From the NCBI GenBank assembly GCA_021740915.1, contig JAIOYW010000007.1:62001-126000 (forward strand): a stretch of DNA of 64,000 nt, in the 5' to 3' direction. The stretch comes from Ignavibacteriales bacterium (GTDB taxonomy: Bacteria > Bacteroidota > Ignavibacteria > Ignavibacteriales > Melioribacteraceae). Shown here piece after piece: positions 1-64,000 of this stretch. Numbering within the stretch: position 1 is the first letter of the stretch; each line of letters begins with the position of its first letter. Made by a program: the position numbers and the translations under genes. The notes beneath the pieces were generated by a model. That model worked only from the letters and a program-made list of their open reading frames with translations, had not been told where the DNA came from and did not search any database.

Positions 1-846
1 CATGGCGGCATGACTGCAAATCTTAAATCCGGAACAATTCAGAAAGAATGTTTAAATAATCTTGAGGAAATATCGGCTGACATTGCTAAAAGAAAAACTG
101 TGCTTGTTGGCTCAAATATGTATGCTAATATTTCTGAAGAGATAAGAACTGTTTCCGGCACCAGAGAAATTTTTGAAATCCGAAAAGAGTATTTAAGAAA
201 ATTCAGATCAGCCGGAAATCCTAAAGTTCATGAAAAAGTACTCAATAAACTCCAGGCACTGAGTGAAAATCCAGACGAACTTGTTGAAACCGGAGCGGAA
301 GCTTTCTCTCTGGGTGCCACCCTTGGTGAAATATGCCGTGTACTGCGTTCTGGCACAGATACTGAAGCAGTAAGCAAATTAGAAAAAACAAGGGCTTCGG
401 CAAAGTTTGAATCCCTTCGTTTTAGTTCTTTGAAGTTTAAGGAAAGTAAGGGAAGATTACCGGAAATTTTTCTTGCTAATATGGGCTCATTAAAACAGTT
501 CAAAGCACGAGCTGACTTTTCAAAAGGCTTTTTCGAAGCTGGCGGATTCAGAATTAATTCCCCTGCTGGTTTTATGTCAGCAGATCAAGCGGTTGAGGCT
601 GCAGTATCTTCAAACGGCGATGCTGTCGTAATTTGTTCAACCGATGAGGCTTACCCGAACTTTGTACCTGCAATTGCAAGGGGTATAAAGAATAAAAAGC
701 CCGGAATAAAAGTAATTCTCGCCGGCTATCCCAAAGAACATATTGAGACTTTCAGAGCAGCAGGAATCGATGATTTTATTTACTTGGGAGCAGATGCTGC
801 CCGTATAATTTCGGGATTGTATTTAAGTATGGGGGTTGAACTCTGA
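1..846 (+). CDS. mutA: methylmalonyl-CoA mutase small subunit, 3' part
   Basis: Non-catalytic partner of the B12-dependent mutase that interconverts methylmalonyl-CoA and succinyl-CoA in the propionate pathway. The frame is open from base 1 (HGG before the Met at 10), and the HGGMTAN motif corresponds to an internal MutA/MutB barrel segment, so the gene starts upstream of the window and roughly its first half is missing. The last ~110 residues form a cobalamin-binding-like Rossmann domain without the DxHxxG motif, as expected for the small subunit. The stop shares one base with the mutB start, so the two are translationally coupled. Confidence 0.9.
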
Positions 847-3032
847 TGAAAAAACCTGATTTCAAATCGTTAAAGTTATTTGATGGGAAAGCAACTGTAA
901 CTTATGAAGAATGGAAAAAAGCCTTCGCTGCAGAAACCGGTAAGGATCCATCTGAATATATCTGGCAGACTATGGAAAAAATATCCGTGCAGCCGTTTTA
1001 CAGCGAAAAAGATATTGAAGACATCGAACATGAAGGGTATCTTTCCGGAATTGCTCCTTTTTTAAGGGGACCTTATGCAAGTATGTATGTCATCCGCCCC
1101 TGGACTGTAAGACAATACGCGGGATTCTCGACAGCAGAAGAGAGTAATGCTTTTTATAGAAGAAACCTCGCTGCGGGACAAATGGGGCTCTCGGTCGCAT
1201 TCGATCTTGCCACTCATCGCGGTTATGATTCTGATCACCCCAGAGTCGTTGGTGATGTCGGGAAAGCCGGTGTTGCGATTGACAGCGTGGAGGACATGAA
1301 AATTCTTTTCAGAGAAATACCCCTGGATAAAATGTCAGTGTCGATGACTATGAACGGGGCAGTCCTTCCGGTAATGGCGTTTTATATTGTTGCAGCAGAG
1401 GAGCAGGGAGTTAACTGGGATCAGCTTTCCGGCACCATCCAGAACGACATTCTAAAGGAATACATGGTCCGGAATACATATATATATCCGCCGGAACACT
1501 CGATGAAAATAATTGCAGATATTTTTAGATTTACATCACAACATATGCCTAAATTCAACAGTATCAGCATCTCCGGTTACCATATGCAGGAAGCAGGTGC
1601 TACAGCTGATCTTGAGATGGCTTATACTTTAGCCGATGGACTCGAATACATACGCACAGGTATTAAATCCGGACTTGATATCGATCAGTTTGCTCCCCGC
1701 CTTTCTTTTTTCTGGGCACAGGGGATGAATTATTTTATGGAAATTGCAAAGATGAGGGCGGCCAGGATTATCTGGGCAAAGTTGATTAAACAGTTCAACC
1801 CGAAAAATCCAAAATCAATGTCCCTGAGAACACATTCACAGACTAGCGGATGGAGCCTTGCCGAACAGGATCCATTCAATAACGTGATCAGAACTTGTAT
1901 TGAAGCTATGGCAGCAGCGATGGGGCATACACAATCTCTCCACACCAATTCGCTTGATGAGGCAATAGCACTCCCAACTGACTTCTCAGCAAGGATTGCC
2001 CGTAACACTCAGTTATTCCTTCAGGATGAAACTGGAATAACAAAAGTTATCGATCCCTGGGGTGGTTCCTATTATCTTGAAGCGCTTACCGATGCACTTC
2101 TGAAAAAAGGCTGGGAACACATTAGTGAAGTTGAATCATTTGGCGGCATGACAAAGGCGATCGAAGCAGGTATTCCCAAGATGCGTATTGAAGAAGCTGC
2201 CGCAAGGAAACAGGCAAGGATAGATTCCGGGAAAGAAGTGATTGTAGGTGTTAATAAATATAAGCTCGATAAAGAAGACCCGATAGAAATTCTTGAGGTT
2301 GACAATACTGCTGTCCGTTTGTCACAGGTTAAAAAACTCGAGGAACTCCGCTCCGGACGTGACAATCAAAAAGTAATTGCGGCACTTGAAGCAATCACCC
2401 GATGTGTTGAAACAGGCCAAGGGAATCTTCTTGAACTTTCAGTGATTGCAGCCAGAGAACGCGCTTCTTTGGGTGAAATTTCAAATGCAATCGAGAAAGT
2501 TTCCGGCAGGTTTCAGGCAACGGCAAAAACGATTTCGGGAGTTTATTCCGGAGAATTCGGCGATAAGGAAGAGAATCAGGTTCTTCTCGTGCGGGCAAGA
2601 ACTGATGACTTTGCTGAAAAAGAAGGGCGCCGCCCCCGGATTCTTGTTGCCAAGATGGGGCAGGATGGACATGACCGCGGTGCCAAAGTTGTTGCTACTG
2701 CCTTCGCAGATATGGGATTTGATGTTGATATAGGGCCACTTTTCCAGACACCGGAAGAAACAGCCCGACAAGCTGTTGAAAACGATGTTCATTGCATTGG
2801 AATGAGTTCACTTGCCGCCGGACATAAAACCCTTCTACCGCAACTGATTGAAGAACTTGCAAAAGCAGGACGGGAAGATATTATTGTTATCGTAGGTGGT
2901 GTTATTCCGGCTCAGGACTATGATTTCCTCTATGAACACGGTGCAACTGCCATCTTTGGTCCAGGGACGAAAATCCCATACAGTGCAATGCAGATCATGG
3001 AAGAAATCGAAAAACGATTTATAACTGATTAA
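846..3032 (+). CDS. mutB: methylmalonyl-CoA mutase large (catalytic) subunit
   Basis: Catalytic adenosylcobalamin-dependent subunit, 728 aa, the usual length. The TIM-barrel substrate domain carries [12 protein letters not shown] (substrate-contacting Tyr), [10 protein letters not shown] (catalytic-site His) and [11 protein letters not shown]. The C-terminal domain has the base-off B12 motif DGHDRG (Asp607, His609 as lower axial ligand, Gly612). It follows mutA with a one-base overlap and ends at a clear terminator, so mutAB is the end of an operon. No meaB GTPase chaperone or epimerase is visible in the window. Assignment is by sequence recognition and is secure. Confidence 0.97.
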
Positions 3033-3049
3033 ACGATTTTATTCTGACA

Positions 3050-3081
3050 AAGCCGGATCGTTTAAGAGCCGGCTTTTTTTT
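3050..3081 (+). terminator. rho-independent terminator after mutB
   Basis: A 7-bp stem, AAGCCGG (3050-3056) with CCGGCTT (3069-3075), is followed by a run of eight T. It lies 18 nt after the mutB stop. Confidence 0.85.
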
Positions 3082-3271
3082 ACCATTGCCCGGTCAGCAG
3101 GCGTTTTCTAATCAAATCTGTTTTATATCATTGACACTTGAAGTTGCTGATAATAATTGATAGATTTAACCGTCATCAGAATTTGTATTTTTGCGTATCT
3201 GATTTCCATTATTGATCTGTTTTATGATTAAACCTTTTGTTTAATTTAATCTGGGGAGATTCAATCAGGGA

Positions 3272-4630
3272 ATGATGACCAATAAAAAAGTATTGATAAT
3301 TCTACCTGCCGGGGATAAGTACAGAATCACTTCTGTGGAACAAATTGTTCCCAAACGAAACATGCTCCGTTTTAGTATTTTGCCCCTTCTTCTTGTTGCT
3401 GCCCTCACACCTTCTGATTATGAGGTTGATATCTGCGATGAAAATGTCCAGATGCTCGATCTTAATACAGATGCCGGGATCATCGGAATAAGTTTTATGA
3501 CCGCTTTAGCTCCACGTGCTTTTGAGATTGCTGATTTTTTCAGAGCCCGAGGTAAAACTGTTATTGCAGGCGGATATTTCCCCACTCTCTGTCCGGAAGA
3601 GACTGTTTCTCATTTCGATAGCGTGATAATTGGTGATGCTGAAAATTTATGGACAAAAGCCCTTTATGATCTTGAAAACAGCAAAATTCAGAAAGTTTAC
3701 AAACATGCCCCTGATGAAGAAAGGGATCAGATTCCAGTACCCAGGCGCGATCTGATCAGAAAAATATCTAAATATTACGTAACAATAAACGCAATCCAGG
3801 TTGGCAGAGGCTGCTATAATAAGTGCAGATTCTGTTCTGTGACTGCTTTTTATAAAGGCAAATATTCCCGGAGACCAGTCTTTGATATTATATCCGAATT
3901 GAAAGGTGTGTCACGTGAATTAATTTTTGTTGACGATAATATTATCAGCGAGCCTGAATATTCCAAAGAACTTTTTCGGAAAATAATGCCTCTAAAAAAA
4001 CGCTGGGTAAGCCAGTGTTCACTCAAGATAGCAGATGATCCGGAATTACTCGCACTAGCAAAAAAATCGGGCTGCTTCGGTCTGTTTATAGGAATTGAGA
4101 ATATATGCCCGCTGAATTTACGCAAAATGGATAAAGAATTTAACCTGGAAAGGGACATTTCTGAACGTATAAAGATAATTCGGAATGCGGGCATTGGTAT
4201 TGTTGCAGGACTTATTGTCGGAATGGACGGAGATGATGTAACAGTTTTTAGAAACACACTTAATTTTCTAAAAAATACTGGTATTGATGCTATACAGGTC
4301 AATATTATGACTCCTTTGCCTGGAACACCGCTCTACAAGGAATTTGCGGAATCAGGAAGAATAGCTGATATTGATTACAGCCACTACGATTTTCGGCATG
4401 TAGTTATCCATCCCTTAATGATGACTCCGGCTGAATTACAGAACGGAGCAGATTGGATATATTCTCAATTCTATCGACTCGATAATATAATAATGCGTTT
4501 TCTCAGATCGTTATTTGTAATTGGCCTGGTCAATTCGTTTTTTTCGCTCAGGCTGAACCTGACATACCGATATGACAATAAGCGCGAAAAAATTTATGGA
4601 CACGATCCATCTGTGAAATTATCGGATTAA
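3272..4630 (+). CDS. B12-binding-domain radical SAM protein
   Basis: 452 aa. The N-terminal ~150 residues resemble the Rossmann-like cobalamin-binding domain found in this radical SAM subfamily (VLIILPAG start, GIIGISFMT, VIAGGYFPT) but have no DxHxxG, which is common in the family. A radical SAM barrel follows, with the CxxxCxxC [4Fe-4S] motif at Cys181, Cys185 and Cys188. The C-terminal part resembles the DUF4070-like tail of methylase or cyclase members. Substrate is unknown; related proteins modify lipids or peptides. It is monocistronic, with AT-rich DNA on both sides. Two Met codons in tandem (3272, 3275) are both possible starts. Confidence 0.8.
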   Translation: MMTNKKVLIILPAGDKYRITSVEQIVPKRNMLRFSILPLLLVAALTPSDYEVDICDENVQMLDLNTDAGIIGISFMTALAPRAFEIADFFRARGKTVIAGGYFPTLCPEETVSHFDSVIIGDAENLWTKALYDLENSKIQKVYKHAPDEERDQIPVPRRDLIRKISKYYVTINAIQVGRGCYNKCRFCSVTAFYKGKYSRRPVFDIISELKGVSRELIFVDDNIISEPEYSKELFRKIMPLKKRWVSQCSLKIADDPELLALAKKSGCFGLFIGIENICPLNLRKMDKEFNLERDISERIKIIRNAGIGIVAGLIVGMDGDDVTVFRNTLNFLKNTGIDAIQVNIMTPLPGTPLYKEFAESGRIADIDYSHYDFRHVVIHPLMMTPAELQNGADWIYSQFYRLDNIIMRFLRSLFVIGLVNSFFSLRLNLTYRYDNKREKIYGHDPSVKLSD

Positions 4631-4942
4631 AGGCTGTTTTCGGTATAACCACATAATATTATACTTCAAACTATAACCATTTCAAAAAAAGTCCGAATAA
4701 TATCGAGGCTGCAACAATATCAGAAGTATCATAAGTTCATTTTTGAAAGCCAAAGTATAGATGTGACTTCGTTTCGTATAAGATAAGTTTCATTATTTTT
4801 AGAATGTCGGATTTCAAATCATCATTCTTTAGTAATGTTTCCTATGTTAATATAATTGATATTTGACTGACTTCTTTCTACATTTAAAACTAGAATAATT
4901 TGACGTTAAGGCATATCAGCCAATAATTTCAGGGGTTGCACT
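4631..4942. other. intergenic, nothing recognised
   Basis: 312 bp of AT-rich DNA between the radical SAM gene and cydA. No ORF, hairpin with T-run or convincing promoter was seen; it presumably holds the cydA promoter. Confidence 0.5.
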
Positions 4943-6319
4943 TTGGATGTTGAAATTCTTGCCAGATTACAATTTGCTTTTACAATTTCATTCCATTATA
5001 TCTATCCGCCTTTAAGTATAGGTCTCGGACTCCTGCTTGTCGTAATGGAAGGAATTTACCTCCGGACTGGCAATAAAATCTATGAAACAATGACCCGATT
5101 CTGGGTGAAGATTTTTGCTTTAATATTCGGAATAGGGGTTGCCACCGGAATTGTTATGGAATTTGAATTCGGTACGAACTGGGCAGTTTATTCAAAATAC
5201 GTCGGCGACATTTTCGGCAGTGCTCTTGCTGCTGAAGGATTATTTGCCTTTGCACTCGAATCGGGATTTCTGGGAGTGCTGCTTTTTGGATGGAATAAGG
5301 TTTCCCCGAAAGTGCATTTTATCTCAACACTTGGAGTTTCATTTGGATCAATATTTTCTGCAATCTGGATTGTTGTTGCAAACAGCTGGATGCAGACACC
5401 TGCCGGATATAAAATAGTCGGGGAAGGATTATTTGCAAGAGCTGAGATCACCGATTTTTGGGCTATGGTATTTAACCCTTCTTCGATCGATCGCCTGACT
5501 CATGTGCTGCTGGGAGCATTTCTTGCAGGGGCATTTCTGGTTATGAGCGTAAACGCATGGTACATCCTGAAAGGTAAATATAAAGAAATAGCCGAGCCAG
5601 GGTTTAAGATAGCTTTAATAGCGGCAACTGCTTTCTCTTTATTACAACTTATCAGCGGTCATAGTTCAGCAGATGGTGTTGCAATCAACCAGCCGGAAAA
5701 ACTTGCTGCTTTTGAGGGGCATTACGACTCAAGTGCAGTGGCAGATATGTATGTTTTTGGCTGGGTAGATGACGAAAATCAGAAAGTTTCCGGTATTGCA
5801 ATTCCTAAATTACTTACTTTTCTTATCCATCAGGATTTTACGACTCCAATCAAAGGGCTGAATGCATTCCCGGTCAAAAACCGTCCCGGTAACGTGAATC
5901 TGATATTTCAGACATACCATCTTATGGTCTCACTTGGAATGATTATGATCGGATTAAGCCTTTTCGGACTTTTTATGTTATTGAGAGGACGATTATTTAA
6001 TTCGAAATGGTTGATGTGGATTTTTGTATTTGCTGTGCTTTTTCCGCAGATCGCCAATCATATTGGATGGTTTTCTGCAGAACTCGGACGACAGCCATGG
6101 ATTGTATATGGATTACTGCGTACATCCGATGCCATCTCGAAAAGTGTATCTGCATCTGAAATATGGTTTTCTCTTATTTTGTTTACAATCGTTTACTCGT
6201 TTTTATTCCTTTTATTCATATATCTGCTGAGTAAAAAGATTCTGAGTGGTCCATATTCATACTCGGAAGAATCACACCGTTCACGCCAAAAAGAAGTATT
6301 ATCGGGAGAATACAATTGA
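4943..6319 (+). CDS. cydA: cytochrome bd ubiquinol oxidase subunit I
   Basis: Membrane subunit of the high-affinity bd-type quinol oxidase, which reduces O2 to water without pumping protons. 458 aa with about nine hydrophobic segments. Visible landmarks are the N-terminal haem-ligand His18 in SFHYIYPP, the AAEGLFAFALESGF helix with the two conserved Glu, LTHVLLGAFLAG (second haem His) and the family signature GRQPW. The Q loop is of the short type. It starts at TTG (4943) behind CAGGGG. Its stop overlaps the next gene by 4 nt. Confidence 0.95.
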   Translation: MDVEILARLQFAFTISFHYIYPPLSIGLGLLLVVMEGIYLRTGNKIYETMTRFWVKIFALIFGIGVATGIVMEFEFGTNWAVYSKYVGDIFGSALAAEGLFAFALESGFLGVLLFGWNKVSPKVHFISTLGVSFGSIFSAIWIVVANSWMQTPAGYKIVGEGLFARAEITDFWAMVFNPSSIDRLTHVLLGAFLAGAFLVMSVNAWYILKGKYKEIAEPGFKIALIAATAFSLLQLISGHSSADGVAINQPEKLAAFEGHYDSSAVADMYVFGWVDDENQKVSGIAIPKLLTFLIHQDFTTPIKGLNAFPVKNRPGNVNLIFQTYHLMVSLGMIMIGLSLFGLFMLLRGRLFNSKWLMWIFVFAVLFPQIANHIGWFSAELGRQPWIVYGLLRTSDAISKSVSASEIWFSLILFTIVYSFLFLLFIYLLSKKILSGPYSYSEESHRSRQKEVLSGEYN

Positions 6320-6918
6320 AAAAGATATTATTAATCAACTTGTTAATAAGCACAATAATATTTATTTCCTGCAACGGAAAAGATGAAGAACAGAGCGTAT
6401 TTCTTCAGGAAAACAGATTCGAGAAAGTATATGCCCGAATGGGAGATTCTGTTTCCACTAAAGTTCATGAAGAACTTCTACGGCATCTTTCAAATGCTAT
6501 TGCAGAAGGTGGTACGGCTCATGCAGTAAACTTCTGCAGCCTCAATGCTTTAAATATAATGGACTCCTTGTCAAAAGTTTATAATTGTGATATCAGGAGA
6601 ATTTCGCAGAAATACCGTAATCTGAAAGACAAACCGGTAACTAAACTGGAGCTGGATAAGTTGAAGGAATTTGAAAAAAGAGCCGCAACTGGAGATAAGC
6701 TAAAACCGGTTACAGTCCAGGACAATAATAAAATATATTATTTTAAGCCTATATTCACCGGCATGCCTCTTTGCCTAAACTGTCACGGTGTTGAAAATAC
6801 TGATATTCAGCCTGATGTTTTAGCAAAAATAAAAGAATTATACCCCGGTGACAAAGCACGGGAATATGCACTCGGAGATTTCCGGGGAGCCTGGTTTATT
6901 ACTTTTCTTAGAAACTGA
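6316..6918 (+). CDS. DUF3365 (Tll0287-like) c-type haem lipoprotein
   Basis: 200 aa. A lipoprotein-type signal peptide ends at Cys19 (FISCNGK). The body resembles the DUF3365/Tll0287 family, with a C-terminal CxxCH haem-attachment site at Cys153, Cys156 and His157 (CLNCHG). It is expected to be anchored on the periplasmic face as a redox or sensor protein. The TTG start (6316) overlaps the cydA stop and has GGGAG at 6304-6308. It is sandwiched between cydA and cydB, so a role with the bd oxidase (electron donor, haem delivery or redox sensing) is likely but is inference. Confidence 0.8.
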   Translation: MKKILLINLLISTIIFISCNGKDEEQSVFLQENRFEKVYARMGDSVSTKVHEELLRHLSNAIAEGGTAHAVNFCSLNALNIMDSLSKVYNCDIRRISQKYRNLKDKPVTKLELDKLKEFEKRAATGDKLKPVTVQDNNKIYYFKPIFTGMPLCLNCHGVENTDIQPDVLAKIKELYPGDKAREYALGDFRGAWFITFLRN

Positions 6919-6925
6919 TGCTGGT

Positions 6926-7963
6926 ATGGAAACATTTTTAGGAATCGAATATTCAACCTGGTGGTTTCTGATTATTGGGGCAACAGTTACAGGTTATGCA
7001 ATACTTGACGGATTTGATCTCGGAGTTGGGGCGTTGCATCTTTTTCTTCGGTCTGAAGAACACAGGCGTATATCAATCAATGCAATCGGTCCGGTTTGGG
7101 ATGGAAATGAGGTATGGCTGGTTATCACAGGTGGAGCGCTATTCGCAGGATTTCCTCCTCTTTATGCTGAATTGCTCTCGGCGTTTTATATTCCGATCAT
7201 CCTTTTTCTTGTAATGCTTATTTTCCGCGCCGTTTCCATAGAATTCCGAAGCAAAGAGCCTATGGCATGGTGGAGAAAATTCTGGGATGTTATGTTTAGC
7301 TCCTCAAGTATAATTCTCTCTCTTGCACTCGGAATGGTACTAGGTAATGTCCTGCAGGGAATTCCTATTAATGCTCAGGGTGAATATGTAACTTCCGCCG
7401 GATTCAGTTTTATTAATCCCTTTTCTTTAATTGTGGCATTTACTACACTTTCTCTTTTTATGATGCATGGCGCTCTCTATCTTGTGATGAAAACAGAAGG
7501 CAGATTATTTGCCCAGTTAACAATAATAACAAAGAATTCCACCCGGGCATTTGAATTCTTTTTCCTCATACTAACTCTTTATACTCTTCTTTACGTCCCT
7601 CACCTTATTGAAAAACTTCAGGCAAACCCATGGCTGTTTGTGATTCCGGTATTTATGGCATTAGCCGTTATGAATATTACGCGCCAGACTTCAAAAAGAA
7701 ATTATGGGTTGGCATTTGTTTCATCGGCAGTTGTTATCAGTCTCCTCCTGATAGTCGTTTCAACCGGTCTTTACCCGACACTCTTATATTCAAGTTTGGA
7801 ACCCGGATTCAGCCTTACTGTGGCGAACGCTTCAGCGTCGGAAAAATCGCTTGGGATTATGCTGGTTATCGCGGCTATCGCAACACCCCTCGTTGCTGCT
7901 TACACCGGCTTTGTTTTCTGGACATTCAGGGGGAAAGTTAAAATGGATGAGCACAGCTATTGA
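6926..7963 (+). CDS. cydB: cytochrome bd ubiquinol oxidase subunit II
   Basis: Second membrane subunit of the bd oxidase, 345 aa from the ATG at 6926. A longer frame is open to 6848, but that extension overlaps the haem lipoprotein and is not CydB-like. The protein opens with the usual STWWFLIIG and YAILDGFDLGVG, followed by IGPVWDGNEVWLV and GGALFAGFP, which are family hallmarks. About eight transmembrane segments are visible. It completes the operon; no small CydX-like ORF was found downstream. Confidence 0.95.
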   Translation: METFLGIEYSTWWFLIIGATVTGYAILDGFDLGVGALHLFLRSEEHRRISINAIGPVWDGNEVWLVITGGALFAGFPPLYAELLSAFYIPIILFLVMLIFRAVSIEFRSKEPMAWWRKFWDVMFSSSSIILSLALGMVLGNVLQGIPINAQGEYVTSAGFSFINPFSLIVAFTTLSLFMMHGALYLVMKTEGRLFAQLTIITKNSTRAFEFFFLILTLYTLLYVPHLIEKLQANPWLFVIPVFMALAVMNITRQTSKRNYGLAFVSSAVVISLLLIVVSTGLYPTLLYSSLEPGFSLTVANASASEKSLGIMLVIAAIATPLVAAYTGFVFWTFRGKVKMDEHSY

Positions 7964-8148
7964 GGAACTTTACCCGATCAGTAAAAATAAACCGGTATCT
8001 CGTTCTCTCATAAGACGGTTTTCGTTCCCGTAGTATTCTTGAGAATCAGTCCCACTTACATCTGCGATTCAGTCAAAAATGGAACCAAAAAACAATCTGT
8101 ACAGGTCCCGGAGTTAAATAAGCTGAAGGGTACGATTAAAAATCCCGC

Positions 8149-9141
8149 TCAGCCCTGCCTCTCCATCATATCGAGCAAATATCTTAAAGATTTGTCATAG
8201 AGATCGGCAAGGATCTCCATATGTTCTGCTTTGATCCTGATCAGATTCTGTGTATTCATAATTGCCTGTTCGGGCGTTTTTATTCCGGGAATTACTGTGC
8301 TAACTCCTTTTAGTGATAAGATAAACGAAAGGGCAAACTCTGTTTTGGATATTCCGTAAGTCTCCTGAATCTGCCATACCGGTTTCAAATCTTCGATAGC
8401 CTTTACCAGTATTTCCGGAGTAAGTCTGAATCGGCGATGATCATTTTCTCTAAAAGTTGTTTCTACAGTAAATTTGCCTGTCAATAAACCAAACTGAACC
8501 GGCATCCGGGCAATAACACCAAATCCTTTTTCAGATGCTTCCTTAGCAAGAATCGCAGCCTTTTGGTTTATAAGATTCAGAACTATCTGGATTCCGTGGC
8601 CAAGTTTATTGGTAAAAAGATATTCAGCCTCAGGAAAAGGGTTAAAAGTATTGAGAGATACACCCCAGTATCGGATTTTTCCCATTGCTTCCAGTTCATG
8701 CATTGCCTCAATACAGTCACCTTGTAAAAAATGCTCGAGGCGGGCTGAATGAAGCTGATAATAGTCAATCTGATCTCTTTTCAATCGAATCAGACTTTCT
8801 TCACAAGCTTTAATAATTCGTTTTTTGGAATAATCGACTGCAGGTTTTTTATCATCTGAGATGACATGTCCACCTTTCGTTGCAATAATAACCTTACCAC
8901 TATTCCCAAAAACTTTGCCTATTAATTCTTCAGAATGTCCGAGTCCATAAAAATCCGCAGTATCAAAAAAATTAATTCCGCGGTCGAAAGCTTTATTCAG
9001 CGCATATATAGATGTTGTATCATTAACTTCGCCCCACCCGATTGGCACCTCGCCTACCATCGATGGTCCTCCAATCCCCCATGCACCGAAACCAATTTCG
9101 CTTACTTCCAAGTCGGTTTTACCAAATTTCCTATATTTCAT
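8149..9141 (-). CDS. aldo/keto reductase
   Basis: 330 aa NAD(P)H-dependent oxidoreductase of the aldo/keto reductase superfamily, of the bacterial general type. The catalytic tetrad can be placed at Asp60, Tyr65, Lys89 and His131 (FFDTADFYG, ATKGGH, YYQLHSA). The C-terminal IPGIKTPEQ is the usual NADP-binding loop. AGGAAG lies upstream of the ATG. It is last in a tight minus-strand operon behind an aldehyde dehydrogenase (4-nt gap) and an SDR, suggesting processing of an alcohol/aldehyde/ketone substrate. The actual substrate cannot be read from sequence. Confidence 0.93.
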   Translation of the reverse strand: MKYRKFGKTDLEVSEIGFGAWGIGGPSMVGEVPIGWGEVNDTTSIYALNKAFDRGINFFDTADFYGLGHSEELIGKVFGNSGKVIIATKGGHVISDDKKPAVDYSKKRIIKACEESLIRLKRDQIDYYQLHSARLEHFLQGDCIEAMHELEAMGKIRYWGVSLNTFNPFPEAEYLFTNKLGHGIQIVLNLINQKAAILAKEASEKGFGVIARMPVQFGLLTGKFTVETTFRENDHRRFRLTPEILVKAIEDLKPVWQIQETYGISKTEFALSFILSLKGVSTVIPGIKTPEQAIMNTQNLIRIKAEHMEILADLYDKSLRYLLDMMERQG

Positions 9142-9145
9142 GGTT

Positions 9146-10723
9146 CTACTTCCTGAACATTCTGAAAAGTATTGAAATTACGTCCCGCGCGCCTGCTGAT
9201 TTTTGTCTCAATTGGGGAGCGTAAAGAAGGCTGCCAATTCCTTTTATACCCCGATACAGTTTTTCTGAATATGGGTGCCACCACAAATTTTTCCTAAGAA
9301 AAGGCATAAAATCGTTTACAATCACTTTAGGCTGCGTCATTTCAGCGAAGCCCAGTTCCCCATGAGTTCTGCCAATACTTGACTCCTTGAAACCACCCCA
9401 CGGCGTTTCAGCTAAACCATGACTCATTAGATGATCATTTATTGTTACAGCTCCTGCATTGATTTGACGGGCGATTTTGACTGCTTTTCTTCTGTTCTTT
9501 GACCAGACTGATGCGGTAAGTCCCAGATTCGAATCATTTGCTAAACGGATTGCTTCATTTATTTCGTTGTATTTCATCACCCCTATAACCGGTCCAAATG
9601 TTTCCTCCTGCATAAGAATCATTGAATGGTCAACCTCAGTCATAAGCACAGCCGGCATAAACAGTCCGTCTTTAGAATCCTCTGGAACTGAGGAGCTGGC
9701 AAATACCTTGGCACCTTTTTCAATCGCTTCAGTAATATGAGCGTTTACAGTTTCCTTTTGTTTCCTGGTTGTTATGCAACCCATGTCTGAATTGTAACTT
9801 ACTCCGTTTCCTACCCTGAAGGAATTCAGACGCTCCTTCATGATCCCAAGAAATTGATCATAAACTTCCGCATCAACATATATTCTTTCCACACCTCCAC
9901 AGGACTGTCCTCCGTTGGAAAACCCAGCCCAAAGCGCCCCTGAAGCTGCCCGCTCAAGATCGGCATCTTCACACACGATCATCGGATCGTTTCCTCCGAG
10001 TTCAAGGCAGAGGGGTGTAAGGGTTTCCGCGGCTTTCGCCATTAATTTCTTTCCAACAGCAACTGAACCCGTAAAAAATAATTTATTTATTCCTGATTCG
10101 AGAAATGTATCCCCTGCAATTCTTCCCGGTATGTTTATATATTGAAAAACACCTTTTGGAAGTCCGGAATTTTCAAATACTTCTTTAATTTTTTCTCCGA
10201 CAAGCTGAGTTTCAGATGCAGCCTTGAAAATAATAGCGTTGCCTGCCAGAAGTCCCATAATTATCTCTGAGACAGGAATTGCAAAGGGATAATTCCATGG
10301 CGAGATAATACCAACCACCCCGAAAGGAACTCTTGTAATTTTTCCTCGTTTGTACAGAAAAAAAAGATTCCCGGTACCGGTTGACCGGTCCTTCAAAAAT
10401 ACCGGAGCCCTGCGGGCATAATAATCTGCTGCCATCATTGCCGGAAGCACTTCTGTCGCCATTGCATCGTTGATCGTTTTGCCGTTATCTGCTGAAATTG
10501 TACGTGCAATTAAATCAGCATTAGTATAAATATGGCTGCGCACTTTGCGGATAATCTTCCTTCTTTCAGCAATCGGAACGAGAGTCCACTCTTTCTGTGC
10601 GGTCGATGCAAGTCTCACTGCCTGTGAAATATCTTCGATAGTATTAACAGGCACTCTGCCAATTACTTTCCCTGTTGCAGGGTCAAAACAATCCATTAAT
10701 TCTTTTGCTATATTTTCAGACAT
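9146..10723 (-). CDS. NAD(P)-dependent aldehyde dehydrogenase
   Basis: 525 aa from the ATG at 10723 (AAGGG upstream); a start at 10744 would add seven residues and deepen the overlap with the SDR gene. Oxidises aldehydes to acids. Seen are the cofactor segment GIISPWNYPFAIP, FTGSVAVGKKL, the active-site Glu in LCLELGGNDP and the nucleophile Cys in NGGQSCGG. The C-terminal ~60 residues after the core (FLRKNLWWHPYSE) match the succinate-semialdehyde/fatty-aldehyde-type branch. It is in an operon with an SDR and an aldo/keto reductase. Confidence 0.95.
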   Translation of the reverse strand: MSENIAKELMDCFDPATGKVIGRVPVNTIEDISQAVRLASTAQKEWTLVPIAERRKIIRKVRSHIYTNADLIARTISADNGKTINDAMATEVLPAMMAADYYARRAPVFLKDRSTGTGNLFFLYKRGKITRVPFGVVGIISPWNYPFAIPVSEIIMGLLAGNAIIFKAASETQLVGEKIKEVFENSGLPKGVFQYINIPGRIAGDTFLESGINKLFFTGSVAVGKKLMAKAAETLTPLCLELGGNDPMIVCEDADLERAASGALWAGFSNGGQSCGGVERIYVDAEVYDQFLGIMKERLNSFRVGNGVSYNSDMGCITTRKQKETVNAHITEAIEKGAKVFASSSVPEDSKDGLFMPAVLMTEVDHSMILMQEETFGPVIGVMKYNEINEAIRLANDSNLGLTASVWSKNRRKAVKIARQINAGAVTINDHLMSHGLAETPWGGFKESSIGRTHGELGFAEMTQPKVIVNDFMPFLRKNLWWHPYSEKLYRGIKGIGSLLYAPQLRQKSAGARDVISILFRMFRK

Positions 10724-11522
10724 TTTTTCTGCCCTTAAATTCATTCATCGTATCATGTACTCCCAGAAATCTGGCGAAAAAGTCCATCATAGGGACCGGC
10801 ATTAATCTGAATACTGGAATCAGGTAAACAATCCATGGCATATATAATCTTTTTTTCTTCTTAATAACCGCTTTTACAATTCGCGCGGCAGTTTTTTCTA
10901 AATCAAGAATCGGGAGAAGAAAGGAGAATCTGGTTTTCACACCGTCAAACATGCCTGTATTAATATAGAAAGGACAGACAACTGTTGTATTTATGTTCAG
11001 TTTCTTTTTATGAAAGTCTGCTCTTAATGATTCATCCAAACCAAAAACGGCAAATTTTGAGGCTGCATAATCGACGAGACCTGCAGTGCCTATCATCCCT
11101 CCGGCAGAAGAGATTGTAACGATATGCCCGCTGTTTCGTTCAATCATTCCGGGAAGGAACGACTTTATAAGGCGAAAATGTGCCAGAAGATTTATACTAA
11201 TCGTCATCTCAATATCCTGATCAGTCAGTTCAGAAACATTTTTCCCCGAAACAACACCGGCGTTATTTATCAGCACGTCGATAAACTTATGCTCATTTTT
11301 AATTAATTCTGTGCATCTGTAGATATCTTCACTATTTGAAAGATCGCACTGATATGTTGAAACAGCTGCGCCTTTGGCTTTTAGAGAAAATGCAGTTTCA
11401 TCAAGCCCCTTAGCATTTATATCAAGCAGAAGTATCTCAGCCCCGTGAGAGGCGAATAATGCGGCCATCGAGCGGCCTATACCGCTGACACCGCCGGTAA
11501 TAAGTACTTTTTTTTCTTTCAT
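10716..11522 (-). CDS. short-chain dehydrogenase/reductase, possibly membrane-associated
   Basis: 268 aa classical SDR. The nucleotide-binding TGGVSGIG is at residues 9-16, NNAG at 86-89, and the catalytic triad is Ser139, Tyr152 and Lys156. The hydrophobic, basic C-terminus (KKKKRLYMPWIVYLIPVFRL) resembles retinol-dehydrogenase-like SDRs that act on lipids at the membrane. With the downstream aldehyde dehydrogenase this could be a fatty alcohol/aldehyde pathway; that is inference. The coding end overlaps the aldehyde dehydrogenase start by 8 nt. Confidence 0.93.
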   Translation of the reverse strand: MKEKKVLITGGVSGIGRSMAALFASHGAEILLLDINAKGLDETAFSLKAKGAAVSTYQCDLSNSEDIYRCTELIKNEHKFIDVLINNAGVVSGKNVSELTDQDIEMTISINLLAHFRLIKSFLPGMIERNSGHIVTISSAGGMIGTAGLVDYAASKFAVFGLDESLRADFHKKKLNINTTVVCPFYINTGMFDGVKTRFSFLLPILDLEKTAARIVKAVIKKKKRLYMPWIVYLIPVFRLMPVPMMDFFARFLGVHDTMNEFKGRKNV

Positions 11523-11536
11523 AGATAATTTATGGT

Positions 11537-11953
11537 TTATAAGAATTTTCGAATCTCAAGGAATTCGAAACGATCCATTTCCGAGGCGAATGCAATGAAA
11601 TCTTTGAGTTTAAAAAGACACCAGTTTTCATCAATCTCATTTTTTTTAGCAACAATTTCGAGCCAGTCAAGCTCAAACAGATGCAGGTTTTTATCAGCAA
11701 AACCCATTAGCAGCCCGTCTCTGACAAAAGCCTTTGCGATATCCTGGTTTGTGAATTTCGGAGGATTTTCCGATAAAAATTTGTTTTCGGCGAGATTTGT
11801 GACTGCATAATCACAAAACGCAGTGTCAAAACCCAGGATAGCGCCGATTGTTCTGAAAAACTGTTTTTCTTCATCTCTGATTATTTTATCCTTACCGATC
11901 AAAACAACCAGGCCCTTGAAATAATTTGTTTTATCCTGCACCGATATAGTCAT
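11537..11953 (-). CDS. small helical protein, TerB-like
   Basis: 138 aa, predicted all-helical, with an acidic pattern (IGKDKIIRDEEKQFF, GFADKNLHLFELDWLE) reminiscent of TerB-like metal-binding domains. The resemblance is weak and the function is unknown. CAGGAGA lies upstream of the ATG. It ends 14 nt before the SDR gene and is probably first in that operon. Confidence 0.6.
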   Translation of the reverse strand: MTISVQDKTNYFKGLVVLIGKDKIIRDEEKQFFRTIGAILGFDTAFCDYAVTNLAENKFLSENPPKFTNQDIAKAFVRDGLLMGFADKNLHLFELDWLEIVAKKNEIDENWCLFKLKDFIAFASEMDRFEFLEIRKFL

Positions 11954-12101
11954 ATAATTCTCCTGTAATTCATTTTAGATTTTCTGTAAAATGATCAGTA
12001 CCATGAAATACAATTACAAATTTGAAAATATGAAAATTGCATTAATTTTTCAGTATAATCGATTCGAGATGCTCTTTTTAATGAAGAAATAGAAATTGGA
12101 G

Positions 12102-12638
12102 TTAAAAAGGCACAGTCAAAAGGTAATTAATACCATCAAACAGAAACAAAAATGAGCCTTGAATTAAAACACCATATCCGTGTCCGTTAAGTTTTTCATT
12201 CGATGATCTTACCAAAGCAGCGCCGATCCCAATATATACAATATCTAAGAGAGTATTTATGAGCAACACTTTCCTAAAATACTGTCTTTCCTCAACCGGG
12301 TCAATTCCAAACACCCTCTTCTTTTCAAGCGAGCTTTTCGCCCATAGAGCGATGCCGGCATCAATAGCACCCCATGCAATATTCTGCCAGCCGAAATTAC
12401 GGATAAGCATGCGGTCAGAAAATATCATTGCTGTGCCCGAACCGACTGAGAGAACACTCCAGCCTAAAAGAACATTCATTGCTTTTTCCTGATGCTGTAA
12501 CGGATCATAGATATGATAAGACGGAGATTTATCTTTGTCTTCTGATTGATTTAAAGCCGTGGTGTCCGTGACCTGGCTGAATATTTGTCCAAAAGACAGA
12601 AAAATGAAAATGATAGTAATGATTTTTCGAATAGACAA
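12102..12638 (-). CDS. hypothetical membrane protein with signal peptide
   Basis: 178 aa, not recognised. It starts at TTG (12638) with GAGGG upstream. An N-terminal signal sequence ends near IFSQ, a short polar linker follows, then about four hydrophobic segments with an amphipathic charged stretch (KSSLEKKRVFGIDPVEERQYF) in the middle. The length and four-helix layout suggest a small integral membrane protein of a Bacteroidota-specific family. Confidence 0.6.
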   Translation of the reverse strand: MSIRKIITIIFIFLSFGQIFSQVTDTTALNQSEDKDKSPSYHIYDPLQHQEKAMNVLLGWSVLSVGSGTAMIFSDRMLIRNFGWQNIAWGAIDAGIALWAKSSLEKKRVFGIDPVEERQYFRKVLLINTLLDIVYIGIGAALVRSSNEKLNGHGYGVLIQGSFLFLFDGINYLLTVPF

Positions 12639-12767
12639 TATTCCCTCAAAAAAAAAAATTAAAAAACAAGCATTGTCATCATCAGGAATTCAAATCTGAA
12701 TCCCTCTTTCGATCTGATAAGTTTACCTCGAATAACTCTTTGAGAATCAGAATAATTGCCCGGCATA

Positions 12768-13259
12768 TTATTTTTTGCTTACGGCTGGCACTATCTCAAT
12801 TTTTGGATTTAATTCGAGCAATCTGGCGATCAAATCATCCTGATTTTCCGGTGAGATGTATATTTCAGATGAAAGCCTGTATTTTATGGTAATTCCATTC
12901 CAGGCTAATCCCGGCTTAAAACCTACCCAGAGATATTTATCGATGTATATCTTTTTTATTCTGGCAATTTCGATTGAGGCATAAAAAATACCCGACCGGC
13001 AAATAAGATGTGTCTGTGTAAGTTTGTAAAAGGTTTTGTACCAGGAAGAAAGAAGCAGCCAAATGACAAATAAAAGTAACGGGTGGAAGAAAAGCCGGAA
13101 ATAGTTAAAATCCAGAAAAATATAATCTGCAACAATTATTCCAGCTAACAAACCTGAGAGCCCCAAAGAAATCACCCCGGTTGAAATAGCTTTTCGGGAC
13201 CGGTAAATCGCTGTAACTTCCGAATTTGAAATAATTTTATTCAAGATAATTGCAACCAA
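12768..13259 (-). CDS. membrane-anchored bacterial PH-domain protein
   Basis: 163 aa. Two N-terminal transmembrane helices (residues ~25-50 and ~55-75) precede a YokE/bPH_6-like PH domain: YKLTQTHLICRSGIFYASI, then WNGITIKYRLSSEIYISPE and a terminal helix. Function in this family is mostly unknown. The start is a TTG (13259) without a clear ribosome site, so the N-terminus is uncertain. Confidence 0.65.
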   Translation of the reverse strand: MVAIILNKIISNSEVTAIYRSRKAISTGVISLGLSGLLAGIIVADYIFLDFNYFRLFFHPLLLFVIWLLLSSWYKTFYKLTQTHLICRSGIFYASIEIARIKKIYIDKYLWVGFKPGLAWNGITIKYRLSSEIYISPENQDDLIARLLELNPKIEIVPAVSKK

Positions 13260-13336
13260 ATATATTTAAATTAAGGGTATTCCTTTAACTATTTTGCATA
13301 AAATTTTGCGGCTATTAAGGGTCATTATTACCAGGT

Positions 13337-13747
13337 TTAAACAAAACGCGGATGCTTTTCCACCCATTCCTTAAGATATCCGGCGATATCGACAGTTGAT
13401 GCGCCTGGAGTGAAAATAGCTCCAACCCCGAGGCTTTTCAGGGCTTCAATATCATCTTTCGGAATGATTCCTCCACCAAAAAGCAGTACATCATCCATCT
13501 CATTTTGCTTCATAAGATCAAGTATTTTAGGGAAAATCGTCATGTGGGCACCTGATAAAATGCTAATACCTATTGCATCAACATCTTCCTGAATTGCTGC
13601 CTGCACGATCATCTGAGGTGTCTGGCGCAATCCTGTATATATCACTTCCATCCCGGCATCCCTAAGAGCTGCCGCTACAACTTTTGCCCCGCGATCATGA
13701 CCGTCAAGACCTGATTTCGCTATCAAAACTCTGATGATTCTATCCAT
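13337..13747 (-). CDS. stand-alone cobalamin-binding (mutase C-terminal) protein
   Basis: 136 aa from the ATG at 13747, which has GAGGAA upstream; a longer open frame to 13846 runs back into kdsB and is not used. The whole protein is one B12-binding domain of the methylmalonyl-CoA mutase C-terminal type, with DGHDRG at Asp15-Gly20 (His17 as cobalt ligand), then [11 protein letters not shown] and [13 protein letters not shown]. In other bacteria such a protein is the small subunit of a two-part acyl-CoA mutase, but no separate large subunit lies in the window. It follows kdsB by 31 nt in the same operon. Confidence 0.88.
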
Positions 13748-13778
13748 TAATTCCTCGCGAATAATCCGGTTAAAAATA

Positions 13779-14540
13779 CTATTTTTTTTGCTTATAATGC
13801 CGTTCGAAAAAGATACGCGCTTTTTCAAGGTCTTCCGGTGTATCAACTGAAAGGCTTTCGTGCTCTGTCACAACAACTTTGATCCTGATCCCGTTTTCCA
13901 GCATTCGCAACTGTTCAAGTTTTTCGGTCTGCTCAAGGTCAGTCTGTTCCATACGTGTGAAATTTAGCAGTGCATCTTTTCTGTAAACATAAAGTCCAAT
14001 ATGTTTATAAATTTCAGCAGCACGAATTTTCATAAAATTATTTTTCGCATCCCTTACGTGGGGGATTGGAGATCTTGAAAAGTAAAGTGCATGACTTTCA
14101 TAATCAAAAACCACTTTTACAACAGATGAAGATTTATAATCCTCCACCGTTTTTATTCTTGATGCGAGAGTTGAGACTGATACATTTTTATCGAAAAGCA
14201 ATGGTTCAATCGCTTCATCAATCATTCGGGCAGGAATGAAAGGCTCATCTCCCTGAATATTAACAATTATCTTTGCATGATCAAGTGATTTTGCCACAAA
14301 TGCAAGCCTGTCCGACCCTGTGGCGATATCCTTGGGAGTCATCATGACGTTAGCGCCAAAATTCCTCGCAACTTTATACACTTTATCGTCATCGACCGCA
14401 ATAATAATATCATCAAGGAGCTTTGATTTCGAAGCGCTCTCCCAGGTATGTCTGATCATTGGTTTTCCGCCAATTTCAGCAAGGGGTTTTCCCATCAGTC
14501 TTGTTGATGCAAACCTTGCAGGAATAATACCATAAATCAT
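13779..14540 (-). CDS. kdsB: 3-deoxy-manno-octulosonate cytidylyltransferase (CMP-KDO synthetase)
   Basis: 253 aa. Activates KDO with CTP for lipopolysaccharide core synthesis in the cytosol, which indicates an outer membrane. The N-terminal nucleotide-binding signature [16 protein letters not shown], the QGDEP motif and the [13 protein letters not shown]-terminus are typical KdsB features. The start codon shares a base with the gatC stop, so it is coupled to gatC. Confidence 0.95.
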
Positions 14541-14836
14541 TAATTCTTTCCTTTAACCACCTTTGGAACGAGAAAATATTCACCATCAGTTGCAGGTGCA
14601 TTTTTGAGTGCTTCTTCCCTTGGTAGAGACTCTTTCTTCTTATCCTCACGAAATGCGTTAATTCCTTCAAGCGGATTAAGAAGCGGTTTAACTGATGAAG
14701 TGTCTATTTCATCAAGTGTCTTCATGTAATCAAGAATTTTGTTTAATTCAGATGTGTACTGACTTATCTCACTTTCATCTATTTTAAGTTTTGCGAGCGA
14801 TGCTATTTTTATTACATCTTCAGGTGTTACTGACAT
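14540..14836 (-). CDS. gatC: Asp-tRNA(Asn)/Glu-tRNA(Gln) amidotransferase subunit C
   Basis: 98 aa, the usual GatC length. It stabilises the GatAB amidotransferase that forms Gln-tRNA and Asn-tRNA from misacylated tRNA. The IASLAKLKIDESE start, the NKILDYM segment and the YFLVPKVV end match the family. gatA and gatB are not nearby. It sits 7 nt behind the VWA lipoprotein gene and overlaps kdsB by one base. Confidence 0.93.
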   Translation of the reverse strand: MSVTPEDVIKIASLAKLKIDESEISQYTSELNKILDYMKTLDEIDTSSVKPLLNPLEGINAFREDKKKESLPREEALKNAPATDGEYFLVPKVVKGKN

Positions 14837-14843
14837 TTTTCCC

Positions 14844-16382
14844 TTACTGGATTATTACTGTAAGAATTTTTGACAATTCATTATTAAAATCAATAACCAC
14901 CACTGAAGTAGATTGTCCGGAATTTCCTACCGCCTTTAATGTAGCTCTTGAATTATCCAAAAGATCGGCAGTTACTGTTGCAATTGAAGTATTTCCCGAT
15001 GTCCAGCTATAAAAAGGCAGATTTGTTGCAAGAAAGGATTCTGCAACAAGAACAAGTGAGGCTCCTTTTGCAATAGAAACACTTGTAACCCCGGCTGGAT
15101 TGGAAGCGCTGGAATTGAGATATAACCCCGGTGATATTGAATAAAAATCTGCGCTGTTAAATGTCCCTGTTATATACGATTGTGACCCCTGATACTGATT
15201 ATCCCGGATAAAAAGTTTCAGATTATGGTCAAAGTTTCCTCGTTTTGGACTAAGATAACGAAGCTGGTAAAAACTGTTGGAGATTTTACCAAGTGATATT
15301 TCCACTTCAAGGAATTTACTGGTAAGATTAGTTACTGTATTAGTTGAGTAAAAACCTGAGTTACCTATTTGCTGCAATATCTCAGGCTCAATATCATTTC
15401 CAAGACCTATTGTATAACATCTTTTATCTAATAAAGCAGCAAGCGCCTGATCCAGTGTGTGAGAGCCCTGTGTATCGCTGCCATCAGTGAAAAGTACAAG
15501 CGCTCCCTCAACACTTCCGTCAAGGCTGTATGAATCAGTCCATCGTGAAGCACCTGTAACTACTGCGCCGTAAAGATTTGTCGTATTCATACCAATACCG
15601 AGTGACTGGATAGCAGATACAAGTGCGAGCTCATTGTCAGTAAAATCAATCATCAATTCCGGTTCTTCTGAAAATTTATAAATGGCAATCTGAATCTGTC
15701 CAATAGCTAAAACTTTGCTTACAAAGGAAGCAGCAGCAGTTCTGAGCTGTGCAAGATTGGGACTGAGGCTTGTGCTGTTATCGAGCATAAGTACAACTTT
15801 ATAAATATATGAAGTCTGTTCCCGTTTTATTATCTGTACTGCCGATTCCGAGGAGGAAATCAACTGATCATTTTCATAAACAATAAAATCTGACTTTGTT
15901 AGGTTGGTAACGCCCTGAAGGTAAATATCCTGAACCTGAAACAATACATTGACATAGCTTGGAGCACTGGTTTCAATAGAATAAAGTTTCATCACGTAAC
16001 CTTCCGCGGGTAAAACTCTGGCACGTGTGGTAAAATGCCAGACTGAACTCTCTAACCTGATGCCTTTCGCATTTGTACCTATTACTTTCCAATAATAATC
16101 AGTATCGTAAACTAGCCCGCTTACTGTTATATTTTTTGCAGATGTGTCTTTAACAATTCTACTTGCAGGAGGATTGTTGATATCCAGGTAAACATCGAAA
16201 GTTAAAAGTTCTTCCGATTGCCAGCTTAATGTAAGGGCTGTCTCCTGATTGATAGAATTATTAGGAGGATTTGGGTTTGCAGGTGCGCCGATTGTAACTG
16301 TTTCAGGTTCGGTGTTACCCTCAAAAGTACAACCCGCAGCAAAAGAAAATATGAGCAATATAATTAAATAACGGATTTTCAT
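14844..16382 (-). CDS. VWA-domain lipoprotein with Fn3-like and Big-like domains
   Basis: 512 aa. A lipoprotein signal peptide ends in FAAGC (Cys18). Residues ~35-120 form an Fn3-like domain (TLSWQSEE, YYWKVIGTNAKG). A von Willebrand A domain follows at ~185-370, with the metal-ion motif DNSTS and a downstream FTDGSDTQG. The last ~90 residues look like a Big2-type bacterial Ig domain. It is probably a cell-surface adhesion or scaffolding protein. It heads an operon with gatC, kdsB and a B12-binding protein, an unexpected partnership. Confidence 0.8.
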   Translation of the reverse strand: MKIRYLIILLIFSFAAGCTFEGNTEPETVTIGAPANPNPPNNSINQETALTLSWQSEELLTFDVYLDINNPPASRIVKDTSAKNITVSGLVYDTDYYWKVIGTNAKGIRLESSVWHFTTRARVLPAEGYVMKLYSIETSAPSYVNVLFQVQDIYLQGVTNLTKSDFIVYENDQLISSSESAVQIIKREQTSYIYKVVLMLDNSTSLSPNLAQLRTAAASFVSKVLAIGQIQIAIYKFSEEPELMIDFTDNELALVSAIQSLGIGMNTTNLYGAVVTGASRWTDSYSLDGSVEGALVLFTDGSDTQGSHTLDQALAALLDKRCYTIGLGNDIEPEILQQIGNSGFYSTNTVTNLTSKFLEVEISLGKISNSFYQLRYLSPKRGNFDHNLKLFIRDNQYQGSQSYITGTFNSADFYSISPGLYLNSSASNPAGVTSVSIAKGASLVLVAESFLATNLPFYSWTSGNTSIATVTADLLDNSRATLKAVGNSGQSTSVVVIDFNNELSKILTVIIQ

Positions 16383-16515
16383 TCTCTAAAAATAAGATCA
16401 GACAAATATAAATAAAAGGATTAAAAGGATGACTGTTAATATTGTTTGATCTGACGGCACTGTGAAAAGTTATCAGATGTGCAGGATTTTGTTTCTTAGA
16501 TCGAAAACCTATCTA

Positions 16516-16587
16516 AAGCAGTAATAATCAGGTCAAACAATCATCACGTTATCGATATCGTGATGATTGATAAAATTATTACTGCTT
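16516..16587. repeat. 72-bp two-part inverted repeat
   Basis: Outer arms of 13 bp (16516-16528 with 16575-16587, AAGCAGTAATAAT and complement) enclose inner arms of 11 bp (16538-16548 with 16559-16569, CAATCATCACG and complement) around a 10-nt loop. It lies 29 nt beyond the M48 gene stop and ~130 bp before the VWA gene. There is no T-run, so it is not a simple terminator; a folded RNA 3' end or a small mobile palindrome are alternatives. Confidence 0.75.
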
Positions 16588-16615
16588 ATTATATCGTTAA
16601 CAAAAAGAATGATAA

Positions 16616-17704
16616 TTATAACTTTTCGATCGCCGCTATTCTTTTCCCAACCGAAGGATGGCTGTAGAAAAACCATTCTACAAGTGGATGCGGCTCCGGA
16701 TCGCTTAAATTTTTATCTGTAAGTTTCCTCAGTGTATCCTGGAAAATGGATTTCTTATCAGTTAAAGCAACAGCATAATTATCCGCTTCATATTCAAAAC
16801 GGCGTGAAATTGCATTATTAATGGGTGTAATTGCCAGCCCTATGAACATTGAAACCGGGATTATCAGAGGCAATGCAGCAATCTGAGTAATTGAACTGAA
16901 ACCAAAAACACTGATTAAAACTGAGAATACTGTTGCAATAAGATAAAAGGAAATAAATGAGAAAATTGTCGATAAAATAATCCCTTTGATAATGTGTTTG
17001 TTTTTATAATGGCCCATTTCATGAGCGATTACCGTTTCAATCTCAGCTTTGGAAAAATCTGCAAGTAAAGTATCCCCTAAGATGATTTTTTTCGATTTAC
17101 CTATACCAGTAAATGCCGCATTCGCCTTTTTTGTGTTTTTACTCATATCGAAACGGTAAACATTTTTCACATCAAGTCCCGCAAGTGATCCCATCCTGGT
17201 AATACTCGCTCGAAGGTCTTCATCATCAATCGGAGTGATCTTATAAAAAAGGGGCAAAATAATTATCGGAGCAATCCGAGCAAGGAGCACTGAAAACACA
17301 AAGATAATTGCTGCAAAAATGACCCACCAATTATCTCCGAAAGTAATAATTGAGAAATAAAATGCGAGAATGACTGGTACTAAAAGAATAATTCCTACTG
17401 ACATTCCTTTGATGCTTTCCAAAAACCATCTGATGGTTGTCTGATTCGATAACCCGAATTTATGTTCGATATAAAAGCCGGAATAATAATCCAGCGGTAG
17501 AAATAACAGTGTAAATAATGCTCCTGCAATAAAAGTAAACAGAAGTAACCTGAGATATTCAGATCCGGAAATGGGAGAAATAAGCAAATAAAGCTCAGAG
17601 CTGAGTTCTGACCATACGAAAAACAGAAGTATAACAAAAGTAGCTGCATTTCTGGAAACTGAAACTACTAATTTTATCCTGTTATATGATTTTGATTTAT
17701 TCAT
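16616..17704 (-). CDS. M48 family metallopeptidase (Ste24/HtpX-like)
   Basis: 362 aa integral membrane zinc protease. The HEMGH zinc site is at His228, Glu229 and His232, and RRFEYEADNYAVAL provides the third ligand. About six transmembrane segments are seen, with the FGLSNQ motif of CAAX-protease/Ste24-like members and HPSVGKRIAAIE at the end. It likely takes part in membrane protein quality control. It follows the Cys-Pro repeat protein gene by 13 nt, so the two are probably cotranscribed. Confidence 0.9.
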   Translation of the reverse strand: MNKSKSYNRIKLVVSVSRNAATFVILLFFVWSELSSELYLLISPISGSEYLRLLLFTFIAGALFTLLFLPLDYYSGFYIEHKFGLSNQTTIRWFLESIKGMSVGIILLVPVILAFYFSIITFGDNWWVIFAAIIFVFSVLLARIAPIIILPLFYKITPIDDEDLRASITRMGSLAGLDVKNVYRFDMSKNTKKANAAFTGIGKSKKIILGDTLLADFSKAEIETVIAHEMGHYKNKHIIKGIILSTIFSFISFYLIATVFSVLISVFGFSSITQIAALPLIIPVSMFIGLAITPINNAISRRFEYEADNYAVALTDKKSIFQDTLRKLTDKNLSDPEPHPLVEWFFYSHPSVGKRIAAIEKL

Positions 17705-17717
17705 CTGATAAAATTAC

Positions 17718-18071
17718 TCAGATTTTCCTGAAATCTGAATCAATAACTTTAGGAAGTTTATTACTATTTTTATTCTTGCCGCCACTATAAGGGCAATCCG
17801 TACCGGAAGATTTATCAATGCTATAAGGACACTCACCCCTTTTAATACTTCCTTCAGGCTGTTTCGACTTCCCACTAAATGGGCATGGATTCAAAGTGGA
17901 TTCTTTTTTTATAGAAGGACAATAGAGACTTTTTCCTGAATCAGCTTGTTTTTGTAAATACGGACATCCCGAAGCATACTTTTTGGTATCTGTTTCTGAT
18001 TTTTTCTCCTCAGCTCTGGTTATGAAAACGGCTATAAAAAGCATAAGTGCAGCGATGATCATTTTTTTCAT
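17718..18071 (-). CDS. secreted Cys-Pro repeat protein, unknown function
   Basis: 117 aa with a signal peptide (cleavage near TRAEE) and AAGGGGT upstream of the ATG. The mature part has exactly five cysteines, all in Cys-Pro dipeptides: GCPYLQ, YCPSIK, PCPFSGK, ECPYSI and DCPYSGGK, spaced 14-24 residues in a Lys/Ser-rich, probably disordered chain. Cys-Pro with a following aromatic residue resembles haem-regulatory motifs; metal or haem binding is speculation. It lies directly upstream of an M48 protease. Confidence 0.75.
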   Translation of the reverse strand: MKKMIIAALMLFIAVFITRAEEKKSETDTKKYASGCPYLQKQADSGKSLYCPSIKKESTLNPCPFSGKSKQPEGSIKRGECPYSIDKSSGTDCPYSGGKNKNSNKLPKVIDSDFRKI

Positions 18072-18444
18072 TGTGTACCCCTTTATATGTATGGATTAAT
18101 AACAATTTACTTATAAATATTGTTCAATAACGATTAAATAAAAGAAGATATTCAATCCTATATTTTTATGAAAATCCAATTTGATATATCATTCTCAACA
18201 ATCATTAATGATTTTTTTTTGTTAATTAATTGATAGTTTTGAAATATTGATTTCCCCGTAATAATAATCAAAATAGCCTCAGCTCTAACATCAGCCTAAA
18301 TAATTCACATTTTTAAATCAGATTTTATATCCAGTTATATTTTTCAAATTCCTGTTTCATGGTAAAATATTTTATTATATTTCTTCACCGGCGAATAATC
18401 TCTTGCCAATTGGAATTGAGAAAGATTAAAGAAGGAGAAACAGC
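18072..18444. other. AT-rich divergent intergenic region
   Basis: 373 bp between two divergent genes. It contains the 14-bp palindrome AATCATTAATGATT (18200-18213) followed by nine T, and otherwise poly-A/T runs. Nothing else was recognised. Confidence 0.45.
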
Positions 18445-19896
18445 TTGAAACTATCAGACATTGCAATGATTGGAATCGGAGTTATGGGAGAAAACCTCGT
18501 GCTCAATATGGAAAAGAATGGATTTTCAGTTGTAGTTTATGATATATCTCAGGAAAAAATCAACAAATTTATTAATGGGCGCGCCAGCGGCAAAAATATT
18601 TCAGGCACGACCTCTCTCCAGGAACTTGCACAAAAAATTGTCCGTCCACGCAAACTCATGATGATGGTTCCTGCCGGGAAAATTGTTGACCAGATAATAG
18701 ATCAGCTTATACCTTATCTCGAACCGGGTGATATTGTGATAGATGGGGGCAATTCTCATTTTCCCGATTCGATCCGAAGGGCGGAAACACTTGAAAAACA
18801 AGGTTTTTATTTTATTGGGGCTGGTATTTCCGGCGGGGAAGAAGGGGCTCTGAATGGACCCTCAATTATGCCTGCCGGGTCTCCGAAAGCGTGGGAATTC
18901 GTCAAACCAGTTTTTCAATCAATTGCAGCCAAAGTTGACGGAAATGTTCCATGCTGCGATTGGGTTGGGGAAAATGGCGCCGGACATTTTGTTAAGATGG
19001 TTCACAACGGTATTGAATATGGGGATATGCAGCTCATCTGTGAAGTATATCATCTGATGAAAGATCTACTGCATCTGGATTATGACACGATGAATGAAAT
19101 TTTTAGTCAATGGAATGAAGGAGAACTCAACAGTTACCTTGTGGAGATAACACGGGATATTCTGGCTTATAAAGACACTGATGGTGAACCTCTCGTTGAG
19201 AAAATTCTGGATACAGCCGGGCAGAAAGGGACAGGCAAATGGACTGTTATCTCCTCACTTGATGTTGCTGCCCCGCTTACTTTAATTGGTGAGGCTGTAT
19301 TCGCCAGGATACTTTCGGGCTCGAAAGAGGAGAGAGTTGAAGCCTCAAAATCTCTGCCGGGTCCCAACTCAGTATTTCAGGACGATAAAAAAGAATTCGT
19401 GGAAGACCTTAAAAATGCCCTTTATCTGGCAAAGATTGTCTCCTATGCCCAGGGTTACGTACTTATGCGCCAGGCTGCTAATGAATATAAGTGGAATCTT
19501 AATTATGGCGGCATTGCCCTTATGTGGAGAGGCGGCTGCATAATCCGTTCGGCTTTTCTAGGCAAAATTAAGGACGCATTTGATAACGATCCCGGATTAA
19601 AAAACCTAATGCTCGATCCTTTTTTCAGGTCAAAGATGGAACAGTATCATCATTCCTGGAGAAGAGTAGTCTCCGCAGCAGCAATGAACGGGATGTGGAC
19701 TCCTGCGCTTTCATCAGCACTGAATTATTATGACGGCTTTCGGAACGGACGTCTGCCGATCAATCTGCTGCAGGCTCAGAGGGATTTCTTCGGTGCACAT
19801 AATTATGAGAGAACTGATAGACCGAGAGGAGAATTTTTTCACACCAACTGGACAGGAGAAGGTGGAGACACTGCCTCTGGTGTCTATTCGGCTTAA
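18445..19896 (+). CDS. gnd: decarboxylating 6-phosphogluconate dehydrogenase
   Basis: 483 aa. Oxidatively decarboxylates 6-phosphogluconate to ribulose 5-phosphate with NADP+ in the pentose phosphate pathway. The cofactor loop is IGIGVMGENL, the active-site signature is KMVHNGIEYGDMQLICE, and the C-terminal all-alpha domain is complete (GEFFHTNWTG near the end). It starts at TTG (18445) behind GAAGGAG. No zwf or pgl is adjacent. Confidence 0.97.
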   Translation: MKLSDIAMIGIGVMGENLVLNMEKNGFSVVVYDISQEKINKFINGRASGKNISGTTSLQELAQKIVRPRKLMMMVPAGKIVDQIIDQLIPYLEPGDIVIDGGNSHFPDSIRRAETLEKQGFYFIGAGISGGEEGALNGPSIMPAGSPKAWEFVKPVFQSIAAKVDGNVPCCDWVGENGAGHFVKMVHNGIEYGDMQLICEVYHLMKDLLHLDYDTMNEIFSQWNEGELNSYLVEITRDILAYKDTDGEPLVEKILDTAGQKGTGKWTVISSLDVAAPLTLIGEAVFARILSGSKEERVEASKSLPGPNSVFQDDKKEFVEDLKNALYLAKIVSYAQGYVLMRQAANEYKWNLNYGGIALMWRGGCIIRSAFLGKIKDAFDNDPGLKNLMLDPFFRSKMEQYHHSWRRVVSAAAMNGMWTPALSSALNYYDGFRNGRLPINLLQAQRDFFGAHNYERTDRPRGEFFHTNWTGEGGDTASGVYSA

Positions 19897-19938
19897 ATAA
19901 AGGCTTTCGTTATCAGGAGATTAAAAATTAGTTTAAAT

Positions 19939-19966
19939 CCATTCCATGTTTCAAAAAAAGGAATGG
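19939..19966. terminator. possible weak bidirectional terminator
   Basis: CCATTCC (19939-19945) pairs with GGAATGG (19960-19966) over an A-rich loop, between the convergent gnd and DUF6804 genes. There is no T-run directly after the stem, so efficiency is doubtful. Confidence 0.3.
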
Positions 19967-20006
19967 CTGGTATGATATTCGGGTAGTGGAATTCTGTATT
20001 CAGATT

Positions 20007-20324
20007 TTAATGCTCAGCCCTTTTTTTTATATCGATCAGGACTGAGAGAAGAAGCCCTAAAGCAGCCGCCACATCGACTATATTCCACAGATCCCGCCCT
20101 AACGCAAATTTGTAAAACGGCTGGAAGAGCAATGCCAGAACACCATAGATGACCATTTCTGTCTCTCTTTTATTTCCCGATGAATTAACAGCGAGTGCTG
20201 CAAACCCAATAAAGGCAGAGAATCTCACGAAAATATAAAATCCATATTTCATCTCAAGCAGACAGAGTAAAAACAAGACTGCCAGAGTGACCTTAATAAA
20301 TAAAACAGTACTTTTTTGCATCAT
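20007..20324 (-). CDS. small DUF6804-like membrane protein
   Basis: 105 aa with four hydrophobic helices and a conserved-looking LFQPFYKFALGRDLWNIVD segment typical of DUF6804 proteins. Function is unknown. Two Met codons at the start follow TAGGA. It is convergent with gnd and stands alone. Confidence 0.7.
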   Translation of the reverse strand: MMQKSTVLFIKVTLAVLFLLCLLEMKYGFYIFVRFSAFIGFAALAVNSSGNKRETEMVIYGVLALLFQPFYKFALGRDLWNIVDVAAALGLLLSVLIDIKKRAEH

Positions 20325-20407
20325 AATCCTAATTAACAGAATGATATTAACAAATTTTTTAGCTTAATAATTTGAGCAGAAAGTGGTCTATCATTATGCA
20401 CTCATGC

Positions 20408-22186
20408 CTATAAACCCTCTTTCCGCAATTTATTTAGCTTTATTTGAATTGCTCCAGGAGATTTGTTTAGAATTTTCGAAATCTGCCGCAGGGTACTTCC
20501 GCCTGCGTGAAGCTTCTGCAGCAATAGCACCTGCTGATTCGTCCAGTGATGATCATCCTTAAACGCCGTGCTTTTCAATGCAGGGCTATCATCTGTTTTG
20601 TCGAACTTGAAAAAATCCTTAACATACCCTTTCACTCCTTCATTGCGAGAATCTGATCTTGTACTTTTTGCCTGGCGGGAAGGAAGTTTCTGAATGTGCT
20701 GTGAAGAAGGATAATTATCGGGAAGCAGACTCTCCGGGATATAAAGTTTATTTTTTGCGCGGGTTATTGCCACATAAAGCAGATTTATTTCTTCGTTTAG
20801 CTTTTCAATTTCGGGTATTGACTCATCTTTTGAATTGATAATATCTCTCAATTTTTTCCCGGTAATAAAATCCTCTACCAGATAAACCTGAGAATATTCC
20901 ATTCCTTTGCACTTGTGTACAGTTGAGAATATCATTTCAGCCTTTTCTTTCTCTGAATCCTCAACGTGCAAATCTTTAATGGATTTTATTATTCGGGGGA
21001 TGCTGTTGCCATACTCTCTTACAATCTCAAGAAGCATTCCAAGTTGCAGATCATCTGTTTTTTCAACGTATTCTTCGAGTTCTGAGAGATCGCTCATACT
21101 CTTCAGGAGAGCATCTCTGATTCTGTCATTCTCACCGTTGCTCAGGTTTAATACATCATAGAGAGACGTCCCCTCCTCAGCATAAGTATATGAATTGAAA
21201 TTACCTTCAAAATAAAGTGATTTAAGCTTGTGGCTTTCCACCTGTTCAATCGCCTTAATAAGCAGTCCCAGATTCGTTCTTCCAAGATAAGCCGAAGCGC
21301 CGGAATTGAGCTCCGCTCCGCTTCCTGTAATTTTTACTTTTTCGTGGGTGAAAAGAAGTTTTTTCATATCAAGGATGTCTGATGCAAGTGCAGCAATTTC
21401 ACCGCCGAAACGAAAGCTGTTGGAAAGTGTATAAACAGGATAATATACCATTTCCAATGAGTTTACCGCATTCCGCCAGCCATATATCTGCTGATTCGAA
21501 TCACCGACTATAACTTTGACGGCCTTCTGCCTCAGAAACACATCAAGCATAGCCGGAGATGCATCCTGCCCTTCATCGAAAAGAATGTAATCGTAATTTA
21601 ATTCAGGCTGTGATAATTGGAATTTTTTGAGATAAAAGTCATGGGTGACATCTATTTCACCTGAATCCATTTTTGCAAGAAGCAGCCTGGTCTGTTCAAG
21701 AATATATTTATAAAAAGCAGCAACAAATTTCCGTGCCTCGGGATCGGTAACAAAATCCAGATAGTTTATCTGATTAACTTTGGATGCATTTGAATTGCAG
21801 AAAATTGAGATAAATTTTTTGATGTGATTGGCAACGATCAACTCAGCATGTTTATCTCCGTTGCCTTTTAGTCCGAGGAGAGAGGCGATTTCATAAATTT
21901 TATAGCCATTCACCCTGAGTGTATAAGTAGATTTTTTTTTGATGTATCTATAGGCGAGAGAATGTGCTGTTTCAATTGTAACATTTTTAAGCCCTGCTGC
22001 CTGGAATTTTTTCCTCGCTTCAAATCTTACCGATCTGTTGAATGCAAGATAAAGAATCCTGGAATCCGGAGACCTTAGTTTAGCATATTCGATTATAGTT
22101 GTGGTTTTGCCACTTCCAGCAACGGCATTAATTTTAATATTGCCGGAAGAATTAATGATTGCTAACTGTTCTTCTGTCAGGCGCAT
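20408..22186 (-). CDS. UvrD-like SF1 helicase with C-terminal helix-turn-helix-like module
   Basis: 592 aa. Walker A is AVAGSGKTTT near residue 20; Walker B is FDEGQDASPAM; motif IV/V is STVHKCKGMEYSQVYLVED; motif VI is LLYVAITRAKNKLYIP. This is the compact UvrD/Rep-like type, with only short 1B/2B insertions. The last ~47 residues (HHWTNQQVLLLQKLHAGG, then TLRQISKILNKSPGAIQ) look like a Myb/SANT or gap-filling HTH module, not usual in UvrD helicases. A role in DNA repair or defence is likely; the partner is unknown. Confidence 0.88.
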   Translation of the reverse strand: MRLTEEQLAIINSSGNIKINAVAGSGKTTTIIEYAKLRSPDSRILYLAFNRSVRFEARKKFQAAGLKNVTIETAHSLAYRYIKKKSTYTLRVNGYKIYEIASLLGLKGNGDKHAELIVANHIKKFISIFCNSNASKVNQINYLDFVTDPEARKFVAAFYKYILEQTRLLLAKMDSGEIDVTHDFYLKKFQLSQPELNYDYILFDEGQDASPAMLDVFLRQKAVKVIVGDSNQQIYGWRNAVNSLEMVYYPVYTLSNSFRFGGEIAALASDILDMKKLLFTHEKVKITGSGAELNSGASAYLGRTNLGLLIKAIEQVESHKLKSLYFEGNFNSYTYAEEGTSLYDVLNLSNGENDRIRDALLKSMSDLSELEEYVEKTDDLQLGMLLEIVREYGNSIPRIIKSIKDLHVEDSEKEKAEMIFSTVHKCKGMEYSQVYLVEDFITGKKLRDIINSKDESIPEIEKLNEEINLLYVAITRAKNKLYIPESLLPDNYPSSQHIQKLPSRQAKSTRSDSRNEGVKGYVKDFFKFDKTDDSPALKSTAFKDDHHWTNQQVLLLQKLHAGGSTLRQISKILNKSPGAIQIKLNKLRKEGL

Positions 22187-22241
22187 ATATTTTCGGGAAA
22201 ATACTCCGAAGAATTAACTAAAAAAATGGCTTGGGAAAAAA

Positions 22242-22814
22242 TTATTCAACAAATATATCATACTTGGTTAATAATCCCTGCAAACCCGACAAAGAGAATT
22301 TTCCTTTTTTGATTTTGTTATTCTCCGGGTCAATTGAGTAATTAAAGGAATTCCTGAAATCAGTTTTTTCAAGTATTGTACCATCGAAAATAGCTCCGGA
22401 AAAATCACAATTCCAAAAAGTTGATCCGGTCAGATCGCATCCTGTAAAATCGACCCCTATAATGCGGGTATCTCTAAAATCCCTTTTTGTTAATTTTAGT
22501 TTTGCGAACGAAGAATTTTCAAGATTGCACTCATAAAAATTCATTGACAGTCCAAATTTACTGCAATCACTAAAGAGTAGTCCGATAAGTTTACACTCAA
22601 TAAATTCAATATCCCTAAAAGCCGTATCATTTAACTTTGCAAGACTGAGGTCGCAGCCCCTGAACACGCAATCCATGAAGCGAAATCCTGAGAGATCAGC
22701 ATCGGCCAAATCGCAGTCAGCAAAAGTACAATTTTCATATTCGCCCTTCAGCATATTTTCTTTAGAGAATGTTTTACCTTCATAGGTCATTTCGGAAGAG
22801 TAATTCATATTCAT
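22242..22814 (-). CDS. pentapeptide-repeat protein
   Basis: 190 aa. From residue ~25 to ~160 the chain follows the A(D/N)LXX-type period (CDLADADLSGF, RGCDLSLAKLND, CDLTGSTFWNCDFSG), predicting a right-handed quadrilateral beta-helix. Such proteins are sometimes DNA gyrase-protecting DNA mimics, but most have no known role. There are two candidate Met starts (22814, 22808) and no clear ribosome site. Confidence 0.85.
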   Translation of the reverse strand: MNMNYSSEMTYEGKTFSKENMLKGEYENCTFADCDLADADLSGFRFMDCVFRGCDLSLAKLNDTAFRDIEFIECKLIGLLFSDCSKFGLSMNFYECNLENSSFAKLKLTKRDFRDTRIIGVDFTGCDLTGSTFWNCDFSGAIFDGTILEKTDFRNSFNYSIDPENNKIKKGKFSLSGLQGLLTKYDIFVE

Positions 22815-22992
22815 TTGATTTTATTTAATCAAGATAAAAGCAGATTAATTATCTTTCTATTATTTTATACGATTTTTTGATCAACCGATCACAGTGACAG
22901 CAAAATAATTCCCCCAATTTAATAGTAACTAATTTTATCAAAATAAAAGGCCGCTTTTATTAAGAACTTCAAAATGAAAAATAATTAACTTA

Positions 22993-23361
22993 TTAAATCC
23001 AGAAACTGTTTTGTCTGTCCTCCTTCAGCACATTTATTTTAGGAATGACTGGTGCAAAATTAGAGGAAATATCCCCCTTCATTTCAAACCGTTTCTCATA
23101 TTTATTCAATGAGGTCTTTAGAGCCTCCTCGAGATCTATATTAGTCTGGTTAGCTATAACACAAAGAGAGAACATAATATCTCCAATCTCAGCAATCCAG
23201 TTTTCAGGTTTAACAAATCCCTTCCTGCCGTAATCTGTGGATGTAAGCAGTTCTTTCGCCAACTCCCCTGTTTCCGAGATCAGGTCAAGAAGCCTGGTGT
23301 TAAGATCCGAAGAGAGATTGTAATTTCTAACAATCGCTTTTACTTCGTCCTGTAATTCCAT
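22993..23361 (-). CDS. MazG-like nucleotide pyrophosphohydrolase
   Basis: 122 aa all-alpha NTP pyrophosphatase. The Mg-binding pattern is visible as SETGELAKE followed by AEIGDIMFSL. It probably hydrolyses non-canonical or surplus (d)NTPs. CAGGAG lies upstream of the ATG. The gene lies ~120 bp from a YjjX-like house-cleaning NTPase, but in a separate unit. Confidence 0.85.
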   Translation of the reverse strand: MELQDEVKAIVRNYNLSSDLNTRLLDLISETGELAKELLTSTDYGRKGFVKPENWIAEIGDIMFSLCVIANQTNIDLEEALKTSLNKYEKRFEMKGDISSNFAPVIPKINVLKEDRQNSFWI

Positions 23362-23484
23362 TCAAAAACTCCTGGAAAGAATTAATTAATAAAAATAAAC
23401 TTCCAAAAGATAAAACACAAAAATAGTATCCCCAAAGCAACCTAATCTGTAAAAATAAAGCCGGGAAAGTTTACAATGAGATTC

Positions 23485-24009
23485 TCATTTGAATAATTTA
23501 TGATTAAATCTGATAAGCGCACATAAAACACCCGACTCGTAAAGTTCCTGCCTGTTCAAAATTCCACCTGTCAGATGCCCTACTGCACCCCCCTTATGTT
23601 TTGTGTTTTTATTGCCCTCAAGTTCATCAATCACCTGTCCTAGTTCTTTTCCTAAGAGAAGTTCGTCAGAGATTGAGCGCGGAAGTTCAAAATTTGGCGA
23701 TGTTCCAAAACCTATATTTCCAGATGGGTCACCAATACAAACGGCACCGAATGCAAACCACCGGTCATATAAAAAATGAATACCGCCTTCAACCGATGCG
23801 TAATAATCATATCCGGCAGATAATTCGTGCATAAGATACTTAACCCGGTTTTCGGCGCCAATAAAAGTATCGTTTCCGGTCGGTTGATCGTGGACTCCGG
23901 AAGGAGCATCATAACCGGTGACATTCACGTGCCCAAAATATTTTTCAAATGAGGTTTTTATAGCTGCAATTTTTACTGGATTCTTTGATCCAACCGCCAC
24001 TTTGATCAT
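23485..24009 (-). CDS. yjjX: inosine/xanthosine triphosphatase-like protein (YjjX/DUF84)
   Basis: 174 aa. It opens with VAVGSKNPVKIAAI, followed by GVHDQPTGNDTFIGAENR and SVEGGIHF, all typical of the YjjX NTPase family that removes ITP and XTP. Its start overlaps the stop of the upstream esterase gene, so the two are coupled. Confidence 0.88.
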   Translation of the reverse strand: MIKVAVGSKNPVKIAAIKTSFEKYFGHVNVTGYDAPSGVHDQPTGNDTFIGAENRVKYLMHELSAGYDYYASVEGGIHFLYDRWFAFGAVCIGDPSGNIGFGTSPNFELPRSISDELLLGKELGQVIDELEGNKNTKHKGGAVGHLTGGILNRQELYESGVLCALIRFNHKLFK

Positions 24010-25166
24010 TTCAAATCCTCCAGTAAAAACTTAATGGCAGCCGGAAAAGTCCTTGCCCATACCGCTTCACCATGATCATCCTCAGAATTATAATAATACT
24101 GGAAATCATGCCCTGCGCGGTAACCTCTATTCTTCAATTCATGAATTAATTTTAGGGTGCCATCTTTTAATAGATGGTCAATCCCACGTCCTCCCAGTGA
24201 AAAATATAGTTTGCCTTTCTCCCCCTTTCGATGAGAATTCTTTACATACGAGAGATAATCAATTCCGGCTACTTTAATGGAAGGAGCAGCACAGAGAGCC
24301 CCGCCGAAAACCGAGGGAAATTCCCAATAGAGTCTGAAAGCAATAAGCCCACCCTGGGATGCGCCTCCGGTCAGCGTGTAATTGCTTTCCCGACGGGTTT
24401 GAAAATTTTTATCAATATATGGTTTCAGAATATTAACAACATTCTCCATATATTCGCGCCCTTTCTCCCCATCACCATACTCTTCCCGTCTTGCAGAAGA
24501 ATTGTAAATTCCGACTACAATTATTGGCTGGACGATACCAGTCCGGATCAGTGAATCTAAAGATTCGTCAATTGCCCATTCGATTCCGAAAGTTGAAGTT
24601 GCTTCATTAAACGCGTTCTGTGCATCGTGCATATAAAGGACAGGATATGCTCTGGAAGTATCCTCTTCGTATCCCGGGGGCAGCCAGACAAGAACATCCC
24701 TCGGAGCGAGCTTCCCAAAACTGAAATCCTTTAAATGCCTTATCTCACCTGTTATTGTTGCCGGAAATATTTTTTGCTCATCATTTTTCCAGCAGAAGAT
24801 ATGAAATTCCAGAGAAGTATCAGCATTAATAATTATTGAATAATTTTGTGGGATTGTGTTATCCCCAAGACAAGCTTCGTTTTCCCATTTACCGCGTGTG
24901 AACTTAAATTGGATCTCTTTACCCTGCTGTGTCTCAAACAAAATTCTATGAGTAGAATCATTTATCCTGGATAATTTAACCGAACCAGCATCCCAGTTTC
25001 CCAAATATTCTTCACTTCCGGCAATAAAGATATCATCGACCTTGTTTTCAATTCCAGTATTTACTGTGATTTCAACTCTTCTTTTTCCTGTATCCAGGAG
25101 CAGATAAATGAGCAGGAGAATAACCGATGCCGCAAAAATAATTGAGAAAATAAATTTCCGGGACAT
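24006..25166 (-). CDS. alpha/beta-hydrolase esterase with N-terminal starch-binding-like domain
   Basis: 386 aa from the ATG at 25166; an in-frame TTG at 25178 is the alternative. An N-terminal signal anchor (IFSIIFAASVILLLIYLL) is followed by a CBM20-like beta-sandwich (~30-130; GSEEYLGNWDAGSVKL). An enterochelin-esterase-like alpha/beta hydrolase comes next, with the nucleophile in GGASQGG and a late DDHGEAVW carrying the catalytic His. It likely acts in the periplasm or at the surface on a carbohydrate ester or siderophore-like substrate; the substrate is unknown. Confidence 0.82.
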   Translation of the reverse strand: MSRKFIFSIIFAASVILLLIYLLLDTGKRRVEITVNTGIENKVDDIFIAGSEEYLGNWDAGSVKLSRINDSTHRILFETQQGKEIQFKFTRGKWENEACLGDNTIPQNYSIIINADTSLEFHIFCWKNDEQKIFPATITGEIRHLKDFSFGKLAPRDVLVWLPPGYEEDTSRAYPVLYMHDAQNAFNEATSTFGIEWAIDESLDSLIRTGIVQPIIVVGIYNSSARREEYGDGEKGREYMENVVNILKPYIDKNFQTRRESNYTLTGGASQGGLIAFRLYWEFPSVFGGALCAAPSIKVAGIDYLSYVKNSHRKGEKGKLYFSLGGRGIDHLLKDGTLKLIHELKNRGYRAGHDFQYYYNSEDDHGEAVWARTFPAAIKFLLEDLK

Positions 25167-25348
25167 ATCTGAATCCAAATTTTTGAATAAGTGTTATTAA
25201 ATTACATATATCATTCTTAGAATTAAAATTACAATGCCTAATTTCAGAAAAGTACTAAAAGAACCGGATTTCGCAAACAATTTTGCCCGGAACTATTTAT
25301 TTATTAATATTTGACCAATGAAAATCATTCTAACAATCACCCGAAACA

Positions 25349-25654
25349 ATGGATCAGGATTTAGAGGAATATCTCAGAGAAACTGAAGAACTAATTCTGT
25401 CATTCGATGATGAAGAGTGTCCAAAATGCGGGACCAACCCATCTTACAGCATCGTTTTCGATTCTTCCACGACAATTTATATTAAGCGTGAAAAACTCAA
25501 CTCACTGCTGGACGAACTTTACAGGAAGGGAATACCCATAAAACTTCAAGAAGCTCACGATTCCAAACCAGGGTACTCCCTGCTAATAGTAGATTTTCGT
25601 GAAGGAGACAAAGTGAAATTTTTGACCACAGCCGGCAGATATCAGGAAAAATGA
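25349..25654 (+). CDS. hypothetical protein with CxxC
   Basis: 101 aa, not recognised. It is acidic at the N-terminus, with one CPKCGTNP metal-binding-like pair (residues ~30-35), then an alpha/beta segment. It is convergent with the hybrid kinase and ends directly at that gene's stop. No ribosome site is obvious. Confidence 0.5.
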   Translation: MDQDLEEYLRETEELILSFDDEECPKCGTNPSYSIVFDSSTTIYIKREKLNSLLDELYRKGIPIKLQEAHDSKPGYSLLIVDFREGDKVKFLTTAGRYQEK

Positions 25655-27985
25655 TTAATCTCCTTTTGTCAGCAGTATCTCCCTGTGTTTGGAAATCATT
25701 TCAAACACATCTTCAAATTTGATCGGTTTACTTATATAATCATCAATTCCTGATGCGAGATAGAATTTTCTGTCTTCTTCCATCGCATTTGCTGTCAGTG
25801 CTATTATTAGAGGACGCTTTTGGCCAAATTCTTTAATAATTCGCCTTGTTGCCTCAACTCCATCCATCTCCGGCATCTGAATATCCATAAAAATCAGATT
25901 ATACCTTCTTCTCTCACAGAACTCCATCACTTCAACACCGGAGTTCGCTAAGTCGGCATCATATCCAAATTTCCTGAGTATATGCAGGATAATTTTCTGG
26001 TTCATTGTATTATCCTCAGCAACAAGGATTTTTAGCGGAAGTTCATTTGCAAGCAGATGCTTTTCATCTGCAATTGATTTCTCTTTTTCTATCATTTTTT
26101 TCTTCGCATTCAAAAAGAAATAATAAATTGTCTCAAGAAGCTGATTATGCTTCAGCGGTTTATTAATACTTGCAACAAATTCCCGGGAAATAAACTCCCT
26201 GTCGGCAGAGCTAAGCAGAAAGGATGTTATCAGTATTACAGGGGCATTTTTTTCAGGCATTTTTTCTTTGAGATTGATTGCAAAATCAAGACCACTCATC
26301 TCCGGCATCTGCATATCGAGCAAAATAAGGTCGAAGACGGGATTTTGCTTAACGATTGTCAACGCCTGCAAAGCAGACTCGGCAGTAACGGGAATCATTC
26401 CCCATGAATAAATTCTTGAACTCAGAATTTGCAGATTGGTCAGATGATCGTCAAGCACAAGTATTTTTTTCCCTTTAAGAATATCCATATCCAGGGGAGT
26501 TTCACTTTTATAAGAAAGCACCTTCGCCCTAATTGTGAAGAAAAACTCTGAGCCGCTTTTAAGGGTGCTTTTTGCCCAGATTGTGCCGTTCATAAGTTCA
26601 ACCAGACGCTTGCAAATGGCTAAACCAAGTCCTGTGCCGCCAAATCGCCTTGTCGTTGAACTGTCAGCCTGAGAAAATGCGTTAAACAAAGAATCTATTT
26701 TATCCTCTGCAATTCCGATCCCGGTATCACGTATTGTGAATAAAAATGTTGCAATTCCATTCTCAACTTCCGTAAGACGCACTGAAATGAGTACATCCCC
26801 TTCCGAAGTAAATTTTAATGCGTTTCCGACTAAATTCAGAAGAATCTGCCGCAATCTCGAGGTATCGCCCAGAACCAGTTCCGGGAGTTCATTTTCAGGA
26901 TAATAAGCCAGATTAAGTTTTTTGGATTCAGCAGAAGAAGTCAGCAATTCAATGGTTTCTTCAATACAACTAATAACATTTAACGGAGCTTCCTCCAAAT
27001 CCATTTTTCCTGCTTCGATCTTTGAATAATCCAGGATATCGTTTATCACAGTTAGCAATGCTTCTCCAGAATTGCGGATGATATCCACATATTCTTTTTG
27101 GAGATCGTTAAGCTCTGTTTCAGCCAGCAGGCTTGTCATTCCGATTACACCATTGAGCGGTGTTCTTATCTCATGACTCATTGTTGCAAGAAATTCACTT
27201 TTCGCTCTGGAACCTGCTTCGGCTGCATCCTTTGCATTTATTAACTCAGCCTGATACTTAATCCTGAGAGAAACATCACGAACAGCAACAACAATACCTC
27301 CAACATTTTCATCATCAAGAAGATTATTCCCGATTGCTTCCATGTGAATTTCGTAACCATTCTTGTGAATAAGCCTTACTTCGAAAGGCTCGGCAAGTCC
27401 AGGATTGCTCAATACTTTTTTATAATAAAGATATAATGCTCTTCTATCCTTTGGTGAGGCAAAATCCTCGGTTTTCCTGCCTACAACTTCTCTGTAATGA
27501 TAGCCCAAAATCGGAAGCACTGTCGGACTGATAAATCTTATTGTTGCATCCTGCTCAATAATCACAAGGAGATCCGAAATATTTGAAATAAGGAATCGAA
27601 ATCTCCTTTCCTTTCGGAGAATTTCGTCTTCTGCCTCTTTGCGGGTAAGTACTTTACTCTGGATAAAATCTGTAATTTGAAGAATATCATCCTCTCCGAT
27701 GAAAGGATCAGAGTTTATTGAATCACCTGCGAGGTCCCTCAGCACCTCTTTAAGCTTCAGAAGCAGTTCGTTTGTGCGGTCTTTTTGCTTTTTGAGTTTT
27801 ACGTTTGACTCCAGCAGCTGCTCCGAACTGATCTGCATGGATCTTTCAATTATGTTTTTATCATAATCGAAATTATGGTAGGATTCTGAAACGATTTTCA
27901 GAAATTTTTCAATTTTTTCCTGAGTTTCGGGATTGAGATTTTTTCTTATCTGTCTCTGGAGTAATTTATGATAATTGTTTTTCAT
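25655..27985 (-). CDS. cytosolic hybrid histidine kinase (PAS-HisKA-HATPase-REC-REC)
   Basis: 776 aa. No transmembrane segment was seen. A ~110-residue coiled-coil N-terminus precedes one PAS domain (~125-245). HisKA has the phosphoacceptor His271 in ATMSHEIRTP. The HATPase_c domain has NLVGNALKF, DTGIGIAEDK and GGTGLGLAI. Two receiver domains follow, with DMQMPEMSG and DIQMPEMDG. There is no output domain and no Hpt. It is adjacent to, and resembles, the 1836-aa hybrid kinase upstream; the latter's Hpt could serve both. The signal sensed is unknown. Confidence 0.93.
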   Translation of the reverse strand: MKNNYHKLLQRQIRKNLNPETQEKIEKFLKIVSESYHNFDYDKNIIERSMQISSEQLLESNVKLKKQKDRTNELLLKLKEVLRDLAGDSINSDPFIGEDDILQITDFIQSKVLTRKEAEDEILRKERRFRFLISNISDLLVIIEQDATIRFISPTVLPILGYHYREVVGRKTEDFASPKDRRALYLYYKKVLSNPGLAEPFEVRLIHKNGYEIHMEAIGNNLLDDENVGGIVVAVRDVSLRIKYQAELINAKDAAEAGSRAKSEFLATMSHEIRTPLNGVIGMTSLLAETELNDLQKEYVDIIRNSGEALLTVINDILDYSKIEAGKMDLEEAPLNVISCIEETIELLTSSAESKKLNLAYYPENELPELVLGDTSRLRQILLNLVGNALKFTSEGDVLISVRLTEVENGIATFLFTIRDTGIGIAEDKIDSLFNAFSQADSSTTRRFGGTGLGLAICKRLVELMNGTIWAKSTLKSGSEFFFTIRAKVLSYKSETPLDMDILKGKKILVLDDHLTNLQILSSRIYSWGMIPVTAESALQALTIVKQNPVFDLILLDMQMPEMSGLDFAINLKEKMPEKNAPVILITSFLLSSADREFISREFVASINKPLKHNQLLETIYYFFLNAKKKMIEKEKSIADEKHLLANELPLKILVAEDNTMNQKIILHILRKFGYDADLANSGVEVMEFCERRRYNLIFMDIQMPEMDGVEATRRIIKEFGQKRPLIIALTANAMEEDRKFYLASGIDDYISKPIKFEDVFEMISKHREILLTKGD

Positions 27986-28101
27986 TCAGAATTTACCGAT
28001 ATAATTTAACTTTTCCCGTTCACTAATAAAACTGAGCCGGAAGTATAAAAATAAATATATGGGCGTTGAAAACAATAAAAGAAATTTCAGTGAACTGATT
28101 G

Positions 28102-31100
28102 CTATTCTATTCCGGTCTTGAATTGCTCCAGAGTGTCAAGCGAATCAGCATATAATTTTTTTATCTCCTGGAACAGCTCAGCATATGCTTTATGAGCCCC
28201 TGTAAGCACATATTTTTCAAAATTTGCAAGCGTTTTTCCAAGTTTCATTAGTCCCATATTAAGTGATATTCCCTTAAATCCGTGTGCGATCCTTTTGAGC
28301 TCATCAGTATTTTTTCCCGGTATTAGCTTTTCAAGATTCATAAGATCCCTTTCTGCATCAGCAATAAAAGTCGAAATAAGTTCTTCCAGGAATATCTTAT
28401 CCTCTTCTATATCTCCAATAAGATATTGTCTGAGCGATGCAAATTCCACAAGAGGATAATCTTCACTGTTCTCACTTTCCGTTTTGCCAATAAAATCGGG
28501 TTTCCCTGTATCTTCCCCAAGAAATATTTTTTTACCATAGCTCGTTAAAACCCGGCGGATATCTTCAAGTTTGACAGGTTTACTAAGATAATCATCCATT
28601 CCAATGCTCAGATAGCGGATACGGTCTTCCTCCATTGCATTTGCCGTAAGTGCAATAATATAAGGACGATCTTTAAATTCATCAATAATTATTTTGGACG
28701 TCTGCACACCATCTAATTCAGGCATCTGGATATCCATAAGAATCAGATGAAAATGAAACTCCTTAACCATATTAATAACTTCATGGCCATTCGAAACAAT
28801 TACCGGTTCATAACCAAGAGTTTTTAGAAAAAACCAGATGATCTTTTGATTCATCATATTATCTTCAGCAACAAGAATAGATAGAGGATAAACTTCATTC
28901 AGTTTTTCGGACGATATTTCCTTGTCCTTTGTTTTTCTTGTTGCAAGGCCAGTTCCAAAATGATAATAAATAGTTTCAAATAATTGTGAATGTTTAACTG
29001 GTTTCGCAATACAGGCAATCAACTGGTCATTCATACAGTCTTTTTCATCCCTTCCAGGTGCTATCGAAGAAAAAAGCACTGCCCTGGCTCCAATTTCAGG
29101 AAAGTTCATCCGGACTTCTTTCATGAAGTATATACCATCAAATAACGGAGGGTCATGGTCGAGCAGAAAAATATCAATCCGGGGAGTGGCACGCAGCGTT
29201 TCCAAAGCATTAGAGGCATCAGAAAGCACATAATTCATTCCCCATCTTGTTACCAGAGTTTTCAGAATTGTCCTGTCATTATCTGAATCTTCAATAATAA
29301 ATGCAACCTTTTCATTAAGCACTCCGGGATCAAAACCATCATCTGCCTTTAATTGAACAATTTCAGCTGGAAATTCAACATAAAAATTTGTTCCGACACC
29401 AAACTGGCTTTCAAACCAGATCCTGCCCTGCATAAGGTCAATAAGTTTTTTCGAAATTGCAAGCCCGAGTCCGGTCCCACCGTATTTTCTTGTAGTGGAT
29501 GAATCAACCTGAGTAAAAGAATTAAAGAGTTTTTCTTTTTTATCGTCCGGAATCCCAATACCAGTATCTTCGATACTTATCCTGATTACCACTATTGAAT
29601 CATTTGAGTCAGTGATCAGCACTCTGATAAAAACGTCGCCTTCATTCGTAAATTTCACAGCGTTTCCGGCAAGATTCATGAGTATTTGCTTGAGACGGGC
29701 ATAATCTCCTTTCACTAAATATGGAAGATCATTGTCAATCGTATAATTTAGCCGAATTGATTTCTTTTCAGCCAATGGTTTCAGCAATTCAAAAACGCTT
29801 TCAACACAACCATAGATATTTACCGGTGCTTCTTCGAGATCAAGCCGGCCGGCTTCAATCTTTGAGTAATCGAGTATATCGTTGATTATCGTCAGAAGAG
29901 TTTCACCGCTATTTTTGATAATATCTACGTATTCGCTCTGTTCATGGTTCAGAGGGGTCTCCTCCAGCAGACTTGTCATTCCGATAACCCCATTCATAGG
30001 AGTCCGGATCTCATGACTCATAATAGCCAGAAATTCTGATTTGGCTTTAGATGCGGCTTTAGCTGCTTCCATAGCTTCCTGCACCTGTTTTTCGGCTGAT
30101 TTTCTTTCAGTTATATCCCTTGCAACCCCAATGAGACCTATAAGTTTATTATCGGAGTATAAAGCAGTTGTTAAAAGATTCGTCCAGAATTCTGTGCCAT
30201 CTTTTGTAATCGATATGACGTCGCCGCGGAAACCACCTTTGCGAGTCTGATTTAAAACCTCCCGCCACATGCCGCTTTCATTATTCCGCGAAAAAAGCAC
30301 AACCGGATTCTTGCCGATCAATTCTTCTGCGATGTAACCAAACCTTTTTAGTACCGCCTGATTTACGTAATTGATTTCCCTGCCGGAAACTGAAGCAACA
30401 ACTACAAATTCGTCAATTGATTCGACTACCCGGGCAAGCTTAAACAGTTCAGCCTGCGCCTTTTTTTTGTCGGTAACATCTCTGAAATTCCAGATATAAA
30501 ACAATTCATCCTCTGTTTTTAAGAGTGTAACCGATAAATCAAGTGCAAGAATTGTATTATCGGAGCGTTTGCCGCGAAGTTCACCGGAAACAGGAATGGC
30601 GCCTGGTTCAAGTTTTACGAGCGACTTCAGAAAATCTGTTTCTGTGTCTGTCAACTGTTCAGGTATCACTTCACTAATATTAAGTCCGAGGATAACTTCC
30701 TCATCGTATTCAAAAATTCTTGCAGCGGAAGAATTGGCTGACAATATTTTACCGGACATGTCCACAGTAATAATTCCATCTGCTATATTTTCCAGTAGCA
30801 CATTTGTTTTTTGCAGATAAACGTCGTAAGCCTGTTTTAGTCGAAGTGAGTATATCGTCTGAGATAAATTCCTTGCGATAAACTCCAGAACCGACTTGTT
30901 GACTTCAGTTATTTTTCTACCCGGATCATAGCTTTGGATAACAAGAGCACCAAAAACTTCCTGCTCACGTTTCAATGGGACACCAATCCAATACTCAGCG
31001 GGTTCACCAATAAGCTGCAATTTACCCTGGCTCACCAAATCTTTAAATTCGTTCTTATTCACATATAAAGTTTGTCCGGTTCTGATAACATAGGCTGTCG

Positions 31101-33612
31101 CTCCCCCTTCCATACTCAATTTCCCGGGATTTTCAGATTTCTTATCAACAAAAAATGGAATCCGGATTTCCTGTTTTATAGGATAGTAGAGTGCAACAAA
31201 AAAGTTTTCCACGTGAGTGATGCTTTTAATTATTGTATATATTTCACTGAATGTAATTTCAATATTTTTTGAAAGCAACGCGCGTTCTGATATTTCTAAG
31301 AGTGCTTTCTGGATTCGTTTGTATTGTCTGGATTCAAGTGAAGTCCGCTTCCATTTCAGCAGGAAGACTGAAATTATCAAACCGGTTAAAATGAAGATAA
31401 TGATTGCTTCAAATGATCTGTACCATGGAGGATTAATTCTGAAATTGAGTGAAATTGCTTCACTCGAAAATACACCGGGTTGTGTTGTCCTGACCTGAAG
31501 TTCATAGTCACCGTCTCTCAGGTTCAAATATACAAGTTTTTGTTTTCCTCGCACACTCTTCCACTGGCTCTCGTAACCAAGCAGTCTGTATTCATATATA
31601 ACCTTGGCAGATGGAAAAACCGGAGCAGAGGCCTGCACCTCGAAGCCTGATCTGAATTGGAAACCTTCAGTCCGGACTTCATCAGCTCTGAGAATCTTAT
31701 CCTCAAATCTCAGATAATAAAGATAAGGGTGCCTGGCAAACAATATTTTCTTCTCAAAGCTTGTCGAAAATGCAAGTCCCATTGAAGTACCTGCCCAAAT
31801 ATTCCCGCTGTTATCAGAGACAAGGGAATAGTAGGAAAGTGAATTACCCGGCAAGCCGCCTGAATCATCATAAGTAGCGCGTTTTGCACCAGCTATTTTT
31901 ACGAGACCACGGTCTGTACCCGCCCAGATCTCACCGGAATCAATCTTTAGCAGAGATTTAATATTCTCGCCTTCCGTATTGGGAATCTGATAAATATCAG
32001 ACGATAGAGTATTATAACGATAAATTCCATCATTTGTACCCAGAAGAATCGAACTATCACCTTCGGCAACCATTACCGAAATAATTCTTTCACCGGATAA
32101 TTTTGTTTTTGCACCTGCGGAAATATCCTCGAATATTCCATCAGCCGGATTAAATTTATGAAGGAATGAACTTTTTCCTCTGCTGCCGATAAAAATATCC
32201 CCGCGGGGTGTAATCGCAAAAGAGAAAACATCTTTATGAATACCTTTTTCCGGACCCCAAAAGCTCATTTTCAGTTCCTGATCAAAACGATAAAGCCCTT
32301 TTAATCCGTCCTGAATTACCCAAATGTTGTTTTCACCATCCCTGAAAAATTGTTTTACGAGACGGTTCCCCCTTTCAGGCAGACGGATCGTCGTTTTTTT
32401 GCCTGGGGATACTACCTCAATAAAATTATCTTTATATCCAAGCCATAAATTCCTGCCGTCATGGAGTACACTAAGGATCAAATCCTTTGCGTCAGAAAAT
32501 ATAATTTCAGATTCCGGTTTTCCATCCATGTCCCTTATCCGGAATATTTGTTCTCCATCGGAAACAATAAGATTTCCAGATGGATCGCGGGAAATGTACT
32601 GGATATATACCCTTGTGGAAGTACTGAGCGGGAAGATGTCGAAAAACGGTTCATTAACAATGCTTAGCCCATCATCGCCGCTGACCCAGAAAGAATTTCC
32701 GCTGGATCTGCCAAGTCCATTAATAACCCTGAGATTATTCTTCAGTTTAGTTGAACGATATCCGTAGTTGCCAACTTCAATCCTGAAAATTCCATCATCC
32801 CAGGTACCCGCTATCAAAGTATTTTTATCGAACTGATATAAGGTCGAGATCAGAGGGAGCGGATTAAGCCTTGTAATAATTGCTTTGTGGTTTTTAATAT
32901 CGGGTTGGATAGAGTATAATCCGGCAGAAGTGCCTGCAAGAAGTTTTTCATCGCTAAGCAAAAGGCAATCAATTTTTATCCGACCATTTTCTTTGAATTG
33001 CAGGGGCTGAAATATTTCATTTTTTCTATCGAACCAGAATAGATAACCTTTTTGTGAAGTGGCAAAAAGAATCCCCTTGTATTCAACGAAGGAAAAAGAG
33101 CGGTTGAAGTTGTCAGTTCTGTACTTCTCCTCCATTGTGAAACGCTTAAGCTTGCCGGCTTTTAATCTGACAATAGCGCTTGGTTCACCAATCCAGATTT
33201 CTCCAGTTGAAGATTCAAAAAGAGACTTAGGGAACTGGATGGTTGAATCTGTAGCCTCATTGCTCCCCTTTAGAAAAGGAATAAACTGGGTGCTATCAAA
33301 TGAATAGTCTGCTTTATGAATACCATTATCATGAAGGATGAGGAGATTTCCATTTTTCAGGCTTTCAATTTTTTTAATAAACTGGGTGCCAAACTGTTTA
33401 TTATATAAATTAAAATCATATCCATCAAAACGCAATAAACCGGCATCAGTTGCAATCCATAAAAATCCGAGCGAATCCTGGAACACATCTTTAGTGAGAG
33501 TGGTCGGGAGTCCTTCGTTAACTCCGAAATAAATGCTGTTTAATCCCTGCCCCTTAAAAAATGCAAAAGGGAATAAAACTAAAAGCAGAAATATTTTTCT
33601 AATCAGGTGCAT
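28102..33612 (-). CDS. giant hybrid two-component sensor (beta-propeller-Y_Y_Y-GAF-PAS-PAS-kinase-REC-REC-Hpt)
   Basis: 1836 aa. A signal peptide precedes two seven-bladed propellers of Reg_prop repeats (DSLGFLWIATDAGLLRFDG and similar) up to ~residue 640. A Y_Y_Y domain (YRLLGYESQWKSV), one transmembrane helix (~735-755), GAF and two PAS domains follow. HisKA carries His1200 in IMSHEIRTP; then HATPase_c, two REC domains and a C-terminal Hpt with His1777 (AHGFKG). The first REC has an altered LLDHDPPLFDG loop. The architecture is a chimera of one-protein HTCS-like sensors, but with Hpt in place of an AraC output, so it must signal to an unlinked regulator. Confidence 0.93.
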   Translation of the reverse strand: MHLIRKIFLLLVLFPFAFFKGQGLNSIYFGVNEGLPTTLTKDVFQDSLGFLWIATDAGLLRFDGYDFNLYNKQFGTQFIKKIESLKNGNLLILHDNGIHKADYSFDSTQFIPFLKGSNEATDSTIQFPKSLFESSTGEIWIGEPSAIVRLKAGKLKRFTMEEKYRTDNFNRSFSFVEYKGILFATSQKGYLFWFDRKNEIFQPLQFKENGRIKIDCLLLSDEKLLAGTSAGLYSIQPDIKNHKAIITRLNPLPLISTLYQFDKNTLIAGTWDDGIFRIEVGNYGYRSTKLKNNLRVINGLGRSSGNSFWVSGDDGLSIVNEPFFDIFPLSTSTRVYIQYISRDPSGNLIVSDGEQIFRIRDMDGKPESEIIFSDAKDLILSVLHDGRNLWLGYKDNFIEVVSPGKKTTIRLPERGNRLVKQFFRDGENNIWVIQDGLKGLYRFDQELKMSFWGPEKGIHKDVFSFAITPRGDIFIGSRGKSSFLHKFNPADGIFEDISAGAKTKLSGERIISVMVAEGDSSILLGTNDGIYRYNTLSSDIYQIPNTEGENIKSLLKIDSGEIWAGTDRGLVKIAGAKRATYDDSGGLPGNSLSYYSLVSDNSGNIWAGTSMGLAFSTSFEKKILFARHPYLYYLRFEDKILRADEVRTEGFQFRSGFEVQASAPVFPSAKVIYEYRLLGYESQWKSVRGKQKLVYLNLRDGDYELQVRTTQPGVFSSEAISLNFRINPPWYRSFEAIIIFILTGLIISVFLLKWKRTSLESRQYKRIQKALLEISERALLSKNIEITFSEIYTIIKSITHVENFFVALYYPIKQEIRIPFFVDKKSENPGKLSMEGGATAYVIRTGQTLYVNKNEFKDLVSQGKLQLIGEPAEYWIGVPLKREQEVFGALVIQSYDPGRKITEVNKSVLEFIARNLSQTIYSLRLKQAYDVYLQKTNVLLENIADGIITVDMSGKILSANSSAARIFEYDEEVILGLNISEVIPEQLTDTETDFLKSLVKLEPGAIPVSGELRGKRSDNTILALDLSVTLLKTEDELFYIWNFRDVTDKKKAQAELFKLARVVESIDEFVVVASVSGREINYVNQAVLKRFGYIAEELIGKNPVVLFSRNNESGMWREVLNQTRKGGFRGDVISITKDGTEFWTNLLTTALYSDNKLIGLIGVARDITERKSAEKQVQEAMEAAKAASKAKSEFLAIMSHEIRTPMNGVIGMTSLLEETPLNHEQSEYVDIIKNSGETLLTIINDILDYSKIEAGRLDLEEAPVNIYGCVESVFELLKPLAEKKSIRLNYTIDNDLPYLVKGDYARLKQILMNLAGNAVKFTNEGDVFIRVLITDSNDSIVVIRISIEDTGIGIPDDKKEKLFNSFTQVDSSTTRKYGGTGLGLAISKKLIDLMQGRIWFESQFGVGTNFYVEFPAEIVQLKADDGFDPGVLNEKVAFIIEDSDNDRTILKTLVTRWGMNYVLSDASNALETLRATPRIDIFLLDHDPPLFDGIYFMKEVRMNFPEIGARAVLFSSIAPGRDEKDCMNDQLIACIAKPVKHSQLFETIYYHFGTGLATRKTKDKEISSEKLNEVYPLSILVAEDNMMNQKIIWFFLKTLGYEPVIVSNGHEVINMVKEFHFHLILMDIQMPELDGVQTSKIIIDEFKDRPYIIALTANAMEEDRIRYLSIGMDDYLSKPVKLEDIRRVLTSYGKKIFLGEDTGKPDFIGKTESENSEDYPLVEFASLRQYLIGDIEEDKIFLEELISTFIADAERDLMNLEKLIPGKNTDELKRIAHGFKGISLNMGLMKLGKTLANFEKYVLTGAHKAYAELFQEIKKLYADSLDTLEQFKTGIE

Positions 33613-33929
33613 AAATCGGTCGGAAAAATAGTTGTCTTAATGTATGTAAAATATACAATATATCTTATCCGCGCACAAATAAGATTGATAATGTGATCAA
33701 AGACAATAGGTATAATCAAATTTTCTTAATACGGTAAATTATTCTTCTAAAAATACTGCTCTAACACGATTCGGGCTAATAATTTTTGAATTTTTTTGAA
33801 TCATAAATTTGGTTTTTCTGTTTATTATCAGATATTCAATGAAAAATTGAAGAAATATGTTATAACTTTATTTTGATATTGAACTATTTTTAATAATCTT
33901 TGGTTAACGAAATAAACCGGAAGAAATTT
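33613..33929. other. intergenic, divergent promoters expected
   Basis: 317 bp, very AT-rich, between the divergent giant kinase and the small membrane protein. No ORF, repeat or terminator was recognised. Confidence 0.45.
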
Positions 33930-34211
33930 ATGAACAAAAAACAAAAAAATGTACTTATTTCAGCTATTATTTTGATAGTAATAGTATTTACGGTATGGGC
34001 GGGCTACGGAATGGAAATCTTCACCAAAAATAAAGTGTTCGTGGAGATGCCTTTGACCGATATTGAAAAAGCTCTTGGGCTTGCTCCGACAAAAACCTGG
34101 CAGGATAAATTTATACCTGGACTTGATGCTGCTTTTGCAGCTTCAGCAGTTATATCAATCATAAGCGGATTATTAATTTTTTTATTCAAAAACAAAAAAA
34201 AGGATATATAA
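33930..34211 (+). CDS. small two-helix membrane protein
   Basis: 93 aa from the ATG at 33930, which has GGAAG upstream; an in-frame TTG at 33900 is less likely. There are two hydrophobic helices (~6-26 and ~65-85) with a polar loop (MPLTDIEKALGLAPTKTW) between. It is not recognised. The next gene starts immediately after its stop, so it is coupled to the YceI-like gene. Confidence 0.6.
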   Translation: MNKKQKNVLISAIILIVIVFTVWAGYGMEIFTKNKVFVEMPLTDIEKALGLAPTKTWQDKFIPGLDAAFAASAVISIISGLLIFLFKNKKKDI

Positions 34212-34847
34212 ATGAAACACACTGTAGCCGCACTCTTAGTGCTCTTTCTCGCAATAACTATAAATGCACAGAATTTTTCGGTAAAAGCTAAAGGTGAGCA
34301 GAAATTTAATTTCGCTGATCCGGGTGGAAGAAACCAGGTGTCATTTTCAAGCGAAACTCCGCTTGAAGATATTTTTGGAACAGCAAATGGGATTTCCGGA
34401 TCTGTCACATTCGATCCGGCAAATTTCGGTAAGACTCTGAAAGGAAAATTATCTGTCTCGGTAAAATCAATGCAGACAGGAATCTCACTCAGAGATGAGC
34501 ACTTACGCAGCGCTAACTGGCTGAATGAAGCAGGGTTTCCTGAAGTCACATTTGAAATAAATGGTGTTTCAGAGCTCAAAGCTGACGGCGCAAATAAGGT
34601 AAAAGGAAAAGTAAACGGTAAATTTTCCCTCAGGGGTGTGACAAAAGATATCACGGCTGAATTTGAAGCCACATATCTCGAAGAAAGCGAAATGACTCAG
34701 AAAAGAGCCCCCGGCGATCTTCTTGGGGTCAGAGCAGAATTCGATGTAAACCTCAACGATTTCGGAATACAGAACGATGTCGTTGGAACAAAAGTCGCCA
34801 AAATGATCGAGATCGATTTTAATGTTGTTGGTTCAAACGCAAAATAA
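34212..34847 (+). CDS. YceI-family periplasmic lipid-binding protein
   Basis: 211 aa with a signal peptide (cleavage after NAQ). The body is a YceI-like lipocalin barrel: VTFDPANFGKTLKG, the conserved RDEHLRSANWLN and the FSLRGVTKDI segment. Members bind isoprenoid-like lipids in the periplasm. The usual N-terminal DxxHS signature is weak. It is followed by a strong hairpin. Confidence 0.85.
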   Translation: MKHTVAALLVLFLAITINAQNFSVKAKGEQKFNFADPGGRNQVSFSSETPLEDIFGTANGISGSVTFDPANFGKTLKGKLSVSVKSMQTGISLRDEHLRSANWLNEAGFPEVTFEINGVSELKADGANKVKGKVNGKFSLRGVTKDITAEFEATYLEESEMTQKRAPGDLLGVRAEFDVNLNDFGIQNDVVGTKVAKMIEIDFNVVGSNAK

Positions 34848-34867
34848 TTTTTAAGGCGAAACACGCC

Positions 34868-34900
34868 GGAAGACCGCCAGAGGGCGGTCTTCCCTCTTTA
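34868..34900. terminator. bidirectional terminator between YceI gene and ruvC
   Basis: A perfect 11-bp stem, GGAAGACCGCC (34868-34878) with its complement at 34883-34893 and loop AGAG, is followed by CTCTTTA. It lies between two convergent genes. Confidence 0.7.
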
Positions 34901-34911
34901 AATCCATTAAA

Positions 34912-35445
34912 TTAAAATACCCTGTCGGGATTTTTTCTGATAAAATCCTCCCATCCGCCCTTTTTTGCCTGGAAAGTACCCGATTTAATTCCCCTGCAAA
35001 TTGCTACTGCGAGAGCATCGCTTTCATCGAGACGCTTTTCAGGAAGCTCGACATTGAGTAGTTTTGAAGCCATAAACAGAACCTGCTCTTTTGTGCCTGC
35101 TCCCTTCCCTACCACAGCTTTTTTAACTTCTCTTGGTGAAAATTCACTGATTTTTAATCCGTGTTTCTGGGCGGCAAGCAATGAAATACCTCTGACATAG
35201 CCAATTTTCAGCGCAGATTGGATGTTTTTTCCATAAAATGCTGTTTCAATTGAAAATTCATCAGGGCTGTGCCGGATTATTAAATCGTTTATGACGGAAA
35301 ATATTTTTTCAAGTTTGAAGGGGATTGAATTCTGCACTCCTGTGATAATTATTCCTGAAGTTACATATAAGAATGAATTCCCGTCATATTTTACAATGCC
35401 GTAACCAGTCTTGTTTATCCCGGGATCGATTCCGAGAATTATCAT
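34912..35445 (-). CDS. ruvC: Holliday junction resolvase RuvC
   Basis: 177 aa from the ATG at 35445 (AAGGAC upstream); the frame is open to 35502 but the extension is not RuvC-like. This dimeric endonuclease cuts four-way junctions. Catalytic acids are in ILGIDPG (first Asp), SIETAFYG (Glu) and the LDESDALAVA pair. ruvA and ruvB are not in the window. It lies ~150 bp downstream of recJ, so the two recombination genes may be cotranscribed. Confidence 0.93.
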   Translation of the reverse strand: MIILGIDPGINKTGYGIVKYDGNSFLYVTSGIIITGVQNSIPFKLEKIFSVINDLIIRHSPDEFSIETAFYGKNIQSALKIGYVRGISLLAAQKHGLKISEFSPREVKKAVVGKGAGTKEQVLFMASKLLNVELPEKRLDESDALAVAICRGIKSGTFQAKKGGWEDFIRKNPDRVF

Positions 35446-35593
35446 AGCTTTGTTGTCCTTGTTTGTGAATCGCAGAAGAATTAATAGAGAAATAATAATC
35501 AAAAAGAATTAAGCCGCAAAACGAGACGAAACGAATTAAAAAAGTATGTTGATTTATGAGAGGGAGAGAAAAGTTTATGAAAGGATTATCTTC

Positions 35594-37306
35594 TTACTTT
35601 TTTACTTTGAGATCCTTAAGCCTTATCTGAGGATATGTTTTATCTTCCTTAACAACCTTTTCAATAGTAAAAACTATATCAATAGGAGCTCTTGACGAAA
35701 TGATCTCCGGTGCATAGCCGCCGAGATTAAATCCGATAGAATCAAATACCTTATCACCGCCATTCTGCTTGACGTAAAAGGAAAGGTGGTTTGTCCCAAC
35801 AATCCTTGGAGTACTCATAAGATCGACATTCTCTGCAAGAAAAACCGGACGCATATTACCTGGACCGAATGGAGCGAACTGCTCAAGTATTCTCAGGAAT
35901 TTTGGAGTTATCTCAGAAAGGTGAATCTTAGAATCTATCGTGATCTCAGGGACGGTATCATCCTTGGAAATCGTTTCACGAATCACTCCGTTGAGCCTTT
36001 CGCGGAATTCATCAATTTTATCGATCTCAATTGCGAGTCCGGCAGCGGCTTCATGTCCGCCAAACTGAAGCAACAGATCCTCACACGCTTCAAGAGCTTT
36101 GTAGATATTAAAACCGGTGATACTCCTTGCCGAGCCTTTGGCAACTCCATCAATTGTCGTTAGCATTACAGCGGGGCGGTAAAACTTCTCAACAAGCCGC
36201 GAAGCCACAATCCCGATCACACCCGGATGCCATTCGTCATTATGCAGTACAAGAGCCATGTGTCTTTCAAGATCATGTTTTGTTTCCACATAACTCATAG
36301 CTTCAGAGAAAGTGATCTCGTCAATTTTACGGCGTTTGTAATTTTCACTCTCAAGCACCTGAGCGTGTTTTTTCGCTTCTTCCTCATTTTCGCTTATAAA
36401 CAGGTCAACGGCTCTGCTTGCATCTCCGAGCCTGCCAACGGCATTGATACGCGGTGCAATAGTAAAAACGAGCTGTCCGGCAGTAAGATTCCCCGGTTCC
36501 ATACGCGCACTCTGAATCAGGGCTTTTATTCCGGGTCTGGGATTGGAGTTTATAAGTTCAAGCCCTTTCCTTACGAGAATCCTGTTTTCATCTACAAGCG
36601 GGACAATATCTGCGGCGCCGGCAAGTGCAACAAGATCCAGATATTTTAGCGGCATATCCATTCTGCCAATCTTGCTGGCAACTGCACGCGCAAGTTTAAA
36701 AGCAACCCCCGCTCCTGAAAGATATTTGAAAGGATATTTATCGCCTGGTTTCAGCGGATCAAGAACGGCGTAGGCATCGGGAATTTTTTCTTTCGGTTTG
36801 TGATGATCGCAAACTATAGTATCAATCATAAGACTGTTTGCATAAGCAACTTCTTCAACTGCTGTAATTCCGCAATCAACGGAAATCATAAGACCGACAT
36901 TGTTCCCATGGATAACATCAATACTCTGAGACGAAATGCCATATCCTTCGGTAATACGGTTGGGAATATAGATCATAACATCCGCACCCAGTTCTTTGAG
37001 GAACAGATACATCAACGCTGCTGAGCAAGTGCCGTCAACGTCATAATCACCATAGATGCAGATCTTTTCATTCGATGTAATGGCGCTGATAACCCTGGTA
37101 CAGGCTTTCTCCATGCCGTCCATAAGGTAGGGATCGTGGAGGGATTCTATATCCGGGCGGAAAAATGACTTTGCCTCAAAAAATGTACTTACATTCCGAC
37201 GCAAAAGTATCTCTGCCAAAACATTAGAAATGTTGAGACTATCAGCCAGTGCAAGCACAGACTGCTTCTCGAACGGTTCTTTAAGCTTCCATCGCTTTTT
37301 AATCAT
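35594..37306 (-). CDS. recJ: single-stranded-DNA-specific exonuclease RecJ
   Basis: 570 aa from the ATG at 37306. A frame open to 37402 would run into the RNase P RNA gene, so the internal Met is chosen. The DHH phosphoesterase motifs are clear: YGDYDVDGT, DCGIT, CDHHKPK, then GGHEAAAG in the DHHA1 domain and an OB-fold C-terminus. It degrades 5' single-stranded ends in RecF-type repair and mismatch repair. It starts 18 nt after the predicted end of rnpB. Confidence 0.95.
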   Translation of the reverse strand: MIKKRWKLKEPFEKQSVLALADSLNISNVLAEILLRRNVSTFFEAKSFFRPDIESLHDPYLMDGMEKACTRVISAITSNEKICIYGDYDVDGTCSAALMYLFLKELGADVMIYIPNRITEGYGISSQSIDVIHGNNVGLMISVDCGITAVEEVAYANSLMIDTIVCDHHKPKEKIPDAYAVLDPLKPGDKYPFKYLSGAGVAFKLARAVASKIGRMDMPLKYLDLVALAGAADIVPLVDENRILVRKGLELINSNPRPGIKALIQSARMEPGNLTAGQLVFTIAPRINAVGRLGDASRAVDLFISENEEEAKKHAQVLESENYKRRKIDEITFSEAMSYVETKHDLERHMALVLHNDEWHPGVIGIVASRLVEKFYRPAVMLTTIDGVAKGSARSITGFNIYKALEACEDLLLQFGGHEAAAGLAIEIDKIDEFRERLNGVIRETISKDDTVPEITIDSKIHLSEITPKFLRILEQFAPFGPGNMRPVFLAENVDLMSTPRIVGTNHLSFYVKQNGGDKVFDSIGFNLGGYAPEIISSRAPIDIVFTIEKVVKEDKTYPQIRLKDLKVKK

Positions 37307-37324
37307 ATTACCGTTCGGTAAAAT

Positions 37325-37756
37325 CGACTGATGACCGGGGTATGTAAGCCGAATTTTGTTCTCTTCAAACGAAGAGCGGCAATTATTTGTCTCGATCTGC
37401 AATTACTTACAGATTCCAGCGGTCCACCCAGAGGCATAACAGCGAGCAGCCGTTTTCCGCAAAGCGGATATCCTCCTTACTTGACCTTGCTCCGGGAAGG
37501 GTTTACCCTGGCACCCTAAGGTACTCCTCAAATAGGACCCCGTAAATTACTTCACGGGCGGTAGGCTCTTACCCTGCCTTTTCACCCTTACCTGCCTATG
37601 GCGGGCGGTATATTTTCTGTGGCACTTTCCATAACGCACGGACAAATCCGCGCGGCTCCGGGTGTTACCCGGTTCCCTGCTCAGTGGAGTTCGGACTTTC
37701 CTCTACTCGCGCAGCATTGTGCCGAGTAGCAATTGCCCTACCTGGATCATCAGTCG
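37325..37756 (-). ncRNA. rnpB: RNase P RNA (bacterial type A)
   Basis: Catalytic RNA that trims tRNA 5' leaders. Read on the minus strand it has the P4 and universal elements GAGGAAAGTCC, ACAGAAA and a 3' CGGCTTACA. The P1 stem is a perfect 10-bp pair between the two ends (37747-37756 with 37325-37334), which fixes the boundaries at about 432 nt. It includes GGTGAAAAGG- and AGGGTAAACCC-like type A elements. It lies directly upstream of recJ on the same strand. Identification rests on conserved core motifs and P1 closure. Confidence 0.93.
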
Positions 37757-38038
37757 TATTTTTACCAATTATACCTTTCTTTTTATTACAACTAAATTTT
37801 AACTGCTTTAATATAATAATTTTTATCACCCGTTGCACTATATTTATCATTTGGAGAAAGTAATTGGTATAATTAAGAGTGTTCGATTTCCTGAAATGAA
37901 ATTAACAGGAAGAAAAAACTATCCGGCTTTGACGCATTTTCGCCTCCGGAATTTTGATACCCGCAACTATCCAAGTCTGATCCCTTAATGAAAATTGCTG
38001 AGATCCGCGAAATTTATTCGCACCTGGAAAACCCTATC

Positions 38039-39472
38039 CTATTTTGCTAATATCATTTTTTCGGTTTTGCAAAACCTTCCGGAAGAAAGAGTATAAAAAT
38101 AAACCCCTCCGGGCAGGTCCCCTGCTTCGAAAACAGTATTATAACTGCCTGCAGCTAAATATTCATTAACTAAAACGTCAACAGGCTGCCCGAGAACATT
38201 ATAAACTATAAGCCGTACATTATCCGCTTCGGGTATATTATAATTAATAACAGTCGAGGGATTGAAAGGATTGGGGTAATTATTCTTAAGTAAAAATTCA
38301 GGCTGCCCGGGACTATTCTCAACCGCGCTTGTATTCGAGACAGTGAAAAGTTTTTCATAGATATTGCCATGAAAAGACACCTGAATTTTCCATGTGCCGA
38401 GCGGCGGATTGGATGCAATTCCCCAGCTCCAGCCCCACCATGATGCTGCATAGTAAGGTTCGGTGATAGCATGACTCCACTGCGCAAAGATAATATTTTC
38501 AGGAGTGCGGACTGTATAGACGCTTTGATCGCCGGCAAGCTGATCATGATAGTAAAACACAAGATAAAGTGTCTCCCCGGGTGCAAATACATCCTTAAAA
38601 TTTGGGATTTCCTGTCCGGGGCAGTCGGGAGTTACAGGCCAGGTAGAATGAGTTGCGATTTTGTTTACTTCCGGCTCATAATAGGGCTTCTGATCGGACC
38701 ACCACGAAGATGTGATAGAAGGGTTTGATGGCCCCTGCCAGGGATCGATCAGGTTTCCGCCTGCGTCATATACTTCCAGATGAAGATGCGGTCCCGTGGA
38801 ATTCCCTGAACTTCCGACAACGCCGAGATATTCTCCGGCAGCGACTGTTTCACCAACATTTTTTGGAGTGAGCGAAAATTTCTTCATGTGACCGTACCAT
38901 GCCACAGAACCATCATCGTGCCTTATATAAACCGCATTCCAGTTATCGCTCCCGAACCCGCAGCTCCTGTCGTAATAGCCATCGTATTTATTCGTGATAA
39001 CTCCGGCTTTTGCAGCAACAATTCTTACAGACGAATTATCCATACTCAGCCAGGGATAAGGCCATGTAAATATATCTGTGCCTTTATGATTATATCCGTT
39101 GTCCAGATCGTATGTGCGCGTTCCGCCGTTATAATCGAGCAGATGATTTGGGTATGCCGGGTCGTGATCGATGAATCCGGAAATACCATAAACTGCAAAA
39201 TCGGAATTTCCGGGAGATGCAACAACGGGCCAGATAAAAGAACCTGCGAGTGCGTCGGTTTTCGCCTCTTTGATTATTCCCCGGGCTTTGAGTTCTTCGA
39301 TTGATTCAAAACACTCTTTGAGATACTGCGCCCTCTGTTCATCGGAAAGGCAGTCGCTTGTCTCTGAAGCTTCCCTGTATTCGCCTCCGAATTGCGGGGT
39401 AAGATATTGTGCTGATAAGATTGCCGGAAATATCAAAACATAAAATAAAATCCTGAATTTTATCATAATCAC
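38039..39472 (-). CDS. secreted M23 peptidase with T9SS sorting domain
   Basis: 477 aa. A signal peptide ends near LSAQ. The M23 (LytM-like) zinc endopeptidase core lies at ~85-260 with HKGTD, YGHMKK and GPHLHLEV (both metal-ligand sets present). A middle beta domain is followed by a C-terminal type A sorting domain (~400-477) beginning NNYPNPFNPST and ending KTEKMILAK. It is exported by type IX secretion and probably cleaves peptidoglycan or other cell-wall peptides outside the cell. Both flanks are AT-rich and it is monocistronic. Confidence 0.92.
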   Translation of the reverse strand: MIMIKFRILFYVLIFPAILSAQYLTPQFGGEYREASETSDCLSDEQRAQYLKECFESIEELKARGIIKEAKTDALAGSFIWPVVASPGNSDFAVYGISGFIDHDPAYPNHLLDYNGGTRTYDLDNGYNHKGTDIFTWPYPWLSMDNSSVRIVAAKAGVITNKYDGYYDRSCGFGSDNWNAVYIRHDDGSVAWYGHMKKFSLTPKNVGETVAAGEYLGVVGSSGNSTGPHLHLEVYDAGGNLIDPWQGPSNPSITSSWWSDQKPYYEPEVNKIATHSTWPVTPDCPGQEIPNFKDVFAPGETLYLVFYYHDQLAGDQSVYTVRTPENIIFAQWSHAITEPYYAASWWGWSWGIASNPPLGTWKIQVSFHGNIYEKLFTVSNTSAVENSPGQPEFLLKNNYPNPFNPSTVINYNIPEADNVRLIVYNVLGQPVDVLVNEYLAAGSYNTVFEAGDLPGGVYFYTLSSGRFCKTEKMILAK

Positions 39473-39854
39473 CTCAGAGTTAATTTCACTTATGAATATA
39501 AATAAAAATGCTGACTGATAAAATGGATTAATCCTCTATTCAGGAGAATGGCGCTGGAATGGTGCGCGCCGTCATAAAAAATTCAACTCAGACAAAAATC
39601 CAGCCGTATTTTTTTTGATTCACCGCACTTGTGAAGTAAAGCAAATAAATTATTTTTAATTCCAGAAAAACAGAAAATAATTATTCAGTCATGAATTATT
39701 AATTTTAATTCTAACGTAATGATCAATTGTATTTTTCACATTTTAATCAGGCTATTACGAAGCGCTGTTTCTGTTTAGTATATATGTCCCGGCAGATTTT
39801 AATTAAACCACGGGTCTCCCGGAACAAAATCACGTGTAAAAAAACTCATATATT
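39473..39854. other. intergenic, nothing recognised
   Basis: 382 bp between the divergent M23 peptidase and methyltransferase genes. Apart from a short GC-rich stretch with GGCGC...GCGCC (about 39549-39568) it is AT-rich without ORFs. Confidence 0.45.
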
Positions 39855-40673
39855 ATGGAAAATCAGACAAACCAGGAAATAGTAAACCGATTTAATAAAT
39901 ATCCGGAATTATACGATAAATTCAGACCTGTTCCTCCTCCCGAATTGATTCTTACATTAAAAGAACTTGCCGGGGGAGGCAATGCATTAACCGTTGCCGA
40001 TATCGGCTGCGGACCGGGTAATTCCACTTCAGTATGGAAAGATGATGCCCTGAGAATTATCGGGATTGATCCATCGGAAGAAATGATTAAATACGCTGAG
40101 AGCCGTTACGGCTGCGAATCGGTATCATTTCTCAGAGGTACAGGTGCAGATACACATCTCGCTGATTCCACTGCCGATATTGTCACATTTTCTTCCTCCA
40201 TCCATTGGATGGATATCAGCACAATATTTGATGAAATCCACAGGATATTAAAACCGGGAGGGGTGCTCGGCGCTTTCGGTCCTCAACTTCCCCCGCTCCC
40301 CACAGAATACTGGCAGGTGGCTGCTGAATTCAATAAATTTTTAGCCTTTATCCTTGACCTCGATAAAAGGATTAGCGGCAGCAGACACCCTGTTTACAGC
40401 AAATGGGATGATATCCGGCAGAAGGCAAAGAGCTGCGGATTATTTGCTTATAACGATGAATTATGCTTCCACAATTATTTGTACTGGACCGCGGCAGATT
40501 TCTGCAGCTATATTAAAACATTCAGCTATGTCAGTTCGCATTTATCAGACCGGAATCCCGAGGCTGAAGAAGCGTATAACAAATTCTGCGACTTGACAGA
40601 AAGCACTTTTAAAGGTGGCAGAATCAAATTTTTGCAAAGTTACCGAATGATAACTTCGATCAAATCCTTTTAA
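39855..40673 (+). CDS. class I SAM-dependent methyltransferase
   Basis: 272 aa. The SAM-binding motif I is VADIGCGPGNST, followed by GIDPSEEMI and SSSIHWMD, the pattern of trans-aconitate methyltransferase-like and UbiE-like small-molecule methylases. The substrate is not predictable. No ribosome site is obvious at the ATG. A small CTCCGC hairpin follows at ~40690-40708. Confidence 0.85.
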   Translation: MENQTNQEIVNRFNKYPELYDKFRPVPPPELILTLKELAGGGNALTVADIGCGPGNSTSVWKDDALRIIGIDPSEEMIKYAESRYGCESVSFLRGTGADTHLADSTADIVTFSSSIHWMDISTIFDEIHRILKPGGVLGAFGPQLPPLPTEYWQVAAEFNKFLAFILDLDKRISGSRHPVYSKWDDIRQKAKSCGLFAYNDELCFHNYLYWTAADFCSYIKTFSYVSSHLSDRNPEAEEAYNKFCDLTESTFKGGRIKFLQSYRMITSIKSF

Positions 40674-40923
40674 TTAAATAATGTAAAGGTCTCCGCTTAT
40701 GGCGGAGAGTTAATCAGAAGAGAAAATGAAATGCGGATTATTCAGTTAATTTTTCACCCTGCTGAGCGTGAATGTCTGCTAATTACAAAAAGGCAGGCAT
40801 TAGGTTTTTATATGACAATAAGTTATCAGACAATGACCGCTCTCAATTAATCCGGAATTTCTCTTGTGATTAATCGCTGTTATTTCTTACAGTAAAAAAT
40901 TATCCCTAATAGAATGAGAAGAA

Positions 40924-41820
40924 ATGAAATCATTATTATTTGTCCCTGCAAATAAATCAAACCGCTTTGTCAGTGATTTTTTGAAGGGTGAATTCTTCAC
41001 TCAGAAACCCTCTGCGTTAATATTCGACCTTGAAGACAGCATCCCCGATAATTCAAAAAAACAGGCGGCAGAAATGCTGCGGTCTGTACTGGATGAATCC
41101 GCCGGGAAACTCGCACAGCATACTGAAATTTATGTTAGGATAAACGGAATCGATTCAGATTTTTATGAGCAGGATCTGGAGATATTGGGCAATCATGCTG
41201 GGGATACTGCCGGGATAATGCTCTCAAAATGCTCTTCCGGGGCAGCGGTTCAGATGTTATGCAGCTTAGTTCAGGACAGGAAAACCCGGAGAATAATACC
41301 ATTGATCGAAACCCTTACGGGATATGAAAACAGAAAAGAGATCATGAGTATTGCAAATGAAAAGGGCTACAGACTCATAGCATTCGGCGCGGGGGATATG
41401 TCCCTTGAACTTGGGATTGAGAGGAATTACGATCTTGTTGTTTTACAGAAAATAATCGCCGATCTGCTGATCGAAGCAAGGATAAACAACGTATTACTTA
41501 TCGACAGCCCCTCCCGGATTCTTCCCTCCAGGGGTGAAAGCTGGAAAGAAGATTTACTTAAGGAATGTAACTGGGCTTTTGAAAACGGTTTTTACGCCAA
41601 GATGGCTGTTCACCCCGCCCAGGTCGAATCAATCGAAAATGTATTCTCAAAAAAAACTGATGATGAATGGGCTGAAGAAACTATCAGACATTTTGACAAT
41701 GCGGCTCAAACCAATGCGATCAGGAATCCGGCGACTGGTGATTATATCGGACTTCCGGTATTAAAAAGCGCAAAAAGAAAAAAATATGGGAGTGACGCTA
41801 ACAATGAAACGAAAAATTAA
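40924..41820 (+). CDS. CitE-like aldolase/lyase (HpcH/HpaI superfamily)
   Basis: 298 aa TIM barrel. SLLFVPANKSNRF, IFDLEDSIPDNSK, YVRINGIDS, PLIETLTG and FGAGDMSLELG are the hallmarks of the citrate-lyase beta/CitE-like group, including the Mg-binding Glu and Asp. Enzymes of this group cleave or form (S)-malyl-CoA- or citramalyl-CoA-type bonds, but no CoA-transferase or other lyase subunit is linked here. Its end overlaps an ATP-grasp gene, pointing to a biosynthetic pair. GAGAAG lies upstream. Confidence 0.87.
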   Translation: MKSLLFVPANKSNRFVSDFLKGEFFTQKPSALIFDLEDSIPDNSKKQAAEMLRSVLDESAGKLAQHTEIYVRINGIDSDFYEQDLEILGNHAGDTAGIMLSKCSSGAAVQMLCSLVQDRKTRRIIPLIETLTGYENRKEIMSIANEKGYRLIAFGAGDMSLELGIERNYDLVVLQKIIADLLIEARINNVLLIDSPSRILPSRGESWKEDLLKECNWAFENGFYAKMAVHPAQVESIENVFSKKTDDEWAEETIRHFDNAAQTNAIRNPATGDYIGLPVLKSAKRKKYGSDANNETKN

Positions 41821-42901
41821 TTTATTGCTTACAAGCGCCGGAAGCCGCTCTATTGAAGGTGTGCTGGACTGCCTGGCTCCGGTGAGGGACAGTATTAACT
41901 GTATCGGGACTAATTCCCATCCTGAATTTGTCAGTCTGAAATATCTGGATTCCGCTTTTATCGTTCCTGAAACTTCTTCTGCCGGGCAGTTCAAGGAGAG
42001 AATAAACAATATATTATCTGAAGTGAAGCCCGATCTTATTATTAACGGGCGCGATGAAGAGCTGCCGCTTCTGGCTGAAATTGTAAATGAGAGCGAACTC
42101 GCCGGCACATTCCCCGCAACTAACATGGCATCGGTTTATGGCGATAAATATAAAACATACCGGTTTTGCCTTCAGAATGGGCTGCCTTTTGTTCAAACTG
42201 CCTTTACCGAAACTGAGGTAAAGCAATTACTGAGCGAAAAAGGATTCCCGCTTATTGCAAAGCCCCGATGGAATGGTCACGCAAGCAAAGATGTTTTTGT
42301 GATCTTTGAGGAGAATGATCTTTTAACGCTTATCTCAAAAACCGGTTATGTTTTTCAGCCTTTTGCCGCAGCGCCCGAACTGAAGCAGAAATACAGAGAC
42401 TTACGATATAATAAAGGCGTCCCATTATTAATGAACCCGGTTAATGAGTACTATAATATCGATCTGCTTCTTGATAAGAACGGAAAAGAGTTAAAACGCT
42501 GTATCACCCGTGCACAGAGAGCAGGGAGCATAATTAAGCAGATGTGGCTCTCGGACGATGCTTTTATGCACGGAATTGCGGATAAATGTTCGGCAGTTCT
42601 TGAAAAAGCGGGGCATCACGGTCCTCTGAATATTCAGGGCTACTTAAACGGAAATTCTTTTGATGTTTTTGAGTGGAATGCGCGGTTTGTCGGCAGTGTT
42701 TATGGTTTCGCGCTTCTTGGTAAAAACCTCGTGCTCGACTGGCTCAAATCAAACGTCTCCGGAATTGAAGCCTCTCGAGGACTGCATTCTCCGCCCGGAA
42801 AAGTATTCCGTCCGATGCGCTACCAGCTCGTTCCGCAAGAATTAATCGAAAGGCTGAGGAGGGAAGGGATAGTTTGTCAAGTTGAAAGTTTATCAAGTTG
42901 A
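41804..42901 (+). CDS. ATP-grasp ligase, carbamoyl-phosphate-synthase-like
   Basis: 365 aa from the ATG at 41804 (GGGAG upstream); an ATG at 41786 is the alternative. The N-terminal pre-ATP-grasp domain is MKRKINLLLTSAGSR, the ATP-grasp core has FPLIAKPRWNGHASKDVF, and the catalytic end is LNIQGYLNG...VFEWNARF. It probably joins an acid and an amine with ATP. It overlaps the CitE-like gene by 17 nt. The last ~10 residues and the stop lie inside a 16-bp tandem repeat, so the C-terminus is likely variable. Confidence 0.82.
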   Translation: MKRKINLLLTSAGSRSIEGVLDCLAPVRDSINCIGTNSHPEFVSLKYLDSAFIVPETSSAGQFKERINNILSEVKPDLIINGRDEELPLLAEIVNESELAGTFPATNMASVYGDKYKTYRFCLQNGLPFVQTAFTETEVKQLLSEKGFPLIAKPRWNGHASKDVFVIFEENDLLTLISKTGYVFQPFAAAPELKQKYRDLRYNKGVPLLMNPVNEYYNIDLLLDKNGKELKRCITRAQRAGSIIKQMWLSDDAFMHGIADKCSAVLEKAGHHGPLNIQGYLNGNSFDVFEWNARFVGSVYGFALLGKNLVLDWLKSNVSGIEASRGLHSPPGKVFRPMRYQLVPQELIERLRREGIVCQVESLSS

Positions 42902-43100
42902 AAGTTTATCAAGTTGAAAGTTTATCAAGTGGGAAGTTTATCAAGTTGAAAGTTTGTCAAGTGGGAAGTTTATCAAGTGGGAAGTTTGTCAAGTGGGAAG
43001 TTTGTCAAGTGGAAAGTTTATCAAGTGGAAAGTTTATCAAGTGGAAAGTTTATCAAGTGGAAAGTTTATCAAGTGGAAAGTTTATCAAGTTGGAAAGTTT
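42871..43100. repeat. 16-bp tandem repeat, 14 copies
   Basis: Units of about AGTTTATCAAGTTGAA start every 16 bp from 42871 to 43079, with TTGAA, TGGGA and TGGAA variants; a 17-bp step ends the array at ~43096. The first copies encode the end of the ATP-grasp gene. Sequence variants are grouped along the array, as expected from slippage or unequal crossing-over. Confidence 0.9.
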
Positions 43101-43172
43101 GGCAGGAATGAGGTTTTTGGATCGGTTGTTTAAACGATGTATTTTAATATAAATGATGATCAGGTTATTTGA

Positions 43173-43742
43173 ATGAAAATCCGGCTGATATTTTTAGTTA
43201 TTGTTTTTTTTGTCGGGAATCTCGATGCTCAGATTTCAATTACTCAGGAAAAATATAATGCGCTCAGGGAAATTCAGAGTATTCCTGAGGGAATGACTTA
43301 TGATAAATTTTTAAAAATTCAGAGAAATCTTGACTGGTCAAAATTATTTATTGCTTCTGTTGTTCCCGGTTATATTCATTTTTATCTCGATCATCCTAAA
43401 ACCGCCTGGGCAATTTTAGGCGCAAGAGTTATTGGTTATGGTTTGATGACCTACGCAATCGTCGATCAGTACGATTTGCTGAATAATGTTCCTCAGGATT
43501 TTATTAATGCAGCGGATAAGCAGCAGAGGCAGAATAATAACGCTATTATTTTTACTGCAGGCGCTTTTCTGAATATCGCCGGGCTTTTTTATGACTGGGC
43601 TGCCGGCGCCATTATTTTTGAGTCAGACAGAAATTATATTTATTTCAAATATGGTTTGGACCCTGAGAGGAGAAAAGAGATCGGGCTCTCTTATAACAAT
43701 GAAAATAATTTTCCCGCTTTTACTTTCAGATTGAATCTGTAA
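43173..43742 (+). CDS. hypothetical secreted/membrane protein
   Basis: 189 aa with a signal peptide (cleavage near LDAQ) and two to three hydrophobic segments (KTAWAILGARVIGYGLMTYAI and AIIFTAGAFLNIAGLFYDW). It ends in a short beta-like FKYGLDPERRKE stretch. The family is not recognised. It resembles small inner-membrane proteins that co-occur with outer-membrane genes in Bacteroidota. Confidence 0.55.
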   Translation: MKIRLIFLVIVFFVGNLDAQISITQEKYNALREIQSIPEGMTYDKFLKIQRNLDWSKLFIASVVPGYIHFYLDHPKTAWAILGARVIGYGLMTYAIVDQYDLLNNVPQDFINAADKQQRQNNNAIIFTAGAFLNIAGLFYDWAAGAIIFESDRNYIYFKYGLDPERRKEIGLSYNNENNFPAFTFRLNL

Positions 43743-43876
43743 TGTTTTTTACTGCCCTCCCTCTCCCTTGCAGCCGAATTAGCTTTTATCAAAGTGAAAA
43801 TATAACTGTAATCTTTCAAGCACAAAGTCAGGATTTTTGAATATGACAATGAATGGATTCTGTCATATTCAATGGT

Positions 43877-44116
43877 TCAATCTGAAGAATTTTCCACGGC
43901 AAAGGATATTGTTCCGCCATAGATCAGAGTCATGATAAAATCTTCCAATGCATCACCAGTAAAACAATCCTCACCGCCGAATGCTTTGATCCTCGAATTC
44001 ATATCGTCCTTAAACGCAATCATACAGCCTCTTTCAGCAAGTTTTACCAAAACGTCCACCGGTAAACCGGATTCCTCCGAAAGCTCTGAAAATACCGCCG
44101 TCATTTTTTCAGTCAT
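43877..44116 (-). CDS. small hypothetical protein
   Basis: 79 aa, not recognised; acidic, with three Cys/Met-rich positions and an amphipathic helix pattern. The start is supported by AAGGTGAT just upstream of the ATG at 44116. It lies in the accessory segment beside the CRISPR array; no function is assigned. Confidence 0.5.
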   Translation of the reverse strand: MTEKMTAVFSELSEESGLPVDVLVKLAERGCMIAFKDDMNSRIKAFGGEDCFTGDALEDFIMTLIYGGTISFAVENSSD

Positions 44117-44415
44117 ATCATCACCTTCAGTAAGTTATCAATCATTTTTTTGCTCACCCGTGATTTTTTCAATACCGGGCAGCCACCGAATGCAATATTA
44201 AAAAAGTTACCTGTGCGATAAGTATCATCAAATGATATTATTTTGCGGCGGGATAACATTCTTAAAAGTAATGTCAGTTTTAAATTAGCGGCAGAGGAAT
44301 ATGAGCGGCTTAATGAAGAATGGAGCAGTTTTTCTTTTCACTTCAAATTGATTTTTATTTTAGGTTTTATGATTTTTGAATAGAAAATATCCTCAATTAT
44401 ATAAAGAGGCTTAAC
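44117..44415. other. intergenic beside CRISPR array, with palindrome and ORF remnant
   Basis: Contains a degenerate copy of the palindrome found upstream of cas3 (44221-44239) and a 46-codon frame from a TTG at 44243 to a stop at 44383 (NVSFKLAAEEYERLNEEW). That frame looks like a ribbon-helix-helix or mobilisation-protein fragment but is not convincing as a gene. AGAGG before 44416 serves the next gene. Confidence 0.4.
44221..44239. promoter_or_regulatory. degenerate copy of the cas-upstream palindrome
   Basis: AGTATCATCAAATGATATT matches the perfect palindrome at 55934-55952 at 16 of 19 positions in the same 9-1-9 register. It is followed by ATTTT, as in CRISPR spacer 46937-46969. The regulator, if any, is unknown. 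Confidence 0.4.
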
Positions 44416-44799
44416 ATGGATATTACGAAAAAACTGAATTCTTTGCTGAACGAATTGTATTCATCGGAAAGAGGAAGCGGGCAATATAAACTTCTGGGTC
44501 CCTGGTTCGAAGTAGTCTATCCGCTTTTCAGGAAATATATTCCCGAAAAGTTAAAATCATATGAGTGTTTATTATGGGAACCTGTGGAACTGTTCAACCA
44601 AGAGATTGCCCGGCTTGTGGATAAAGGCAGCGAATCGAAAAATCTGAATGCGGGTTACAGGTATTATAAACAGATGATTGCTATTTATGCAACCCCCGAA
44701 ACGGTGCATCAGATTGATGACCCCCGGACAGAAGATACTTTAGCCTATATACCAAACCAGTATGTCGATCAGTACGATTACTGGGGCAGAGAAGACTGA
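44416..44799 (+). CDS. small hypothetical protein next to CRISPR array
   Basis: 127 aa, not recognised. It is soluble, rich in aromatic residues (GPWFEVVYPLFRKY, GYRYYKQMIAIYATP, QYVDQYDYWG) and predicted mostly helical. AGAGG precedes the ATG, supporting real translation. It converges on the CRISPR array, ending 33 bp before the terminal repeat. Whether it relates to the CRISPR system is unknown. Confidence 0.55.
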   Translation: MDITKKLNSLLNELYSSERGSGQYKLLGPWFEVVYPLFRKYIPEKLKSYECLLWEPVELFNQEIARLVDKGSESKNLNAGYRYYKQMIAIYATPETVHQIDDPRTEDTLAYIPNQYVDQYDYWGRED

Positions 44800-44832
44800 G
44801 AGAAAAAATTCTGTCTGAATCAGATTGGGACT

Positions 44833-47362
44833 GTTTCATCCCCACGTGCGTGGGGAAAATCCGCGTGGGTTTCAGGGTTAATCCTCCCAAGGTGGCTTCA
44901 TCCCCACGTGCGTGGGGAAAATCCCTTCCCATTGAGCCGCAACTATATCATTTTTCGGTTCATCCCCACGTGCGTGGGGACAATATGCCATTTAAGCAAA
45001 CACCTCTATGGGTAAACCGGTTCATCCCCACGTGCGTGGGGACAATGTCCCGGTTTCATTTGATGCAAGTTCCCAAACGGGTTCATCCCCACGTGCGTGG
45101 GGACAATGTCCCGGTTTCATTTGATGCAAGTTCCCAAACGGGTTCATCCCCACGTGCGTGGGGACAATATCTGATCAAGTTCGGCTGATAAATCAGTTTC
45201 CGGTTCATCCCCACGTGCGTGGGGACAATTATCAGATAACCAAATATCCGCAATAAATAAACGGTTCATCCCCACGTGCGTGGGGACAATGTTAACCCGG
45301 AAGGAAAAACAAACAAGCCTTCGGTTCATCCCCACGTGCGTGGGGACAATTAATCCGCTAATTTGCAATCCAGGATTTTTTTCGGTTCATCCCCACGTGC
45401 GTGGGGACAATTTTGCAGCCTCGAAATATCGTTTTTGAATCGCCGGTTCATCCCCACGTGCGTGGGGACAATTCAGCGACCTTAGTTCATCGCCCCGCAG
45501 TGATCGGTTCATCCCCACGTGCGTGGGGACAATCTATAGCTCATAGTATAGTGAAAGATCTCTGTCGGTTCATCCCCACGTGCGTGGGGACAATATGTCT
45601 GGGTTCATTTTGCAATTGGCGCATTTCGGTTCATCCCCACGTGCGTGGGGACAATGCTTACTTTCCCGAGTACCGTGCCCTTTGTAAGGGTTCATCCCCA
45701 CGTGCGTGGGGACAATTCAATTATGTAAATCCTGCGCCGGGTTTCTCTCGGTTCATCCCCACGTGCGTGGGGACAATCCGTTTTATCGGCATCTCGCTGC
45801 CGCTTTCCCCGGTTCATCCCCACGTGCGTGGGGACAATAGTTGACGGGTAAAGGGTTTTAGTTCCGTGGACGGTTCATCCCCACGTGCGTGGGGACAATC
45901 GTCCAGTACGACCACCGTTTTTCATTTACCTCGGTTCATCCCCACGTGCGTGGGGACAATTCTGCAATCCGGAAACGATATTGAATAATGCCCGGTTCAT
46001 CCCCACGTGCGTGGGGACAATGTTCAGATCACAGCCTAATTCCTTTAGCTTAACGGTTCATCCCCACGTGCGTGGGGACAATTCCCGTTCTAATTCACGT
46101 ATGGCTCGTTCCGCCGGTTCATCCCCACGTGCGTGGGGACAATAACCCGCATAATTCGGCGATGTGCTTGAGAGTCGGTTCATCCCCACGTGCGTGGGGA
46201 CAATTTTTCGTGATGATTTTCTTTTTGTCAGTAACACGGTTCATCCCCACGTGCGTGGGGACAATTGCGGGGAAAAGTATTTTTTTGCGAGTGTCGGCGG
46301 TTCATCCCCACGTGCGTGGGGACAATGTTTTTTAATTTCTTGATTTCTATCAGCGTGGCGGTTCATCCCCACGTGCGTGGGGACAATAATTAAACCTGTG
46401 GTAAGTGTTTTGTTCGGGTCGGTTCATCCCCACGTGCGTGGGGACAATTTATACAGGTGATGTTGCATTGGCTTCTTATACGGTTCATCCCCACGTGCGT
46501 GGGGACAATTCTGGCATAACACCAGAGAGTATTAGTGCAGCCGGTTCATCCCCACGTGCGTGGGGACAATTGCGTTAAAATAATTTACAACGGCTAACTC
46601 TACGGTTCATCCCCACGTGCGTGGGGACAATGCCGTAACTGGTTCGCAACATTTTTTGATGCGCGGTTCATCCCCACGTGCGTGGGGACAATAACAATAG
46701 TACACAACGGGTGATACGGTGCAACGGTTCATCCCCACGTGCGTGGGGACAATGACGGCTCGCACGTTCCCACCAGCCGGGACAGCGGTTCATCCCCACG
46801 TGCGTGGGGACAATCCTGAAATTAATGGGATCGGGAGGGACATCTTCGGTTCATCCCCACGTGCGTGGGGACAATAACTCCTTAATTTATTTGTGTAAAA
46901 ATGATTACGGTTCATCCCCACGTGCGTGGGGACAATTAGTATCATTCAATGATACTATTTTCTCATTTCGGTTCATCCCCACGTGCGTGGGGACAATTGT
47001 GATGTGAAAATTCCGCTTCACTCCGTTGACGGTTCATCCCCACGTGCGTGGGGACAATTGTTTTCTGCGTTTATCAATCTCCCGTTTGTCCGGTTCATCC
47101 CCACGTGCGTGGGGACAATTTCCGGATTTCTGTAGCGAGCTGATTCCAAAACGGTTCATCCCCACGTGCGTGGGGACAATTATTTGATAAGCCAAAGTCA
47201 AATAGGAATACCGGTTCATCCCCACGTGCGTGGGGACAATTGAAGGATTTTGATATACTTGGTTTTTCCTCTTAGGTTCATCCCCACGTGCGTGGGGACA
47301 ATTTATTTAACAGTGAGGCTAATGCCGGGCGATCGGTTCATCCCCACGTGCGTGGGGACAAT
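44833..47362 (-). CRISPR. type I-E CRISPR array, 42 repeats and 41 spacers
   Basis: The 28-bp repeat is spaced at 60-62 bp. On the minus strand it reads ATTGTCCCC...GGGGATGAACC plus a usual terminal G, the type I-E form with a GC-rich hairpin for Cas6e. Repeats start at 44833, 44895, 44957, 45019, 45080 and so on, to 47335. The two repeats at the low-coordinate end are degenerate (GGGGAAAAT, and GT or GC for the first GG), marking the trailer, so the array is read from cas2 towards 44833. Spacers are 32-34 bp; 45047-45079 and 45108-45140 are identical. Spacer 46937-46969 matches the cas upstream region. Confidence 0.98.
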
Positions 47363-47374
47363 ACTAAGGAAACA

Positions 47375-47653
47375 TTAAGAAAAAAGTGTTTTCACAAAAG
47401 AAACACCCTCCAAATCTACGATGACTTTACCTGTATTTCCAAACTGTCTCATATTAAATCCTTGCTCGTTATTTGAGTGATAGATCTGCCACATCCCGCC
47501 TTTTTTAATTTTTTGCCCGCATAACTCCCATAACTGATCTCGGACTAATGCAGATACCGAACCAATAAATATTCCGGATTTAATTTCAATAAGCCACCGG
47601 CTTAGTTCTCCTCTTAAAGAAGGCGGCACTGTTTCAAGAATCATCACAAGCAT
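47375..47653 (-). CDS. cas2: CRISPR-associated Cas2, type I-E
   Basis: 92 aa. With Cas1 it forms the integrase that inserts new spacers. It has the subtype E features LRGELSRWLIEI, GIFIGSVSALVRDQLWE and a VIVDLEGVSFV end, close in layout to E. coli Cas2. It starts inside the end of cas1 (10-nt overlap). The stop lies only 12 nt from the first repeat, so the array leader must overlap this gene. Confidence 0.95.
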   Translation of the reverse strand: MLVMILETVPPSLRGELSRWLIEIKSGIFIGSVSALVRDQLWELCGQKIKKGGMWQIYHSNNEQGFNMRQFGNTGKVIVDLEGVSFVKTLFS

Positions 47654-48564
47654 AAGATTTTTGCCTCAACTTCTGGAGATGGGTCCCAATAACCAGAGGG
47701 CAATGCCGGATCAGCATCATAATCACTTTCAAGCGGCTCATCCACCTTAAGAAGCTTATCAATATCTTCAACAATCCTTTGCAGCAGTTTTGATTCGCGA
47801 AATCTTTCGCGCATTTTTAATCTGACCTCTCTTTCTAGATTCTCCGAGTTTGCTGCTACAGCTTCAAAGGCTGCGTAAATACTATGTTCGACTTTGTATA
47901 AATCAGCTATATCATAAACAAAGGATAATTGCTTACCAGTGTGTATAAAGCCGAGAGCAGGAGAATAGCCAGTCGAAACAATAGCAGCATGAGTAATACC
48001 ATACAGACAGGAATTTGCCGATGATAATGCTCTGTTTATTGGCTCAGTTTCGAACCAGTTTTTCCGGTCATAATTTCTGCCGCTCCAGGCAACTCCAAAA
48101 GCTTTGCTAAATTCTGTATAAGCCTGGCGAACTCTTATTCCCTCTTTCCCCCTTATCTGCCTAAGATTTAAACCTTTAGGCAGCGGATCAGGAAATCTCA
48201 TTTCGTACATTTTAACAACCACCTGAAGACGAGTCTCAGGATTTGCCCATGCAGCGACCTGCCTGAGTAATCTGGCGGATTTTTTCGTTTCTCCGGTTCC
48301 TGCCGCGTAGGTTCTAACGCCTTGCTCCCCTGTCCAGAGTAGTGTGCAACCATTTTCAGCAGTAATTTTTACTGCGTCATGTGAAATGCTAGTTCCCGGA
48401 CCAAGAAGCAGCGCAGATACAGATGCCACTGGAAGTTGTATAATCCCGTCGGCATCTGTAATTTTAAGTGCCTGCATGTCCTTGTCTATTTTGGCATGTT
48501 CAATATATACAAAGCTCATACTGTCCCTTATTTTGGGTAACGCCCTAAGATTCTGAAGGTTCAT
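47644..48564 (-). CDS. cas1: CRISPR-associated Cas1, type I-E
   Basis: 306 aa catalytic subunit of the spacer integrase. Metal-binding residues are seen in IRGKEGIRVR (Glu), LGFIHTGKQLSF (His) and VYDIADLYK (Asp). Length and N-terminal IRDSMSFVYIEHAKID match subtype E. The start overlaps the cas6e stop as ATGA. Confidence 0.96.
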   Translation of the reverse strand: MNLQNLRALPKIRDSMSFVYIEHAKIDKDMQALKITDADGIIQLPVASVSALLLGPGTSISHDAVKITAENGCTLLWTGEQGVRTYAAGTGETKKSARLLRQVAAWANPETRLQVVVKMYEMRFPDPLPKGLNLRQIRGKEGIRVRQAYTEFSKAFGVAWSGRNYDRKNWFETEPINRALSSANSCLYGITHAAIVSTGYSPALGFIHTGKQLSFVYDIADLYKVEHSIYAAFEAVAANSENLEREVRLKMRERFRESKLLQRIVEDIDKLLKVDEPLESDYDADPALPSGYWDPSPEVEAKILCL

Positions 48565-49190
48565 TCTGCTACTGCTGCGACACTTAGTAAACCAAAACCA
48601 AGCCCCTTTCCAGAGCCGATACCGTTTGAAATGGCATCTGCAATCAGAATAGGGTTATTAACTTTCAATTCGCCCTGAAAAAGCACCGAATGAAGATGTG
48701 CTTTGTGCTGCAAAGCTCCATCTTTTATCTTACTAGAAGCCAGCTTTTCCTTTCTTATTTCCAATGTAACTATTTCAAAACCTGCACCTTCAGCTTTGCG
48801 CTCCAACCATTGAATGAGTTGTACTTCATCGTTTATCCCTTTTCTTTTTCTGCTTGCACTTTCTCTCTTAGTTGGATTTGCTCTCAACCTGAAAATAAGT
48901 CTTTGTCCTGCGTGGAATAATGGATTATATTCTTTTATTATTGGACTGCTGTTATTGAAATAATAACTTTCATCCACACTAAGCAATTGCCAGTCAGGTT
49001 TATCGATAGATTGCACAAGTACCGTGGCTTTCCTCGTATCTCCAGGTTCAACTCTAAAAAGTATTCTTCCTGGTATGTTGTCCGTATAATTGTATGCCTT
49101 ACTAAAAGTACGGTGCATTTCATAAGGTGAATTTATCTCTGATAATGCTCTTTTGTTTCTTTTATCCAGGTCAATCCTCGATATGAACAT
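48561..49190 (-). CDS. cas6e: Cas6e (CasE/Cse3) crRNA-processing endoribonuclease
   Basis: 209 aa. It cuts the repeat hairpin and stays on the crRNA 3' end in Cascade. The N-terminus (MFISRIDLDKRNKRA, then YEMHRTFSKAY with the probable catalytic His26) and the glycine-rich GSGKGLGFGLLSV loop near the C-terminus match Cse3. It overlaps the cas5 end by 20 nt, with GAGGAGG upstream of its ATG. Confidence 0.95.
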   Translation of the reverse strand: MFISRIDLDKRNKRALSEINSPYEMHRTFSKAYNYTDNIPGRILFRVEPGDTRKATVLVQSIDKPDWQLLSVDESYYFNNSSPIIKEYNPLFHAGQRLIFRLRANPTKRESASRKRKGINDEVQLIQWLERKAEGAGFEIVTLEIRKEKLASSKIKDGALQHKAHLHSVLFQGELKVNNPILIADAISNGIGSGKGLGFGLLSVAAVAE

Positions 49191-49860
49191 CTCTCGCGCC
49201 CTCCTCTGGTTTAATCGTAATCCATTCGGTAATTACTTTCCGAACAAGATATTCTTTTTTCGCGAAAGAAACGGGAACGTCCTGTCTGAAATCCTGCGAG
49301 GGGCTTTCTTCTCCGGGCTTCGCGTCACGGACAATCCGGAATGTTTCACCCTCATTCCTATTCCTTCTTTCAGGCAGGGGGTAGTTTCTTAGTGCAATTT
49401 CTAATTTAAGATCAACTGGATTTTCTACATTTGGATTTATCAGCGGAGTTGTGGGCAGATAGGATCTTCGTCCCAGAAATTGGGAATAGAAAGGATTAAT
49501 TAGAGCCTCTTTCAGGTCAGCTAACATCTTCATTTCACCCTCAATTCCCGCAATAAATCTTGCATCTGACAGGTAATATCTGTTGATTAACTGTCCGGAA
49601 ATTATTTTCCCCTCTGCATTAATGATAGTTTGGGCAGTCTGGAAATCTTTCTTTATTATTCCTTGTCTGTCCACTCTAACTCCATACCGCAAGCCCGATA
49701 GCTGATTTAATTCAGCATCTCTATTATAACCAAGAGAGGCTGCCAACAGTCCTATTAATCCACTTTTTGTCGGTTCCATCCCTGTATCTTTTTCACTAAA
49801 ACGACTCCGGTAACCCCAGGACTGCATTTGCCCTTCAATTTCAATCAATAAAGTAGGCAT
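49171..49860 (-). CDS. cas5e: Cas5e (CasD) Cascade subunit
   Basis: 229 aa from the ATG at 49860. A TTG at 49866 is in frame, but the strong Shine-Dalgarno site is correctly spaced only for the ATG. Cas5e binds the 5' handle of crRNA in Cascade. LIEIEGQMQSWGYRSRFSEKDT and PTKSGLIGLLAASLGYNRD are the N-terminal ferredoxin-fold hallmarks of the family. Confidence 0.95.
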   Translation of the reverse strand: MPTLLIEIEGQMQSWGYRSRFSEKDTGMEPTKSGLIGLLAASLGYNRDAELNQLSGLRYGVRVDRQGIIKKDFQTAQTIINAEGKIISGQLINRYYLSDARFIAGIEGEMKMLADLKEALINPFYSQFLGRRSYLPTTPLINPNVENPVDLKLEIALRNYPLPERRNRNEGETFRIVRDAKPGEESPSQDFRQDVPVSFAKKEYLVRKVITEWITIKPEEGARDVHIED

Positions 49861-49865
49861 CTTCA

Positions 49866-49877
49866 ATCACCTCCTTA
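49866..49877 (-). promoter_or_regulatory. full-length Shine-Dalgarno site of cas5e
   Basis: The minus strand reads TAAGGAGGTGAT, the complete complement of the usual 16S rRNA 3' end. Its TAA is the stop codon of cas7. It decides the cas5e start at 49860. Confidence 0.8.
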
Positions 49878-50978
49878 TAATTCACTTACTATCTGGCTTA
49901 TAAATTCGTTAAGATCAGCCTTTTTATAATTAATCAATGATGGATAATCTTCTTCCTTCAGGTCAGGGGTAGGAAGTACGAGTACAGCAGCATTTTTTAA
50001 TTTTAAATTGCCCTTGTAAATTGAACTCAGTGAATCCCAGTAATTATTTAACGCCTTAACCGAACTGGCGACAAGTCCATGGCTATTATCTGGTTTGATT
50101 GGTTTTTCGAAAGCATTGGCAAGAGACCAGGGCATATTGTCTTCTCTCACCGTCGCAACTGCAAAAGAAGGCGGATTATATGCGGCGAACGAATTTTGTT
50201 TGCCGGTGGGCATCGCTGTAAATGAAGCTTTGATAAATGCCTTGACTGCCGCCTGCATACCCTCTTTATCATTCTCTAAATTTTCCAACAACCTGTCAGT
50301 ATGAATCACCGAATAGCGGTAAAAACAGGAACTGTTAAATCCTATTGTCCCCATCATTCCGGCGCCAGATGTATCATCTTTCTGCAAATCATCCACTGCT
50401 GTGAAAAAATCAAATTCCATTGAAACCCTGTTCGTTGAGATTGCATGTGCAACCTGACAGGTTCCATCAACATTCCTTTCAGGGTATTCTGCAAGCATCC
50501 TGCCGAAAAGTGCAATATCATAAGAGTATGGTCTGATTTTGAGTTTGCTGATTGCAGTAATAAGATATTTATTGTCCTTTTGTTGCGGATCATAGGTCTG
50601 TATCACTTTTTCGACAATTTTTTCAAGTTCGCTCTCATCAAAAAAAACAAGCACACTCGTTTTATCAGCTTTTTTATCAAATTTGGAGTAATACGCTTCT
50701 ATAATATCTTTTGTAAGATTTTTTATCTCTTCAGGGCTTTTTCCACTAATCTTATCTTCAAGTTTTTCAAATAGTTTTTCACTTACTAATTTGGATCTAT
50801 AACCCGTAAAGGATGGTATGATATTTTGAAAATCCTCTCTAATTGATCTCTTTATGCATTGAGAAGATATCCTCGCTCTTCTGTGTCCGCCGAATTCGCA
50901 GTCTTTTGGCGAGTTTGCGTCATCACGATTAAGATTTGAAGGTGCAACATTCTGTAAAATATGAAGTTCAACTAACAT
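49875..50978 (-). CDS. cas7e: Cas7e (CasC/Cse4) Cascade backbone subunit
   Basis: 367 aa from the ATG at 50978, which has AAGGAG at the right distance and yields the family start MLVELHILQNVAPSNLNRDD. A frame open to 51020 overlaps cse2 and is not used. About six copies coat the crRNA spacer. FGGHRRARISSQCIKRSIRE, GAGMMGTIGFNSSCFYRY and PTGKQNSFAAYNPP are typical Cse4 blocks. Confidence 0.96.
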   Translation of the reverse strand: MLVELHILQNVAPSNLNRDDANSPKDCEFGGHRRARISSQCIKRSIREDFQNIIPSFTGYRSKLVSEKLFEKLEDKISGKSPEEIKNLTKDIIEAYYSKFDKKADKTSVLVFFDESELEKIVEKVIQTYDPQQKDNKYLITAISKLKIRPYSYDIALFGRMLAEYPERNVDGTCQVAHAISTNRVSMEFDFFTAVDDLQKDDTSGAGMMGTIGFNSSCFYRYSVIHTDRLLENLENDKEGMQAAVKAFIKASFTAMPTGKQNSFAAYNPPSFAVATVREDNMPWSLANAFEKPIKPDNSHGLVASSVKALNNYWDSLSSIYKGNLKLKNAAVLVLPTPDLKEEDYPSLINYKKADLNEFISQIVSEL

Positions 50979-50991
50979 TTTAATCTCCTTT

Positions 50992-51501
50992 TTATTCATT
51001 ATTATTTGTTTTTTCATCATTATTTACTTTCTCGAAACGCCAGTAACCCCGTGCCCATTTTTTTTGAACAAATTTTTCAGTACTCCCCCAGTGACGAAGT
51101 GAGTAGAATAATTCATAATAATTGACCGGTATGTTCTCTGAAGCCAGTAACGAGACAGCATTCCTCAGTTGATATGAAAGGTCTTCATCCCGGCATTGAA
51201 GAATGGCGTTGAATCGAAGATCAATGCTTTCAGAACCTTTTACCTGTTTTAATTTCCTGAATGCATCGCCAAAATTTCCATCCTGTGTATTTTCGGGATG
51301 TGTACCGAAAAGTGAGGCGGTGAGGAAATATGGCAACTCATAATCATTCGGTGGAATCCATGGAACAATGTAAACATACTGGGGCGGAAATTCACCGGGT
51401 GAATAGGCAACACCTCTTTTTAGAGCTGCCAATGCCCCTTTGTCATCTTTAATGCTTTGGAGATATTCAATGAATTTTTCTCCGTGTTTTTTTTCTATCA
51501 T
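50992..51501 (-). CDS. cse2: Cse2 (CasB, Cas11e) Cascade small subunit
   Basis: 169 aa from the ATG at 51501 (GAGGA upstream); a longer frame to 51561 lies within cse1. All-helical small subunit that forms the Cascade belly with two copies. LAALKRGVAYSPGEFPPQYVYIV and LRHWGSTEKFVQKKWARGYW match Cse2. The start comes 1 nt after the cse1 stop. Confidence 0.93.
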   Translation of the reverse strand: MIEKKHGEKFIEYLQSIKDDKGALAALKRGVAYSPGEFPPQYVYIVPWIPPNDYELPYFLTASLFGTHPENTQDGNFGDAFRKLKQVKGSESIDLRFNAILQCRDEDLSYQLRNAVSLLASENIPVNYYELFYSLRHWGSTEKFVQKKWARGYWRFEKVNNDEKTNNNE

Positions 51502-51502
51502 T

Positions 51503-52987
51503 TTATTCCTCGTAATGATAATTTGCTTTTGCAATTGCTTTCGGCCCTCTCGGGGAGCCAATTACTGATCCCTCAATTTTTTCTTTACATACGCTGAATA
51601 TCCTGTCACAGGTTATTTTCCAGTTTTCATAAAATAAGTCTTCATTCTCTGGATTTTCAGCGCAACCAAAGACAAATTCTTTGAAAGCATTTTCCAATCC
51701 CCCCCAATAATACCGCTCCACAGAGTAAGAGGCGAGAAGATTCTTTACCTCTTCTTTGTCGGCTTCCTTACCCTCATATTTTATCAATTCTTTTAAAATG
51801 GCAGTAGAATAAGAATAGAGTTTTTTTGAATCTGTCTCAGCGTATTCAATGGCCGAATTACAAAGATTTACAAAATCCTGCTCACCCAATAAACTTAAGG
51901 GCAAAGGAAGTTTATCAAACCTCCATAACAGTATTTTTGCTTTATCGGTAGCAATCCCCCCGCAAAGTATGGTGTAATTCCCTGAAGAAGGAATAACTCC
52001 CTTTTCTTTCAAAATAGCCGCCTGAATAATATTTAATGGTGGTCTGATTTTGCTCCCTGAATCAGTCAGCCGAATGAGGGTATTATAATCCCGCCAAAGT
52101 TGTTTTTCTGTTCTGATTTTTATGGGAACTAGTCCTCTCTTTTCATCTATTCTATACGCGGCGAAAGGGTCAATAGTATTTTCCGGCAATCCTCTTCCCT
52201 GGGCAATACATACTTTTTCGACAACAGTTTTTCCATCATGAACAACAGGTGTTAACTTGATCATCTTTGACTGATGTGTCAGGTAATCCAAATAACCGGT
52301 GAATTGTGTCGCGGTTTCTGCTCTCGAAGGATTAGGACTTTCCCAGGAAGGTTGATCCTGATCGTGAGCAGAAAAACCTGACTCAATAACCATATTAAGT
52401 AATAGCGTTTCAAATAAGTTATTGCCCTCAAGAAACGTGAGCATGGGAGAAGTATAAGGTGCATGTTGAAAATTGATTGTCGCACTAACTCCACCACCCG
52501 GCGAAAAAGTCTGAGCCACAAGTAAATAAAGAGCTGCATCCGCCATTTCCATCTGATCCTTCTTTTCATTATAGGAATGATCATTATAAACGGCATTGTT
52601 TCCCGCTGCTCTGTGCAGAGTCAGTTTATTAACTGTCGTGGTTTTTTCGCCAGCAGGATGCTCTGCTATCTGATAAAACGGAAATACTTCATCAAATAAA
52701 TCAAATCGATCTTTCCATTTTTCAAAATACTCTTCAATTGATGTCGGCGAAAACAGTCCTGCTTTGTAATGATTATTCCATGACTCGACATCCTTAAGCG
52801 GATAAACCCTGTGCAGGATACCGAGCAATAGCCTGAAGAGGCTCATAATCACAAGCGGTGAGTCGTGATAAATGCCGCTTATCTTGTGTGCATCCCTGAT
52901 GCAGTCAAGAAGTCCTATTCTTTCGGGCACCGGTCCGCCCCTTAGTACCGGTATCCATTTTTGATCAATAAGGTTAAATGTACCCAA
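51503..52987 (-). CDS. cse1: Cse1 (CasA, Cas8e) Cascade large subunit
   Basis: 494 aa, the usual length. Recognises the PAM and recruits Cas3. FNLIDQKWIPVLR is the standard N-terminus; QIAEHPAGEKTTTVNKLTLHRAAG (read as two motifs) and SPGGGVSATINFQHAPYTS are conserved Cse1 regions. It follows cas3 by 5 nt and precedes cse2 by 1 nt. Confidence 0.95.
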   Translation of the reverse strand: MGTFNLIDQKWIPVLRGGPVPERIGLLDCIRDAHKISGIYHDSPLVIMSLFRLLLGILHRVYPLKDVESWNNHYKAGLFSPTSIEEYFEKWKDRFDLFDEVFPFYQIAEHPAGEKTTTVNKLTLHRAAGNNAVYNDHSYNEKKDQMEMADAALYLLVAQTFSPGGGVSATINFQHAPYTSPMLTFLEGNNLFETLLLNMVIESGFSAHDQDQPSWESPNPSRAETATQFTGYLDYLTHQSKMIKLTPVVHDGKTVVEKVCIAQGRGLPENTIDPFAAYRIDEKRGLVPIKIRTEKQLWRDYNTLIRLTDSGSKIRPPLNIIQAAILKEKGVIPSSGNYTILCGGIATDKAKILLWRFDKLPLPLSLLGEQDFVNLCNSAIEYAETDSKKLYSYSTAILKELIKYEGKEADKEEVKNLLASYSVERYYWGGLENAFKEFVFGCAENPENEDLFYENWKITCDRIFSVCKEKIEGSVIGSPRGPKAIAKANYHYEE

Positions 52988-52992
52988 TTATT

Positions 52993-55713
52993 TTACTCCT
53001 TATTTATTTTTGAAATGATGATTCCTGAATCGTAATCAAAAATCAACTGATAATTTTCTGCAATATGAATATTGTTCTCAAAAATGACTACTCTTAAATG
53101 TCGTAACAGGCTATTTTTTTTCCAGTTCGCTGGTGGTTTTGTTTCTTCTGAATTCAATAAATACTTTCGAATAGCTCTTGAAGAAATTTGGACAACTGCC
53201 TGCATTATTTTCATTTCAAGGTCTTTTGTAGGCAAAATGTCAGGCTCATATTTCGTTTTACTTTCATCCGCATAATAAAAATCGTCTGTGTTTCTGAGAA
53301 CACAAACCACCCTTACCGCTGGATCACCAAGTCTGGTAGCTGCTTGAATATCTTCGTGTATTTGTGGGTCATCGTCATCAAGCAGGCTAATACCAAAAAA
53401 CAAAGTATCATCTTCATCAGGACCAGGAATTATTCTTGCTGCTACTTTCGATTCCATATCAACACTTTTTTCTATCGACCTTATTTTTAGTCCCTCATAA
53501 AGTTTCTGATCCGGGGCAGTTAAATATGGATGGTTTGTTTCTGAATAAACTTCCTCTATCATATACTCAACACCTTCAGGAATATTTATTTCATTCCTCG
53601 CAGAAAGAGTGAGAAAAGATCGGTACAGAATATATCCATCATATACGCTCTTACTGAAGTTCTTGTTTTCATGATTAAACCAGTATGCCAGGGGCTCATT
53701 AATGCCCGTCTTCCTATCCTCAATTTCAAATCTGCGTAATCGGCCCAAACGTTGAATGAACAGATCAACCGGCGCGAGTTCGGTTATCATCAGGTCGAAA
53801 TCAATATCAAGACTTTGTTCAATTATCTGTGTTGAAAAAAGCACAATTTTTACAGGCCTTTTACCTGTCCTCCCGAAAAGACTTATCACCTTTTCCTCAA
53901 TTTTATTCCTTATATGTGCAGGAAAACGTGCGTGAAGCAAAAAGCATGGAATTTGTTCTTCGCAACTCAATTCTTTAAAAAGTCTATATAATTCCTGTGC
54001 TTTACCGACCGTGTTACATATTACTGCCGTACAGGCTCCCTTATTCGTTTGAGTATAAATAAATTCTATTAAATGCTGATTTTCTTCTGTTTCCACCCTT
54101 GCGATTTTAATTGTTTTTTTTGAGGTTGTGGAAAGAGGGTATGATGAAATACTTTTTCTTGCTGCAAGAGTAAACCTGGGATAGTTTGCCTCCAGTTTGA
54201 GTTCCTCTCCGGTAAATGCTTCCACAAACTTAGTTCTCTTGTTTTTAGGCAGTGTTGCAGAAAGCAGTATCACATTAATATTAATTCTGCCAGCCCATTT
54301 AAGAAAGCCCTCAAGCAAACCAGACATATAAACATCATAAGAATGAACTTCATCCAGTATTATCGTTTTTGCATTTAGTCCGTATAGTCTTAAATAATTA
54401 TGTTTTGTGTTTAGGATACTAATCAGTATCTGATCAATTGTACCAACGGCAAAAGGTGCAAGCAGCCCTCTTTTTTTAGGTCTGAACCAATCATACGATA
54501 TAAGTGTCGATTCCAATTTGACATCATCATCGCCATGAATACCCCTTGTATATCCCGGCTCAGCTTTGCCTTCTAAAAAAAGTTGACTTGCAGAATGGAG
54601 CAATTCAAGGCTTGATGAATATTCATCTGAAAATCTGTTTGATAAAAAGTTACGATACCGCAGAAACATTTGATTTGATGTAGCCCTTGTTGGCATCCCA
54701 ATATACACGCCTGTTTGCTCTGCACATAAGTTCATGTATTCAGATGCGTAAAATGCCATTTCCGTTTTCCCGATACCCATTGGCGCTTCGACAATAAGCA
54801 ATTTGGCATCGCCTGAAGAGTTATCACTCATTAATGCCCTGAATACTTCTGACTGCTGCTCTCTTGGGGTAAATCCTGAAAATAATTGCTCGAATGAAGG
54901 AATTTCACCCTGCGGTCTCCACAGAGGAAAACCACATTTATCTAATGCTATTTTTGCTTTTTGCTTCGCGAGTATCCAGTACTCTTCAGCATTTAATATA
55001 TAACCTTTGTCTCTGCTTACCGCATAAGGAAAATACTCCGGCATCGATGCAATCCAATCAGCAAGTGTTATAAAACCTGTAAACCAGTATTGAAACACAA
55101 TTGGCTTTATCCAGTTATTTAGTTTTATTATTTTTAGATTACTATCACCAATGAGAAGCTTAAATAAATCCCTTGCTATTGAATCCCTCGCCTCTTCCCA
55201 TTTTCCAATACCCATTAATTTGGCAGTATATTTTATTAGATCATGATCGGTAGAAAACTTTCCGTGATGCCCGCCAATTGATTTTGCAATTCTTCCAAGA
55301 TCATTTTTTTCGATCTTTGCTCCTGTCAGCTCTTCAAGTTTGTTTTTTATCCAGAATTCTGAGAAAAAATTATGCCTTTGCTCAGGGGTTTCTATCAAAT
55401 GACTAATGAATTTAAAACCAGATCGTTCAAGTTGGGTTCGCCTTTCCCGATTTTTATTCTGAAATGCCTGACTTGCCTTACCGATATCATGTAATGAAAC
55501 AAGAAAAACAATCAACTCGAGTGCATATGGGGTTATTTCATTTATAAACAAGTTGGCGGCGAATTTTCTTTTTGCAGGTGCCATCCGTTTTGTTAAGAGT
55601 TCTTCCGCGATTGCAGCAATATCAAGTGAATGAAAGAGGAGGGGATGATACGAAAATGAATCGTCATCACTGGTTTTTGCCCATAATAAAAGCTGGTCTG
55701 GAATTTTATTCAT
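52993..55713 (-). CDS. cas3: Cas3 nuclease-helicase, type I-E
   Basis: 906 aa, HD nuclease then SF2 helicase. The HD site is His75-Asp76 (LVSLHDIGKAS), with GGHHGKF further on. Helicase motifs are EAPMGIGKTEMAF (Walker A), ILDEVHSYD (motif II, DEVH), LLSATLPKNKR (III) and QRLGRLRRFE (VI). It degrades DNA unwound by Cascade. No motif is missing, so interference is predicted to be functional. It is first in the cas operon, with a long upstream region shared with acn. Confidence 0.96.
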   Translation of the reverse strand: MNKIPDQLLLWAKTSDDDSFSYHPLLFHSLDIAAIAEELLTKRMAPAKRKFAANLFINEITPYALELIVFLVSLHDIGKASQAFQNKNRERRTQLERSGFKFISHLIETPEQRHNFFSEFWIKNKLEELTGAKIEKNDLGRIAKSIGGHHGKFSTDHDLIKYTAKLMGIGKWEEARDSIARDLFKLLIGDSNLKIIKLNNWIKPIVFQYWFTGFITLADWIASMPEYFPYAVSRDKGYILNAEEYWILAKQKAKIALDKCGFPLWRPQGEIPSFEQLFSGFTPREQQSEVFRALMSDNSSGDAKLLIVEAPMGIGKTEMAFYASEYMNLCAEQTGVYIGMPTRATSNQMFLRYRNFLSNRFSDEYSSSLELLHSASQLFLEGKAEPGYTRGIHGDDDVKLESTLISYDWFRPKKRGLLAPFAVGTIDQILISILNTKHNYLRLYGLNAKTIILDEVHSYDVYMSGLLEGFLKWAGRININVILLSATLPKNKRTKFVEAFTGEELKLEANYPRFTLAARKSISSYPLSTTSKKTIKIARVETEENQHLIEFIYTQTNKGACTAVICNTVGKAQELYRLFKELSCEEQIPCFLLHARFPAHIRNKIEEKVISLFGRTGKRPVKIVLFSTQIIEQSLDIDFDLMITELAPVDLFIQRLGRLRRFEIEDRKTGINEPLAYWFNHENKNFSKSVYDGYILYRSFLTLSARNEINIPEGVEYMIEEVYSETNHPYLTAPDQKLYEGLKIRSIEKSVDMESKVAARIIPGPDEDDTLFFGISLLDDDDPQIHEDIQAATRLGDPAVRVVCVLRNTDDFYYADESKTKYEPDILPTKDLEMKIMQAVVQISSRAIRKYLLNSEETKPPANWKKNSLLRHLRVVIFENNIHIAENYQLIFDYDSGIIISKINKE

Positions 55714-55813
55714 TGTCTTTAATTATTTAAATGAATATTTTTTTTATATATGCAACACCTTCAAACATAGCTCCGCCTGGTAAGCCACACATTAGGGAGA
55801 TATGCAAGTAGAT

Positions 55814-55831
55814 CGGATTTTTTATAATCCG
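55814..55831. promoter_or_regulatory. inverted repeat CGGATT/AATCCG
   Basis: CGGATT (55814-55819) and AATCCG (55826-55831) form a 6-bp stem with a 6-nt A/T loop, about 100 bp upstream of cas3. It shares its arms with the palindrome at 56006-56022. Confidence 0.4.
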
Positions 55832-55933
55832 TTAGCAAAATCCTGAATAATTATAAAATTTCAAAATTATCATTGTTAAAACCTTATAGTTTAAAGCTTA
55901 TAGCCTTATTATAATATTAAATATTTATAGAAC

Positions 55934-55952
55934 AGTATCATTCAATGATACT
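55934..55952. promoter_or_regulatory. perfect 19-bp palindrome upstream of cas operon (operator-like)
   Basis: AGTATCATTCAATGATACT is a perfect 9-1-9 inverted repeat, 221 bp upstream of cas3 and 225 bp upstream of acn. It looks like a dimeric repressor site. It is repeated exactly inside CRISPR spacer 46937-46969. Confidence 0.6.
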
Positions 55953-56005
55953 AATTTGAAATTTCTGAGTAAATTAATTAAATAAAGATATTATATCCTG
56001 TTATC

Positions 56006-56022
56006 CGGATTACCGTAATCCG
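56006..56022. promoter_or_regulatory. 17-bp palindrome upstream of acn
   Basis: CGGATTAC-C-GTAATCCG is a perfect 8-1-8 inverted repeat, 155 bp before the acn start, with arms that include those of 55814-55831. Confidence 0.45.
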
Positions 56023-56176
56023 AACCGCTGAAATTGAACCACCCTGCTTACTTCTCATAATTCATAATTAACCATTCACAATTCACAATTAACAATTAAT
56101 CATCGCTTCGTTTTTCGTTTAAAAATAAAAGTGCGGAATTCCTTATTTTAAAAGGTTAATTTTTATAGAGGAAACT

Positions 56177-58438
56177 ATGGCAGAAAATTTTGATATGATC
56201 AGGAAGGTTTACGAAAATCTTCCGGGTAAACTTGATACAATAAGAAAAAAACTGAACCGCCCGCTTACAGTTTCAGAAAAAATACTTTATTCACATTTAT
56301 GGGAAACCCCTGAAGCAGGACTTGCACGCGGAAAAGATTATGCCGATCTTTCACCCGACCGCGTTGCAATGCAGGATGCGACGGCACAGATGGCGCTGCT
56401 GCAATTTATGCACGCCGGAAAACCCACAACCGCTGTTCCCTCAACCGTCCATTGCGATCATCTTATCCAGGCAAAAGAAGGCGCCAAAGACGATCTCGAC
56501 AGGGCAAATTTTGAGAACAAAGAAGTATTCGATTTTCTTGAGAGCATATCCCGCAAATATGGAATAGGATTCTGGAAACCGGGCGCGGGTATTATCCATC
56601 AGGTTGTGCTCGAAAATTATGCTTTCCCCGGCGGAATGATGATTGGAACGGATTCCCACACTCCGAATGCCGGTGGTTTAGGCATGGTAGCAATTGGAGT
56701 CGGCGGAGCGGATGCAGTTGATGTTATGTCAGGAATGCCATGGGAATTAAAATGGCCTAAAATTATCGGGGTTAAACTGACCGGGAAACTTTCCGGCTGG
56801 ACAAGCCCGAAGGATGTTATACTTAAAGTGGCAGGTATCCTTACCGTAAAAGGCGGAACAGGTGCGATTGTTGAATATTTCGGACCGGGAGCCAATTCAA
56901 TATCCTGCACAGGCAAAGGAACTATCTGCAATATGGGCGCAGAGATAGGCGCAACAACTTCAATTTTCGAATTTGATGAAAAAATGGCGGCATACCTCAG
57001 GAAAACAGGCAGGGATGACGTTGCTGCCCTTGCCGAAAAATATGCGGCTCACCTGCAGTCCGATCCTGAAATACATGCCGATCCTGCGAAATATTACGAT
57101 CAGGTAATTGAGATAAATCTCGATGAACTGAAACCGCACCTGAACGGACCGTTCACTCCCGATCTCGCATGGCCTGTTGCTGATATGAAAAAAGCAGCCG
57201 AAGAGAACAATTATCCGAAAAAGATCAGCGTTGCTCTTATCGGAAGCTGTACAAATTCAAGCTACGAGGATATTGACCGCGCTGCAAGCATTGCACGCCA
57301 GGCATTAGCTAAAGGCATCAAAGCCAGAGCCCAGTTTACAATTACACCGGGCTCGGAACAGGTGCGCGCAACAATTGAGCGGGATGGACAGTTAAAAGCT
57401 CTCACTGATATCGGCGGAATTGTTCTTGCAAATGCTTGCGGTCCCTGCATTGGTATGTGGAAACGTATGGATGCAAAAACAGGCGAAAGGAATACTATTG
57501 TCACTTCGTTTAACAGAAATTTCGCTAAAAGAAACGATGGCAATCCGGACACTCTTGCTTTTGTAGCCAGCCCTGAGATGACAACAGTGCTTGCTATAGC
57601 CGGCGATCTTACGTTCAATCCTGAAACGGATTATCTGGAAAATGAAAAAGGCGAAAAGATCAAACTCGATCCGCCTTATGGCGATGAGCTTCCGGGACGC
57701 GGCTTTGATAAAGGCGCCGTTGGATATATCGCTCCGGCAAAAGAAGGGTCTGCTCTCGATGTAAAAGTGAAACCCGACAGCGAAAGGCTCCAGCTTCTCG
57801 ACCGCTTCGCTCCATGGGACGGCAAGGATTATACCGATCTGCCCCTTCTGCTGAAAGCTAAAGGGAAATGCACCACCGACCATATTTCGATGGCTGGTCC
57901 CTGGCTCAGATACCGCGGACATCTCGATAATATCTCGAATAATATGTTTCTTGGCGCGATAAATGCTTTTACAGATAAAGCAGGTGAAGTGAAAAATACC
58001 TTTACCGGAGAAACTGCACAGGTTCAGGCAGTTGCCCGCGATTACAAAAAACGCGGAACCGGCTGGGTTGTTGTCGGCGATGAAAATTACGGCGAAGGTT
58101 CAAGCCGTGAACATGCTGCAATGGAACCACGGTTTTTAGGCGGTAAGGTGATAATCGTAAGAAGCTTCGCACGTATCCATGAAACAAATCTGAAAAAGCA
58201 GGGTATGCTTCCTCTAACTTTTGCCAATCCCGCGGATTATGATAAGATAAAAGAAGACGACCGATTGAGTATTCTCGGGCTAACTGAATTTTCACCGGGA
58301 AAACCCGTAAAACTGGTTATCAGACATGCCGATGGTTCATCGGAAGAAGCGATGCTTAATCATACATTCAATGAGAATCAGTTCGAATGGTTCAAAGCCG
58401 GCAGCGCTCTTAATCTGATAGCGGCAAAAGGAAAATAA
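56177..58438 (+). CDS. acn: aconitate hydratase
   Basis: 753 aa mitochondrial-type aconitase of the TCA cycle, which isomerises citrate to isocitrate. The [4Fe-4S] ligands are Cys358 (GSCTNSS), Cys421 and Cys424 (ACGPCIG). The swivel domain has [27 protein letters not shown] is the N-terminal signature. GAGGAAAC lies upstream of the ATG. The last ~57 codons are duplicated just downstream. It is monocistronic and ends in a terminator. Confidence 0.97.
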
Positions 58439-58484
58439 AAACGGTCACTTCCCACGGGAATGACTAAAAAACTAAATTGAATTA

Positions 58485-58520
58485 AGGCTCAGGATAAAAA
58501 CATATCCTGGGCTTTTTTTT
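58485..58520 (+). terminator. rho-independent terminator after acn
   Basis: GGCTCAGGATA (58486-58496) pairs with TATCCTGGGCT (58503-58513), with G-U pairs, and is followed by eight T. Confidence 0.85.
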
Positions 58521-58621
58521 ATAAATCCTGCCCGACATTCCTAAACCACCCAAAACTTCTACCCTGCCAATCATTTTAATTAGTAATTAGTAATTCGCAA
58601 TTTGTAATTTGTGACAGGCTT

Positions 58622-58842
58622 AGTATTCCCGGACTCACAGAATTTGCACCCGGGAAAACCCGTAAAACTGGTTATCAGACATGCCGATGGATCATCGGAA
58701 GAAGCAATGCTTAATCATACATTTAATGAGAATCAGTTCAAATGGTTCAAAGCCGGCAGCGCTCTTAATCTGATAGCGGCAAAAGGAAAATAAACAACGG
58801 TCACTTCCCCCGGGAATCACTCAAAAACTAAATTGAATTAAG
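58622..58842 (+). pseudogene. duplicated 3' fragment of acn
   Basis: Copies 58268-58486 (last ~57 codons, stop and 48 bp of 3' flank) with a few percent divergence and a frame-shifting extra base near its start (GCACCCGGGAAAA against TTCACCGGGAAAA). The copied protein end [20 protein letters not shown] is intact up to the stop at 58793, but no upstream part exists. The copy stops where the terminator stem begins. Confidence 0.9.
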
Positions 58843-58904
58843 TTTATGTATCCCCCCGGCAGCCATAAAAACCCTCAACATCCCCGATCCAATCAACCTT
58901 CAAT

Positions 58905-59025
58905 ACTTCTAACCTCTAACTTCTAACTTCTAACTTCTAACTTCTAACTTCTAACTTCTGACTTCTAACTTCTAACTTCTGACTTCTAACTTCTAACTTC
59001 TGACTTCTGACTTCTAACCTCTAAC
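58905..59025. repeat. heptamer tandem repeat CTTCTAA/CTTCTGA
   Basis: About 17 copies of a 7-bp unit (CTTCTAA, with CTTCTGA and CCTCTAA variants) end right at the stop codon of the M28 peptidase gene. On the minus strand the unit is TTAGAAG, carrying stop codons in all frames it reaches. Confidence 0.9.
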
Positions 59026-60348
59026 TTATTTCAAAAGCGTCATCTTGCGAACAGAAGAGAACGTATTTCCATTTTCACCCTGTGCCTGAAGAGAATAAAA
59101 ATAAACCCCGCTTGAAAGTCCGACTCCGTTAAAAGTTACGCTGTGTTCGCCGGGATTTTTCTCCCCGCTTTCCAGGGCTGAAACAAGCCTGCCGAGAGCA
59201 TCGTAAATGTTCAGGGAAACAAAACTCTTTTCATCCAGCCGGTAGGATATCACCGTTTCAGGATTAAAGGGATTGGGATAATTCTGAACAAGGTCAAATT
59301 TAGTGTCCGTATCAATTGTTGATTTTACTCCGGTCAAAGCCCCCGCAAAAGAGGCGGCTGAAACGAGATTTAGCTGGGTTACTTTCCTGACAAGTTCAAA
59401 ATTGAGTGTGCCTGTTGAATCCCCGCTCGTATGGTAAAACGGATTAGCCTGATAATAAAAGCTGTTATTCCATGGCGGCGCATTCTCGATCATTAAGATT
59501 GCATTATAGCCCTGCGCCCAGAAAACATCATGGTCGCTGTAAACCGCATAGGGATAGGGAGCATTATTTGTGATCAGCCCGATCTCAAAAAGATCATTTG
59601 CTTCGCGGTATTTATCGGCAATCCAGTCCGAGAAGCCGTTGGAAACAAAGGCGTTATAAAGGTGGAAGTCGTTATACCCGATCATATCCAAAGAAACCAT
59701 TCCGATGATTTGTTCGTTCCGCGCTCTGGCTCTGGCGGCATAGTCTCTGCTGCCGTGGTGCGAGGAGGGATAAGCAGGACCGGATTCCTCCGCAGCAAAA
59801 GCGATCAGTCTGATGGAATATTCACCCTGAAACCCGTTGGAACTGTCGCTCAGAATTCTTGCAATTTCCAGAATTGCAGCAATTCCGGTGGCGTTATCGT
59901 CAGCTCCTGGCGCCTTTATTGTGCTCCATTGGTTCTGCCATATCGTCGAGCCCATTCTGCTGGCAGAGCAGTCGTGATGTGCCCCGATAATAAAATACTT
60001 ATCCGGATTTGATCTTCCGGGCAGAGTTGCAATAATGTTTACAAGAGGCTTCATGTTATAAGGGCTGGAGGCGCCGGTAATATAAAATGTATCAGCGCTT
60101 ACCTGAAGCCCCGGAAATTTTGAAAATTCGCGCAGAATATATGCCGCACCGCTGTCATTACCCGGCGTGAAATTTACCCTGCTTTCGTGTCCGCCGGCAA
60201 AGGAAAGATTTACGATATGATTATGAAGATTCATAGTTGAAACAGAATCCTTAAGGGCATCTATCTTTTCGAAGAGCGCCAATTGTGCAGAGCTCTCAGT
60301 GGCTGCAAAAAACACCAATAAAAGTGCGGTCAGTATTTTGCGGTTCAT
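59026..60348 (-). CDS. secreted M28 metallopeptidase with T9SS sorting domain
   Basis: 440 aa. A signal peptide ends near SSAQ. The M28 aminopeptidase core has IGAHHDCSAS, GADDNATGIAAILE, AFAAEESG, SLDMIGYND and YSDHDVFW, the usual two-zinc ligand and catalytic residues. The C-terminal sorting domain starts VQNYPNPFNPET and ends RKMTLLK. It is predicted to act outside the cell on peptides. It is divergent from a larger homologue. The gene ends directly at a heptamer repeat. Confidence 0.93.
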   Translation of the reverse strand: MNRKILTALLLVFFAATESSAQLALFEKIDALKDSVSTMNLHNHIVNLSFAGGHESRVNFTPGNDSGAAYILREFSKFPGLQVSADTFYITGASSPYNMKPLVNIIATLPGRSNPDKYFIIGAHHDCSASRMGSTIWQNQWSTIKAPGADDNATGIAAILEIARILSDSSNGFQGEYSIRLIAFAAEESGPAYPSSHHGSRDYAARARARNEQIIGMVSLDMIGYNDFHLYNAFVSNGFSDWIADKYREANDLFEIGLITNNAPYPYAVYSDHDVFWAQGYNAILMIENAPPWNNSFYYQANPFYHTSGDSTGTLNFELVRKVTQLNLVSAASFAGALTGVKSTIDTDTKFDLVQNYPNPFNPETVISYRLDEKSFVSLNIYDALGRLVSALESGEKNPGEHSVTFNGVGLSSGVYFYSLQAQGENGNTFSSVRKMTLLK

Positions 60349-60579
60349 TCTATTTTCGCTGATTCTTAATACAAGAAGGAAATATAGGCAATTTTTAAGT
60401 TACCTTTTAAGCATGTCAGATACCGAAACATGCTTTTGTATTCGGAATAATTTATAACAATGCCCGGAAAATTCTGGTGAGAGACTATTTTTTCGCCCGA
60501 AAACCTGAGCTCATTATTTGCTGATTCGGTTAAATTTCCACATTTTAAAAGAACAGGAATTAAATAACTCGGGTTTGAT

Positions 60580-62922
60580 ATGAAAAAAATCTTTACGATA
60601 TTAACCTTTTTATATCTTTTTATTTCGTTTCCCCTTTATTCGCAAGGTTCCGGGGTTATGAATGAGATATTGACAAAAGTAAACATCGATTCGTTATTGT
60701 ATTTTGTGAAACAGCTTGCGGGTGATGAACCCGTTATTATCAACGGACAAACAATAAATATTACCTCCCGGCATAAAAATAATGCCATGAATGATAAAGC
60801 CGCGGATTATATTAAGAATAAACTGAACTCATACTCGCTGCAGACTTATGATCAGTGGTTCAGCAGCACCGGCAGAAATGTTTATGGAGTTAAAACCGGC
60901 ACACAGTATCCTGACCAGAAGTATATGATATGCGCACACTATGACGATATGCCGAGTTCCGGATTAGCTCCCGGTGCGGATGATAACGCGAGCGGAACTG
61001 CCGCTGTTATTGAAGCGGCAAGAATTTTTAAGGATTATTCATTTCCATTTACTGTAATTTTTGCTCTCTGGGATGAGGAGGAACAGGGTCTGATAGGCAG
61101 CGATTACTATGCGGCGCAGGCTGCCCTCGCCGGTGAGCAGATTAAGGGTGTCATCAATCTTGATATGATTGCATGGGACGGAAACAACGATTATAAGGTC
61201 AGGATTCACACAAAAAATCTTGGTCAGAGCTACGATCTTTCGAATAAGATGATTGAGTTAAATCAGCAGTATGGAATCGGAATTACAACAACTATTAAAG
61301 ATCCGGGCAGTCCCTATAGCGACCATCAGTCTTTCTGGGATGCAGGGTACAGCGCAATTCTTCTTATCGAAGATGATGCTTCTGATTTTAATCCCTACTA
61401 CCATACATCGAATGATAAGCTCATGTATTTTAACAACACCTACTTTTTGAGGTGTTCAAAGCTTTCGATACTTACGCTTGCTAATTTTGCACTTAATCTT
61501 AATCTTAATATCGCTCACACACCAGTGGCTTCAATAAGCCAGAGCCAGGATGTTATAATACCTGCCGAGATAAGTACCGGGTTAGAACTCGGAAGCGGTG
61601 CCGCCGGTCCAAAACTCTATTACAGATTTGATACCGGAAGCGGTTTCGGCAATTTTAATTTTACTGATGGATCGTTTATCTCAGGCGATCAGTATAATTT
61701 TACTATCCCGGCTCCTCCGCTTGGCTGCCTTGTTGAATATTATATTGCAGCACAGGACAATAACTCACAGATTGTTGTAACTTCACCTGCGGGCGGCAGC
61801 GGATTTAATCCTCCCGGAAGCACTCCTCCCGATGAATTTTATCGTTTCTATTGTGCAACGTCTGAACTTCTCTTCGCAGAAAACGGGAATAATATGAATA
61901 ACTGGACGGTTGTTTCTCCCTGGGGTACAACTACACAGAAATATGTTTCTGCTCCAAGTTCAATAACCGATAGTCCTTCCGGATCTTATGGCAATAATGT
62001 AACCAACTCGATCACTACAACTAATTTTATCAATCTTACAGATGCCTTCGGAGCTGAACTTACATTCAAAGCTCAATGGGATATCGAATCAGACTGGGAT
62101 TATGCACAGGTACTCATATCTCAGAACGGGCAGACCTGGACTCCATTAGCCGGTTCATACACTGAAGCAGGAACCGGAACTTTTCAGCCGAATGGTGAAC
62201 CAGTTTATGACGGCACTCAATCGACATGGATCACAGAGAGTATTGATCTCTCGGATTATGCCGGCAGTATGATAAAATTACGTTTTCAATTAAAAAGTGA
62301 TGTCACTATCGCCGGTGACGGATTTTACTTAGATGACGTGAATATTTTAGTCTATTCAGCAGTCCCTGTTGAACTCGTAAATCTGAATTACAGAACCTCC
62401 GGCTCCGGTGTGGAATTATCATGGACAACTATAACAGAGACAAATAACAGCGGTTTTGCAGTTGAAAAGCGTACAGGTGAGGATAACTGGCATCAGATCG
62501 GCTTTGTTTCCGGTATGGGAACGACTACCGAGCCAACTCGCTATTCCTTCGCCGATAATAATGCCGAAGGTATCAGTCTTCAATACCGGCTGAAGCAGAT
62601 CGATTTTAACGGCAGTTTTTCTTATTATGGACCTGTTTTTATTGACCGTTCAGATGAACTGAAATTTCAGCTTGGGCAGAATTATCCTAACCCGTTCAAT
62701 CCTTCAACAACAATTTCATTCGAGCTGTCCGAAGGAAGCAATACTTCTCTGATTGTTTACGACATTCTTGGCAATAAGGTTGCAGAGCTTGTCAATGAAT
62801 ATGTTGAAGCGGGTTTTCATGAGGTGCTATTCGATGCTGGCAGTCTGAGCAGCGGGATGTACATCTATACGCTGACGTCCGGTCCGCAGTCTGCAAAAAG
62901 AAAGCTGTTACTGGTTAAATAA
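60580..62922 (+). CDS. secreted M28 metallopeptidase, long form, with T9SS sorting domain
   Basis: 780 aa. After a signal peptide (cleavage near YSQG) comes the M28 core, with CAHYDDMPSS, GADDNASGTAAVIE, WDEEEQGLIGS, INLDMIAWD and YSDHQSFW. A ~300-residue beta-rich middle (two sandwich domains, one resembling an immune-inhibitor-A-like discoidin fold) leads to the C-terminal sorting domain GQNYPNPFNPSTT...RKLLLVK. It shares its core with the divergent 440-aa gene, so the pair likely arose by duplication; the middle domains are extra here. Confidence 0.93.
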   Translation: MKKIFTILTFLYLFISFPLYSQGSGVMNEILTKVNIDSLLYFVKQLAGDEPVIINGQTINITSRHKNNAMNDKAADYIKNKLNSYSLQTYDQWFSSTGRNVYGVKTGTQYPDQKYMICAHYDDMPSSGLAPGADDNASGTAAVIEAARIFKDYSFPFTVIFALWDEEEQGLIGSDYYAAQAALAGEQIKGVINLDMIAWDGNNDYKVRIHTKNLGQSYDLSNKMIELNQQYGIGITTTIKDPGSPYSDHQSFWDAGYSAILLIEDDASDFNPYYHTSNDKLMYFNNTYFLRCSKLSILTLANFALNLNLNIAHTPVASISQSQDVIIPAEISTGLELGSGAAGPKLYYRFDTGSGFGNFNFTDGSFISGDQYNFTIPAPPLGCLVEYYIAAQDNNSQIVVTSPAGGSGFNPPGSTPPDEFYRFYCATSELLFAENGNNMNNWTVVSPWGTTTQKYVSAPSSITDSPSGSYGNNVTNSITTTNFINLTDAFGAELTFKAQWDIESDWDYAQVLISQNGQTWTPLAGSYTEAGTGTFQPNGEPVYDGTQSTWITESIDLSDYAGSMIKLRFQLKSDVTIAGDGFYLDDVNILVYSAVPVELVNLNYRTSGSGVELSWTTITETNNSGFAVEKRTGEDNWHQIGFVSGMGTTTEPTRYSFADNNAEGISLQYRLKQIDFNGSFSYYGPVFIDRSDELKFQLGQNYPNPFNPSTTISFELSEGSNTSLIVYDILGNKVAELVNEYVEAGFHEVLFDAGSLSSGMYIYTLTSGPQSAKRKLLLVK

Positions 62923-62955
62923 TTCAATTAACAAAGTACTTTTTATGGCTTATTT

Positions 62956-64000
62956 ATGACGCGGGAGCATCTGGATTTTTTGCTTCTTCCCGGGAATCTT
63001 GAATTTCTCACGGAACTCAGGGCGGATACCGCGAAAGGGCTGAAGGCATTTGAAAAACAAGCTTTCAGTTTAGAGAAATCTCTATTTGAGGAGCAGATCG
63101 ATTGTTTCCGGAAAGCATCGGATAAATTACCGGGACTCTCAAAAATCCTGAAACTTTATGATAAAACTGCATTGGAACAATGTTCCGGTGAACAGGCGGC
63201 TATATATAAAAGTAGTTTGCTGAAAGGCAAACGGTTTATTGATATGACCGGCGGACTTGGTATTGACAGCATATTTTTCAGCCGGAATTTCGAAGAGGTC
63301 TATTATTGCGAAAAGGATCCGGAATTATGCGAGATTTTCAGAATTAACCTTAGCGAAACCGAATTCGACAAAATCAAAATTATAGAAGGCAATAGTCTCG
63401 AGCTTCTTAACGATTTCGCCGACAAATATTTTGATGCCATTTATATTGACCCGTCCCGGAGAAGTGAGGGCAGACGCAGCGTTGATTTGAAATTCCTGGA
63501 GCCTGATCTTGCCGGAAATCTCAATCTGATTCTGCAGAAATCTCACAATATTTTAATAAAATTATCGCCTGCTTTTGATATTCTTGAAGGGATACGGCGA
63601 TTCCCCGGACTCGGAGAATTTATTCTCGTATCTTCTGGCGGAGAATTAAAGGAAGCGCTCCTGCTTATCAGCGACAATGTAAAAAGCCTTGATGAAATTA
63701 AAGTCAGTTCTGTTATACTAAGAAATTCTGATCCGCATACAATATCATTCTCCCGCCCGTATATGAATATGCGTACTCTTCCTTCGGCTGATACTCCGGG
63801 TACATATCTTTACGATGTTGATCCATCAATTTCTAAGGCTGGCAACTATCACCTTCTTGCAGATACCTTTAGTTCGCTCCGAACGCTTCCGGGGAAATAT
63901 CCATTTCTTACGTCCGATACTATTTATGAAAACTTTCCCGGAAGAATTTTCAGGATAATCAGTTCTTTTGGCGTGAATAAGAAAAAAATCAGGACTTTTC
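62956..64000 (+). CDS. class I methyltransferase with THUMP-like domain, 5' part
   Basis: The frame is open from the ATG at 62956 to the window end (348 codons). Motif I is FIDMTGGLGIDS, and motif IV is AIYIDPSRRSEG, with the DPSR found in RNA methylases. The N-terminal ~90 residues are the helical domain of the PG_1098-like family in Bacteroidota (LLLPGNLEFLTELRADTA). It probably methylates RNA or a related target; the substrate is unknown. The end of the gene lies beyond the window. Confidence 0.85.
   Translation, partial: MTREHLDFLLLPGNLEFLTELRADTAKGLKAFEKQAFSLEKSLFEEQIDCFRKASDKLPGLSKILKLYDKTALEQCSGEQAAIYKSSLLKGKRFIDMTGGLGIDSIFFSRNFEEVYYCEKDPELCEIFRINLSETEFDKIKIIEGNSLELLNDFADKYFDAIYIDPSRRSEGRRSVDLKFLEPDLAGNLNLILQKSHNILIKLSPAFDILEGIRRFPGLGEFILVSSGGELKEALLLISDNVKSLDEIKVSSVILRNSDPHTISFSRPYMNMRTLPSADTPGTYLYDVDPSISKAGNYHLLADTFSSLRTLPGKYPFLTSDTIYENFPGRIFRIISSFGVNKKKIRTF

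Follow-up and report, generated by a model that had tools for sequence, protein, structure and literature searches.

A palindrome, probably the operator of a WYL-type regulator, is common to a CRISPR spacer and the upstream region of its own cas operon

A spacer that resembles the cas upstream region

In a 64,000-nucleotide stretch of DNA from an Ignavibacteriales bacterium (hereafter the window), one spacer of a CRISPR array closely resembles the DNA upstream of the adjacent cas operon, which raises the question of whether its crRNA regulates that operon or whether the two places are alike for another reason. The array (44833-47362, minus strand) consists of 42 repeats and 41 spacers, the two repeats at its low-coordinate end being degenerate. 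It is followed, all on the minus strand, by cas2 (47375-47653), cas1 (47644-48564), cas6e (48561-49190), cas5 (49171-49866), cas7 (49875-51020), cse2 (50992-51561), cse1 (cas8e; 51503-52987) and cas3 (52993-55713). The eight cas genes are complete and, with repeat-spacer units of about 61 nt, identify the system as type I-E. The spacer of interest (46937-46969) is the seventh of the 41 from the cas2 end, its crRNA is read off the minus strand, and it lies inside a normal array between normal repeats (46909-46936 and 46970-46997, minus strand). Most of the 33-nt spacers (31/34) begin with G in crRNA orientation; two identical neighbours, 45047-45079 and 45108-45140, each carry C instead of G at this repeat-derived first position. 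The gap between the last repeat and the cas2 end is just 12 bases (47362-47375), so that a leader of the usual length would need to overlap cas2. Beyond the other end of the array, short tandem units resembling AAGTTTATCAAGTTGA fill 42885-43110, between the end of a gene and the next ORF.

Aligned without gaps, the spacer is identical to 55933-55965 at 28/33 positions, with an unbroken run of 20 bases that includes AGTATCATTCAATGATACT; this match had been reported in a preliminary description of the locus, and realignment bore it out. For the remaining 40 spacers, the best ungapped match to the window, with the array excluded, is 19-23. The part common to the spacer and the cas site is a 19-bp palindrome, AGTATCATTNAATGATACT, which at three mismatches or fewer gives six hits in the window (three places, each on both strands), compared to 0.07 expected from shuffled sequences. 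The resemblance between the spacer and the cas site is beyond chance.

In crRNA orientation, positions 1-4 match the cas site, 5-7 and 11 mismatch, 12-31 match and 32 mismatches. The PAM position is occupied by CAG, whose G stands opposite the repeat-derived G; the earlier account of these bases was correct in every respect. The palindrome (46938-46956 in the spacer) occupies guide positions 13-31, at the PAM-distal side. Its counterpart at 55934-55952 had been described simply as upstream of cas3, and it does lie 220 bp from that gene, but it is equally near (224 bp) to a divergent aconitase gene, in the middle of the intergenic region between the two, and could act for the aconitase gene. 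As had also been predicted, the guide can fold on itself: the minus strand of the spacer forms an 8-bp hairpin (-6.1 kcal/mol), and when a transcript with two repeats is folded, the two repeats pair and enclose this hairpin.

The preliminary description had raised the possibility that the spacer is an autoregulatory guide, whose crRNA would bring Cascade to the cas promoter, where the mismatches would stop cleavage and Cascade would repress the operon. Degenerate guides of the CreR/CreA type repress cas genes and pair with their targets through the seed, next to a PAM. The guide here is similar in that it also partly matches a site near the cas promoter, with agreement at 28/33 positions, a 20-base block, and pairing of the repeat-derived G and of seed positions 1-4. 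It differs in that three seed positions (5-7) are mismatched, so that it does not pair through the seed as CreR does, and in that the matching block is the PAM-distal palindrome; moreover, the spacer sits mid-array with normal repeats. For E. coli, PMC5904413 describes Cascade binding as resting on PAM and seed, states that as few as five seed bases may be enough where the PAM is AAG, and cites a study in which binding occurred despite extensive mismatches; at sites lacking AAG, binding was weaker, the match continued past position 5, or both. The cas site has CAG and mismatches at positions 5-7. In addition, the matching block is common to other genera: sites there and on a viral contig reach up to 27/33 identity to the spacer through the palindrome alone (L016, L044 and L065). 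We therefore reject the self-guide on the grounds of its seed mismatches and of a likeness explained by a shared regulator site, and regard cas autorepression by this crRNA as very improbable.

The palindrome in this genome and across the class

The core of the palindrome, GTATCAT-N3-ATGATAC (17 bp), has four exact copies in the genome. One is in the spacer, and the other three precede cas3, an ARPP-1 gene (contig C5) and a gene for a 93-aa protein (contig C6). Three further sites have one mismatch, and at two mismatches or fewer there are 25 sites compared to 4 for the reversed pattern, which indicates that some of the two-mismatch sites are due to chance. The sites upstream of cas3, the ARPP-1 gene and the C6 gene share a common extension in gene direction (AATT before and GTT after the core), neither part of which is present exactly in the spacer. 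One of the single-mismatch sites is a diverged third copy in the window (44221-44239, core 44222-44238), about 100 bp upstream of a small gene (43877-44116, minus strand) that encodes 79 aa. This small protein is a paralogue of the 93-aa C6 protein (38% identity over 74 aa) and had no family match in Pfam, PADLOC or NCBIfam. Both paralogues of this family in the genome, 43877-44116 and L004:1582-1863, come after the palindrome, and a gene for a BsuBI/PstI-type endonuclease adjoins the second of them on the opposite strand.

Across the class, the 19-mer was found with at most one mismatch in 33 of 391 genomes, and as a negative control, the reversed sequence was found in none. The loci examined from this search were the first place in each genome (29 new loci), and 20 further stretches were fetched later. 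Among the 15 genomes with Cas3-HD, four have the core at two mismatches or fewer before cas3 and 11 do not, and the reversed control came no closer than four mismatches. The four are this genome, G140 (exact, about 97 bp upstream), G237 (one mismatch) and G042 (two mismatches); the type I-E assignment refers to this genome. The palindrome also precedes Cas8b in a type I-B system (L070, genome G239), Cas6 in L049 (G060), L057 and G353, and recA in five genomes belonging to a single genus (L032, L034, L036, L037 and L154). Other genes that follow it encode a radical-SAM protein, C5 and N4/N6 methylases, a PLD-helicase and SpoVG, and some matches sit inside genes or lack a clear downstream gene. 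On two related Bacteroidetes contigs (L053:3283-3301 and L056:6909-6927) the palindrome carries GGC/GCC extensions and has a run of T after it, and these copies look like intrinsic terminator stems rather than operators.

Most Cas6 loci lack the site. It was absent from 29 of the 30 fetched, G260 being the sole carrier, and from 13 of 14 further loci drawn from genomes in which a WYL-domain protein gene (see below) is present and not adjacent to cas6; the remaining one has it with two mismatches. A role of the palindrome as a general control element of cas genes is ruled out by these counts.

A WYL-domain regulator linked to the palindrome

Several copies of the palindrome have an ARPP-1 gene on one side and the gene of a WYL-domain protein on the other. 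The homologue in this genome (C5:52139-53002, 287 aa) is 4.0 kb from the palindrome upstream of ARPP-1, and its WCX, WYL and HTH_Mga domains all score above the cut-offs, giving it the domain composition of DriD- and PafBC-like proteins. At a threshold of 1e-10, 103 of the 391 genomes contain a homologue, and in 63 of these it is close, defined as E<1e-35. Close homologues are present in 23 of the 33 genomes with the palindrome and absent from 10, compared to presence in 40 of the 358 others (p 3e-13, Fisher's test, phylogeny ignored). Of the 23 genomes with both, 19 have a palindrome no more than 600 bp away from the WYL gene, and three have the two on separate contigs. Within WYL loci, 16/30 contain the 19-mer at three mismatches or fewer, and the reversed pattern never falls below five. 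An untargeted scan of these loci for palindromes ranked the same core first at its spacing (21/30 loci compared to 10 in the shuffled control, for which a single shuffle was made at each of the three spacings).

The linkage extends to the cas genes. All three Cas3-HD genomes with a close WYL homologue have the palindrome before cas3, whereas only one of the 12 without it does (p 0.009, phylogeny ignored). The WYL gene adjoins cas6 in 6 of 22 genomes having both (G049, G086, G251, G260, G283 and G370), and each of these six loci has the core nearby at two mismatches or fewer. In the large cas locus of G086 (L192, C5:168000-186000), cas6 genes flank the WYL gene and the palindrome, and a SpoVG gene comes after the palindrome. 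Palindrome and cas genes are firmly linked in those cas loci that include the WYL gene, and elsewhere the link concerns a minority of loci.

The structure model of the WYL protein (pLDDT 81) is closest in fold to DriD (E 7.9e-13), followed by PafBC, BrxR and CapW, and a profile search likewise placed DriD and PafBC closest. The match to DriD is strong by E-value and modest by TM-score (0.55), at about 15% identity. Taken together, these results suggest that the palindrome is an operator site, probably that of a WYL-type regulator with a DNA-damage-like role. From linkage and homology we infer that the WYL protein would bind it; the sign of regulation and a response to DNA damage are predicted on the same basis.

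Since recA is a classical LexA target, its five operator-bearing copies in one genus could instead mean that another regulator such as LexA binds the palindrome, with the WYL gene as one of its targets, and LexA-family hits are indeed present in 24 of the 26 genomes searched. LexA usually controls its own gene, and among the operator sites listed, a single one is on the same contig as a lexA hit, at a distance of about 141 kb. In addition, G239 and G353 have operators and no LexA hit, and the hits in G283, G167 and G175 are all below the cut-off. The separation of operators from lexA hits and the operator genomes that have no LexA hit disfavour LexA as the binder, and we consider this explanation unlikely.

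The explanation we favour, and consider likely, is that the operator of the WYL regulator is present at both places and that the copy in the spacer is a passenger from foreign DNA. The spacer and the cas promoter would each hold the operator of the DriD/PafBC-like regulator encoded at C5:52139-53002. The site in the cas promoter would be a working operator that makes the cas operon part of a regulon shared with other genes, and the spacer would have been acquired from a phage, a plasmid or another mobile element with the same operator. Computation showed directly that the two places share the palindrome, that it recurs, is linked to the WYL gene and precedes several cas genes, and that the seed has mismatches; the foreign origin of the spacer is presumed. 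Because the seed is unmatched at the chromosomal operator, the crRNA would not regulate cas. With the shared block PAM-distal, host operators would be spared and the seed would be specific to the donor, an arrangement that selection against autoimmunity would be expected to leave. The match to the cas upstream region is real and non-random and has a simple cause, and the spacer itself is most likely an ordinary one.

Origin of the spacer and comparison with known regulators

The search of phages, plasmids and related genomes suggested in the preliminary description returned no full-length protospacer from 164 genomes of the order, from IMG/VR (three patterns) or from phage and plasmid records. 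In IMG/VR, the palindrome pattern retrieved four stretches, the best of which agrees with the spacer at 27/33 through the operator, while AAATGAGAAAATAGTATC retrieved four stretches with 22-23 of 33 and TGAGAAAATAGTATCATT five with 20-23 of 33. In BLAST searches, the spacer had no phage or plasmid hit below E 0.3, and the array (44850-47345) had one phage hit, at E 0.2. These searches thus yielded no PAM, and the donor is a presumed one. The earlier suggestion of a source element with the same operator is the best supported, since the palindrome behaves like a WYL-linked operator of wide occurrence, even though the element itself was not recovered. Candidate mobile DNA does carry operator copies. 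In genome G201, contig C191 (L137) has copies at 341 and 3124 with near-identical flanks, and the interval between the copies includes Phage_tail_S and Phage_Mu_F genes; phage DNA may thus carry the operator here. In a viral contig (L044:804-843), an operator is followed after 5 bases by a second, partial copy, with an ORF start 98 bp away. Given this Mu-like contig and the four IMG/VR stretches, operator-bearing mobile DNA is a plausible source.

The spacer could alternatively have been taken from a host operator site since lost or diverged, as host operators exist for sampling and, the assembly being in 35 contigs, the source stretch could be missing from it. An intact source in the assembly, which the preliminary description had left open, is excluded: across 164 genomes of the order, this one included, the 32-mer was found at three mismatches or fewer solely at the spacer itself. 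The spacer is accordingly not self-targeting by a full-length match at that threshold, its best self match in the window being the 28/33 one. The flanks of the cas site are among the closest to those of the spacer. Outside the operator, the two agree at 9 of 14 bases, the highest value, shared by three contexts, among 116 operator contexts (counted in both orientations and without the spacer; range 1-9 of 14), and the other two are both of the G201 sites. In one orientation or the other, a flank match as good as that of the cas site occurs at about 1.5% of random window positions and, within the AT-rich intergenic region that holds the site, at 11 of 430 positions (the site included), so that the flanks are at best weak evidence that spacer and cas site are specially related. 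Derivation from a lost or diverged host site is improbable.

There is also only a slight chance that the WYL regulator binds spacer 7 in cis, where it would block or tune transcription of the 34 older spacers or be titrated. If it did, a single acquisition would put part of the immune memory under the damage-type signal of the cas operon.

The 17-bp operator and a DriD-like WYL regulator define a predicted regulon that includes some CRISPR-Cas operons (I-E here, Cas8b I-B elsewhere), DNA methylases and recA. That such a regulon joins some cas operons to recA is a prediction that makes a damage response of cas genes in this class directly testable. The locus also carries a warning, in that a spacer may look self-targeting merely through a transcription-factor site that it contains.

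Control of defence operons by WYL proteins is already known for CapW, BrxR and Sll7009, as PMC9122588, PMC9122601 and PMC13373217 report, and a search at the abstract level found no WYL operator common to cas genes and recA in this group. DriD and the actinobacterial PafBC are ssDNA-sensing WYL activators of the DNA-damage response, and the WYL protein here resembles them in its HTH-WYL-WCX build and in its closest fold and profile matches. According to PMC12340889, DriD of Caulobacter binds a 20-bp pseudo-palindrome at several scattered promoters, including those of repair genes; the operator here likewise precedes recA in five genomes. The protein differs from both in sequence (about 15% identity, with a TM-score near 0.5) and in that its predicted targets include cas operons, and ssDNA binding and activation are putative here. 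BrxR and CapW, described in PMC9122601 and PMC9122588 as WYL repressors adjoining phage-defence operons, are similar in combining a WYL regulator, a palindromic site and defence genes. Their fold matches are weaker than that of DriD, and the sites here are scattered over the genome, recA included, instead of being adjacent to the regulator alone. Sll7009 of Synechocystis, a WYL protein that represses a type I-D CRISPR locus according to PMC9122601, also ties a WYL regulator to cas genes; here the system is type I-E and the regulator is encoded outside the cas locus.
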